Translations under genes and position numbers: made by a program
In this document: positions 1 to 42,672 of the stretch, in pieces
Numbering within the stretch: position 1 is the stretch's first letter
Layout: every line of letters starts with the position of its first letter
Source: Magnetococcales bacterium
GTDB taxonomy: Bacteria; Pseudomonadota; Magnetococcia; Magnetococcales; UBA8363
Length of the DNA: 42,672 nt
Direction of reading: 5' to 3'
Assembly: GCA_002753515.1 (NCBI GenBank)
Contig: PEAK01000034.1
Coordinates: forward strand, 1 to 42,672
Notes under the pieces: generated by a model
Told to the model about the DNA's origin: nothing
The model's database searches: none
The model's input: the letters and a program-made list of their open reading frames with translations, nothing else

Positions 1-121
1 GAAAAGAAAAAAAAGAGGGAAGAAAAAAGATTTCTTTATCTGATTTTTTGAAGAAGAGAAGAAGATCCCACTCGCATTTTCAAGCCGGTGGTGTTCCTAC
101 AGTTCCGGACCGGTGCTGGCA
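1..121. repeat. Left copy of a 121-bp perfect terminal inverted repeat
   Basis: Bases 1-121 are the exact reverse complement of 42552-42672; the match breaks at base 122. The outer part is a low-complexity purine-rich stretch and the inner part (about 63-121) is ordinary complex sequence. In the right copy the inner part reads in frame into the kinase gene. Because the repeat coincides exactly with both ends of the window and has an odd length typical of an assembler k-mer, a shared assembly-graph vertex is the simplest explanation. A true terminal inverted repeat of a linear or inserted element is the alternative. Confidence 0.9.
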
Positions 122-227
122 ATCGGAGCATGGTTAGGTTAACGTAAGACACCACCCGATTTTCCACGATGCTCCAGTAGCGATGAATTTTGCCGTCCTT
201 GCGGCGAATTTTTGATCGAAGAAACAT
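36..227 (-). pseudogene. N-terminal fragment of a transposase (IS1634/IS4-like), cut off by the contig end repeat
   Basis: Reading leftward from an ATG at 227, the first 25 or so residues (MFLRSKIRRKDGK, then IHRYWSIVENR) have the look of the N-terminus of IS1634/IS4-type transposases, where a K/R-rich strand is followed by YW-x-L/I-VE-x-R. After ENR the resemblance stops, and the frame then runs into the 121-bp terminal repeat and ends at 36. No DDE residues are present, so this cannot be functional as seen. It is either a relic or the start of an insertion sequence at which the assembly broke. Recognition is by eye only. Confidence 0.45.
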
Positions 228-751
228 GCTACCGATTTTTCCGGATAATCTTATCCGGGTCAAACAGGTAGGTCGGCACCACAAAACAATTGAAGACTTT
301 TTGGAAATATTAACCGTTGATATACCTTGATTTTTTTGTCCGGATACCAGGAAATTTTTCTATGTCGGGAGTCGAATCGCGAAAGACGGGCTAGGCTGCG
401 ATAACCTTCCAAGTCGTGTGTGAAAGATGGGATGGGTATTGATCACATGTTGGGAGCATTGATGCCGATCTAGGCTGCGATAACCTTCCAAGTCGTGATA
501 ACATGCATAAAAAAACTTTTGAAAGGAAAAGAAAAAATAAATTGGAAAAATGGTTGAAAATACAGTAGATTCAGATTCGTCTGCTAGGTTGAGAATTTTT
601 ACGCGGTAAACTGGGGAAATTAGTTGCTCCAGTCGCTGGTCAATACCTTGGGAAGCGACGGCAAGTCGGTTACACTGGTTACCAGGCAGTCACGTATTTT
701 CCAAAATCTAAAGATGACCAGGGTAGCCCAATAAAATCAGGAGAGGCCTTT
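228..751. other. Non-coding stretch upstream of the glycogen operon
   Basis: No credible gene is seen in these 524 bases. They contain the 28-bp direct repeat pair at 391-497. Immediately before the glycogen synthase ATG at 752 there is a strong ribosome binding site, AGGAGAGG at about 739-746. I could not pick out a convincing promoter. Confidence 0.5.
391..497. repeat. Pair of 28-bp identical direct repeats, 79 bp apart
   Basis: The same 28 bases (starting CTAGGCTGCG and ending CCAAGTCGTG) occur at 391-418 and 470-497, with 51 bp of unrelated sequence between them. They lie in the gene-free stretch between the transposase fragment and the glycogen operon. Two copies are too few for a CRISPR array and the gap is too long. 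A regulatory repeat or remnant of a small mobile element is possible, but nothing shows which. Confidence 0.75.
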
Positions 752-1957
752 ATGAAAGCGTTGTTTCTGACCAAGGAATATCCACCCAATGTGTATGGTG
801 GCGCCGGCGTTCACGTGGAATATTTGTCCAAGGAACTGGCCCGCCTCATGGACGTCGAGGTGCGGTGCTTTGGTAACCAAAAGGAAACTTCAGGCTCTTT
901 GACAGTGCATGGTCTGGATTTTGTCCCGGAGATTTTCGCCCATACCGACAAAAAATTAAAATCACCGTTGACGGCCATGCACAATTGCATTTCCTTTAAC
1001 GCCAACCCCATTGATGCCCAATTGGTGCATTGCCATACATGGTACAGCCATCTGGGTGGCATCGTTGCCCAAAAGGCCTACGGCATTCCGTTCTTTCTGA
1101 CCACGCACTCATTGGAACCGTTGCGGCCCTGGAAACGGGAGCAGTTGGGGTTGGGATATGATTTGTCGGTGTGGATTGAAAAAACCGCCATGGAGAGCGC
1201 CGATGCCATTATTGCGGTTTCCAACGGCATGAAGGAAGATATCCTTAACTATTTCAACGTGGATCCTGCACGCGTCAGTGTCATTTACAACGGTATTGAT
1301 ATTGCGGAATACCAGCAAACCGACAAGGTTGATGCGCTGGAACGGCATGGTGTCGATCCCTCCAAGCCCATTGTTTTGTTTGTTGGTCGCATCACCCGGC
1401 AAAAGGGGATTGTTCATCTGGTCAATGCCATTGAACACATCAACGACGAGGCGCAGATCGTCCTGTGTGCCGGAGAACCGGACACCCCCGAGATCAAACT
1501 GGAGATGGAAGAAGGGGTGAAGAAGGTGAGCGCCAAACGGAAAAACTTTTTTTGGATCCAAAAAATGTTGTCCAAAAAAGATGTGATCCAATTCTACTCA
1601 CACGCCTCGGTATTTTGTTGTCCCTCCATTTACGAACCTTTTGGCATCATCAATCTGGAGGCCATGGCTTGCCGGACCCCGGTGGTGGCCAGTGCCGTAG
1701 GTGGTATCGTCGAGATCGTCCAGCAGGGCCAGACCGGCTATCTCATCGAGTTCGAGCAATACAAACAAAGTCCGTTTGAACCGGTCCATCCCCCCGAATT
1801 TTCCAAGGCCTTGGCAGGAGCCATCAACAAGATTCTGGATGATAAGGCCCTGATGAAATCCATGGGTGACAAGGGACGGGCGCGGGTTGAAGAAAAGTTT
1901 AGTTGGGCCAGCATCGCCAAGCAAACCTTTGAACTCTACAAGCGCCACGTCAAGTGA
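752..1957 (+). CDS. glgA: Glycogen synthase, GT4 family (GlgA-Coryne / GlgM type)
   Basis: This 401-residue glycosyltransferase transfers glucose from a nucleotide sugar. Members of this GT4 subfamily (the actinobacterial 'glgA', now GlgM) either extend alpha-1,4-glucan or make alpha-maltose-1-phosphate from ADP-glucose and glucose-1-phosphate. The N-terminus carries the donor-side glycine-rich motif (PPNVYGGAGVHVEYL, residues about 11-25). The C-terminal Rossmann domain has VGRITRQKG near residue 212 and the E-x7-E motif (EPFGIINLE, about 297-305). Length is normal for the family and no membrane segment is present. The ATG has a strong Shine-Dalgarno sequence (AGGAGAGG). The next gene, glgE, starts 46 bases downstream on the same strand, which favours the maltose-1-phosphate-producing role; that assignment is inference from context. 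Confidence 0.9.
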   Translation: MKALFLTKEYPPNVYGGAGVHVEYLSKELARLMDVEVRCFGNQKETSGSLTVHGLDFVPEIFAHTDKKLKSPLTAMHNCISFNANPIDAQLVHCHTWYSHLGGIVAQKAYGIPFFLTTHSLEPLRPWKREQLGLGYDLSVWIEKTAMESADAIIAVSNGMKEDILNYFNVDPARVSVIYNGIDIAEYQQTDKVDALERHGVDPSKPIVLFVGRITRQKGIVHLVNAIEHINDEAQIVLCAGEPDTPEIKLEMEEGVKKVSAKRKNFFWIQKMLSKKDVIQFYSHASVFCCPSIYEPFGIINLEAMACRTPVVASAVGGIVEIVQQGQTGYLIEFEQYKQSPFEPVHPPEFSKALAGAINKILDDKALMKSMGDKGRARVEEKFSWASIAKQTFELYKRHVK

Positions 1958-2003
1958 CATGGTGAAACATTCCGATCGACCGTCAAGCTGGAGAGCCTTT
2001 AGT

Positions 2004-3980
2004 ATGAGTATGAGGAACCCTTCACCCATCGTCATCGAACAGGTCACACCCTCCGTGGATGGTGGGCGTTATCCCATCAAGAGGGAAGTTGGAGATAATA
2101 TCGTGGTGCGGGCTGCGGTGTACCGTGATGGTCATTCCGTGGTCAAGGTGTTTCTTAAATACCGGGAAAAATTTGGCGGCAAGATGTGGTCGGAAACACC
2201 GATGCGCCAGATCAACCCGGGTTTGTGTATCTGGGAGGGTAATTTCAAGCCGGAAACCAACGCGTTATATGTGTTTACCGTGGAGGCGTACACCGATCTC
2301 TTCGCCACTTGGCTTCAGGATGCCAAAAAGAAAAGTGACGCCAATGAAGATGTCCGTAGCGATTTGATTGAAGGGGAAGCTTTGTTGCGGCAGATTGCCA
2401 GCAAGGCTACCAAAAAGTCGGAGAAAAGTTTCTACCAGGGGTTGCTGACGCGTTTGGCTGCTTGTTCTTCTGATCATGATCGGTTGGAGTTGTTGGCCAA
2501 TCATGAGGTGGGTGAACTGGCCGCAGATATGACTATGCGTGATCCACCGTTGGAAGTTTACGTGGATCGGGTGCGGGCCAGATTTGCCGCTTGGTATGAA
2601 TTCTTTCCCCGTTCCCAAGGGTTGGAGCCGGGGCGGAGCGCAACATTTGACGATTGCATCCGCAGACTTCCGGACATCAAGGCCATGGGATTTGATGTGA
2701 TTTACCTCACGCCCATCCATCCCATTGGCCGTACGGCACGCAAGGGGGCGAATAATTCATTGGTTTGTGGTCCCGAAGAACCTGGTTGCCCTTACGCCAT
2801 TGGCAATGAGACCGGCGGGCATTACGCCCTTGAGCCGGGTTTGGGGACCATTGATGATTTTCGACACTTTGTCCAGGCGTGCCGGGCGCAGGATTTCGAT
2901 GTCGCCCTGGATTTTGCCATCAACTGCTCTCCGGATCATCCCTACGTCAAAGAGCATCCCGAATGGTTTTTCAAGCGGCCTGATGGCACGATCAAATATG
3001 CTGAGAATCCGCCGAAAAAATATGAAGATATCTACCCGCTTAATTTTAGCGCCCCAGATGGGCATTGGAAGGCGCTGTGGCAGGAGATGAAGAACGTTTT
3101 AATGTTTTGGGTTGGCCATGGGGTGAATACCTTTCGCGTCGACAACCCGCATACCAAACCGGTGGCTTTTTGGGCATGGTTGATCAGCAGCATCCAGGAA
3201 GAGCACCCCGAGGTGGTGTTTTTGTCGGAGGCTTTCACCAAGCCACCCATGATGAAAATGTTGGCCAAGGTCGGGTTTACCCAATCTTATACCTACTTTA
3301 CCTGGCGCAACTTCAAGCAGGAATTGACTGAATATTTAAAAGAGTATACCGAGACCGACATCAAGGAATACATGCGGTGGAACTTTTTTGCCAATACCCC
3401 CGACATTCTGCCGCGCATCCTGCAAGAGGGGGGGCGTTCCGCCTTCATGAGTCGTTTTGCCCTGGCGGCAACGATGTCCTCGGTTTACGGCATCTACAGC
3501 GGTTATGAGTTGTGCGAAAATGCGGCGGTTCCCGGCAAGGAGGAGTATCTCAATTCGGAAAAATATCAATACAAAATTTGGGATTGGGATCGCCCGGGCA
3601 ATATCAAGGAATTCATCACCCGGATCAATGCCATCCGCCGGGAAAACCCGGCGTTGCACCATGCCAAGAATTTGAAGTTTTTCCGCTCTGACAATGCCAA
3701 TATCATCTTTTACGGCAAGGCTTCCGAGGATTGGAAAAACATCATCCTGGTTGCGGTCAATTTGGATCCGTTCAACCGCCAGGAGGGGGAAATCTTCATC
3801 CCCACGGAGGCTTATGGTATCGGTTATGGGGAAAATTACGAACTGCATGAGTTGATTTCCGGTAATCGTTTCGCCATGCAGGGGAGCCATTTTTACATCA
3901 AGATAGAACTGGACCAGCCTGCCTGGATGATGCGTATCGAACGCTACGGCGACCGTAATTTTGGTACGTTCATGAGGTAG
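2004..3980 (+). CDS. glgE: Alpha-1,4-glucan:maltose-1-phosphate maltosyltransferase GlgE
   Basis: GlgE (GH13 subfamily 3) adds maltosyl units from maltose-1-phosphate to growing alpha-1,4-glucans in the cytoplasm. The N-terminal beta domain typical of GlgE is visible at residues about 7-120 (VTPSVDGGRYPIKR, then FTVEAYTDLFATW). The catalytic barrel has RVDNPH with the nucleophile Asp380 and LSEAF with the acid/base Glu409. Their 29-residue spacing equals that of the characterised Streptomyces enzyme (D394/E423). The frame is open upstream to 1866, overlapping the previous gene, but the ATG at 2004 follows GGAG at the right distance and gives a 658-residue protein of normal length. It is co-directional with the GT4 synthase and followed by a terminator, so the two probably form a bicistronic operon. 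No branching enzyme or trehalose synthase is present here. Confidence 0.93.
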   Translation: MSMRNPSPIVIEQVTPSVDGGRYPIKREVGDNIVVRAAVYRDGHSVVKVFLKYREKFGGKMWSETPMRQINPGLCIWEGNFKPETNALYVFTVEAYTDLFATWLQDAKKKSDANEDVRSDLIEGEALLRQIASKATKKSEKSFYQGLLTRLAACSSDHDRLELLANHEVGELAADMTMRDPPLEVYVDRVRARFAAWYEFFPRSQGLEPGRSATFDDCIRRLPDIKAMGFDVIYLTPIHPIGRTARKGANNSLVCGPEEPGCPYAIGNETGGHYALEPGLGTIDDFRHFVQACRAQDFDVALDFAINCSPDHPYVKEHPEWFFKRPDGTIKYAENPPKKYEDIYPLNFSAPDGHWKALWQEMKNVLMFWVGHGVNTFRVDNPHTKPVAFWAWLISSIQEEHPEVVFLSEAFTKPPMMKMLAKVGFTQSYTYFTWRNFKQELTEYLKEYTETDIKEYMRWNFFANTPDILPRILQEGGRSAFMSRFALAATMSSVYGIYSGYELCENAAVPGKEEYLNSEKYQYKIWDWDRPGNIKEFITRINAIRRENPALHHAKNLKFFRSDNANIIFYGKASEDWKNIILVAVNLDPFNRQEGEIFIPTEAYGIGYGENYELHELISGNRFAMQGSHFYIKIELDQPAWMMRIERYGDRNFGTFMR

Positions 3981-4002
3981 GGGTGCTTAGTCTGACACTG
4001 AG

Positions 4003-4026
4003 AAGGGGGGGAATTTCCCCCCCTTT
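4003..4026 (+). terminator. Rho-independent terminator after glgE
   Basis: Seven G (4005-4011), a short AATTT loop and seven C (4017-4023) form a perfect GC stem bounded by AA and TTT. It lies 23 bases after the glgE stop and 18 bases before the next start codon. The T tract is short (TTT, then CGTGTTTT), so efficiency is uncertain. Confidence 0.75.
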
Positions 4027-4043
4027 CGTGTTTTGGGGAAGAG

Positions 4044-5384
4044 ATGAAAATTTTGTCACCAACGGCCATTCTGGGCTATGGTTTTCCTGATGCATCTTTT
4101 GCCGAGGGGATGCGACGCCGTCCGGATGTACTGGCGGTGGACGGCGGCAGTACCGATCCGGGGCCCTATTATTTGGGATCGGGAAAACCTTTTGTTTCCC
4201 GTGCCGGGGTTAAACAGGACTTGGCTCGCCTTCTACAAGGTCAGGCCGAACTTGAAATACCTTTGATTCTTGGTACTGCCGGTGGCAGTGGGGCGCGAGT
4301 ACATCTGGATTGGACCCTGGAGATCATCCAGGAGATCGCCCGGGAACAACGGGTCACCTATCGGCTGGGAGTGATCCCCGCCGATGTGACGCATGACGCC
4401 GTTGTGCAAGCGCTTGGGGAAGGCCGCATCTTCCCGCTGACCAACGTCCCCCCCTTGACCGAAAAGGGTGTGCGTGCTTCAACGTCCATTGTGGCACAGA
4501 TGGGTGCTGAACCGGTTGTGGCCGCTTTGCAGGAAGGTTTTGATATTATTATTTGCGGGCGCTGTTATGACCCGGTACCGTTTGCCGCCTTGGCGTTGTC
4601 CAAGGATATGGATCCAGGACCCGCATTGCATTTGGGGAAAATTTTGGAATGCGCCGCCATTGCCGCCATGCCCGGCAGTGGCAGTGATTGCGTCATGGGT
4701 ATCCTGGACGATCACGGTTTCACCTTGGAGTCGCTCAACCCGGAACGCCGCTTTACCAAGGTTTCGGTGGCAGCGCACTCTTTGTATGAAAAGAGCGATC
4801 CTTTGTCACTTCCCGGGCCTGGTGGGGTGTTGGATTTGTCGCAGGTGAGCTATCGGGAGTTGGACCAGGGGCGTGTCCGGGTCGAAGGGAGCCGATTTGT
4901 CCGTGATGCGAAATATCGCATCAAGCTGGAAGGAGCCCACTGTATCGGCTATCGCACGATCAGTATTGCGGGAGTTCGTGACCCGGGTCTTATCTCGGCG
5001 CTGGATGAGGTGCTGACCAAGGTTCAGGAACAGTGTCGCTCGCGGATGGATCCACAGGCGAAAGTTCATTGTCACGTGTATGGCCGCGATGGTGTCATGG
5101 GCTCTTGGGAACCAGAGCGCAAAATGGCACACGAGCTGGGTTTGGTTTTGGAAGTGTTGGCACCCGATCAGGCTGCTGCGGATAACGGTTGCTCGTTATT
5201 ACGGAGTACCTTGTTGCATTATGGTTTTCCCGGACGATTGACTACGGCGGGCAATCTGGCGTTTCCTTACAGCCCGTCCGATATCGCTGTGGGTGCCGCC
5301 TATGAGTTCAGCCTGTATCACCTGATGGAGATCGACGATCCTTGTTGTCACTTTCCTTTGAGTGAACGGATACTCATGCCATGA
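4044..5384 (+). CDS. AtuA-like (DUF1446) acyclic terpene utilisation family protein
   Basis: This 446-residue protein resembles the DUF1446/AtuA family, named after a Pseudomonas citronellol/geraniol catabolism gene of unknown biochemical role. Family features seen are the N-terminal DVLAVDGGSTDPGPYYLGSG segment (about 28-47), LGTAGGSGAR (about 76-85), IICGRCYDP (about 170-178) and the C-terminal LEVLAPDQAAADNG region. No signal peptide or membrane helix is visible, so it is probably cytoplasmic. GGGGAAG precedes the ATG at 4044. Its stop overlaps the next start by four bases (ATGA), so it is translationally coupled to the DUF4387 protein, a pairing typical of this family. It does not link to terpene genes here, so its substrate is unknown. 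Confidence 0.8.
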   Translation: MKILSPTAILGYGFPDASFAEGMRRRPDVLAVDGGSTDPGPYYLGSGKPFVSRAGVKQDLARLLQGQAELEIPLILGTAGGSGARVHLDWTLEIIQEIAREQRVTYRLGVIPADVTHDAVVQALGEGRIFPLTNVPPLTEKGVRASTSIVAQMGAEPVVAALQEGFDIIICGRCYDPVPFAALALSKDMDPGPALHLGKILECAAIAAMPGSGSDCVMGILDDHGFTLESLNPERRFTKVSVAAHSLYEKSDPLSLPGPGGVLDLSQVSYRELDQGRVRVEGSRFVRDAKYRIKLEGAHCIGYRTISIAGVRDPGLISALDEVLTKVQEQCRSRMDPQAKVHCHVYGRDGVMGSWEPERKMAHELGLVLEVLAPDQAAADNGCSLLRSTLLHYGFPGRLTTAGNLAFPYSPSDIAVGAAYEFSLYHLMEIDDPCCHFPLSERILMP

Positions 5385-5716
5385 CCTTGATTCCCGTGAC
5401 TGAAGTGGTGCATGTCATTCGTAGCAAGAATGCGGGTCCCTATGAATTGACACTGGATATTCTTTTTAAGGATCAGGCTAATTTTGCAGCCACTCGTGAT
5501 GCTTGCGTGGTGACCCCCGAATCCATAGCCCGACTTTATGGGATTCCCGTTACCGATGTATTGAAGGTTATTTATTATGAACCCGCCTTGGCCATCAAAA
5601 TCACCCTCAGGCGACTAATGACTTCGGGGGCATTCGGAGAAACCGATGTCTACGGTGCGCAGCAACACGCCCCATTGTTGCGTTTGATGGTTCCCGCTGG
5701 AAATTCTCTTCTCTAA
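5381..5716 (+). CDS. DUF4387 domain protein
   Basis: This 111-residue protein is a full-length member of the DUF4387 family, with IRSKNAGPYELTLDI near residue 13 and a C-terminal ALAIKITLRR segment. Its start overlaps the end of the AtuA-like gene by four bases (ATGA). In other bacteria the two domains occur side by side or fused, which suggests they act as one complex. The biochemical role is unknown. No membrane segment or metal-binding cluster is evident. Confidence 0.8.
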   Translation: MTLIPVTEVVHVIRSKNAGPYELTLDILFKDQANFAATRDACVVTPESIARLYGIPVTDVLKVIYYEPALAIKITLRRLMTSGAFGETDVYGAQQHAPLLRLMVPAGNSLL

Positions 5717-5742
5717 TGCTTCATCCTGGATAGAAATGATTC

Positions 5743-6453
5743 ATGAGAAAAAGTTTTGCAGCGCGGTTTTTTGCCATTTTCCTACTTTTGACCCTATTGG
5801 CGCTGGGTGTTCATATCGTTTTGAACGGATTCTATTGGGATGCCCATGTCCAGGAAAAAGCACCGGCTGCCTTTTTCTCCATCTTGATTACCAGTTGGGC
5901 ACTGTCGCAAGCTCCCGGAATTTTTCAACTGGTTAAAGCCATTTTTCCTTGGTTGATGGTGTTTTTCATCGTTTTTGCAGGTTACGTGTTTCGCCACGAT
6001 CTTTCGGGTGTAGGTCAACGGTTGCAAGGGGGACTTTTGCCACACGCGGGTCAGGAGGCGCAACCCGGATCGATGCGTTTTACCCGTGCCAACGATGGTC
6101 ATTTCCATATTCAGGCGCGGGTCAATCAGGTACCCATCACCTTTCTCGCCGACACCGGGGCTACCGATATCATCATTGACCAGACTACGGCCAGACGCCT
6201 TGGCATTGATGTTTCGCGACTGCAACTTACGCAAATCTATCACACCGCCAATGGAACGGTACGTGCTGCCCCGACATTCTTGCAGCGGTTTCAACTGGGT
6301 TCACTGGAATTATTTGATCTTCCGGTTTCCGTCAATGAGGTACCCATGTCGCAGCCACTTCTTGGTATGAGTTTTTTTAATCGTCTCAAGCGCTTTGACA
6401 TGCAGGAAGATCAATTGACCATCCATTGGAATGTGGCGATTCCATCCCGTTGA
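5743..6453 (+). CDS. Membrane-anchored retropepsin-like aspartic protease (TIGR02281 type)
   Basis: This 236-residue protein has two hydrophobic segments: residues about 5-27, and about 66-83 with WLMVFFIVFAGYVF. These are followed by a single aspartic-protease half-domain. The catalytic motif is FLADTGATDIII (about 141-152), the D-T-G-A of clan AA retropepsin-like enzymes, and a later LLGMSFFNRL loop matches the flap-distal LGM motif. As a half-domain it must dimerise to form an active site. The topology predicts that the protease faces the periplasm. Many proteobacteria carry such genes, mostly without a known substrate. It begins 26 bases after the DUF4387 stop with a weak ribosome binding site. 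Confidence 0.85.
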   Translation: MRKSFAARFFAIFLLLTLLALGVHIVLNGFYWDAHVQEKAPAAFFSILITSWALSQAPGIFQLVKAIFPWLMVFFIVFAGYVFRHDLSGVGQRLQGGLLPHAGQEAQPGSMRFTRANDGHFHIQARVNQVPITFLADTGATDIIIDQTTARRLGIDVSRLQLTQIYHTANGTVRAAPTFLQRFQLGSLELFDLPVSVNEVPMSQPLLGMSFFNRLKRFDMQEDQLTIHWNVAIPSR

Positions 6454-6559
6454 TGTTTTTTTTGACCAGCGATAATACAATCGGCATGGTGTTTTTCGCA
6501 ATGATCCATTACCATGGCCACGGTAAGGATTATTGGTCAACTTGCGGCGGGGGCATTCT

Positions 6560-7204
6560 GTGATTATTTCGGTAATGAACCAAAAGGGTGGGTGTGGCAA
6601 GACCACCATCGCTGTCAATTTGGCCGCCATCATGAAAAGTACCGGGCTGAACACAATCGTTCTGGATGCCGACCCGCAACTCTCCGCCAGCCGCTGGGCC
6701 AAACAAGGTGGGGAGGAATTTCCGCTCACCATCCATCCTTTGGACATGACCAAAGGGGCGCGAAAGGTTAAGACCGACATTCGTGAATTGACCCAGTCCG
6801 CTGATGTTATTGTCATCGATTGTCCCCCCGAATTGCGTGAACCAGCCATGTTGGCTTCACTTTTGGCGGACATGGTGCTGGTACCGGTAACGCCGTCGCC
6901 TTTGGATATTTGGGCTGCCGAAGCGGCTACGGAACTGGCGCAGGATGCCCGTGAACTCAATGGCAACAACAAACCGTTGGTGATTCTGGTCCCCTCCAAG
7001 ACCAATTCGCAGACGGTTATCGCCAAGGATTTGGGCAAAACCTTGGCCTCCTTGGAGGGACAGGTGGCCCCGGTGAATATCGTTCAACGTGTTGTTCTGG
7101 CAGAGTGCGTCATCGCCGGCTCGACCATCGACCGTTACGCCCCCAACTCGCCCGCCTTCAGGGAAATGCAGGCACTTTGTCAATTCGTCCTTCAATTCAA
7201 GTAA
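6560..7204 (+). CDS. ParA/MinD-family ATPase
   Basis: This is a compact ParA-like P-loop ATPase of 214 residues. The deviant Walker A motif is at the N-terminus (NQKGGCGKTT, residues 7-16), with VLDADPQ (about 33-39) and VIDCPPE as switch/Walker B elements. Proteins of this short class position DNA, chemoreceptors, secretion machines or other cargo by an ATP-driven gradient. The GTG at 6560 gives the classical MIISV start; a TTG at 6533 would add nine residues. No ParB or centromere-like repeat is adjacent. The next gene, 17 bases downstream, encodes a repeat protein and may be its cargo or partner, which is inference from spacing alone. Confidence 0.88.
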   Translation: MIISVMNQKGGCGKTTIAVNLAAIMKSTGLNTIVLDADPQLSASRWAKQGGEEFPLTIHPLDMTKGARKVKTDIRELTQSADVIVIDCPPELREPAMLASLLADMVLVPVTPSPLDIWAAEAATELAQDARELNGNNKPLVILVPSKTNSQTVIAKDLGKTLASLEGQVAPVNIVQRVVLAECVIAGSTIDRYAPNSPAFREMQALCQFVLQFK

Positions 7205-7221
7205 CGCCAAAGGAATCCGGT

Positions 7222-7986
7222 ATGCCTCCAAGAGCCACCCTGGCCAAGTTGAAAAAACAGATGGATGCCCCGAACAGGTCGAATGCCAAAGCGGACGATC
7301 CCCCGGAGTTTTCCCAAAGCGACAAACTCAGTGCAATAGAAAAACGTTTTATCGCCATGGAGCTGCGTCTGGAAGAAATGGCCAAGGTGTCTGCGGCACC
7401 TCCCCCGGAACCTGTAGTGGTGCAATCGCCGGTGATGGATGAACGTATTCACGCCATGGAGCTGCGTCTGGAAGAAATGGCCAGGATGGCTTCGACGCCT
7501 CCTCCAGAACCAGTCGCGGTGCAATCGCCGGTGATGGATGAACGTATTCACGCCATGGAGCTGCGTCTGGAAGAAATGGCCAGGATGGCATCGGCACCGC
7601 CCCCGGAACCTGTTGTCGTGCAGTCGTCTGTGACGGATGATCGTGTCCGCGCCATGGAGCAGCGTCTGGAAGAATTAACCCGGGTGGTTGCGACGCCCAC
7701 GCCGGTGTCGAGTGATCCACCAACGATTGTGACCCCCTTGGTTGATGAAGGGCGCATTCAGGCCATGGAACGGCGTATTGAAGCTTTGTCCCATACTGTT
7801 GCGACCCTACCTATTCAGCAGGCCTTGCAGCCCATCACAAAGGTCCCCACTCTGGAACCACCGATGCTGTTTTTTCCGGTGGTGTATGGCGCAAAAATGA
7901 CTGAAATGATGATTCGGTGGTGGTTGTCACCCATGCTGTTTCTTTCTTTCATGCGCCAGCCCTCTTCCAACAGGAATGGGCGTTGA
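7222..7986 (+). CDS. Protein of unknown function with 33-residue tandem repeats
   Basis: I do not recognise this 254-residue protein. After a basic N-terminus (MPPRATLAKLKKQM), a heptad-like unit beginning with AMELRLEEMA and ending in a Pro-rich linker (PPPEPVVVQS) is repeated. Copies start at 7354, 7453, 7552 and 7651, a constant 99-bp period, with a diverged fifth at 7762. Each unit looks like a short coiled-coil helix plus a flexible spacer. The C-terminal 45 residues are hydrophobic with WW and Met-rich stretches and could associate with membrane. AGGA precedes the ATG at 7222. An upstream extension of the frame overlaps parA and is unlikely. Linkage to the ParA-like gene (17-base gap) suggests an adaptor between ATPase and cargo. 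Confidence 0.8.
   Translation: MPPRATLAKLKKQMDAPNRSNAKADDPPEFSQSDKLSAIEKRFIAMELRLEEMAKVSAAPPPEPVVVQSPVMDERIHAMELRLEEMARMASTPPPEPVAVQSPVMDERIHAMELRLEEMARMASAPPPEPVVVQSSVTDDRVRAMEQRLEELTRVVATPTPVSSDPPTIVTPLVDEGRIQAMERRIEALSHTVATLPIQQALQPITKVPTLEPPMLFFPVVYGAKMTEMMIRWWLSPMLFLSFMRQPSSNRNGR
7354..7680 (+). repeat. Intragenic 99-bp tandem repeats
   Basis: The motif GCCATGGAGC followed by GCGTCTGGAAGA recurs at 7354, 7453, 7552 and 7651. Copies two and three are almost identical at the DNA level, including the GTGATGGATGAACG lead-in, which indicates recent duplication. Unit number could vary by recombination without breaking the frame. Confidence 0.85.
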
Positions 7987-8362
7987 CCCATACCGGCTTA
8001 TGCAAGGGCGCGTTCCTTTCATTCCCGATTTGATATTGTGTATAGGCAGATAGAAAACTGGCAATCTTCTGGTACTGGTTGGGGTAACGGTCACTTCTTT
8101 GCGCATATGAGGGATCAGCAAAGTATAAACCGAGGGGGCTCTCCATTTTAGTAGCTTGCTGTCTGTTGCTACCGTTGGCAGCGTCTGGAAAATCAAAAAA
8201 ATGAGGAAAATATCGATAGAGGAAAAAAGGTTGGAAGTGTGCTACAGAAATGCGGATGGGGCATCGGAACGTGCGTCCTGTAACAGAAGATTCCTTCAGG
8301 ATGCCTTGGAGTACAACACCGGCTTTGCCATGGAGCTTTGTTACAAATATGCTGGGAATTTA
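7987..8362. other. Gene-poor stretch before the insertion sequence
   Basis: No convincing gene is visible in these 376 bases. A plus-strand frame opening at 8156 continues across the insertion sequence end and therefore is not a native gene as it stands. It could be a gene truncated by the insertion, but its composition gives no support. Confidence 0.4.
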
Positions 8363-9587
8363 CTTGGTGGCCTGACAGTCATCCAGTCGCCAATAGTTGC
8401 AAGCTCAACAATTCGATTATACCCCAAGAGTGGTCCGTCAACCCTGCCGCCATGGCGGGTGTCCGGTAGTGATAGTGCCGATCTCCTAGTGGAACCCGCA
8501 GGGTGCGCGGTAGCCAACAAAAATTATAATGGGTTACCATCAACCAACTCATCGCCCCGTGTTCCTCTAACTTCTTTGAGAATGAATATGTTTTTCTCTG
8601 TTTTCTGGCGTTGAAGTGGCGGGCTGTCCCATTGTACCGCTCAACAAATGACGTGTTGATCGTTCCAGAACAGGGTGAAGCATCCAAGGCATTGGCCAGA
8701 GTTTCCTCACTGCCAGCCACGAGTACCGTACTCACATCCACTACCCACCCCTTCTTTCGGGTTTTCTTGACGGTGGCGTAGTTCATGCCCTTTGGCCAGC
8801 GCTTCCTCAGCTTCTTCTTCGGGCCTCGCCTACCGCCTTTACGCCGTGGGCGATAGGGGATGCCGTATACCTCCAGCAGAGATGCCTCATAAGCCGCATG
8901 CTCATCCGTGGTGACCAACTCGGGAGGCCGGCCATGTGTGCGGTTGGCGAAATCCACCACCAACCGATCACTGGTTTCCTGATCCCTGTGAGGCCCCTGG
9001 ACCATGGAGATCACCAGTTTGCTGGCAGGACATGGCAATATGATCCCACACGCTGCCTGCATTACCTTCAAAGCGTTCCTCTTCCGTGCAATTCTTGTCC
9101 TTTTTTTTCCACGAAGGACCACATCTCGTCCATCTGGACTTCCGAAACATCCAGGTCGGTGACCAGTCGGCCATGAATCTCTCGGGCATGGCTGCCAACC
9201 CGCTTGAAAATTCGGCCAACAGTGTCTCTGGATACTCCAGTCAACCGGGCTGCCTTGCGTACTCCAGTTCCCTCAGCCAGATGGCTGACCACCGCCACGA
9301 TCTTCTCCTTGGGGATCCGCAGGTCGTACAGGGGCGTACCATTCCGTTCGGAAAACTCATGCTGGCAATGACGACAACGATGAAAGCGAATTCCGCCGGC
9401 TCCATATCGGCGACGGACCACCACATTTCCCAACCCCTTGATCCCGTAGTGTTTGCATCCATGATTCACGCATCCGATATCTAAAACGACTTCCAGACTA
9501 TCCATAGCCTTTCCTCCTCCTTATTGGGTCGGAAAAGCCTTTATACCACAGAACGTTGGCATACAGTAACAATGTCAGGCCACCAAG
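8363..9587 (-). mobile_element. Decayed IS element with 15-bp terminal inverted repeats
   Basis: A perfect 15-bp inverted repeat (CTTGGTGGCCTGACA at 8363-8377 and its complement at 9573-9587) brackets a 1.2-kb segment that holds one broken minus-strand transposase. No target-site duplication is obvious in the immediate flanks, so either the insertion is old or the termini were altered. It sits at the left edge of a patch of damaged accessory genes. Confidence 0.8.
8379..9505 (-). pseudogene. IS1-like DDE transposase, broken by two frameshifts
   Basis: The N-terminal part (9505 to about 9100) has a zinc-ribbon-like C-x2-C cluster (FHRCRHCQHEF), a helix-turn-helix (VRKAARLTGVSRDTVGRIF) and DEMWSFVEKK with the first catalytic Asp. 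At a run of eight A (minus strand, near 9115) the frame changes. A middle piece (GNAGSVWDHIAMS) reads in a second frame and the C-terminal part (SKLVISMVQGP, then LVTTDEHAAYE and FVERYNG) reads in the third. Joining the pieces reconstructs an intact IS1-like catalytic domain. One slip at the A run could be programmed or a sequencing error. The second slip, near 9030, has no slippery sequence, so decay is more likely. Confidence 0.75.
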
Positions 9588-9613
9588 CAAAACGATGATC
9601 AAGGCATTTTATT

Positions 9614-10639
9614 TCACAGTTTTGAAACAATCTCATCGATTGATTCGCGGCAATTTAGAAGATTACTTTGATTTATTTGTATCCGTCGATTTCCGATATT
9701 TAAGCGGCCAGCAGTTAATTGGAAAAATGGACAGCCTCTTGCAAATGATACAACGCCAGTAGTTTGGAAGTCTCTAACTTCTACCACACCATCTGAAATT
9801 TTTGTGAAGGAAAAAAATGGGCTATGGCTTGACAAAAGGCTTGATACATCTGTTTCAATTGTTCTCAACACAGCCGCGTAGGCAGATGCTGGTCCCATGT
9901 ACTGTGTAATACGGTTTTTTAATAATAAATGAACTTTCGGAAGCACTCTTTTTGCTTTTTCTAGTTTTGTTCCAAAAGCGTAAGTTGCATAAATCGGAGA
10001 GGGAAGATGAAGACCATAGACCAATGACAGAGCATTTTGAATAGCCCTTCTTGAAGAATCATCAGCCATAATAGGCAAAATTATTCGATCTGTTGCAGAA
10101 ATTGCAATTTGAGTATAAATTGAGAAACTAGGATTACAATCCATGAAAATTGTGTCGTATTTTTTATCTTTTATTCCATTTATTAAATCGTTAATCCAAT
10201 CTATTACAGATATCCATGTGTCAGTGCCAGGAATTTGAGTATTTGCAAGTGTGTTTATTGCGTTGCTCTGAAGCTCAAGTAAAGGATCTCCACAAATAAG
10301 ATCAACATTAATTGGCACATACTGGTTCACAGTGTACGGGTTCACAATAAACTGTGCAATGTTAAGTTGCGGAATAGAATAAGGAGAAGGAAGCCGGAGC
10401 TAAAAATATCCCCCAATACTTTTACGAGGATTATCCCCATGGAAAGCTAGTAGATTGCGACTGCCATTATTTTCAAGACCACCAAGTAACAATTCCGATA
10501 AATTTGCTTGCGGACAAACGTTAATAACAAGAATCTTCTTGTTATAATTACTCTCTGCATATCGACAAATTGTCTGGAATGCTAAGCTAGATTTTCCAGT
10601 TCCGCCTTTGTTGTTCCAAAAAGTCTACTTGACAGACAT
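9614..10639 (-). pseudogene. ParA-family ATPase interrupted by two in-frame TAG codons
   Basis: From an ATG at 10639, with GGAGG at ideal spacing, the frame runs without frameshift for 341 codons to the stop at 9614, except for TAG at codon 5 (10625-10627) and codon 80 (10400-10402). Read through, it is a full ParA-like ATPase: the Walker A motif NNKGGTGKSS lies directly after the first TAG, VINVCPQANLSELLLGG follows, then DTIFMDCNPSFSIYTQ and the long C-terminal part with DDSSRRAIQNALSLVYG. AT content is higher than in neighbouring genes, suggesting foreign origin. Several genes in this window end in TAG, so it is a normal stop here. A pseudogene with two point mutations is most likely; amber suppression in the donor element is possible. 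Confidence 0.75.
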
Positions 10640-10803
10640 TGTGTACCTCCATAAGGTTAATATGCGTAGGAAAAAGCCACAAATGGACTCCACCATGGAT
10701 TAAGAAGACATGTCAATATCCAAATTACGCCACTTGCAAGTCTTTTTATGCCTTGGTACGACGTCAAACGCATTTAAACTTAAATTATCGCATACGAAAA
10801 TAA

Positions 10804-11082
10804 ATTTTATCGCAAACCAGGGACATTTGTGAACGCTTGGCGGCAGCAGGCGTCGATTTCGATGTCCATACTTCATGGAATCGCGAACGCCTGAACTGGG
10901 CAGTTGGCATCAGCCGCGTTACCTCCATGGAAGTTCGCAACGAAACTGAACTGGCATCGGTCGCCCAGCTTGCTCGCAGCAGAATTCTGGGTCAAACCAT
11001 GCTGAAAGCAAAGTTCCCGGGGTATCGGTATGGTAAGGCAAACTGGTTTCGTGAGCAGAAAATTGACGAGGAATCGGTATGA
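10804..11082 (+). CDS. Unrecognised 3' gene fragment coupled to the RhuM gene
   Basis: An open frame follows a TAA at 10801-10803 and runs to a TGA at 11082 that overlaps the next ATG by four bases. The first usable start is a TTG at 10837 without a clear ribosome binding site, so this is probably the 3' end of a larger gene cut on its 5' side. It would encode about 81-93 residues (from CERLAAAGVDFDVHTSWNRE to REQKIDEESV), charged and apparently soluble. I do not recognise a family. RhuM genes often sit among restriction-modification genes, so the fragment could derive from one, but no motif shows this. Confidence 0.45.
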   Translation: MLSQTRDICERLAAAGVDFDVHTSWNRERLNWAVGISRVTSMEVRNETELASVAQLARSRILGQTMLKAKFPGYRYGKANWFREQKIDEESV

Positions 11083-12125
11083 CAAAGAAACCCACCCGGA
11101 ATAGCCTCGTCCGTTCCTCGGCGGCGGAATATCTGACCTTTGTCGCAGCCAGCGGTTCGTCTGAAACCAGTGTGGAAATGCGTTACGAAGATGAAAACAT
11201 CTGGCTCACGCAGAAGATGATGGCCACGCTCTATGACGTGTCAGTACCGGCCATCAACCAGCACTTGAAGCGCATTTTTGCCGATAACGAACTGGACGAA
11301 ACGGCAGTTATTAAGCACTACTTAACCACTGCGGCGGACAGCAAAAATTATCGGGTCAAGCACTACAGCCTCCAAGCCATCATTGCCGTTGGCTTCAAGA
11401 TCGAGAACGAGCGTGCCGTACAGTTTCGCAAGTGGGCCAACCAGATTGTCATGGATTACACTATCCAGGGCTGGACGATGGATGTGGACCGGCTGAAGAG
11501 CGGTGGCAGCATCCTGACAAACGATTTCTTTGAGCGGCAACTGGAGAAAATCCGGGAAATCCGCCTCTCGGAACGCAAATTTTACCAGAAGATCACAGAC
11601 ATCTACGCCACAGCCATTGATTACGATCCCAGCGCCACAACAACCAAGCGTTTCTTTGCGGCGGTTCAGAACAAACTGCACTACGCCATTCACGGCCAGA
11701 CGGCGGCAGAGGTTGTTGTGGACCGTGCCGACCATCGCAAGAAAAACATGGGGCTGACCGGCTGGGAAGGCGCACCCCACGGCAAGATTCACAAATACGA
11801 TGTCACAATCGCCAAGAACTACCTCTCGGAGTTTGAGTTGGCGCAAATGCAGCGCATCGTTTCTGCCTATCTGGATATGGCAGAAGTTCAGGCCATGCGC
11901 CGTATTCCCATGACGATGCAGGATTGGGAAAACCGCCTGGGAGGATTTCTAGAGCTGTGGGATCGTGACATTTTGCAGGATGCGGGTAGGGTGAGCGCGG
12001 AAATTGCCAAGACCCATGCCGAGAGCGAATTCGAAAAATACCGCTTGATTCAGGATCGGCAGTACCTATCCGACTTCGACCGACTTCTGCAAATCAGCAG
12101 CGGCAAGGAAGGATGTGACGAATGA
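11079..12125 (+). CDS. RhuM family protein
   Basis: This 348-residue protein matches the RhuM (virulence_RhuM) family. The conserved N-terminal winged-helix-like segment reads WLTQKMMATLYDVSVPAINQHL (about residues 45-66 in two halves), followed by YSLQAIIAVGFKIENERAVQFRKWA and, further on, FFAAVQNKLHYAIHGQTAAE and NYLSEFELAQM. The family was named from a Salmonella pathogenicity-island gene and is common beside type I restriction and other defence loci; its molecular function is unknown. The start overlaps the preceding fragment's stop (ATGA). Composition resembles the host more than the AT-rich ParA remnant next door. It marks the right edge of the accessory patch. Confidence 0.88.
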   Translation: MTKKPTRNSLVRSSAAEYLTFVAASGSSETSVEMRYEDENIWLTQKMMATLYDVSVPAINQHLKRIFADNELDETAVIKHYLTTAADSKNYRVKHYSLQAIIAVGFKIENERAVQFRKWANQIVMDYTIQGWTMDVDRLKSGGSILTNDFFERQLEKIREIRLSERKFYQKITDIYATAIDYDPSATTTKRFFAAVQNKLHYAIHGQTAAEVVVDRADHRKKNMGLTGWEGAPHGKIHKYDVTIAKNYLSEFELAQMQRIVSAYLDMAEVQAMRRIPMTMQDWENRLGGFLELWDRDILQDAGRVSAEIAKTHAESEFEKYRLIQDRQYLSDFDRLLQISSGKEGCDE

Positions 12126-12181
12126 GCCACTAAAGGGAGGTGATGCGTTCGTGTATGATCCACCCCCACCATTGCGGAAGC

Positions 12182-13186
12182 CTATGGATTGCCCATAGCC
12201 GAAAAATCATAATGCTGTAGCCTATCGATAGAACGACTAAGAGTTGGATCCAGGGGGGCGGTAACCGTGACGCTCTCACCGGTGTACGGATGCGGGAAGA
12301 TCAATGTTTGCGCGTGGAGAAACAGGCGTCTTAAGCCAATAGTTTTCATGAGACGATTAAAATCACGGTCTCCGTACTTGCCATCACCCGCCAAGGGGTG
12401 ACCCAATGATTGCATATGCGCCCTGACTTGATGGGTGCGACCGGTATCCAAAACAACCTCAAGCAAGGCCGCATGGGCATAGCTTTCACGAACCCGATAC
12501 CGGGTACGGGCTTTCCGTCCCGCCTGATCGGTGACCACCATGCGTTCTCCCGAACGCACGACCCCCTTGATCAGGGAAGTTTCGATAATACCCTCCTTGG
12601 GAGAGGGTATCCCTTTGACCAGGGTCAGATAAGTTTTATGCACCTGGCCATCTTGAAAAGCGCCGGTTAATACACGGGCTGCCGACCGGTCAGTCGCCAA
12701 CAACAGACATCCCGAAGTATCCCGATCCAGACGGTGACACAATTCCGGTGTATGGGGCGAATCTTTCCACAGATGACGTAACCCATCGATCAATCCCACC
12801 GCCTGACCCGAACCCGCATGGACCGGCCAACCAGATGGTTTGTTGATGACGAGGAAGCCATCGCCCTCCAAAAGTACGGATCCCTCCAGAGCTTTGAGCA
12901 TGGCGGCTGGTGGCGTCCTGGGGGTGTCGGCGGAATGGCTGGTGGACGGACGCACCGGAGGGAGTCGTACCACCTGGCCCGGCAACAGGCGCTGATCCCC
13001 TTTGACACGTCCGCCATCCAAGCGAACCTGACCGGTACGCAACAATTTTTGGATCAAACCCGGGGGCAAACCGGGCAACTGACGCTTGAGAAAACGATCC
13101 AGGCGCATCCCGGAATCAATTTCTTCAACTAAAACAATGGAAACGCCGATTTTTTCATTACCATGTCTCTGTGCATTTGCTTTCAT
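12182..13186 (-). CDS. rluC: 23S rRNA pseudouridine synthase RluC/RluD family
   Basis: An RluA-family pseudouridine synthase of 334 residues, with an N-terminal S4 RNA-binding domain (MRLDRFLKRQLPG, then LIQKLLRTGQVRLDG) and a catalytic domain containing HRLDRDTSG with the catalytic Asp. TGRTHQVRAHMQSLGHPLAGD and the C-terminal LRRLFLHA segment are also typical. It isomerises specific uridines of 23S rRNA. It is divergent from rne exactly as rluC is in Escherichia coli, which favours RluC over RluD. The frame extends to a GTG at 13195; I prefer the ATG at 13186. The rne promoter overlaps this 5' end, so the two transcription units probably share or compete for the region. Confidence 0.85.
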   Translation of the reverse strand: MKANAQRHGNEKIGVSIVLVEEIDSGMRLDRFLKRQLPGLPPGLIQKLLRTGQVRLDGGRVKGDQRLLPGQVVRLPPVRPSTSHSADTPRTPPAAMLKALEGSVLLEGDGFLVINKPSGWPVHAGSGQAVGLIDGLRHLWKDSPHTPELCHRLDRDTSGCLLLATDRSAARVLTGAFQDGQVHKTYLTLVKGIPSPKEGIIETSLIKGVVRSGERMVVTDQAGRKARTRYRVRESYAHAALLEVVLDTGRTHQVRAHMQSLGHPLAGDGKYGDRDFNRLMKTIGLRRLFLHAQTLIFPHPYTGESVTVTAPLDPTLSRSIDRLQHYDFSAMGNP

Positions 13187-13205
13187 GACGAACACTTTCT
13201 ATAAT
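13177..13205 (+). promoter_or_regulatory. Probable sigma-70 promoter for rne
   Basis: TTGCTT (13177-13182) and a perfect TATAAT (13200-13205) are separated by 17 bases, pointing at rne. Transcription would start near 13212 and leave a 5' leader of about 170 bases. A long leader is typical of rne, whose mRNA is autoregulated through its 5' UTR in E. coli. The promoter overlaps the divergent rluC start. Confidence 0.65.
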
Positions 13206-13383
13206 GCGCGCATGAATGACACTCTCCAATGCGCAGAAGCCTTGTTGGTTAGCCCACCAGTGTACCCTATTTTTTTCTTTATTTCCCACACCATTCAATT
13301 GAATCTTGCCGCTTTGCCCGCCAGCGGATTACCGCAGTCGGCCCGGGCATGTCGGCCACATGGACACAAAGGAAAAACGACGA

Positions 13384-15906
13384 ATGACCAGACGCATGCT
13401 GGTGGACGCTACCCACCCTGAAGAAATCCGGGTCGCCATCATACAGGACAACAAACTTGTCGATCTTGACATTGAAACCGCCAACAAGGAGCAGATCAAG
13501 GGTAATATCTATCTGGGTCGGGTTTCCAGGGTAGAACCTTCGCTTCAGGCCGCGTTCATCGAGTTCCACGGTGGCCGCCAAGGTTTTTTATCGGTCAACG
13601 ACATTCACCCCAAATATTTTACCCCGGGGGGGCTGACCACCAAAGAAACGCCTGTCATGTCCATGCCGTTGGAGATGGACGACGAGGAGTCCGAAGAAAA
13701 CGTTGCCGACCTTCCACCGGCAGCCCCGGACCCGGAGCCTTCCGCCGAGTCTGTTCCAACATCCGCTGAAGAACAAGCAACGGAGGATGCCGAAACCACC
13801 GTTATCGAGGATGCCGCAGGTGAGGTGCAGGCCGCCGTCGATGAAGCACCTCCCGTCGAAGAACGATCTGAAGAACGATCCCTTGACTCCGAGGAAGAGG
13901 AAGAAGAAGAGGAAGACCGCCCACCCCAGGAAGAGGTTCGCCGTCAGTTCCGGCGCCGTCCACCGCCCATTCAAAAAATATTACAGCGCAATCAGACTGT
14001 ATTGGTACAGGTTGTCAAGGAATCCCGAGGCAATAAGGGGGCCACCTTGACCACGAATCTTTCCCTGGCGGGACGTTATACGGTTTTGTTACCGGAAAAT
14101 CCCGGAGGGGGTGGTATTTCGCGCAAAATCACCGATGCGGCGGAACGTAAAAATTTAAAAGCTATCCTGAACAGCTTGGCGATACCACAGGAAATGAGTC
14201 TGATCATCCGCACGGCGGGCATGCAGCGCAATAAGCGTGAGTTCAGCCGTGATATCAGCTATTTAACGCGTTTGTGGAAGATGATTCTGGAGGGAGCCAA
14301 CACCAAAAAGCCCCCCTGTCTGATCCATGAAGAGGGCGATCTGATCATTCGCACCATCCGCGATCTTTATACCACCGATATGGAAGAAATCCTGATCGAG
14401 GGACAGGAAGGATACCGGTTGGGCAAGGATTTCATGCGTTTGCTCATGCCGCGTTACGTCAAAGTGGTGCAACCCTACCGGGAAAGCATCCCGCTTTTCG
14501 CCCGCTATCAGGTGGAAAGCCAGATCGAAACCATGCACGATCGGGTGGTGCAGTTGAAGGCGGGAAGCTACCTGGTCATTGACCCCACCGAGGCATTGGT
14601 AACCATCGATATCAACTCCGGTCGCTCCACCCGGGAAAAAGATGTGGAATCGACCGCGTTCAAAACCAATATGCAGGCCGTGGATGAAATTGCTCGCCAA
14701 TTGCGATTGCGCGATCTGGGCGGGTTGGTGGTCATTGATTTTATCGATATGGAAGATCGCAAACATGTCCAGGAGGTGGAAAAACGTCTCAAGGATGCCT
14801 TCAAAAATGACCGCGCCAAAGTACAGATTGGCCGTATTTCCCAGTTTGGCTTGTTGGAGTTATCGCGACAACGGTTGCGCCCCACATTCAGCGAAACCAA
14901 CCGCATCGAATGTCCACGTTGCAAAGGTTTGGGAACCATCCGCTCGGTGGAATCCGCGGCGATTTACACCTATCGCTGTATTGAGGAAGAGGTGGCTCAG
15001 GGTAAAAATCAGGTCTTCAACTATTGGGTATCCCACGATGTGGTGAATTATCTGTTCAACCACAAGCGTGCCTCACTGGTCCGTTTGGAAGAGGTGGGTC
15101 AGGTCACGATCAACATCCACGCCGACATGGCTTTGCAACCACCGGAATTTCGTACCAACCACGTTGAAAAGAGCAAGAAAGATCGGGCGGATAAAGCGCA
15201 AGAGGACAGGAACCGGACACAAACTTCTTCATCTGCGCCGGAATCTGCGGCGGCATCCGCGCCCACTGCATCCAAACCAGACAACACGCAACAATCGATT
15301 GCTTCGGAGTCCGGGCAGCATCCCCCCCCGGGTGAATCGGGCGAACCCGGGAAAAAGAAAAGACGGCGCAAACGGCGGCGCAAAAAGGGTCATCAGCAGG
15401 GACTTGGCGATGGAGCCGTTGCCGTCCCCTCGGAAGCCCGACCACCGGCAGACGAAGACGATGACGATGTTCCCGAGCCTGCGGAAGTGGTTCGTACATC
15501 GTCGCCTTTGCCACCGCCCCAACAGGATATCAAAAAGTTGGAGGCCCTGGCTGTACGTTTTCCGGGGCTTTACACCTTGCACGAGGTCAGCCCGGGCCAG
15601 GGGAGTACCGATGCCATTCAGGATATGGACGACGACGAGGATGACATCGACCAGCAATCCCTGGGTCCCAACGCCCATGACCCCAGTTTGGGTCAGTCCA
15701 ACAAAGGGGATCCGAACAAACGCAAACGTTCCCGTCGTGGCGGGCGCGGCAGAGGACGCAAAAAAGGCCATCCCGGCTCACGAGAGGGAGGCGAATCACG
15801 CGAAGCCTTTGGCCCCAATGATGCGCATCCCTCATCAGGGGGGGGCAACAGAAACGGGGGCGGACATGGGCCGGGGTCGGATTCTTTTCGTACCGATGAC
15901 ACCTGA
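13384..15906 (+). CDS. rne: Ribonuclease E
   Basis: RNase E, the essential endonuclease that starts mRNA decay and processes rRNA and tRNA. The N-terminus (RRMLVDATHPEEIRVAI) and GNIYLGRVSRVEPSLQAAFI begin the S1 domain, interrupted by an acidic low-complexity insert (about residues 100-195). The catalytic DNase I-like domain keeps both Mg-binding Asp residues (IDINSG D409, VIDFID D452) and the Zn-link CPRC at 510-513. All three are shifted +106 from E. coli with identical spacing, so the insert accounts for the offset. The C-terminal tail has two Arg/Lys-rich blocks (about 656-672 and 780-800) and acidic segments for RNA and degradosome contacts. The ATG at 13384 follows AAGGAA; an in-frame upstream start at 13306 is less likely. 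Confidence 0.95.
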   Translation: MTRRMLVDATHPEEIRVAIIQDNKLVDLDIETANKEQIKGNIYLGRVSRVEPSLQAAFIEFHGGRQGFLSVNDIHPKYFTPGGLTTKETPVMSMPLEMDDEESEENVADLPPAAPDPEPSAESVPTSAEEQATEDAETTVIEDAAGEVQAAVDEAPPVEERSEERSLDSEEEEEEEEDRPPQEEVRRQFRRRPPPIQKILQRNQTVLVQVVKESRGNKGATLTTNLSLAGRYTVLLPENPGGGGISRKITDAAERKNLKAILNSLAIPQEMSLIIRTAGMQRNKREFSRDISYLTRLWKMILEGANTKKPPCLIHEEGDLIIRTIRDLYTTDMEEILIEGQEGYRLGKDFMRLLMPRYVKVVQPYRESIPLFARYQVESQIETMHDRVVQLKAGSYLVIDPTEALVTIDINSGRSTREKDVESTAFKTNMQAVDEIARQLRLRDLGGLVVIDFIDMEDRKHVQEVEKRLKDAFKNDRAKVQIGRISQFGLLELSRQRLRPTFSETNRIECPRCKGLGTIRSVESAAIYTYRCIEEEVAQGKNQVFNYWVSHDVVNYLFNHKRASLVRLEEVGQVTINIHADMALQPPEFRTNHVEKSKKDRADKAQEDRNRTQTSSSAPESAAASAPTASKPDNTQQSIASESGQHPPPGESGEPGKKKRRRKRRRKKGHQQGLGDGAVAVPSEARPPADEDDDDVPEPAEVVRTSSPLPPPQQDIKKLEALAVRFPGLYTLHEVSPGQGSTDAIQDMDDDEDDIDQQSLGPNAHDPSLGQSNKGDPNKRKRSRRGGRGRGRKKGHPGSREGGESREAFGPNDAHPSSGGGNRNGGGHGPGSDSFRTDDT

Positions 15907-15988
15907 GCTTGGTTCTGAACTGCGGGTGAAATGTATGAGACCCGACAAATGTATTTGGCTATCACAAGGAAGCTAACTGGAGGTACAC

Positions 15989-16624
15989 ATGTCGAAAGCA
16001 TTACGTTATCTGGGAGCCGTTCGTCCCGAAGCAGCCACGCACCTGCTGAGTTTTTACAAACACAGCGTCAAGGCGTTGGATGAGAAAACCCGCTGCCTGA
16101 TCCAGATTGTCACCAAGGTTTCCGTGGGCACGGAACGGGGGTTGCGCCAGTACGCCCCCAAGGCATTGAAGGCCGGGGCATCCAAAGAGGAAATCCTGGA
16201 TGCGGTCATGATGGCCTTTCCCGCTGCGGGACTCAACAAAATGTTGGATGCCATCGAGGTGTTGATCGATTTGGACCTGCTGCCAGAGGCCCCGGGGAGT
16301 ACCAAAGAGACGGGGGACAACCGCCTGGGCAGCATGGCGGACTTTCCTCTCAATAAAATGGCCTGTGTTCACAAACCCGATGGTGATTTGATCGTCTTTC
16401 GCACCGGTCCGGAAACCGCGCGGGTCTATTTGAGCCGGTGTCCCCATTCCAAGACCACGTTATGCAAAGGGGTGAACCATGGCGACCGGGTCGAGTGCCG
16501 GATGCATAACTGGGTTTTTGATTTAGCATCTGGTCGGTGCCTGGGACCCGATCCCGAAGGCAAGCCAGGGTTGATTGAGGTCAAGGTCAAGGTTGAAGGT
16601 GGTCAATTGGTTCGTGTGGGCTGA
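15989..16624 (+). CDS. Carboxymuconolactone decarboxylase-like domain fused to a Rieske [2Fe-2S] domain
   Basis: This 211-residue protein joins two domains. Residues about 25-95 look like an AhpD/carboxymuconolactone decarboxylase helical domain (LDEKTRCLIQIVTKVSVGTE, then ALKAGASKEEILDAVMMAFP). The usual redox CxxC is absent, replaced by GTERGL. Residues about 115-208 form a Rieske domain with CPH (about 151-153) and CRMH (about 170-173), the four ligands of a [2Fe-2S] cluster, giving a compact ferredoxin-like module. No membrane segment is present. GGAGG precedes the ATG. It lies between rne and rlmM on the same strand, 17 bases before rlmM, so the two may be cotranscribed. An electron-transfer or sensory role is possible; the substrate is unknown. 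Confidence 0.8.
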   Translation: MSKALRYLGAVRPEAATHLLSFYKHSVKALDEKTRCLIQIVTKVSVGTERGLRQYAPKALKAGASKEEILDAVMMAFPAAGLNKMLDAIEVLIDLDLLPEAPGSTKETGDNRLGSMADFPLNKMACVHKPDGDLIVFRTGPETARVYLSRCPHSKTTLCKGVNHGDRVECRMHNWVFDLASGRCLGPDPEGKPGLIEVKVKVEGGQLVRVG

Positions 16625-16641
16625 CACACCACCTTTACAGG

Positions 16642-17733
16642 ATGTTACCTTTGCAACTCTTTGCCTTTTGCCGTCCTGGATTTGAGTCGGAATGCCAGTC
16701 TGAACTTGAAGCTGCCGTTATCCAGAAAGGCGGAGGTGTGGATGGCGTGTGGCGTACGGATCCGGGATATGTTGTCTTCAAAACCAACAACCCGGATGAT
16801 GCCTCTGTATTGGCGCAAAAAATTTCGTTTAACCAACTGGTGTTCACCCGACATCTCCTGGTTGGTGACGACGGGGTGGAGCCTTTGTCCCCCGAGGATC
16901 GGCTGACTCCATTGTGTTTGCGTCTTGAAAGTTTGGCGACCGGGGTCGGGCCATTTTCCGAACTCAGGCTGGGGTGGCCCGATGACGAAAAGGGACGGGT
17001 TTTGGCACCCCTGGGTCGAGCATTGCACGAAAGGATTCTGAATTGCCTGCAACAAAACTATATTTATGATCCGCAGGGTGGTGGTGTCCGGGCCGAGGTG
17101 GTTTTTCTCACCTCGGTGCAAGCCCTGGTGGGGTATTCCCTGCCCTACAACAGTTCGAACAAGCCCATGGGTATTGTGCGTTTGCGCTCCCCGCACAATG
17201 CCCCCAGTCGTTCCGCTTTGAAATTGCTGGAAGCCCTGGAATGGTTGACCCAACCCGGAAATTCCCATCCGGTACGGGCGCATTCCGGACAAACCGCTGT
17301 TGATCTTGGAGCCGCCCCCGGTGGATGGAGTTGGGTGATGGCGCAACGGGGGGTGCGGGTAACGGCAGTGGATCGAGCCGATCTGGCCGATCAGGTGACA
17401 GCCAGTAAGATGATAACCCATATCCGAGAAAACGGTTTCCACTTTCGACCCCAGGTCATTCCCCATTGGTTGCTGTGCGATATTGTCGACAAACCTCGCA
17501 AGGTTGCCGATCTTATCGCACGGTGGGGAGTGCATGGTTGGTGCCGCAACGCCTTGTTTAATCTAAAATTACCTATGAAGAAACGCCACGAAGAAGTTTT
17601 ATTGTGTCGCGCACGTATTGTCGATACCTTGTCGGAAAATCGCATCCCGTTCCACTTGCAGTTTCGCCAGCTCTACCATGATCGGGAGGAGGTAACGGGA
17701 ATCCTACGTTTGGGAAAACAAGGGTCGAACTAA
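16642..17733 (+). CDS. rlmM: 23S rRNA 2'-O-ribose methyltransferase RlmM (C2498)
   Basis: This 363-residue protein is the length of E. coli RlmM (366) and collinear with it. An N-terminal THUMP-like region (LFAFCRPGFESECQSEL) is followed by a RrmJ/FtsJ-type methyltransferase domain with the SAM motif VDLGAAPGGWSW (about 215-226), MAQRGVRVTAVDRADL, and a C-terminal NLKLPMKKRHEEV segment holding catalytic Lys residues. It methylates C2498 of 23S rRNA using S-adenosylmethionine. It starts 17 bases after the CMD-Rieske gene, with only a weak ribosome binding site (ACAGG), and overlaps the convergent FHA gene by four bases at its 3' end. Confidence 0.93.
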   Translation: MLPLQLFAFCRPGFESECQSELEAAVIQKGGGVDGVWRTDPGYVVFKTNNPDDASVLAQKISFNQLVFTRHLLVGDDGVEPLSPEDRLTPLCLRLESLATGVGPFSELRLGWPDDEKGRVLAPLGRALHERILNCLQQNYIYDPQGGGVRAEVVFLTSVQALVGYSLPYNSSNKPMGIVRLRSPHNAPSRSALKLLEALEWLTQPGNSHPVRAHSGQTAVDLGAAPGGWSWVMAQRGVRVTAVDRADLADQVTASKMITHIRENGFHFRPQVIPHWLLCDIVDKPRKVADLIARWGVHGWCRNALFNLKLPMKKRHEEVLLCRARIVDTLSENRIPFHLQFRQLYHDREEVTGILRLGKQGSN

Positions 17734-19424
17734 TCCCGCTGCTGGGTATCTGGAAAGTTGACAATGGCAATGTTTTGCAGGGTCAGCCGTTTGATGATTT
17801 GTGCCAGGACGATGTCTTTCAATTTGTCACGAACTTCAATCGACATGATATCCAGGTCTTCCTGAGTAACCTGAACCAGTCGGGTGCGTTTTTTGGCAAT
17901 GACGTTGGCTGTGGTCAGTTTTTTGCTGAACACGGAGGTTTCCCCAAACATATCGCCCACTTTCAGCTCAGCCAGCAGGACATTTTTCGAGGTTACCGTA
18001 ATAAAAACGCCCCCTTCAACGATAAAATACAGACTGCTGTTGGCTGCCCCCTCCTTGATGATGATTTCCCCGGCCTCGAAGGACTCCACCGATTCCAAAA
18101 GGACCGCCAGCGCCGATTTTTGATAGGGGGTCATGCTGGAAAAAATGGGATTGGTCTGCACAAATTCAAGGACTTCCCTGGAAGTGTTTTTCTTTTCCGC
18201 CAGATCGGTATGACGTCCCGCTTTTTTGCTCACTTTGAGTTCCGGGGGCAGTCTTTCCCGGAAAAATTCTGCAATATCAATATTTTGCTGAACAATGTTC
18301 GCCGATATCTGCCGAATGATTTGATCCTTGAATTTTTCCCGTATCTCCAGTCCAATATTTTCGTAAAATTCCCGATCAATACTCAGGAGGATCGTCGATT
18401 CTTTGGCAACGACATTGGCGGAACGCGGCGTGCCGGTTAGAAAGGCAATTTCACCAAAGCTTCTCCCTGGCCCCAAGGTATTCAGGGCGATGGGACTACC
18501 CTCTTTGAGAATCGTTACGTAACCCTTGAGAATAATGAAAAAATTGTTGCTGGCGTCATTTTCCTTGCAGATGGTCTCTTTTGGTTTGGCCATGACGAGC
18601 TTACTATGGAACGAGATAATTTGTTTTTTTTCGTAAATGGAAAACAGATCGAAGAAGGGTATGAATGAGAGGATGACCAATAATTTATCTTCGATGCCAT
18701 CGAACTGTTCATTGGCGATGCATTTGGCGACAAACTCTGAATTTTTCTCGATATTTTTTGCAATTTTTTCTGCAGTTCTGTCAACTGCAGGGGGTTCCGG
18801 TTGCGGGGCTTCTGTCGGCTTGGGTGATGGTGGTAGCGTTGGGGCTTCTGTTTGTTTTGGTGCTGGCGGTGGCGTTGCAATTTTGTGATCAAACAGGAGC
18901 CGGTATAATGTTTTGGGTGCCAAAAAAATAAATTGATAGCGGCCCATGGCCACCCGATCACCATCGTTAAGCTGGATTTCCTTGGAGCCTATTGCCGTTC
19001 CGTTGACATAGGAACCGAATTCGCTTTGCAAATCTTTAATAAACCACCCATTTGGTTTTTTATTAATAACAGCATGTTTTTTTGATAAAGTATAATCAGG
19101 AATAACAAATTGATTATCTGCGGTGGAGCCAATGAAAAACATGCCGGGGGCACGCCGATTGGGATCCCGATTGATCAGGGGAAAGAGATAGTTCAATGGC
19201 ACTCGGCTGACCGATTCCTGCTCCTGAGAAAAATTCAGGGATATTTTGTTGCCAATGTTGATGACCTCGATGTCAGCGATGCTGTCGCCATACAGCAGGG
19301 GAAAGGTGACCCAGCGCACAAACAATTCTTGGGAAACGTCGGCGAAGATATCCTTGAACCGGGTCCGTTCGATCCAACCGGCGCTGTTGATTTTATCGAG
19401 AAAAGTTTTAATTGGATCCGACAT
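17730..19424 (-). CDS. FHA domain protein with two cyclic-nucleotide-binding-type domains
   Basis: A 564-residue soluble protein with an unusual layout. Residues about 95-168 are an FHA phosphothreonine-binding domain (FIGSTADNQFVIPD, then SKKHAVI with the S-x-x-H, and SYVNG). A Pro/Thr-rich linker (about 178-215) follows, then two CNB domains at about 265-375 (FFIILKGYVTILKEGS and GRSFGEIAFLTGTPRSANV) and 440-545 (LYFIVEGGVFI and VGDMFGETSVF). The first CNB has the FGE-x-A-L/F-x-TGTPRSA phosphate-binding cassette; the second is degenerate (FSKKLTTANV). The C-terminus has no HTH, so it is not a CRP-type regulator. It may bind a phosphorylated kinase substrate in response to a nucleotide. The protein is convergent with rlmM and overlaps it by four bases. 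Confidence 0.85.
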   Translation of the reverse strand: MSDPIKTFLDKINSAGWIERTRFKDIFADVSQELFVRWVTFPLLYGDSIADIEVINIGNKISLNFSQEQESVSRVPLNYLFPLINRDPNRRAPGMFFIGSTADNQFVIPDYTLSKKHAVINKKPNGWFIKDLQSEFGSYVNGTAIGSKEIQLNDGDRVAMGRYQFIFLAPKTLYRLLFDHKIATPPPAPKQTEAPTLPPSPKPTEAPQPEPPAVDRTAEKIAKNIEKNSEFVAKCIANEQFDGIEDKLLVILSFIPFFDLFSIYEKKQIISFHSKLVMAKPKETICKENDASNNFFIILKGYVTILKEGSPIALNTLGPGRSFGEIAFLTGTPRSANVVAKESTILLSIDREFYENIGLEIREKFKDQIIRQISANIVQQNIDIAEFFRERLPPELKVSKKAGRHTDLAEKKNTSREVLEFVQTNPIFSSMTPYQKSALAVLLESVESFEAGEIIIKEGAANSSLYFIVEGGVFITVTSKNVLLAELKVGDMFGETSVFSKKLTTANVIAKKRTRLVQVTQEDLDIMSIEVRDKLKDIVLAQIIKRLTLQNIAIVNFPDTQQRD

Positions 19425-19497
19425 GGGAGGTCACGACCGGAAGAGGAGAGAAAATTCTTATTAAACCGCAACCAACACGGGAAACGTAGTTTTCCAG

Positions 19498-19579
19498 TGT
19501 CATTCCCGCGAAAGCGGGAATCCAGAAAGTCAGGGGAGGTAGGAAAGTCCTCTGGATCCCCGCTTTCGCGAGGATGACA
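19498..19579. repeat. Palindromic intergenic repeat (REP/MITE-like)
   Basis: Two 28-bp arms (19498-19525 and 19552-19579) are reverse complements with three mismatches and flank a 26-bp centre. The arm core ATTCCCGCGAAAGCGGGAAT is itself palindromic and is a repeat type widespread in proteobacterial genomes. Transcribed, it would form a long hairpin. It sits between the divergent FHA gene and the amidase gene. Confidence 0.8.
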
Positions 19580-19713
19580 ATAACTACACATCCCAAGATA
19601 GCTGCGGTTTAAAGAAATCAAGAACGCCAATCACTATAAATCTTTTTGCGTGAAATTGCAAGATAATAAATATCTATCTATTTCATTTCCATGGAACATC
19701 TGAAAGCGCGGAC

Positions 19714-20484
19714 ATGATCGCATACATTGGCAAACTGGTATTGTGGATGCTTCTCTTCTGGCCACACCAAGGCCACAGCAGTGAGATCAATTTGAAGGAC
19801 ACAATCATAGCCGTGGATATCGGCCATACCTCACAACACGTTGGTGCCATGAGCGCCCACGGACGGGGAGAGTTTCAATTCAATCTGGAGGTAGGACAAC
19901 AGGTCAATAAGGAGTTGGTCAGACGTGGTTTTGCCCATACCGTGCCCATCATCAATCCAAAAAATTTGCTCTCCAGAACGCAGATCGCCAAAAAAAACAA
20001 GGCCGACCTGTTTCTTTCCATTCACCATGACTCGGTGCAATCCTACTACCTCAACGAATGGACGTACCATGGTCAAAAATTGCACTACTGCGACCTGTTC
20101 CAGGGTTTTTCGTTACTGGTTTCCACCAGGAACAGCGAATTCCACAAAAGTTTGCTCCTGGCGACGCTACTGGGGCAAAAACTGAAACAACTAGGTTTTG
20201 TACCCACCCAGCATCATGCCCTGGATGTACCCGGTGAACGGCACGCTATGTTTCATGCCAATCTGGGCATTTATCGATACGACAACCTAGTCGTATTGCG
20301 AACCGCCGACATGCCTGCGGTTTTGGTTGAAGTCGGGGTCATCGTCAATCGACAGGAAGAGATCCGTTTACGTCAGGAAGAGACACAAAGTAAAGTCGCC
20401 CGATCCCTGGCCGATGCAATCCAGGAATACACCGGGATCATTGCATCCCGGAACCATTTCCAACCCTCCCGCAGAACACCGTAG
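19714..20484 (+). CDS. N-acetylmuramoyl-L-alanine amidase (Amidase_3), secreted
   Basis: This 256-residue protein starts with a signal peptide (hydrophobic core about residues 8-17, probable cleavage after HSS). The mature part begins IIAVDIGHTSQHVGAM with the first Zn-binding His. The second His is in FLSIHHDSV, and the VLVEVGVIVN segment carries the catalytic Glu. These are the hallmarks of the Zn-dependent amidase that cuts the bond between N-acetylmuramic acid and the stem peptide. No cell-wall-binding repeat is visible, so targeting is through the catalytic domain alone or a partner. The insert with NEWTYHGQKLHYCDLFQGFS between the second His and the C-terminal part is longer than in minimal AmiC domains. 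No operon partner is obvious. Confidence 0.85.
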   Translation: MIAYIGKLVLWMLLFWPHQGHSSEINLKDTIIAVDIGHTSQHVGAMSAHGRGEFQFNLEVGQQVNKELVRRGFAHTVPIINPKNLLSRTQIAKKNKADLFLSIHHDSVQSYYLNEWTYHGQKLHYCDLFQGFSLLVSTRNSEFHKSLLLATLLGQKLKQLGFVPTQHHALDVPGERHAMFHANLGIYRYDNLVVLRTADMPAVLVEVGVIVNRQEEIRLRQEETQSKVARSLADAIQEYTGIIASRNHFQPSRRTP

Positions 20485-20782
20485 CTCATTTCGGGGGTGA
20501 AACAAGGCCCGTGCTGGAGCCACACGGAAGGCTCAAAAATATTTGCATCATTGAAACTATCTTTGAGCTGAGGCCCCCAGCATTCGGCACTTGGTGACTG
20601 GCAAAAACGAACTGTCACACGCACGAAACATTTTAAAAAGTTCATATATTTCATTGCTTTTCATGGGACACAGCCTGCACTTTCCCAAGAATGGGCCAGG
20701 CTGGCATGATTCTGGCGGATTCCATCAGCATGATATCTATTTTCAAGAACGCCACCAATTTAATTCTTTGAGGATCCATTTT

Positions 20783-22711
20783 ATGTTTCAGAACATACTG
20801 ACCCGAGTCAAACAACAACGACGCGCCCTGCAACCTATTGATACCCAATCAGATGATGCATCTTCAGAGGATCATGCCGATGATACGCAATTATTACAAG
20901 TAGAATTTAATACTCTTTTGGAACGCTGCCATCTGATTCCCCATTTCATGCCCATCGTCGCCCTTGGCCAGGAGAAAATTTTCGGTCACGAAGCCTTGAT
21001 CCGTGGCCCGGAGGGGAGTCCCCTGCATATGCCTTGCGCATTGTTCTCCATGGCCAACAAACTGGAAAGAACCAAAGATTTGGAAATCCTATGCCGCAAA
21101 CTTTCCCTGGAACGATTCGCCCAACAGGACGTCCACTCCAAATTGTTTCTCAATGTCAGTCCGCACTGCCTTCTGGATCCCAGCTACACCCAGGGTACCA
21201 CCACCCGCTTCATGCAGGAATTGGGCATCCGTTCCAACCAGGTGGTCATCGAAATTACGGAAAATCTTCCCATTACCGATTATGCCCTTATTGCCCAGGC
21301 GGTAGACCATTATCGCGCCCGGGGCTTTGAGGTGGCCATTGATGACCTGGGTGCCGGTCACTCCGGGCTCCGAGCCTGGTTTGAACTCAAACCCGACTAT
21401 GTCAAGCTGGATCACTGTTTTTTGAAAGATATCACCACCAACCCACTCAATCAGGATTTTGTCCGCTCCCTGATCCGCATGGCCCATGATACCGGCTGCA
21501 AAGTGGTGGCAGAAGGTATCGAAACCCAGGAAATCATGCACTTGCTGTGTGATTTACAGGTCGATTTCATGCAAGGATTTTATATCGGCAAACCCAAGAC
21601 GAAAATTCAGGAGGATACCGAACACCCCTGGCCGATAACAGCGCCCGGGGTCAAACCAGCCAACGATCACCAAGTCTCCGCTGGAATTTCCTCCCAAAGA
21701 GGAGCCACGTTGGCTGATCTGGTTCAATGGGTCAAACCAGTAGCACCCGATGTGTCGTGCCACGACGTGGTTGACCTGTTTCGCACCCGGGAAACCTTGC
21801 GCTCCATTCCGGTCGTATTGGATGGCAAACCCAAAGGTGTCCTGTTTCGTAACAGTTTTCTCGGTTTGTTCCTCTCAGCCTATGGCCATTCGCTGTATGA
21901 TCGCAAACCGGTTGCATCGGTCATGGATGCCATCCACCCCATCTTTGAACAAGATACCCCGATTGAACAGGTGAGCCAAACCTTGACCAGCCGTCGCGGC
22001 GAGCTTCAGGAGGGTGATTTCATCGTGACGCACCACGGCCAGTACAAGGGAATGATCAATGTCATGGATCTGTTGCGCCGTATCACCCAATTGCAGGTAT
22101 TGAGTGCCCGCAACACCAACCCCCTGACCATGCTCCCCGGAAACGGCCCCATCCAGGAAACCGTGGAGCTTTGCCTTGAGTACAAGGAACCGTTTGCAAT
22201 AGCCTATTGCGATTTGGATAATTTCAAACCATACAACGACATCTATGGGTTTTCCAAAGGGGACGGCGTCATTCGGGCCACCGCCACCGCCTTGATGAGC
22301 CAATTGGATCGTGGCAAAGATTTTTTAGGTCATATCGGTGGTGATGATTTTATCATGATCATTCGTTCAGGAGACTGGGAGACGGTTTGCCGCGACAGTC
22401 TCGCAGCCTTCGCCACCATGGTCCCGGGATTCTACGACGAAGAAGACTTGGCAGCAGGCGGCATCCGCGCTGCCAATCGCAAAGGCAACCCCACTTTTTT
22501 TGGTTTGATCTCCCTCTCCATAGGCGTCGCCATTCCCGATGTCGAACGCTGCCACAACTATTTTGATGTGGCCACTCTGGCCAGCCAGGCCAAAAAAGAG
22601 GCCAAAAAACAGGAAGGCAACAGCCTGTTCGTCAACAGACGCCGTTTTGTTCACCCGGCGGAAAAATTGCCGGGCGTACAGGTCACCGCAACCCAAACAA
22701 AAGCGCCCTGA
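20783..22711 (+). CDS. Cyclic-di-GMP protein with EAL, CBS-pair and GGDEF domains
   Basis: A 642-residue soluble signalling protein. The EAL phosphodiesterase domain (about 45-285) keeps its metal and substrate residues: EALIRGP, FLNVSP, IEITEN, IDDLGAGHSGL, KLDHCF, VAEGIET and MQGFYIGKP. A CBS-pair region (about 305-450) could bind a nucleotide. The GGDEF domain (about 460-620) has the variant GGDDF preceded by an RxxD inhibitory site five residues upstream, so cyclase activity may be weak while product binding remains. This EAL-CBS-GGDEF order is a known architecture. The ATG at 20783 has GAGG upstream; the longer frame from 20591 lacks one. Its 3' end faces the pseudopilin gene. Confidence 0.9.
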   Translation: MFQNILTRVKQQRRALQPIDTQSDDASSEDHADDTQLLQVEFNTLLERCHLIPHFMPIVALGQEKIFGHEALIRGPEGSPLHMPCALFSMANKLERTKDLEILCRKLSLERFAQQDVHSKLFLNVSPHCLLDPSYTQGTTTRFMQELGIRSNQVVIEITENLPITDYALIAQAVDHYRARGFEVAIDDLGAGHSGLRAWFELKPDYVKLDHCFLKDITTNPLNQDFVRSLIRMAHDTGCKVVAEGIETQEIMHLLCDLQVDFMQGFYIGKPKTKIQEDTEHPWPITAPGVKPANDHQVSAGISSQRGATLADLVQWVKPVAPDVSCHDVVDLFRTRETLRSIPVVLDGKPKGVLFRNSFLGLFLSAYGHSLYDRKPVASVMDAIHPIFEQDTPIEQVSQTLTSRRGELQEGDFIVTHHGQYKGMINVMDLLRRITQLQVLSARNTNPLTMLPGNGPIQETVELCLEYKEPFAIAYCDLDNFKPYNDIYGFSKGDGVIRATATALMSQLDRGKDFLGHIGGDDFIMIIRSGDWETVCRDSLAAFATMVPGFYDEEDLAAGGIRAANRKGNPTFFGLISLSIGVAIPDVERCHNYFDVATLASQAKKEAKKQEGNSLFVNRRRFVHPAEKLPGVQVTATQTKAP

Positions 22712-22747
22712 AACGTTTGCGCCCCCATCCTGATCCGAGCGTTTCTG

Positions 22748-23368
22748 TCATAGGGCAATGCACACGGTGACATTTTCCCCGGTCACCGGCCAGGTTGTCC
22801 GGGACACACCAGCTGTTTCGTCCGTGGTGACCACCCAACGGCGAACACGTCCCATTGCCGCATCACCGTCATCAAAACGCCGGTCCAGAGCGGCCGCTTC
22901 CAGGGAGGAAACATCGTCCATGCACACACTCAAACCCGGCTGACCTAAGGCATCCGGGACCAAACGCACGCCCCCCCCCCCGGCATGTTGCGGCTGCCCT
23001 TGCGGGGATGAAGGGGCCTGGAACAATCGGGCCAAGCGCAGGTGTGCCCAGGCATGCTGCGCTTCCATGGACTGCGGATCCAACCAACCATCACCGTTGC
23101 CATCAACAGCCCCGGGCCATCGGCTGCTGGCCCGGGGATCATCCCCGGGCAAAAAATGGTACTGCTCTACGTAAACCCGGATAGCCGAACCAATGGCAGC
23201 CTGATCCAATCCCATTCGTTGCACACGGGTGTCGTCCAGGATTTTTTCGCCGCGCAACACCGATCCCAGCAATAAAGTGACAATGATCAGGACAACACTT
23301 AACTCCAACAGGGTGAACCCAGCCGAACGTAAACAAGACGGATCGCGGTCACCCCGTGGCATCATCAT
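22748..23368 (-). CDS. Prepilin-type pseudopilin with a G11 homopolymer
   Basis: A 206-residue type II secretion/type IV pilus-like pseudopilin. The prepilin leader is 17 residues and ends Gly, followed by FTLLELSVVLIIVTLLLGSV, with Glu at +5 of the mature protein and a single hydrophobic N-terminal helix. The rest is a soluble head with Cys residues near the C-terminus. Three consecutive ATG codons begin the gene and any could be used. An 11-base G run (22971-22981) encodes four Gly residues in the head. It lies seven bases downstream of the deoxyhypusine synthase-like gene in one operon. No other pilus or secretion genes are in the window. Confidence 0.8.
   Translation of the reverse strand: MMMPRGDRDPSCLRSAGFTLLELSVVLIIVTLLLGSVLRGEKILDDTRVQRMGLDQAAIGSAIRVYVEQYHFLPGDDPRASSRWPGAVDGNGDGWLDPQSMEAQHAWAHLRLARLFQAPSSPQGQPQHAGGGGVRLVPDALGQPGLSVCMDDVSSLEAAALDRRFDDGDAAMGRVRRWVVTTDETAGVSRTTWPVTGENVTVCIAL
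22971..22981 (-). repeat. G11 homopolymer inside the pseudopilin gene
   Basis: Eleven C on the plus strand (G on the coding strand) form an uninterrupted run within the coding frame. Length changes by slipped-strand mispairing would shift the frame and truncate the protein, so it could act as a phase-variation switch. Sequencing error in such a run is also common. Confidence 0.85.
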
Positions 23369-23375
23369 CTTTGGA

Positions 23376-24419
23376 TCATCCTTCGATAAACGCCGCTATC
23401 ATGGCATTGGCTTGTTGCGGATTCTCGCTACACTCCAGCAAGGCGTTGAGAATCAAAGGGACAACCAGGGTGGCGTCCGACTCAATAACAAACATGGGCG
23501 TTTCGGTTGTTAGCTTGTCCCAGGTAATTTTTTCGTTGGGAGTAGCCCCGGAATAAGAGCCGTAGGAGGTTGTGGAATCGGATATCTGGCAAAAATAAGC
23601 CCAAGGTTTCACTTCTTGCTTGAGATCGTATTTGATGGAAGGAACCACACAAATGGGAAAATCACCGGCGATGCCCCCTCCTATTTGGAAAAATCCCACA
23701 CCGGGATCTTGAGACAAGGAAAGGTACTCGTCATAAAACCAGGCCATGGCCTCAATTCCCGATTTGACAATGGCGGCGGAACATTCCCCCGTCTTGACGT
23801 AGGATGCGAAAATGTTGCCAAAGGTGGAATCTTCATAACCCGGGACAACGATGGGCAGGTTAGCATGGGCCGCAGCCAATAACCAACATTCATCCGGGAA
23901 ACCGGTACAATCTTCCAAGGCGACCGACTGTATCAACTTATAGAAATATTGATGCCAAAACAACCTGCCGCCACTTTGCGAGGCCTCGACCCACATGGGT
24001 ACGAGAATTTTTTCCACGGCACGGAATGCCTCATCTTCGGGGATACTGGTATCGGTCACGCGGCGCATATGCTGCTTCAGAATGGCATCGTCGTCTTTTT
24101 TACTCAAATACCGATACTCGGGGAAATCACGATAATGTTGGTGCGCAACCAAACGAAACAACGATTCCTCCAAATTGGCCCCGGTGACCGAAAAACCATG
24201 GACCAGGCCGGCACGAATGGCCGGGGCCAGGGAAATACCCAGTTGGGCCGATGACATGGCTCCCGCCATGGCCCAAAACATTTTTCCTCCCGCTTCAATG
24301 TGCCGCCAATAGGCCAACAAGGCATCGCGTGTTGCACGCGCATTGAAGTTTTTATAGTTTTTTAGCAAAAAATGCAAAATAGGCATTTGGGCAGAGTGAA
24401 AATCGCGCACGTGTTCCAT
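23376..24419 (-). CDS. Deoxyhypusine synthase-like protein
   Basis: A 347-residue member of the deoxyhypusine synthase/homospermidine synthase-like family, which uses spermidine and NAD. Visible family features are FSVTGANLEESL (about 76-87), a central VPGYEDSTFGN motif, GGGIAGDFPICVVPS, and the C-terminal SGATPNEKITWDK, where the Trp-x-Lys matches the active-site Lys segment of eukaryotic DHS. Bacteria lack eIF5A, so such enzymes modify other proteins or make homospermidine. It is the first gene of a two-gene operon with the pseudopilin (seven-base gap), an unusual neighbour. No signal peptide is visible, so it is likely cytoplasmic. The exact reaction cannot be deduced from sequence alone. 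Confidence 0.85.
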   Translation of the reverse strand: MEHVRDFHSAQMPILHFLLKNYKNFNARATRDALLAYWRHIEAGGKMFWAMAGAMSSAQLGISLAPAIRAGLVHGFSVTGANLEESLFRLVAHQHYRDFPEYRYLSKKDDDAILKQHMRRVTDTSIPEDEAFRAVEKILVPMWVEASQSGGRLFWHQYFYKLIQSVALEDCTGFPDECWLLAAAHANLPIVVPGYEDSTFGNIFASYVKTGECSAAIVKSGIEAMAWFYDEYLSLSQDPGVGFFQIGGGIAGDFPICVVPSIKYDLKQEVKPWAYFCQISDSTTSYGSYSGATPNEKITWDKLTTETPMFVIESDATLVVPLILNALLECSENPQQANAMIAAFIEG

Positions 24420-24700
24420 ATTCTCCCCGTTGCGGGTTTGTTAAAGATACCTTCGGGACGGAACGTCCCATGAAAAAACGATAAAGAACGACATCCGGAA
24501 ATTTGGCCGATTTTGGCTTTTTCCCCAATCATTGTCTACACACTCCCCTGCCCGGTCAATGGCGTAGAGTCCAACTCGTCGTGTCCAACCCCCTTTTTTG
24601 CGCTGTGCAATTCACTTGCGTGGAAGGAGCCCTGGATGGTATTGGAGGAATGCGCCTGCAAATTCCCATGACTTATTCTTAACGCTTCCGGTAGGGTGAC

Positions 24701-27700
24701 ATGATCAATAACAACATGGCTTTGTTGCAAAGCCGACGTTTGGGTCCCTTGTTTGTCACCCAATTTTTGGGGGCATTGAACGATAACGTTTTTAAAAATG
24801 CTTTGGTGATGTTGATCACCTATCGCATTGCCGATCAGGCGCACCTGGATGGTCGTATCCTGGTGAGCCTTGCAGGGGGATTGTTCATCCTCCCCTTTTT
24901 CCTTTTTTCGGCAGTGGCCGGACAGTTGGCGGACAAATCGGAAAAATCGAGCTTGATCCAAAAGATCAAACTGGCGGAAATCGCCATCATGGGATTGGCC
25001 ATTCTTGGATTTTACCTGAATAATCTATGGTTTCTATTGACGGTATTGTTTTTATTGGGTGCCCAGGCCACGTTTTTTGGCCCGGTCAAATACGCCATTC
25101 TCCCCGACCATCTGGCCAAGGAAGAATTGATCGCCGGGAATGCTTTTGTGGAAGCGGGAACGTTTCTGGCCATACTCCTGGGTACCATCGCCAGCGGCCT
25201 CGTCGTTCTCAGGGAACATGGGGTGGAAATCATCATGGTATCCATCCTGGTTTTTGCCGTAGCCGGATGGCTGACCTCACGCTTGATCCCCCTGGCATCC
25301 ATTGCCTGCCCCACCCAGATCATCGAATCCAATCCGTTCAAAAGTACCTGGTCCATCCTGCGCCAATCGGCTGAACGCCGTGAAGTCTTTCTCGCCATTC
25401 TGGGAATTTCCTGGTTTTGGCTCACCGGAGCCACCTACCTGACCCAGTTTCCAACCTTTGCCAAGGATGTCATCGGCGGCAACGAGGAAGTGGTGGTGGT
25501 TTTTCTCACCATTTTTTCTGTGGGCATCGGTTTGGGATCATTGCTGTGCAACCGCTTACTGGCGGGAGAGGTCAGCGCACAGTATGTCCCCCTGGGGGCC
25601 TTGGCCATGGCCTTGTTTTCCATCGACCTGGTACTTGCCAGTGAACGGGTCGTATCAGGTCATCTGATCGGGGTGCTGCCCTTTCTCAGCCACCTGCCCA
25701 ATTGGCGCATCCTGCTGGATCTTTTGGGATTGGCGATGGCGGCTGGGGTCTATATCGTCCCCCTCTACGCCATCATGCAAACGTTGAGCAGCGAAAATAA
25801 CCGCTCGCAAATCATCGCTGGCAACAACATCATGAATGCATTGTTCATGGTGGCCTCAGCGCTGGGTACGGTATTTTTGCTCTCCCTGGGTTTTTCCATC
25901 CCCGGTATTTTCATGGTCATGGCCCTCGCCAACATTGCGGTGGCACTCTACATCTGCAAACTGCTCCCCGATGCCTTGATCAAAACCTTGCTTTCCCGCC
26001 TTTTCGGCCTCCTGTACCGGGTGGAACTGCATGGGTGGCATCATTGGGAATCGGTACATGAACGTGCGGTCATCGTCGTGAACCATGTCTCGTTTTTGGA
26101 TGCGGCACTGTTGGCAACCTATCTGCCCGGGAAAACCACTTTTGCCATCAATACCACCATGGCCAAGAAAAAGTGGATACGACCGTTTTTATCCCTGGTG
26201 GACGCCTTTCCCCTGGATCCAACCAATCCCTTCGCCATTAAATCCCTGACCAAACAGGTCAAGGAGGGAAAGCGTTGCGTCATTTTTCCCGAAGGTCGGA
26301 TAACGGTCACCGGAGCGCTGATGAAAATCTACGAGGGGCCGGGATTGATCGCTGATCGCGCCGATGCCCTCCTGGTCCCTATTCGCATTGATGGTGCCCA
26401 GTTCACCCCCTTTTCCCGACTGCGCGGCAAGGTACGACTGCGTTGGTTCCCCAAAATCACCCTGACAATGCTCGCCCCGCGCCGTCTGCAGGTGGACGCC
26501 ACCATCAAGGGGCGGGAACGCCGGCAATTGTTGGGGCAGGAACTCTATGACCTTTTGAGCGCAATGATCTTCGCCACCAGCCCGTGGGAGCGAACCATCG
26601 ACCAAGCTCTGCTGCACGCCCGCAGGGTCCAGGGGGGGCATTTCCCGATCTTGGAAGATGTGGAGCGCCGCCCTGTCACTTATGATCGTCTGATTACGAC
26701 CAGCCGCGTTCTGGGCCGCCTTGTTCAAAAGTATGCCGCCAAGGGCGAATGCGTAGGGGTACTCCTGCCCAACTCGGTCGCGGGTGTCTCGGTATTCTTT
26801 GCTTTGCAATCAGCGGGCTTGGTCCCCGCCATGCTTAATTTTTCCTCGGGCCTGGACAACATGCGGAGCGCTTGCATCGCCGCCAAAGTTGCGGTGGTTT
26901 TGACTTCGCGGCGTTTTGTCACATTGGCGCGTTTGACCGAGGTGGTCCAGGCTTTGGCCCAGTCTGTTGAAGTACGCTTCCTGGAAGACGAAGCCGCCCG
27001 ATTGTCGCGTTGGGATAAACTGGCGGGATGGTTGGCGGGTCGCTGGGATGTCCAATGCGGGGAGCGGCGTCAGGCGGATAGTCAGGCAGCGGCGGTGGTA
27101 TTGTTTACCTCCGGATCCGAAGGGACTCCCAAAGGGGTGGTGCTCAGTCACCGCAACCTGTTGGCCAACTGCCAGCAATTGAGCGCCCGTATCGACTACA
27201 ATCCGACGGATATCGTCTTTAACGCCCTGCCCATTTTCCATTCCTTCGGATTGACAGCAGGCTTATTGCTGCCCGTGGTATCGGGAATCAAAACTTTTGT
27301 CTATCCATCGCCGTTGCACTATCGCATCATTCCCGAACTGGTTTACGACAGCAATGCCACTATTTTGTTTGGCACCGATACCTTTCTTAAAGGTTACGCC
27401 CGGGTTTCCAATCCCTACGATTATTACAGCGTTCGCTATGTATTCGCCGGTGCGGAAAAAGTCAAAGAGGATACCCGACGCCAATGGATGGATCGTTTTG
27501 GTTTGCGCATCCTGGAAGGCTATGGCGCAACGGAAACCGCTCCCGCGCTGGCGATCAATACCGCCATGCATTGTCGCCCGGGCACGGTCGGTCGCCTGCT
27601 GCCAGGAATTCTTCATCGTTTGGAGCCGGTCCCGGGTATCGACCAGGGTGGGCGCCTGTTGGTGTCGGGTCCCAACGTCATGAAAGGATATGTACGTGCC

Positions 27701-28123
27701 GAAAATCCCGGCATTCTGGAACCACCTCAGGATGGTTGGTACGATACCGGGGACATCGTCGATGTTGATTCCCAGGGCTATGTGACCATCCTGGGCAGGG
27801 CAAAGCGTTTTGCCAAACTGGCTGGGGAAATGGTGTCTTTGACTGCCGTTGAAGTCCATGCGGCCACACTTTGGCCGGGTCATGGTCATGGCGTTGTGGC
27901 CGTTGCCGATGTCAGGAAAGGGGAACAATTGGTATTGATCAGCGATTGCCCGCAGGCCAACAGGAACGACTGGTTGGAGGATGCCCGCAAAAAGGGTATC
28001 CCAGAGCTGATGATACCGAAAAAAATCATTATCGTAGATAAATTGCCCGTTTTGGGAACGGGAAAAACCGACTATGCCAGCATCGCAGCAATGACAATGC
28101 CACCTACCCATTCTCAATCGTAG
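24701..28123 (+). CDS. aas: LplT-PlsC-acyl-ACP synthetase fusion (Aas type)
   Basis: This 1140-residue protein fuses three functions of lysophospholipid recycling at the inner membrane. Residues about 1-415 are an MFS transporter with about 12 hydrophobic segments, the LplT lysophospholipid flippase part (LGALNDNVFKNALVM near the start). Residues about 430-625 are a PlsC acyltransferase with the HX4D motif (NHVSFLD, His462) and FPEGRITVTG. Residues about 645-1130 are an AMP-forming acyl-ACP synthetase (LFTSGSEGTPKGVVLSH near 801, EGYGATETAP, WYDTGDIVDVD, and Lys in GTGKTDY). In E. coli the first part (lplT) is a separate gene next to aas. A weak AGGGTG precedes the ATG. No partner genes are adjacent. 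Confidence 0.93.
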   Translation: MINNNMALLQSRRLGPLFVTQFLGALNDNVFKNALVMLITYRIADQAHLDGRILVSLAGGLFILPFFLFSAVAGQLADKSEKSSLIQKIKLAEIAIMGLAILGFYLNNLWFLLTVLFLLGAQATFFGPVKYAILPDHLAKEELIAGNAFVEAGTFLAILLGTIASGLVVLREHGVEIIMVSILVFAVAGWLTSRLIPLASIACPTQIIESNPFKSTWSILRQSAERREVFLAILGISWFWLTGATYLTQFPTFAKDVIGGNEEVVVVFLTIFSVGIGLGSLLCNRLLAGEVSAQYVPLGALAMALFSIDLVLASERVVSGHLIGVLPFLSHLPNWRILLDLLGLAMAAGVYIVPLYAIMQTLSSENNRSQIIAGNNIMNALFMVASALGTVFLLSLGFSIPGIFMVMALANIAVALYICKLLPDALIKTLLSRLFGLLYRVELHGWHHWESVHERAVIVVNHVSFLDAALLATYLPGKTTFAINTTMAKKKWIRPFLSLVDAFPLDPTNPFAIKSLTKQVKEGKRCVIFPEGRITVTGALMKIYEGPGLIADRADALLVPIRIDGAQFTPFSRLRGKVRLRWFPKITLTMLAPRRLQVDATIKGRERRQLLGQELYDLLSAMIFATSPWERTIDQALLHARRVQGGHFPILEDVERRPVTYDRLITTSRVLGRLVQKYAAKGECVGVLLPNSVAGVSVFFALQSAGLVPAMLNFSSGLDNMRSACIAAKVAVVLTSRRFVTLARLTEVVQALAQSVEVRFLEDEAARLSRWDKLAGWLAGRWDVQCGERRQADSQAAAVVLFTSGSEGTPKGVVLSHRNLLANCQQLSARIDYNPTDIVFNALPIFHSFGLTAGLLLPVVSGIKTFVYPSPLHYRIIPELVYDSNATILFGTDTFLKGYARVSNPYDYYSVRYVFAGAEKVKEDTRRQWMDRFGLRILEGYGATETAPALAINTAMHCRPGTVGRLLPGILHRLEPVPGIDQGGRLLVSGPNVMKGYVRAENPGILEPPQDGWYDTGDIVDVDSQGYVTILGRAKRFAKLAGEMVSLTAVEVHAATLWPGHGHGVVAVADVRKGEQLVLISDCPQANRNDWLEDARKKGIPELMIPKKIIIVDKLPVLGTGKTDYASIAAMTMPPTHSQS

Positions 28124-28561
28124 TTCGTGCAGGGTGCAGGGAAAGAAGGGAATGTAAAGGAATCGCTACAGGAATCATCGTGAATCGGTGACAGACCCTC
28201 CATAAAGAAAGTTCTTCAATCCAAGCAATAATTTTGTTATCCTGTGCTGCACTTGCTGGTTGGCATGGTGAGGGGGAGGTATAGCCCGGTAGAAACTTCA
28301 AACTGGTTGGCAATAGAGTTGGGATAGAGGGGGAGAATGCGGGGTAATTCTTCCCGCAAGGCGCCGGCGGACGGCAGCGAGACCTTCAGAGGGGGGGGGG
28401 AGAGCCTCGCACACCATCCACCGACATTCAAAATGGTATCATGGGAAATTATGAACCCGCAAGCCATGAAATGGACCTTGTGCTTTTTTTCTTGCATCTC
28501 CTTTTTTATTACTTTACTCATTGAGCACCCCGACCCTTCTGACAGCTTTAGAAATTGAATA
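28124..28561. other. Intergenic stretch with a G10 run
   Basis: These 438 bases between the acyltransferase fusion and the hemerythrin gene show no convincing gene or terminator. A run of ten G (28391-28400) is present. Longer open frames here overlap the hemerythrin gene or have no supporting start. Confidence 0.4.
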
Positions 28562-29071
28562 TTAAGTTCCAAGCAACGGTACAAACTCACCCGCTGGGGG
28601 TAATGGTTTGGATGGAACAACCAACAGATAGTCTCGAAAGTGCGCGTCCGACTCGTTGACGTGTGCCAAAAACCAAATGCGAATAAAATCTTTGACCAGC
28701 CGGAAAGAGGGGTGTCCTTGACGGCGGCAATGGTAAATGAAACCATCCAACCGAACCAGGAGCAGATCGTGTTCCTCCTGGTGTTCCTCAATCTGGGGAT
28801 AGCCTTTTTGACGCATCAAGTTCTCTTCGATTTCGCAATGTTGCGCCAGAGAGTCTCGTATTTTCATAAATAGATCGATGGTATGCACCCTGATTTCCTT
28901 GTTGCTTGGCTCCCACCTCTTTTTCTTTAATAGATCTGCCAAATGGATGAGCAGGGAGAGGATATCGTGGTGATGGCCATCCAGGATGGGATCCCCAATA
29001 TTCCGCAGGACGTTATAGCTGATCCGATAGGGAGACCCCAACGTACTCTTATCTATAAACATTTCTGACAT
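28562..29071 (-). CDS. Bacteriohemerythrin / hemerythrin-like protein
   Basis: A 169-residue single-domain hemerythrin that binds a diiron site reversibly holding O2 (or acting in oxygen and NO sensing). The ligands appear in order: His in ILDGHHHDI (about 31-39), His and Glu in AQHCEIEENLM (about 75-85), the pair of His in EEHQEEHDLL, and His plus Asp in AHVNESDAHF. The N- and C-terminal extensions are somewhat longer than the 130-residue norm. GGAGAC lies at a suitable distance from the ATG at 29071. It is not fused to a signalling output domain. Confidence 0.85.
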   Translation of the reverse strand: MSEMFIDKSTLGSPYRISYNVLRNIGDPILDGHHHDILSLLIHLADLLKKKRWEPSNKEIRVHTIDLFMKIRDSLAQHCEIEENLMRQKGYPQIEEHQEEHDLLLVRLDGFIYHCRRQGHPSFRLVKDFIRIWFLAHVNESDAHFRDYLLVVPSKPLPPAGEFVPLLGT

Positions 29072-29668
29072 GTATCATGTCTCCGTTCATTTGCCCGCCT
29101 TGGAAAATCCATTTCAAGAATTACAATGATTATTTCCAGAGCATACAGACAAACTGACATCTTATATACAAACGTTCGGTCATAATATTGCCTACCTGAA
29201 CACCGTAGATGCGATCGCTATCAGAACGTTATGGAAGCCACGGAAAAGAAATCCGGCAAATTCACCAAATAAAGATGCTAACAGGTGGGTTACCAATTTG
29301 CAACTTTTTTGCGTGAGTTTGTCACACATCTTGACGACAATGCACAATATTATACATTATATTTTTGTTATTATGCTTCTGAAATAACAAATTCTTCTGG
29401 TTTCTGAAGGTGTGATGGGAAAGATGTTGCCACATCCAACCTTGGGCGGAAATGGATAACTATATGGAATAATTTGCGCTTTATTAAACATCAATCAGAT
29501 CGCTGATGACGGGCTGACGATGGTCAATTTGAGCCATTATGAAATTTTGTAGAATATTGCATTCTGTGGGCAAATAGGATAAAATTAACAAAAGATTTGC
29601 GTGTTGCCTTGATCATTGATCGGTTACATTTTGTGTGATCTCAAGTTTTTACCAACCAATAGAGGTAT
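29072..29668. other. AT-rich intergenic region upstream of cytochrome c'
   Basis: A 597-base gap with clearly higher AT than its surroundings and no coding frame I can support. It should contain the divergent promoters of the hemerythrin and cytochrome c' genes, but no box is good enough to name. TTGATCATTGATC at about 29610 loosely resembles an FNR half-site arrangement. Confidence 0.35.
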
Positions 29669-30139
29669 ATGATGAAGACTTCCAAAGGCTTGATCATCGG
29701 AGTGACGATGGGTTGTATGGCGCTTTCCAGTGGAGCGCTGGCCGATCCGGAAACGGATTACCGATCTTTGGTCATGCAGATCAGTAAATCGCACTTCAAG
29801 GCCATTGAAGGCATTTTATCGGGGGTTGTAGCTCATCCCGAGACGCTGCACCGTCACGCCAAGGGACTTCAGGTCAATACGGAAATTTTGCCGCATTTGT
29901 ATGACCCTTATATGAAAAATCGGCAAAAATCCGGACAACCCACCATGGACAATATTACCTTCTTCAAGGCGGTGGAGGAGAGTCAGGATGCAATGGCCAA
30001 GTTGACGGCAACCGCCACCAAATTTGTGGAAGCGCGTTCCCATGTCAAAAAGGGGGCGAGCGACACGACGGAAGTGAAGCAGGCATTCGACAAGGTGAAG
30101 AGTAAATGCATGGCCTGCCATACAGACCTTGCGGACTAG
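29669..30139 (+). CDS. Cytochrome c' / c-556 type, periplasmic
   Basis: A 156-residue protein with a signal peptide (MKTSKGLIIGVTMGCMALS, cleavage near ALA-D) and a four-helix mature part ending in CMACH, the single c-type haem attachment site located near the C-terminus as in cytochromes c' and c-556. These bind NO or act in electron transfer and gas resistance. The gene lies beside a CopD-like membrane protein transcribed towards it and near a hemerythrin gene, which supports a redox or gas-handling role. GAGG is eight bases before the tandem ATG start. Confidence 0.88.
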   Translation: MMKTSKGLIIGVTMGCMALSSGALADPETDYRSLVMQISKSHFKAIEGILSGVVAHPETLHRHAKGLQVNTEILPHLYDPYMKNRQKSGQPTMDNITFFKAVEESQDAMAKLTATATKFVEARSHVKKGASDTTEVKQAFDKVKSKCMACHTDLAD

Positions 30140-30158
30140 GTTGCCGAAAATTTTCCGG

Positions 30159-30632
30159 TTAAAAAAGACCGCCGTGGGAACCGGATACAGCCCCGGCGAT
30201 GGTGATCAGACTGCCCGCCAGCAGGACGATGTGGAGCAAAAGCATGGCTGGGAATATGTTACGGGTGCTGCTCGGAGATAGCTTGGCCACCACTCTGGGA
30301 AGGACAAAAGGCTCGATGATGAAGAGCATGATGGAAAATAAAACCCAAATGGTTACCATGCCATACAACCACCAGTTGCCCGGATCGAGAAATCGTGACC
30401 AACTGTGGGTCATCTCCAGCATGATAACACCACTCATGGCGGTCAGAAGGGTAGTAACCCGGGCTTGCGCGGCAAACCTTTTCTCAATGGCATGAAACGT
30501 TTTAAGACCATCAACGTCCCTGGGCATGTTTTTAAACACGGGGATCATAACCGTGGTCACCATGGAAACGCCACCGATCCACAAGACAACACACACAATA
30601 TGAACGACCCGCGCTAACAGGGTGAAATCCAC
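30159..30632 (-). CDS. CopD-like four-helix membrane protein
   Basis: A 157-residue inner-membrane protein with four hydrophobic segments: near residues 6-26 (ARVVHIVCVVLWIGGVSM), 58-75, 85-105 (LYGMVTIWVLFSIMLFI) and 130-150. The first helix has the HxxxxxxWIGG pattern of the CopD/DUF2269-like family, which includes putative haem-binding or copper-linked proteins. The GTG at 30632 has AAGGGG at proper spacing and is preferred over a TTG further upstream (30668). It follows the pentapeptide-repeat gene on the same strand by 54 bases, and its 3' end faces the cytochrome c' gene 19 bases away. Confidence 0.75.
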   Translation of the reverse strand: MDFTLLARVVHIVCVVLWIGGVSMVTTVMIPVFKNMPRDVDGLKTFHAIEKRFAAQARVTTLLTAMSGVIMLEMTHSWSRFLDPGNWWLYGMVTIWVLFSIMLFIIEPFVLPRVVAKLSPSSTRNIFPAMLLLHIVLLAGSLITIAGAVSGSHGGLF

Positions 30633-30686
30633 GGTATAATCCCCTTGGAGAATGTCTGGACGCAACAATGGACCAGGAATGCGTCC

Positions 30687-31343
30687 TCAAGGTTTCCATT
30701 TTTGCGGTCCATCGTAGACCGCCATGGTGGAAATTTGTTTGAGCGATAGCAGAGGGCCACCCAGATTGGCAAAACTGATGGTGGTCTCCTTGGAAGACCC
30801 GCTGGCCGCATTGCTGTTGCCATAATCGGCCTTGCGCATAACAGCCCCCTCAAGATTGGCGTTACGCAAATCGGTCTGACGCAGGGTGGCCTGGGACAAA
30901 TTGGCGTTTTGCATCTGCGCACCATACAGATTCGCCAAGCTCATCTGCGCTGCGGTGAGACGGCTGTTGTTGAGCCAAGCATGCTGCATTTTGGCCAGGC
31001 TCAGATTGGAACGGGTCAGATTGGCACCAGAGAGGTCGGCGTTGTACAGTGTGGCCCGGCTCAAGTGCGCCCGTCTCAGATCAGCCATGGCCAGATTGGC
31101 ATCCTTGAGATTGGCATGCCAAAGATTGGCGTCCGACAAGTTGGCATCTTGAAGATTGGCAGACCGGAGGTCGGCATTGGCCAAATATCGTCGCGACAAA
31201 TCGGCTCCCGATAAATCACAGCGGCGGCACTCGTTGGTACGCAGCAATTTTTCCAAATCTTCCCGGTTATAACTCCACCCCGTTGCAGATGGCCACCATA
31301 AGAGTCCCGCTACCAGTGTCATTTTCCAGAGTATTCGCAACAT
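30687..31343 (-). CDS. Secreted pentapeptide-repeat protein
   Basis: A 218-residue protein with a signal peptide (MLRILWKMTLVAGLLWWPSA) and about 25 consecutive A-(D/N)-L-x-x pentapeptides (from CDLSGADLSRRYLANADL onward), which fold into a right-handed quadrilateral beta helix. Two Cys (NECRRCDL) precede the helix. The last 40 residues leave the repeat (ISFANLGGPLLSLK). GGAGG six bases before the ATG at 31343 fixes the start; the open frame extends to 31397 without support. Exported pentapeptide proteins have no general function. It may be cotranscribed with the CopD-like gene. Confidence 0.85.
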   Translation of the reverse strand: MLRILWKMTLVAGLLWWPSATGWSYNREDLEKLLRTNECRRCDLSGADLSRRYLANADLRSANLQDANLSDANLWHANLKDANLAMADLRRAHLSRATLYNADLSGANLTRSNLSLAKMQHAWLNNSRLTAAQMSLANLYGAQMQNANLSQATLRQTDLRNANLEGAVMRKADYGNSNAASGSSKETTISFANLGGPLLSLKQISTMAVYDGPQKWKP

Positions 31344-31544
31344 TTTGGCCTCCATGACAAGGATTGAAACGGTCACCCGGAGTAACTTGTCGGCCAAAGA
31401 AGCCTGGTGGGTTAATCGAAAAATGGTGACCCCCGTCTTGAATCAACACGGTTCGGGATGCATCGCATACACTTGCCAAGATGGATGGCAATCAGGTTAC
31501 TATTTGCGGAAGCGGGTTCGTGGGTTACTGAGGAGGATGGTTCG

Positions 31545-32489
31545 GTGTTGCGTAAAGCGGTGGAAAATTCTTTGTTGTTCCGGGATGTCGATCCTGACCT
31601 GTTGGTAGCGGCATTGACCCCCGGCGGGACACGAAAAATTGCCCCCGGAGAAGTCTTGATCGCCCCGGGACAAAACAACGATAAAGTTTATCTTCTGATA
31701 TCCGGGCACTTGTCCATCCATCTGGACCGGCTGGAAGATCCCCCGATCCGAATGGTCAAGCCTGGCGAAACCGTGGGAGAATTGTCCCTCATTGGTTCCA
31801 CCAGGACTTCGGCGTGGGTCGTAGGGGCCGAAGAAAGTGATGTTGTGGTTATCGAACAGGAAACGCTTTGGTCTTTGATCAACCGTGAAACCATGGTTGC
31901 CAGAAACCTGCTTCAGATCATTTCGGGTTGGATCGTCTCTGGCAACAAAAAGGCGATTGCCACCAACAGGCAGATTGAAGAATTGGAGGGCATCGCCCGG
32001 GTCGATAGTTTGACCGGCGTATACAATCGGCGTTCTTTTGATGAATCCTTTCACAGACTTCTGGCGCGTTGTCAGGTCAATGGATCGCCATTCTCCTTGA
32101 TTCTTCTAGATGTGGATCATTTTAAAAATTACAACGATACCCAGGGGCATCAAGCTGGGGATCGGGCTTTGATGGCTTTGGCCAATGTGATTACCGACAC
32201 CATCCGCCCCGGGGATCTGGCTGCCCGCTACGGAGGTGAAGAATTTGCGGTGATTCTTCCGGAAACGATCCCACAGGATGCGGTTAAAGTGGGTGAACGA
32301 ATGCGTTTATCAGTCCTGTCCTGTTCGATTGCACAATCGGATGGCACACCGTTACCGGGCATAACCATTTCCTTGGGGGTAGGTTGTTTGCGTGACGGGG
32401 CCACCGAGCAAACAATCCTCAAGGAAGCGGATGACAATTTATACCGGGCCAAAGAAGGCGGACGCAATCGGGTTTGTTTCACCGCTTGA
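31545..32489 (+). CDS. Diguanylate cyclase with an N-terminal cyclic-nucleotide-binding-type domain
   Basis: A 314-residue cytoplasmic signalling protein. Residues about 10-125 form a CNB-type domain (LLFRDVDPDLL, VYLLISGHLSIHL, KPGETVGELSLIGSTRTSAWV), the E-L-x-L-x-x-x-x-R-x-A phosphate cassette being partly kept. A short helix leads into a GGDEF domain (about 155-310) with DSLTGVYNRRSF, DVDHFKNYND and an intact GGEEF preceded five residues earlier by an RxxD inhibitory site, so an active, product-inhibited c-di-GMP synthase is likely. GAGGAGG precedes the GTG at 31545, which I prefer to the ATG at 31458. The 3' end overlaps the convergent tolC-like gene by 11 bases. Confidence 0.88.
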   Translation: MLRKAVENSLLFRDVDPDLLVAALTPGGTRKIAPGEVLIAPGQNNDKVYLLISGHLSIHLDRLEDPPIRMVKPGETVGELSLIGSTRTSAWVVGAEESDVVVIEQETLWSLINRETMVARNLLQIISGWIVSGNKKAIATNRQIEELEGIARVDSLTGVYNRRSFDESFHRLLARCQVNGSPFSLILLDVDHFKNYNDTQGHQAGDRALMALANVITDTIRPGDLAARYGGEEFAVILPETIPQDAVKVGERMRLSVLSCSIAQSDGTPLPGITISLGVGCLRDGATEQTILKEADDNLYRAKEGGRNRVCFTA

Positions 32490-34557
32490 TTTCCAACTCC
32501 GCAATCATGCCCTGAAGGATGATTTCGTTTGGCTCCAGGGGTCTGTCCTGGGTGGATGGTTTGATCCGGGATAGAAAGAGGGCGGTTTTGGATGGGGGAG
32601 ATGCCGTTGCTGTGACAAAGCCCCGTATCCTCTCCTGCCTTAGAAACACGGTCAACGCGGCTTGGGCCTCTGACCGGGTGCCAAAACTCCCGACCCATGC
32701 CAGTTGACGTGAGCGCCCTTGGGAATCACGCACTTCCCGGACAAACAGTTCATAACCCTTATGACTCAGTTGCTTGATAAGAGCCTCGGTGGACTCTTCC
32801 TGCATGAACTCCCCCACCTGAATGGCGAATGGCAACAGGACAAATGTGTCTTGTTCGTGATTCTCCATGAGTCCGATGTATTCCAGCAATGCTTTTTCGG
32901 TCAAGTCAGCCCATTCCTGCAGGGAAGGCTCGCCGGTTATTTCCATGTTATCCAAGGTGGCGGACCAGGGAGGTGGATCCTTCTGGAACTGCGTGGGAAA
33001 CAACAGGTCGGTGTTGGCCAGGATCAACGCATCGGCACCGAGTATATCGCCTTCGGTTATGGGTAGACGATGCTGCGGGGGCAGCGAGACGGCCACAAAC
33101 TGGCCATCCGCAGCAGGCAAGGGTGGCTTTTGCGCCACGGTTTGCAGTGCCGGCGGTGGGGAATCGCCACCTTTGTCACGTGTGGTTGCCTTGGTTTCCT
33201 GCGTTTGCGGTTGCTTATTGACCACAGAAAATCTGCCGGGTTGGGAATCAAATTTGGCCAGGGTGTCGGGCAGAACCCCCATGCTGGAAAGTAACTGGCA
33301 GATGGAAAGTTTTAGTTTAAACTGTTGATCCACCAAAGAACGCTTGGCGGTGAAAACATCATTCAGGGCATTCAGGGCATCCAGATGGGACCGGGTCCCG
33401 AGGGCGTGTTCTTCCTGGTAGCTGGCAGCCACATGCTGACGCACATCTAGATTTTTTTCCATGAGTTCGAGCAGTTCCTGGCCAGTCTTGACATCATGCC
33501 AGGCAGAAGTAACCTCTTTGGTGATTTGTCGACGAACCTGTTCCAGGTCTTCCTGGGATTTGTAGACCCGATTGGCCAATTCCCGGCGATGAAACCAGTC
33601 GCTGCCACCACGAAACAGGTTGTATTCCATCCGTACCATGGCCGAAGCGCTTTTGGTATAGCTGGGGGTGCCGGATGTGTTGGCATCGTCGCCCAGACTC
33701 ATTTCCAAATTGACCTTGGGCAGCAGGTTGGCATTGGACATTTTCTTTTCCGCTTCGACGGCATCAAGCTCCGCCTCGGACACGCTGACCGTGGGCGCAC
33801 GGTGTAACGCCTGATTGATAGCCTCCTCCAGGCTGCCAGGCAACAAGTCTGGGCGAATGTCGGGCACGACCAATGATTTCGGGGAACTTCCGGTCAATTC
33901 GGCAAACCGGGCGTTGGCATCATGCCATTTTTTTAAGGTTCCGGTGCGATCGGATCGTGCCATCACCAAGCGGCTGCGGGATTGGTTGGCATCAACTTCG
34001 GTACCAACACCAATCGTGACCATCTGCTCCGTTTTGGTGACGATTTCACCCAAGACGGCTATGGCCTCATCGTCAACAGCAAGCATTTTGGTTTGTTTCA
34101 GCGCTTCCAGGTAGATATCAATGGTATCGAGAGTGACCTGGTTAATGGTTTTTTGCAGCGTGGCATCGGATGAACGGGCTTGAGCCCTGGTTTGGTCCAC
34201 ACGATTCAGGGTACTCAAGCCATCGAACAACATTTGATTGACGGTCAGCCCCATTTCGCCGCGTTCCATGCCGATGCCACCCTGGCCACCAAAGCGAGTT
34301 GACGGACTTGAAGTCCATTCGCGACCTGTTCCAAGACGACCGTCAATTTTTGGCAAAAAGCCGGAAATGGCCTGGTTGACACGTTCGTTTGATGCTTTGT
34401 GATCGTTGAAAGCGGCCATTATTTTTGGATTGCTGGCCATGGCCTGACCCACGGCTTCCTGAAGGGTTTGCGAATTGGCCTCCATCAGGGAGCCCAAAGC
34501 AACCAACCCTAATGCCGCAGGGGCAAACGTCCGAAAGAGTGGGGAAACCGATTTCAC
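32479..34557 (-). CDS. TolC-family outer membrane secretion protein with C-terminal SPOR-like domain
   Basis: A 692-residue outer-membrane channel of the type I secretion system. A signal peptide (LFRTFAPAALGLVALGSLM) is followed by two TolC repeats (about residues 32-440) with TLQEAVGQAMASNPKI, EMGLTVNQMLFDG and GVLPD at the end of the core. The start is a GTG at 34557. Beyond the usual end (about 450) come a Pro/Gln-rich linker (about 455-490) and, at about 575-650, a SPOR-like module (FAIQVGEFMQEESTEALI, then RSRQLAWVGSFGTRSEAQAAL). SPOR domains bind glycan strands, so this could anchor the channel to peptidoglycan. It is divergent from the ABC/HlyD operon 254 bases away. Confidence 0.9.
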   Translation of the reverse strand: MKSVSPLFRTFAPAALGLVALGSLMEANSQTLQEAVGQAMASNPKIMAAFNDHKASNERVNQAISGFLPKIDGRLGTGREWTSSPSTRFGGQGGIGMERGEMGLTVNQMLFDGLSTLNRVDQTRAQARSSDATLQKTINQVTLDTIDIYLEALKQTKMLAVDDEAIAVLGEIVTKTEQMVTIGVGTEVDANQSRSRLVMARSDRTGTLKKWHDANARFAELTGSSPKSLVVPDIRPDLLPGSLEEAINQALHRAPTVSVSEAELDAVEAEKKMSNANLLPKVNLEMSLGDDANTSGTPSYTKSASAMVRMEYNLFRGGSDWFHRRELANRVYKSQEDLEQVRRQITKEVTSAWHDVKTGQELLELMEKNLDVRQHVAASYQEEHALGTRSHLDALNALNDVFTAKRSLVDQQFKLKLSICQLLSSMGVLPDTLAKFDSQPGRFSVVNKQPQTQETKATTRDKGGDSPPPALQTVAQKPPLPAADGQFVAVSLPPQHRLPITEGDILGADALILANTDLLFPTQFQKDPPPWSATLDNMEITGEPSLQEWADLTEKALLEYIGLMENHEQDTFVLLPFAIQVGEFMQEESTEALIKQLSHKGYELFVREVRDSQGRSRQLAWVGSFGTRSEAQAALTVFLRQERIRGFVTATASPPSKTALFLSRIKPSTQDRPLEPNEIILQGMIAELEIKR

Positions 34558-34811
34558 CTGTTTTTGTTCACTATCAATGGGTCGGAAACCGAAGGCAAAT
34601 TGCCATTAATGTGGGCAAATAATGCAACATACATGCCGTTAACAGCATATTGCAATTTGCCTGGATTGGGTCAGTCGTCGCAATGTTGTGGAGAATATAG
34701 GGATGCCCTCGCCAATGGAATGATGTTAATATACATTTATAAGCGGATAGGTTCCATTCGGTTCGCCAAGTCTGTTGGCCTGCGAGTGGCAAAGGAGATG
34801 ATGGTTCAGGT

Positions 34812-36506
34812 ATGACAGCCAAGGATAATTTCTTTGCCGACAAAGGTTGGCCGGCACGATTGACACCGTTTTCCATGGTTTCGGCGGTGATGGGGGATTT
34901 GTTTTTGGTCTCCTTCATGATCAATCTGCTGGGATTGGCTTTGCCGCTGACGCTGTTGCAGGTATATGACCGTATCCTGCAATTTCAGGCAGTCAGTACC
35001 TTAAGTTTTCTTATCCTTGGCGTGGCCATTGCGCTGATGCTGGAGGGGGTGCTGCGTATGGGGCGCTCTTATATTGGCGCCTGGCTGGGGGCACGGTTTG
35101 AACATTTGGCAGCGTGTAGCGCCATGGAACGACTGTTGACCACCAATTTGGCCGCCTTTGAACGAGACGGCTCCGGTGTGCATCTGGAACGGCTTAATGC
35201 CCTTAATATCTTGAAAGATTTCTATGCGGGACAGGCGGTGGGTGTCATTCTGGACATCCCTTTTGTCGCCATCTATCTGGGATTGATCTATCACCTGGCC
35301 CAAGGTTTGGTTCTGGTCCCGGTAATCGTGTTCATTCTCTTTGTAATATTTGTTCATCTCATTGGCGAGCAGTTGCATAAACTGGTCGGGGCGCGCATCG
35401 AGTCGGATGATCGCCGGATTAACTTTATCATCGAAATCCTCGGGGGTATTCACGCCATTAAATCCATGGCCATGGAAGCGATGATGCTCAGGCGCTACGA
35501 ACGTTTGAGCGAGGCTTGTGCCAAAGGGGCTGAAGAGGTGGGATTGCAGGGGGCTGATTCGTCCAACATCGGATCCTTTTTCGCACAGGTATCCATGGTG
35601 GGCGTGGTCGCTTTCGGGGCAATCCTCGTGGTGGAACACCAGTTGACCATCGGTGGACTCTCGGCATGTACCATGCTTTCGGGACGCGCCCTGCAACCGT
35701 TGCAACGGGCCGTGGGCATATGGACCCGCTTTCAGACCATTCGCCTGGCCAAGGATCGGGTGGCCAAAATATTCGAGCTGCCGATCGATGAAAGCATGGA
35801 CAAACCACCCATTCCCAAGGTGGTCGGTCGCTTGACGCTTGAGGATGCCTCTTTTGGTTTCGACGATAAAAAACCACCCTTGCTCCATGATTTGAACCTG
35901 GATGTGGCACCCGGGGAAATTATTGGCATCTCCGGAGACAACGGCAGCGGTAAAACCATTTTGCTGTGGTTGATGATGGGTGCCCTGCGGCCTACCAAGG
36001 GGCGGGTATTGATCGATGGTTACGATTTGGCAACACACAATGTTCGCAGCATCAAGGATTCGGTCTCCTACCTCCCCCAGGTCGGAATGTTGTTTCGCGG
36101 CAGCATCCTGGAAAATATTCACATGTTTCGCAATCAATATGTCAATGAGGCGATCCATGTTGCCAAACTCCTGGAATTGGAAGAATTTGTTTCCAAATTG
36201 CCCAAAGGTTTTGAAACCGTCATCGACGATGGTGCCGATGAATCGATCCCGCGGGGTATCAAACAACGCATTACCCTGGCGCGTTCCCTGGTGACCCATC
36301 CCAAAGTGGTGTTGTTTGACGAAGCCAATACCGGTGTGGATGGTCGCGGTGATGAAAATCTTAAAAATGTTTTGTTGGGGATGAAAAACCAAGCCACGAT
36401 CATTTTAATCAGCGCCAGACCATCGTTGCTCAGTCTGGCCAATCGTTCCTTTCTCTTGAAAAACGGAACCTTGATTCCCAAACCACCCCAGGGGATCAAA
36501 ACATGA
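34812..36506 (+). CDS. Type I secretion ABC transporter subunit 1, with degenerate signature and H-loop
   Basis: A 564-residue half-transporter: membrane part about 1-320 (six helices beginning FLVSFMINLLGLALPL), then an ATPase domain. Walker A GDNGSGKT (375-382), Q-loop SYLPQ and Walker B VVLFDEA are intact. The expected LSGGQ signature reads IPRGI (479-483), with Pro replacing the ATP-contacting Ser, and the H-loop His is Ala (SARPS, about 535). It lacks the C39-like domain found in its partner. It overlaps the next gene by four bases (ATGA), so the two are translationally coupled. A good AGGAG lies 14 bases before the ATG, a long spacing. Confidence 0.92.
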   Translation: MTAKDNFFADKGWPARLTPFSMVSAVMGDLFLVSFMINLLGLALPLTLLQVYDRILQFQAVSTLSFLILGVAIALMLEGVLRMGRSYIGAWLGARFEHLAACSAMERLLTTNLAAFERDGSGVHLERLNALNILKDFYAGQAVGVILDIPFVAIYLGLIYHLAQGLVLVPVIVFILFVIFVHLIGEQLHKLVGARIESDDRRINFIIEILGGIHAIKSMAMEAMMLRRYERLSEACAKGAEEVGLQGADSSNIGSFFAQVSMVGVVAFGAILVVEHQLTIGGLSACTMLSGRALQPLQRAVGIWTRFQTIRLAKDRVAKIFELPIDESMDKPPIPKVVGRLTLEDASFGFDDKKPPLLHDLNLDVAPGEIIGISGDNGSGKTILLWLMMGALRPTKGRVLIDGYDLATHNVRSIKDSVSYLPQVGMLFRGSILENIHMFRNQYVNEAIHVAKLLELEEFVSKLPKGFETVIDDGADESIPRGIKQRITLARSLVTHPKVVLFDEANTGVDGRGDENLKNVLLGMKNQATIILISARPSLLSLANRSFLLKNGTLIPKPPQGIKT

Positions 36507-38677
36507 GTGGTATGCCTTTGAGCCGGGATGAGGAACTGGAAGCCATCGCCCGCAACCTGCGTCCCCAGGAGGGGATTGGCGGATTGTTGGCCGAATTCGG
36601 TCAGATGTCTGATTTTGGTGCGTGTATCGTACCGTTGCTGATGGCTATCGGCTATCGTGGTGATTTTCGCCATGTCGCCGAATCCCTGCCGCATTTCGCC
36701 GAAACATTGGATCTGACCGGCTTTCGCAACATGATGGCCAACATGTCCTATATCAGCCGCGAAGGGCGGATGAACATGGCCAGGCTGGATCCCAGGCTGC
36801 TCCCCTGTCTGTTTGTGCCCGACAAGGGGGGGGTGATGGTTCTCTTGAAACGAAGCAAAGATTCAACCATCTGTTATAATGGTGAATTGCGGCGCGTCGA
36901 AAGGTTGGCTCTGCATTCGATTCCCGGACGGGCTTTCTTCTTCAGCCCCCTGGATTTGGAACAATGGGAATCAACGCAAAACCGATTGGGATGGTTTCGC
37001 ATGATTGCCGAACGGTTTCGCACCATTATTTCCCTGATCCTGTTGGTTACGTTTGCCATTACCTTGTTGCAAATCGGTACCCCGTTGTTTGTCCGCTCGG
37101 TATACGACAAGGTGGTGGGGAGTCGTTCCATTGCGACGCTTGTCAATTTGCTGGTGGGTATTGGCATCGTGATCCTGTTCGACTGGCTGTTGCGTAAAAC
37201 CCGAACCCGCATGCTCATGTATGTGGGGGCACGCTTCGATGCCATTGTCAGCAACGCCATTTTCATGCGCATTCTTTCCCTCACCCCCAGTTTTACCGAA
37301 CGGGCACCGGTGGGCGCCCAGGTATCCAGAATCAAAGACTTTGACACGGTTCGGGAATTCTTTACTGGGCCGTTAATGATGGTTTTCTTTGAAATGCCTT
37401 TTACCGTGGTTTTTTTCGTAGCCATCGCCATCCTGGGCGGTAACCTGGCCCTGATCCCCATGATTACCATGGTATTGTTTGTCGCCTTGTGGGCCATCAT
37501 GATGCCACTGGTTGCCAATCATGAAGCCAAAAGTCGGCGCATGTCCGCAAAAAAACAGGAATTTGCCGTCGAAGCATTGGGAAAGATACGAGGTATCAAA
37601 TATGCCGGTATCGAATCCATTTGGCTGGAACGGTATCGGGAATTGGCGGCCACAACCGCCATGACCAATTTCAGAACGGCCATGATCAATGCCGCGGTCG
37701 CAACAATTTCGCATGTGTTCATCGTCGGTTCCGGGGTGGCTACAATCGCCGCCGGGGTCTTCAAGGTGTTGGACGGCACCATGACAACAGGTGACCTGGT
37801 TGCCACCATGATATTGGTTTGGCGGGTGTTGGGACCGATGCAGAGCGCCTTTATGGCCATGACCCGGTTGGAACAGGTGCAAAGCTCCATCAAGCAAATC
37901 AATGGCCTGATGAATGTGATCCCGGAACGAAAGGAACATGCCCCGATCGAACCGATCAAAAGCTTACAAGGCTATGTCTCATTTGTCCGGGTCAGCATCC
38001 GCTATAATCCCGATTCGGAACCCTCACTCATGGGTGTTTCCTTTGACATCAATCCGGGTACCATCGTCGCTGTCATAGGCCGCAACGGCTCCGGAAAGTC
38101 CACCGTGGTCAAATTGATCGCCGGACTCTACCAACCACAGGCGGGCAGCATTCGCATTGACGGCCAGGATATCCGTCAGATGAACATGATCGAACTCAGG
38201 CATGCGATTGCCTACGTGCCACAACGCTGTTCGTTATTCTACGGAACCATCAAACAAAATTTGCTTCTGGCGCACGCCACGGCTTCGGATGAGGATGTGG
38301 AGCGCGCTTGTCGCATGGCGGGGGTCTATGATGAAATCATGGCATTACCACAAAAATTTTGGACTCGCGTCGGCGATCAAAAGGCTACGAGTCTGCCGTC
38401 GAGCATGATTCAAAAGATATCTTTGGCACGGGCCTATCTGAAACCATCGAAAATCATGTTGTTTGATGAGCCCGCCAACACCCTCGACTGGGAAGGGGAT
38501 CAAATGTTTATGAAAGTTGCCCGTTCGTTGCGAGGGCAGCGTACCATGTTTATCGTCACCCATCGCCCAAGTCATATCCGCATGGCGGACCAAATTTTGT
38601 TTCTGGATCATGGTTATCTGAAGTTGGCGGGATCGCCCGAGCAGATTCTTTCCAAAATTCCTCACGATTTGGTGTGA
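36503..38677 (+). CDS. Type I secretion ABC transporter subunit 2, with C39-like domain and degenerate signature
   Basis: A 724-residue exporter subunit. An N-terminal C39-peptidase-like domain (about 20-150) has a Cys at 41 near the usual nucleophile position, but no His in the GGVMVLL strand where active C39 peptidases have HFVV, so it is probably a substrate-binding rather than a cutting domain. Six membrane helices follow (about 175-440). The ATPase domain has Walker A GRNGSGKS (526-533), Walker B IMLFDEPANTLD and an intact H-loop VTHRPS, but the signature reads LPSSM (631-635), again with Pro in place of Ser. The start overlaps the first ABC gene by four bases and HlyD follows after ten bases. 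Confidence 0.92.
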   Translation: MSGMPLSRDEELEAIARNLRPQEGIGGLLAEFGQMSDFGACIVPLLMAIGYRGDFRHVAESLPHFAETLDLTGFRNMMANMSYISREGRMNMARLDPRLLPCLFVPDKGGVMVLLKRSKDSTICYNGELRRVERLALHSIPGRAFFFSPLDLEQWESTQNRLGWFRMIAERFRTIISLILLVTFAITLLQIGTPLFVRSVYDKVVGSRSIATLVNLLVGIGIVILFDWLLRKTRTRMLMYVGARFDAIVSNAIFMRILSLTPSFTERAPVGAQVSRIKDFDTVREFFTGPLMMVFFEMPFTVVFFVAIAILGGNLALIPMITMVLFVALWAIMMPLVANHEAKSRRMSAKKQEFAVEALGKIRGIKYAGIESIWLERYRELAATTAMTNFRTAMINAAVATISHVFIVGSGVATIAAGVFKVLDGTMTTGDLVATMILVWRVLGPMQSAFMAMTRLEQVQSSIKQINGLMNVIPERKEHAPIEPIKSLQGYVSFVRVSIRYNPDSEPSLMGVSFDINPGTIVAVIGRNGSGKSTVVKLIAGLYQPQAGSIRIDGQDIRQMNMIELRHAIAYVPQRCSLFYGTIKQNLLLAHATASDEDVERACRMAGVYDEIMALPQKFWTRVGDQKATSLPSSMIQKISLARAYLKPSKIMLFDEPANTLDWEGDQMFMKVARSLRGQRTMFIVTHRPSHIRMADQILFLDHGYLKLAGSPEQILSKIPHDLV

Positions 38678-38687
38678 GTCCAATTTC

Positions 38688-41036
38688 ATGAACGAATCCA
38701 GCCAATCTGAATCGGGAGTTGCAGAAAGGGACAGGACGCCTCAGGGAAAGGAGCCGTCAGCAAAATCGGGTTTGACGATTCGCCTGGGTCAGGGTAAAGC
38801 GGTTACATCTCCCAAAAAGACGAACGTGGTCATAGCCCCCCCTCAGAAAGTCGACAGGCCATTGGAAAGTGCCCCGGTACCGGATTCGGATGCGGTTGAG
38901 CCCCTCCCCGACCTTCAAGTTGGTAACCTGAAGTCCGGTGAAAGGGGCGCATCGAAACAACCGGCGCCGCTGACGATTGTACAAAAGCCCGCAGCGTCCC
39001 CGCAGCTTGACTCCCCTGCTGGACAAACCGAAGCATCGGTAGCATCCAAACCGGCTGCAACCATGGTCATGAAAATTGGCAATGCTGCCAAGGTGCCCGC
39101 TTCCGCAGTTGCGGATAAGCCTGCGGTTGATGAAGTACCCCGGAAGCAAATTGAGGTATCGGCTGCCCCCAAGCCGGCTGCAACCATGGTCATGAAAGTG
39201 GGCAATGGGCGCAAGGAACAGGTTTCCGAGGGTGCTGACAAAGCGGTAACCAATGCCGTGGCCCTGAATCAAATCGAGGTATCGGCTGCCCCCAAGCCGG
39301 CTGCAACCATGGTCATGAAAGTGGGTAGTGCGGGCAAGGAACAGGTTTCCGAGGGTGCTGACAAAACGGTAACCAATGCCGTGGCCCTGAAAATTGCCCC
39401 GAGTAGCCCCGCTGCAACAGGTATCGGCTTAGCAGCACCACGGACGCAAGTAGCTGGCCCGCCTGTGATCCCCCAAGCATTGAAACCGCTGCAAACAGCA
39501 ACCAGGGAACTGCAACCAGGGATTGTTCCGACCGCACCCAAAGCACAACAAAACACGCCCGGTGTGGCTGGAACCGTACCAGTGCCACAGCAAGGGGTAC
39601 CGACGGCACCGACCGATACGAAAAAAGAGACCAAGCCCGATTGGCTGGTACTGACCCGCCAGGAACCGGAATCGCTCCATGCCCTGTTGGAACCAGACCC
39701 TGAGGAGATTGCCCGGCTGAAACAGGGTTACAAACAGCATCGTTTCATGGCTCAGTCGGTCATTCTGGAGGAGTCTGGACTTTCGAACCAGGTCAGATCA
39801 GCCTTGTTGGCTGTCTCCTTGGTGATTGTCTCATTTATTGTCTGGGCCTCGTTTTCCACCATGGATGAAATAACGTCCACCCAGGGCCAAGTGATGCCTG
39901 CGAGTCCGGCGCAACTCATTCAGCACCTGGAAGGGGGGATCGTTCGGGAAATATTTGTGGTGCAAGGACAGGTGATCAAGGAAGGGGCATTGATTGTCCG
40001 TTTGGACAAGGAGGGGGTTTTGGCCGACTTGAACCAACTTCGAGCCAAAGGGGCTTCGTTACGCACACAGGAAATTCGTATCCGGGCCTTTCTGGCCGAT
40101 GCCGAGGCTGATTTTTCAACCATACCGGCGGAATACCAATCCTTTGTTCTGGGACAGACGCGTTTGTTGCAAGCGCAGCGATCCGCTCTGAATGGCGAGC
40201 GGCAGGTGTTGGAATCCCGTATAGCCAAATCCGGTGCCCGCATTACCAATTTGCAGGAGCAGATTAAAAGCGCCCGTGGACAAAAACAATCCCTGGCCCA
40301 ACAGCTCGCTATGAAAAGTCAGGGAGTCGAGAAGGGCGTTGTTTCCCGTTTGGTGTATCTGGACAGCAGGCGGGATATGGACCGGGTTGAGGCGGACGAA
40401 GTGCGTATCCAGGGGGATTTGGCGACCGCAAAAAAAGAAAAAGATGAAGCCATGGGTGAGCTGGAGGAAGTGGTACGCAAGGCTCGGGAAACCAATTTAC
40501 GGGAATTGGGAACCGTGACCACCGATTTGGCGCAAACGGAGGAACAGATTCGCCGTCTGAGTGATCGGGTCAAACGTTTGGAAGTCCGATCGCCGGTCTG
40601 GGGGGTGGTGAATAATCTTCAGGTGGAAACCGTGGGTGGGGTCTTGGCCCCTGGAGCTTTGATTGCTGAGATCATCCCCATGGATTCGACCCGACGGGTG
40701 GAAACCCACATCAGTCCCAGGGATATCGGCCATGTTGCCGTGGGTCAAAGTGTAACCGTCAAAGTGACCACCTATGATTTCGCCCGTTATGGCGGCATCG
40801 GTGGTATCCTCGAATCGGTATCACCCACGACGTATAAGGATCCGCAGGAGAAGGAACCCTTTTATAAAGGCATCATCCGCTTGGAAAAACCTTATGTGGG
40901 GATGAATGAAAAATTAAACCCGGTATTGCCGGGGATGACGGTTCAGGCCGACATTGATACCGGCTCTAAAACATTGATGGAATACATGCTCAAGCCGATC
41001 TATGCCTCGGTGAACAAAGCGTTCCGGGAAAGATAG
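38688..41036 (+). CDS. HlyD-family type I secretion adaptor with a long repeat-bearing cytoplasmic extension
   Basis: A 782-residue membrane fusion protein, nearly twice the usual 430-480 residues. The C-terminal 400 residues are a standard HlyD adaptor: one membrane helix (about 371-390, LLAVSLVIVSFIVWASF), a lipoyl half-motif (LIQHLEGGIVREIFVVQGQ), a long alpha-hairpin (about 460-620) and the beta barrel with VRSPVWGVVNNLQV. The N-terminal 370 residues are cytoplasmic, Pro/Ala/Lys-rich and predicted disordered. They carry three 41-residue repeats with the core KPAATMVMKxG (from about residue 120), and a related SGLTIRLGQGK stands at about 26-36. Such an extension could recruit substrate or regulators to the ABC complex. 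The ABC2 stop is ten bases upstream. Confidence 0.92.
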   Translation: MNESSQSESGVAERDRTPQGKEPSAKSGLTIRLGQGKAVTSPKKTNVVIAPPQKVDRPLESAPVPDSDAVEPLPDLQVGNLKSGERGASKQPAPLTIVQKPAASPQLDSPAGQTEASVASKPAATMVMKIGNAAKVPASAVADKPAVDEVPRKQIEVSAAPKPAATMVMKVGNGRKEQVSEGADKAVTNAVALNQIEVSAAPKPAATMVMKVGSAGKEQVSEGADKTVTNAVALKIAPSSPAATGIGLAAPRTQVAGPPVIPQALKPLQTATRELQPGIVPTAPKAQQNTPGVAGTVPVPQQGVPTAPTDTKKETKPDWLVLTRQEPESLHALLEPDPEEIARLKQGYKQHRFMAQSVILEESGLSNQVRSALLAVSLVIVSFIVWASFSTMDEITSTQGQVMPASPAQLIQHLEGGIVREIFVVQGQVIKEGALIVRLDKEGVLADLNQLRAKGASLRTQEIRIRAFLADAEADFSTIPAEYQSFVLGQTRLLQAQRSALNGERQVLESRIAKSGARITNLQEQIKSARGQKQSLAQQLAMKSQGVEKGVVSRLVYLDSRRDMDRVEADEVRIQGDLATAKKEKDEAMGELEEVVRKARETNLRELGTVTTDLAQTEEQIRRLSDRVKRLEVRSPVWGVVNNLQVETVGGVLAPGALIAEIIPMDSTRRVETHISPRDIGHVAVGQSVTVKVTTYDFARYGGIGGILESVSPTTYKDPQEKEPFYKGIIRLEKPYVGMNEKLNPVLPGMTVQADIDTGSKTLMEYMLKPIYASVNKAFRER
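39020..39395 (+). repeat. 123-bp tandem repeats in the HlyD extension
   Basis: The segment around CCGGCTGCAACCATGGTCAT recurs at 39051, 39174 and 39297, exactly 123 bp (41 codons) apart. Copies two and three are almost identical over the whole unit and copy one is diverged, so one duplication is recent. Unit number could vary between strains without loss of frame. Confidence 0.88.
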
Positions 41037-41379
41037 CACGCTGTTGTCGGCGACCGATGGAAACGATGATTCTCAATGCAAATCAGCCTTGCCTGACGTA
41101 CTGATTCAGAGGTTGTACCTGGTCTGCAAAAACGATTCGATTACTTCAGCCAGAAGCAATAGTAGAAAAAACACATGGGTGCCGCTGCAACGGCATCCTC
41201 GACCTGTACACTTGGATTCAAAAAAAGAAGGTCCATAATAATTCAAGCAATATTGTCAAATAATCGCTAGAAATCCCCACTCTCAAGTGGCTGCCATCCG
41301 CATACCCGGTTTAAATCAACTGACATTCATTATCGAAGCAATAGAAATTTCACCATCAATGGGAAATCAGAGCAAGAGC
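41037..41379. other. Gap between the secretion operon and the kinase gene
   Basis: These 343 bases separate two convergent genes. No coding frame or clear rho-independent terminator is evident. Confidence 0.4.
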
Positions 41380-42621
41380 TTATTCTTTTTGCAATTTAAC
41401 ATCTACAATCTGGTCAACATGACCAAGATTTACCCATTGACGAATCGAATGAAATCCGGGCAGGCTGACTTCAATGTGATAACTTCCCTGAGGCAATTTC
41501 ATGCCTGGTTGATACCTGGGACTGATGTTGAGAATGCGTACCCGGGCTTCCTTGGGACTGGTCACAACCGTCAGACTGAAAAGATTGCCGGAGTTTCCCA
41601 TATCCACGGATTGGGGGGATGGCGGCGTTTGCAAAGGTTGCGGTTCTTGAAGGTTGGCCGCAGGTATCGGGGCTGGATGGACCGGCGTGGTCTCCGTGAC
41701 ATTCCGATCGCGGACTGATTGCCAAGATAGGCAGAATAAAAATGCCAGTAGCGAACTGACCAACAGGATGAGAATCAGGCAGCGTTTTTTCCGACCCAGC
41801 TTTATAAGGAATTGATGGGGTGACCGCGTTTGTGCCGCCTGTGCCTGCGTAGTGGCAAACTGGGTCTCCTCCGGCGCACGCAAATACTGCAACCACTCCG
41901 GGATATCTTTCGGACGCTGTTCGTAATCGATTGCCAATGCGCGATCAATGGCTGTCAGCAGGCGGGGAGAATAGCGTCCAGACAATGTTTTTGCCACTGA
42001 AACCATGGGGTCCGGACGATTGGCCATCAGTTCCTTGATTCTTTCCCCCGATGACGGCGGGGAGGAATTGGTCAGCATCTGAAACAATACCGTTCCCAAT
42101 GCATAGATATCGGTCCAGGGACCTTGATCCCCATCTTCCATAAACTGTTCCGGGGGGGCGTTGGCCGGTGTGGCGATGATCGTCATCTTTGCATCCCGCC
42201 CCTGATGCAGCATGAATTGCCGCGCCGCCCCGAAATCAAGCAATACCGGCTTACCATTGGAACGGATGATGATATTGGCCGGCTTGATGTCGCGATGAAT
42301 GATTTTTGCTGCGTGCATCAGATGGAGACCAGAACACAGATGTCGTATGAATCGAAATATCTCTTCGTTTGTAAAGCGCACCCCACGAAAAAAAGATTTA
42401 TGTTGTTTAATATACTTGGTCAAGTTGACGCCAATGACATACTCCATGACCAGATAGGCGGTCCCATTCGCCTTGAAAAAATGAAAAACGGACACAATGG
42501 AAGGGTGCTTGAAGTTGACCAATGTCTGACCTTCCAAGGCAAACCGCTCCATGCCAGCACCGGTCCGGAACTGTAGGAACACCACCGGCTTGAAAATGCG
42601 AGTGGGATCTTCTTCTCTTCT
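41380..42621 (-). CDS. Ser/Thr protein kinase with PEGA domain, 5' end missing
   Basis: A bacterial (PknB-like) Ser/Thr kinase read leftwards from the contig end. The catalytic core keeps HRDIKPANIII, LDFGAAR, APPEQF and GPWTDIYALGTVLF. The helix alpha-C region (MERFALEGQTLVNFKHPS) is present, but the glycine-rich loop and the VAIK lysine would lie beyond the window. A membrane helix (CLILILLVSSLLAFLF) follows the kinase domain and a PEGA domain ends the protein (VVTSPKEARVRIL, then YHIEVSLPGF), so the C-terminus is probably periplasmic. The frame opens after a stop at 42622-42624 inside the terminal repeat, so the true upstream coding sequence is either displaced or lost. No phosphatase gene is adjacent. 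Confidence 0.85.
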   Translation of the reverse strand, partial: RREEDPTRIFKPVVFLQFRTGAGMERFALEGQTLVNFKHPSIVSVFHFFKANGTAYLVMEYVIGVNLTKYIKQHKSFFRGVRFTNEEIFRFIRHLCSGLHLMHAAKIIHRDIKPANIIIRSNGKPVLLDFGAARQFMLHQGRDAKMTIIATPANAPPEQFMEDGDQGPWTDIYALGTVLFQMLTNSSPPSSGERIKELMANRPDPMVSVAKTLSGRYSPRLLTAIDRALAIDYEQRPKDIPEWLQYLRAPEETQFATTQAQAAQTRSPHQFLIKLGRKKRCLILILLVSSLLAFLFCLSWQSVRDRNVTETTPVHPAPIPAANLQEPQPLQTPPSPQSVDMGNSGNLFSLTVVTSPKEARVRILNISPRYQPGMKLPQGSYHIEVSLPGFHSIRQWVNLGHVDQIVDVKLQKE

Positions 42622-42672
42622 TCAAAAAATCAGATAAAGAAATCTTTTTTCTTCCCTCTTTTTTTTCTTTTC
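42552..42672. repeat. Right copy of the 121-bp perfect terminal inverted repeat
   Basis: Exact reverse complement of 1-121. It includes the first codons of the open kinase frame and then a low-complexity pyrimidine-rich end on the plus strand. See the left copy for interpretation. Confidence 0.9.

Follow-up and report, generated by a model that had tools for sequence, protein, structure and literature searches.

Paired type I secretion ABC subunits with altered signature motifs in both nucleotide-binding domains are conserved in Magnetococcales and related bacteria

The stretch of DNA analyzed here (the window; positions 1 to 42,672 of contig PEAK01000034.1 from a Magnetococcales genome) carries two adjoining genes for ABC exporter subunits, ABC1 and ABC2, and in both proteins the LSGGQ signature of the nucleotide-binding domain (NBD) is replaced by another motif. 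A homologue search with alignment of the signature and H-loop regions showed that dozens of related pumps retain these departures, and judged from these sequences the pair looks like a genuine, conserved form of a known kind of pump and not a broken one. The explanation that best covers the whole of the data, to which we give a probability of about 0.6, is that ABC1 and ABC2 would form a heterodimeric type I secretion system (T1SS) pump, in which ATP would be hydrolyzed at one of two sites (site 2, defined below) and whose cargo would be giant adhesins.

The coordinates of the genes and motifs are given in Table 1. ABC1 and ABC2 each matched PF00664 and PF00005 above the gathering scores, and the start codon of ABC2 lies over the stop codon of ABC1 in a 4-base overlap (ATGA). 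All the components of a type I system were found, namely an ABC exporter with transmembrane domain (TMD) and NBD, a HlyD adaptor and a TolC channel. The adjoining HlyD and TolC genes bear out the proposal of a first-pass annotation, made from the DNA letters, that these are paired type I secretion ABC subunits, and the gene neighborhood and the co-occurrence described below suggest that the pair may export a protein across both membranes in one step.

Table 1. Genes and NBD motifs of the operon, in window coordinates
Feature	Position	Strand	Description	Model match
TolC-family outer-membrane channel	32479..34557	-	divergent from ABC1	TIGR01844 280 bits, cut-off 225.15
ABC1	34812..36506	+	564 aa; TMD + NBD half-transporter without C39-like domain	PF00664, PF00005
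ABC1 Walker A GDNGSGKT	35934..35957	+		
ABC1 signature position IPRGI	36246..36260	+	family consensus [IL]PxG[IVL]; expected to face ABC2 Walker A at site 2	
ABC1 Walker B VVLFDE	36306..36323	+		
ABC1 H-loop position, Ala535 for His	36414..36416	+		
ABC2	36503..38677	+	724 aa; C39-like domain + TMD + NBD	
ABC2 Walker A GRNGSGKS	38078..38101	+		
ABC2 signature position LPSSM	38393..38407	+	family conservation absent; site 1	
ABC2 Walker B IMLFDE	38453..38470	+		
ABC2 H-loop His687, kept	38561..38563	+		
HlyD-family adaptor	38688..41036	+	782 aa, long N-terminal extension	TIGR01843 375 bits, cut-off 208.65

The genes around the pair were also analyzed. The TolC-family channel has a C-terminal SPOR domain (PF05036). 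The N-terminal extension of the HlyD adaptor is about 365 residues long (38688-39790) and contains, at 39139-39391, a tandem repeat of 123 bp (41 aa) with MVMK[IV]G; long HlyD N-termini were also present in several relatives. A gene for a cyclic-nucleotide-binding and GGDEF protein (31458-32489) adjoins the TolC gene, and at a few other loci a clustered relative lies close to the operon; control of adhesin export by c-di-GMP is possible. Close to the end of the contig, a Ser/Thr protein kinase gene (41380-42585) adjoins the operon. The kinase was rejected as a regulator of the pump, since the flanks of the other loci yielded no homologue, which puts it outside the conserved unit. A promoter and terminator scan was uninformative.

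The positions of the altered motifs were determined by alignment. Residue by residue, IPRGI of ABC1 and LPSSM of ABC2 were in register with LSGGQ of HlyB (7sgr) and ABCB4 (7niu), and in a MAFFT alignment of 164 NBDs both motifs fell in the LSGGQ columns. The register was the same in a larger alignment that included 19 non-redundant comparison NBDs (one of a short ABC ATPase, the others of further T1SS, PrtD-like and MsbA-like exporters). A conventional LSGGQ elsewhere in the domain was the counter-evidence that the first-pass annotation had named beforehand; none was found in the NBD of ABC1 or of ABC2, and its observation that both signatures are replaced stands. The alignments also agreed with its reading of Ala in place of the H-loop His in the first NBD, and of intact Walker A and Walker B motifs in both. 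AlphaFold2 models of the single chains (mean pLDDT 81.9 for ABC1 and 84.6 for ABC2) had the ABC exporter fold, and the closest solved fold to both subunits was HlyB 8dck; ABC2 aligned with 8dck_A over 691 columns, the C39-like domain included, with a TMq of 0.80. Foldseek matches many ABC exporters, so that these matches inform on fold and not on mechanism. In the ABC1 model, the signature helix begins inside the altered motif.

Besides the window's own pair, relatives among named records were found in Magnetococcales, Rhodospira/Roseospira, Magnetospirillum-type and Terasakiella genomes. At the chosen threshold 61 of 120 genomes matched, a count that takes in ABC2-type and ordinary T1SS matches in the wider phylum. 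In a profile search over 398 genomes of the phylum, the ABC1 matches of genomes G246, G356, G360, G393, G326 and G169, all outside the order, scored clearly above ordinary transporters, and G375, also outside it, gave a weaker match; the motifs of these matches were non-canonical as well. Position 2 of the ABC1 signature was Pro in 70 of 77 non-redundant NBDs, position 4 was Gly in 75/77 and the residue after the signature was Gln in 75/77, while the H-loop His was present in only 30/77. In 54 ABC2 NBDs, position 2 was Ser (22), Pro (21), Ala (5) or Thr (4), position 4 was Ser in 30 and Gly in 16, and the H-loop His was present in 46. The comparison NBDs had Ser at position 2 in 18/19 and Gly at position 4 in 19/19. 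The residues counted as invariant were the signature Gly and D-loop Asp of ABC1, and the Walker A, Q-loop, Walker B and His of ABC2. Since [IL]PxG[IVL] is among the best-conserved ABC1 motifs, it is probably in use as a signature. In a quick tree, ABC1 and ABC2 each occupied one side of a branch, with supports of 95 and 100. In the divergent loci L115, L116 and L120-L122, an extra gene of about 450-590 aa lies between ABC1 and ABC2, and ABC1 has Lys at the Walker B Glu together with a changed Walker A.

Each ATP site of an ABC dimer uses the signature of the opposite subunit. For a dimer of ABC1 and ABC2, site 1 was defined as the Walker A/B and H-loop of ABC1 with the signature of ABC2, and site 2 as the Walker A/B and H-loop of ABC2 with the signature and D-loop of ABC1. 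Six features per site were scored over a non-redundant set of 72 pairs, drawn from Magnetococcales and further Pseudomonadota. A fully canonical site was found in 0/72 pairs, at either site, in agreement with the earlier statement that neither site would be canonical in any pairing. The mean score, of 6, was 4.8 for site 2 and 3.6 for site 1. Site 2 scored above site 1 in 48 pairs, equal to it in 22 and below it in 2; the rows are related, so that these counts are not independent tests and the Wilcoxon value is descriptive. Site 2 was usually without only the signature Ser, now Pro (Ser gone in 69/72), and it kept the ABC1 signature Gly (70/72) and D-loop Asp (72/72) and the ABC2 Walker A Lys (68/72), Walker B Glu (68/72) and His (63/72). 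The first-pass statement that both subunits lack a usable signature was thus correct in that both are altered, but too strong, because site 2 usually misses only the Ser. In some clades the ABC1 Walker A was shortened and the ABC2 D-loop Asp was Gly, and in others the ABC1 Walker B Glu was Lys. Through these clade-specific changes the losses gather on site 1, which, judged by its motifs, is decaying progressively across the family. Pro is not strictly required, since ABC1 rows L111-L114 have LSGGV; in L111-L113, the LSGGV rows with a paired ABC2, the ABC2 Walker A Lys is Arg. In a few divergent pairs, e.g. L103 and L201, features were lost at both sites.

Several other explanations of the pair were weighed. 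The chance that sequencing error, misalignment or a pseudogene accounts for the motifs is negligible. The first-pass annotation had allowed that the substitutions might be errors unique to this contig; the same changes recur in relatives, and independent genomes share the residues with silent codon changes and open frames. Within the genus the IPRGI and LPSSM codons vary at silent positions with the residues nearly fixed, which together with the alignments rules out error and misalignment, and dN/dS was 0.04-0.07 (NG86; dS was 1.3-1.8, near saturation). As a rule, type I secretion ABC proteins form homodimers, a background that favors separate ABC1 and ABC2 homodimers, or the use of only one subunit. 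However, ABC1 and ABC2 are fused into one ORF of about 1330 aa in about 20 loci (some 17 of them in Magnetococcales, the rest being L199 and the alphaproteobacterial records L074, L075 and L077), the two genes overlap, and the subunits are co-inherited, both under purifying selection; the homodimer explanation, which is very improbable, was rejected on the fused homologues. The fusions, of which Paramagnetospirillum has a natural example, also support the earlier proposal of two different subunits in one transporter, and they are, as a feature of sequence, the strongest evidence for ABC1-ABC2 pairing. Because each subunit forms one clade and natural fusions occur, ABC1 and ABC2 very probably form a heterodimer.

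For such a heterodimer, the motifs point to an asymmetric T1SS pump as the likeliest arrangement, with one working site that uses [IL]PxG[IVL] and one site that mainly binds ATP. ABC1 and ABC2 would be an obligate heterodimeric inner-membrane pump acting with the adjoining HlyD adaptor and TolC channel. Site 2 would be the sole hydrolyzing site, with a lineage-specific signature that has Pro for the ATP-contacting Ser, and, by analogy with TmrAB, ATP would be held at site 1. It is also conceivable that both sites are catalytically near-dead and that the pair is an ATP- or ligand-gated channel or regulated pump, the opening of which is controlled by ATP binding. The lack of a canonical site in all pairs, the loss of the site 2 Ser in 69 of them and the loss of the ABC1 Walker A or Walker B Glu in some clades are in line with such a channel, which is close to the slow hydrolysis suggested by the first-pass annotation, a suggestion that fits the sequences. 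However, retention of the ABC2 Lys, Glu and His and of the ABC1 Gly and Asp is not obviously needed for binding only, the surroundings of the loci yielded no gate, no ligand domain and no conserved regulator, and we regard near-dead sites as unlikely. Rather unlikely, too, is that [IL]PxG[IVL] is a tolerated spelling of the signature, with site 2 working at ordinary rates and the change having no mechanistic meaning. The retained Gly at position 4 and following Gln, the LSGGV of some ABC1 proteins and the low dN/dS of a working gene agree with a tolerated spelling, but Pro is fixed in 70/77 ABC1 NBDs where 18/19 comparison NBDs have Ser, which indicates that the change was selected or deeply inherited. 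In the asymmetric pump that we prefer, the loss of Ser may slow turnover, so that the channel would stay engaged while very long chains pass. The fuller proposal, of a family without a canonical signature in which the Pro signature slows hydrolysis and the channel, kept ATP-bound, has time to pass adhesins that reach about 7,000 residues, is tentative and on balance doubtful.

The probable cargo of the pump was investigated in the flanks of the loci and in whole genomes. At 16 loci a large repeat-type ORF was present inside the fetched flanks, adjoining the operon in most; at 65 others, many with flanks that were short or ran into a contig end, none was flagged. Genome G018 has a 7,035-aa ORF beside the pair, with RQNLDDMTVLQ near its start and the end ITLEDGTQIDFDGIDQIIW. 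In the window's own genome, the piecewise search turned up no giant next to the pair; contig C25 of that genome encodes a 1,756-aa protein with RTX repeats, the start and end of which are like those of the G018 giant, and other HlyD-type adaptors are encoded on contigs C46, C121 and C42. C25-like giants were found in 32/32 genomes of the order with a main-clade pair vs 2/16 without one (Fisher P = 2e-10, with a repeat-rich query, main-clade membership assigned by hand and a P value inflated by shared ancestry). This co-occurrence held inside family f5 and, with one exception, inside family f7. Pfam and NCBIfam gave weak matches only on the repeat giants. These data suggest that the cargo is probably giant repeat adhesins with an LDDMT-type motif at the N-terminus and an ITLEDG-type C-terminal end. 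In genome G000, a 19,427-codon open frame on contig C115 (L161, L162) shows an LEPR-type N-terminus and RTX repeats, and another, on contig C90 (L163), is 7,672 codons long. The giants on both contigs have LEPR-type starts and no LDDMT near the start, and they were not assigned as cargo.

The pair was also compared with known systems. The best NCBIfam model for both subunits was the LapB/LssB type (TIGR03375), with 393.4 bits for ABC1 and 492.5 bits for ABC2, below the cut-off of 693.1. As in LapB/LssB-type systems, giant adhesin cargo is likely, and ABC2 has the LssB-type C39-like domain, which ABC1 lacks; unlike in those systems, there are two kinds of subunit, not one, and LSGGQ is missing from both. 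In the same genus, an LssB-type exporter encoded by one gene at loci L203-L205 (L203 scored 782 bits) has LSRGE as its signature, with Gln in place of the H-loop His and Ser in place of the D-loop Asp. The models of the NHLM bacteriocin export pair (TIGR03796/TIGR03797) gave 195-278 bits, below their cut-offs of 853.3 and 709.4. HlyB, the alpha-haemolysin exporter (7sgr, 8dck), is nearest in fold and works with a HlyD, but it has one kind of subunit with LSGGQ.

The closest described organization is that of the MARTX systems, in which two ABC proteins, RtxB and RtxE, both apparently necessary, work with one HlyD-type adaptor, RtxD, and a TolC (PMC3034196). This likeness is one of gene organization and extends to the very large cargo. 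The TolC of MARTX is encoded outside the rtx loci, whereas here it is divergent and next to ABC1, and no rtxHCA-like genes or RtxA were found beside the pair among the window ORFs examined. Among asymmetric exporters, TM287/288 and TAP keep one canonical ATP site. TmrAB also keeps one; there the power stroke comes from ATP binding, and the pump is reset when ATP is hydrolyzed at the canonical site (PMC7205462). Like these three exporters, the pair has one more degenerate site (site 1) and one better-kept site, and the folds match; unlike in them, the signature of the better-kept site is altered as well, and none of the 72 pairs has a fully canonical site.

In the openly available literature, of which our coverage was incomplete, we found no account of a type I secretion family in which both signatures are changed, which is weak evidence of novelty, and a pump variant of this kind looks undescribed. 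To our knowledge, the asymmetric ABC exporters examined to date have retained one canonical ATP site. A selected, long-lived family without such a site would test the role of the signature serine, and which step, ATP binding or hydrolysis, is limiting for export. With its one-chain fusions and probable giant cargo, the family would also offer a practical system in which to study the transport of very long proteins by type I secretion.
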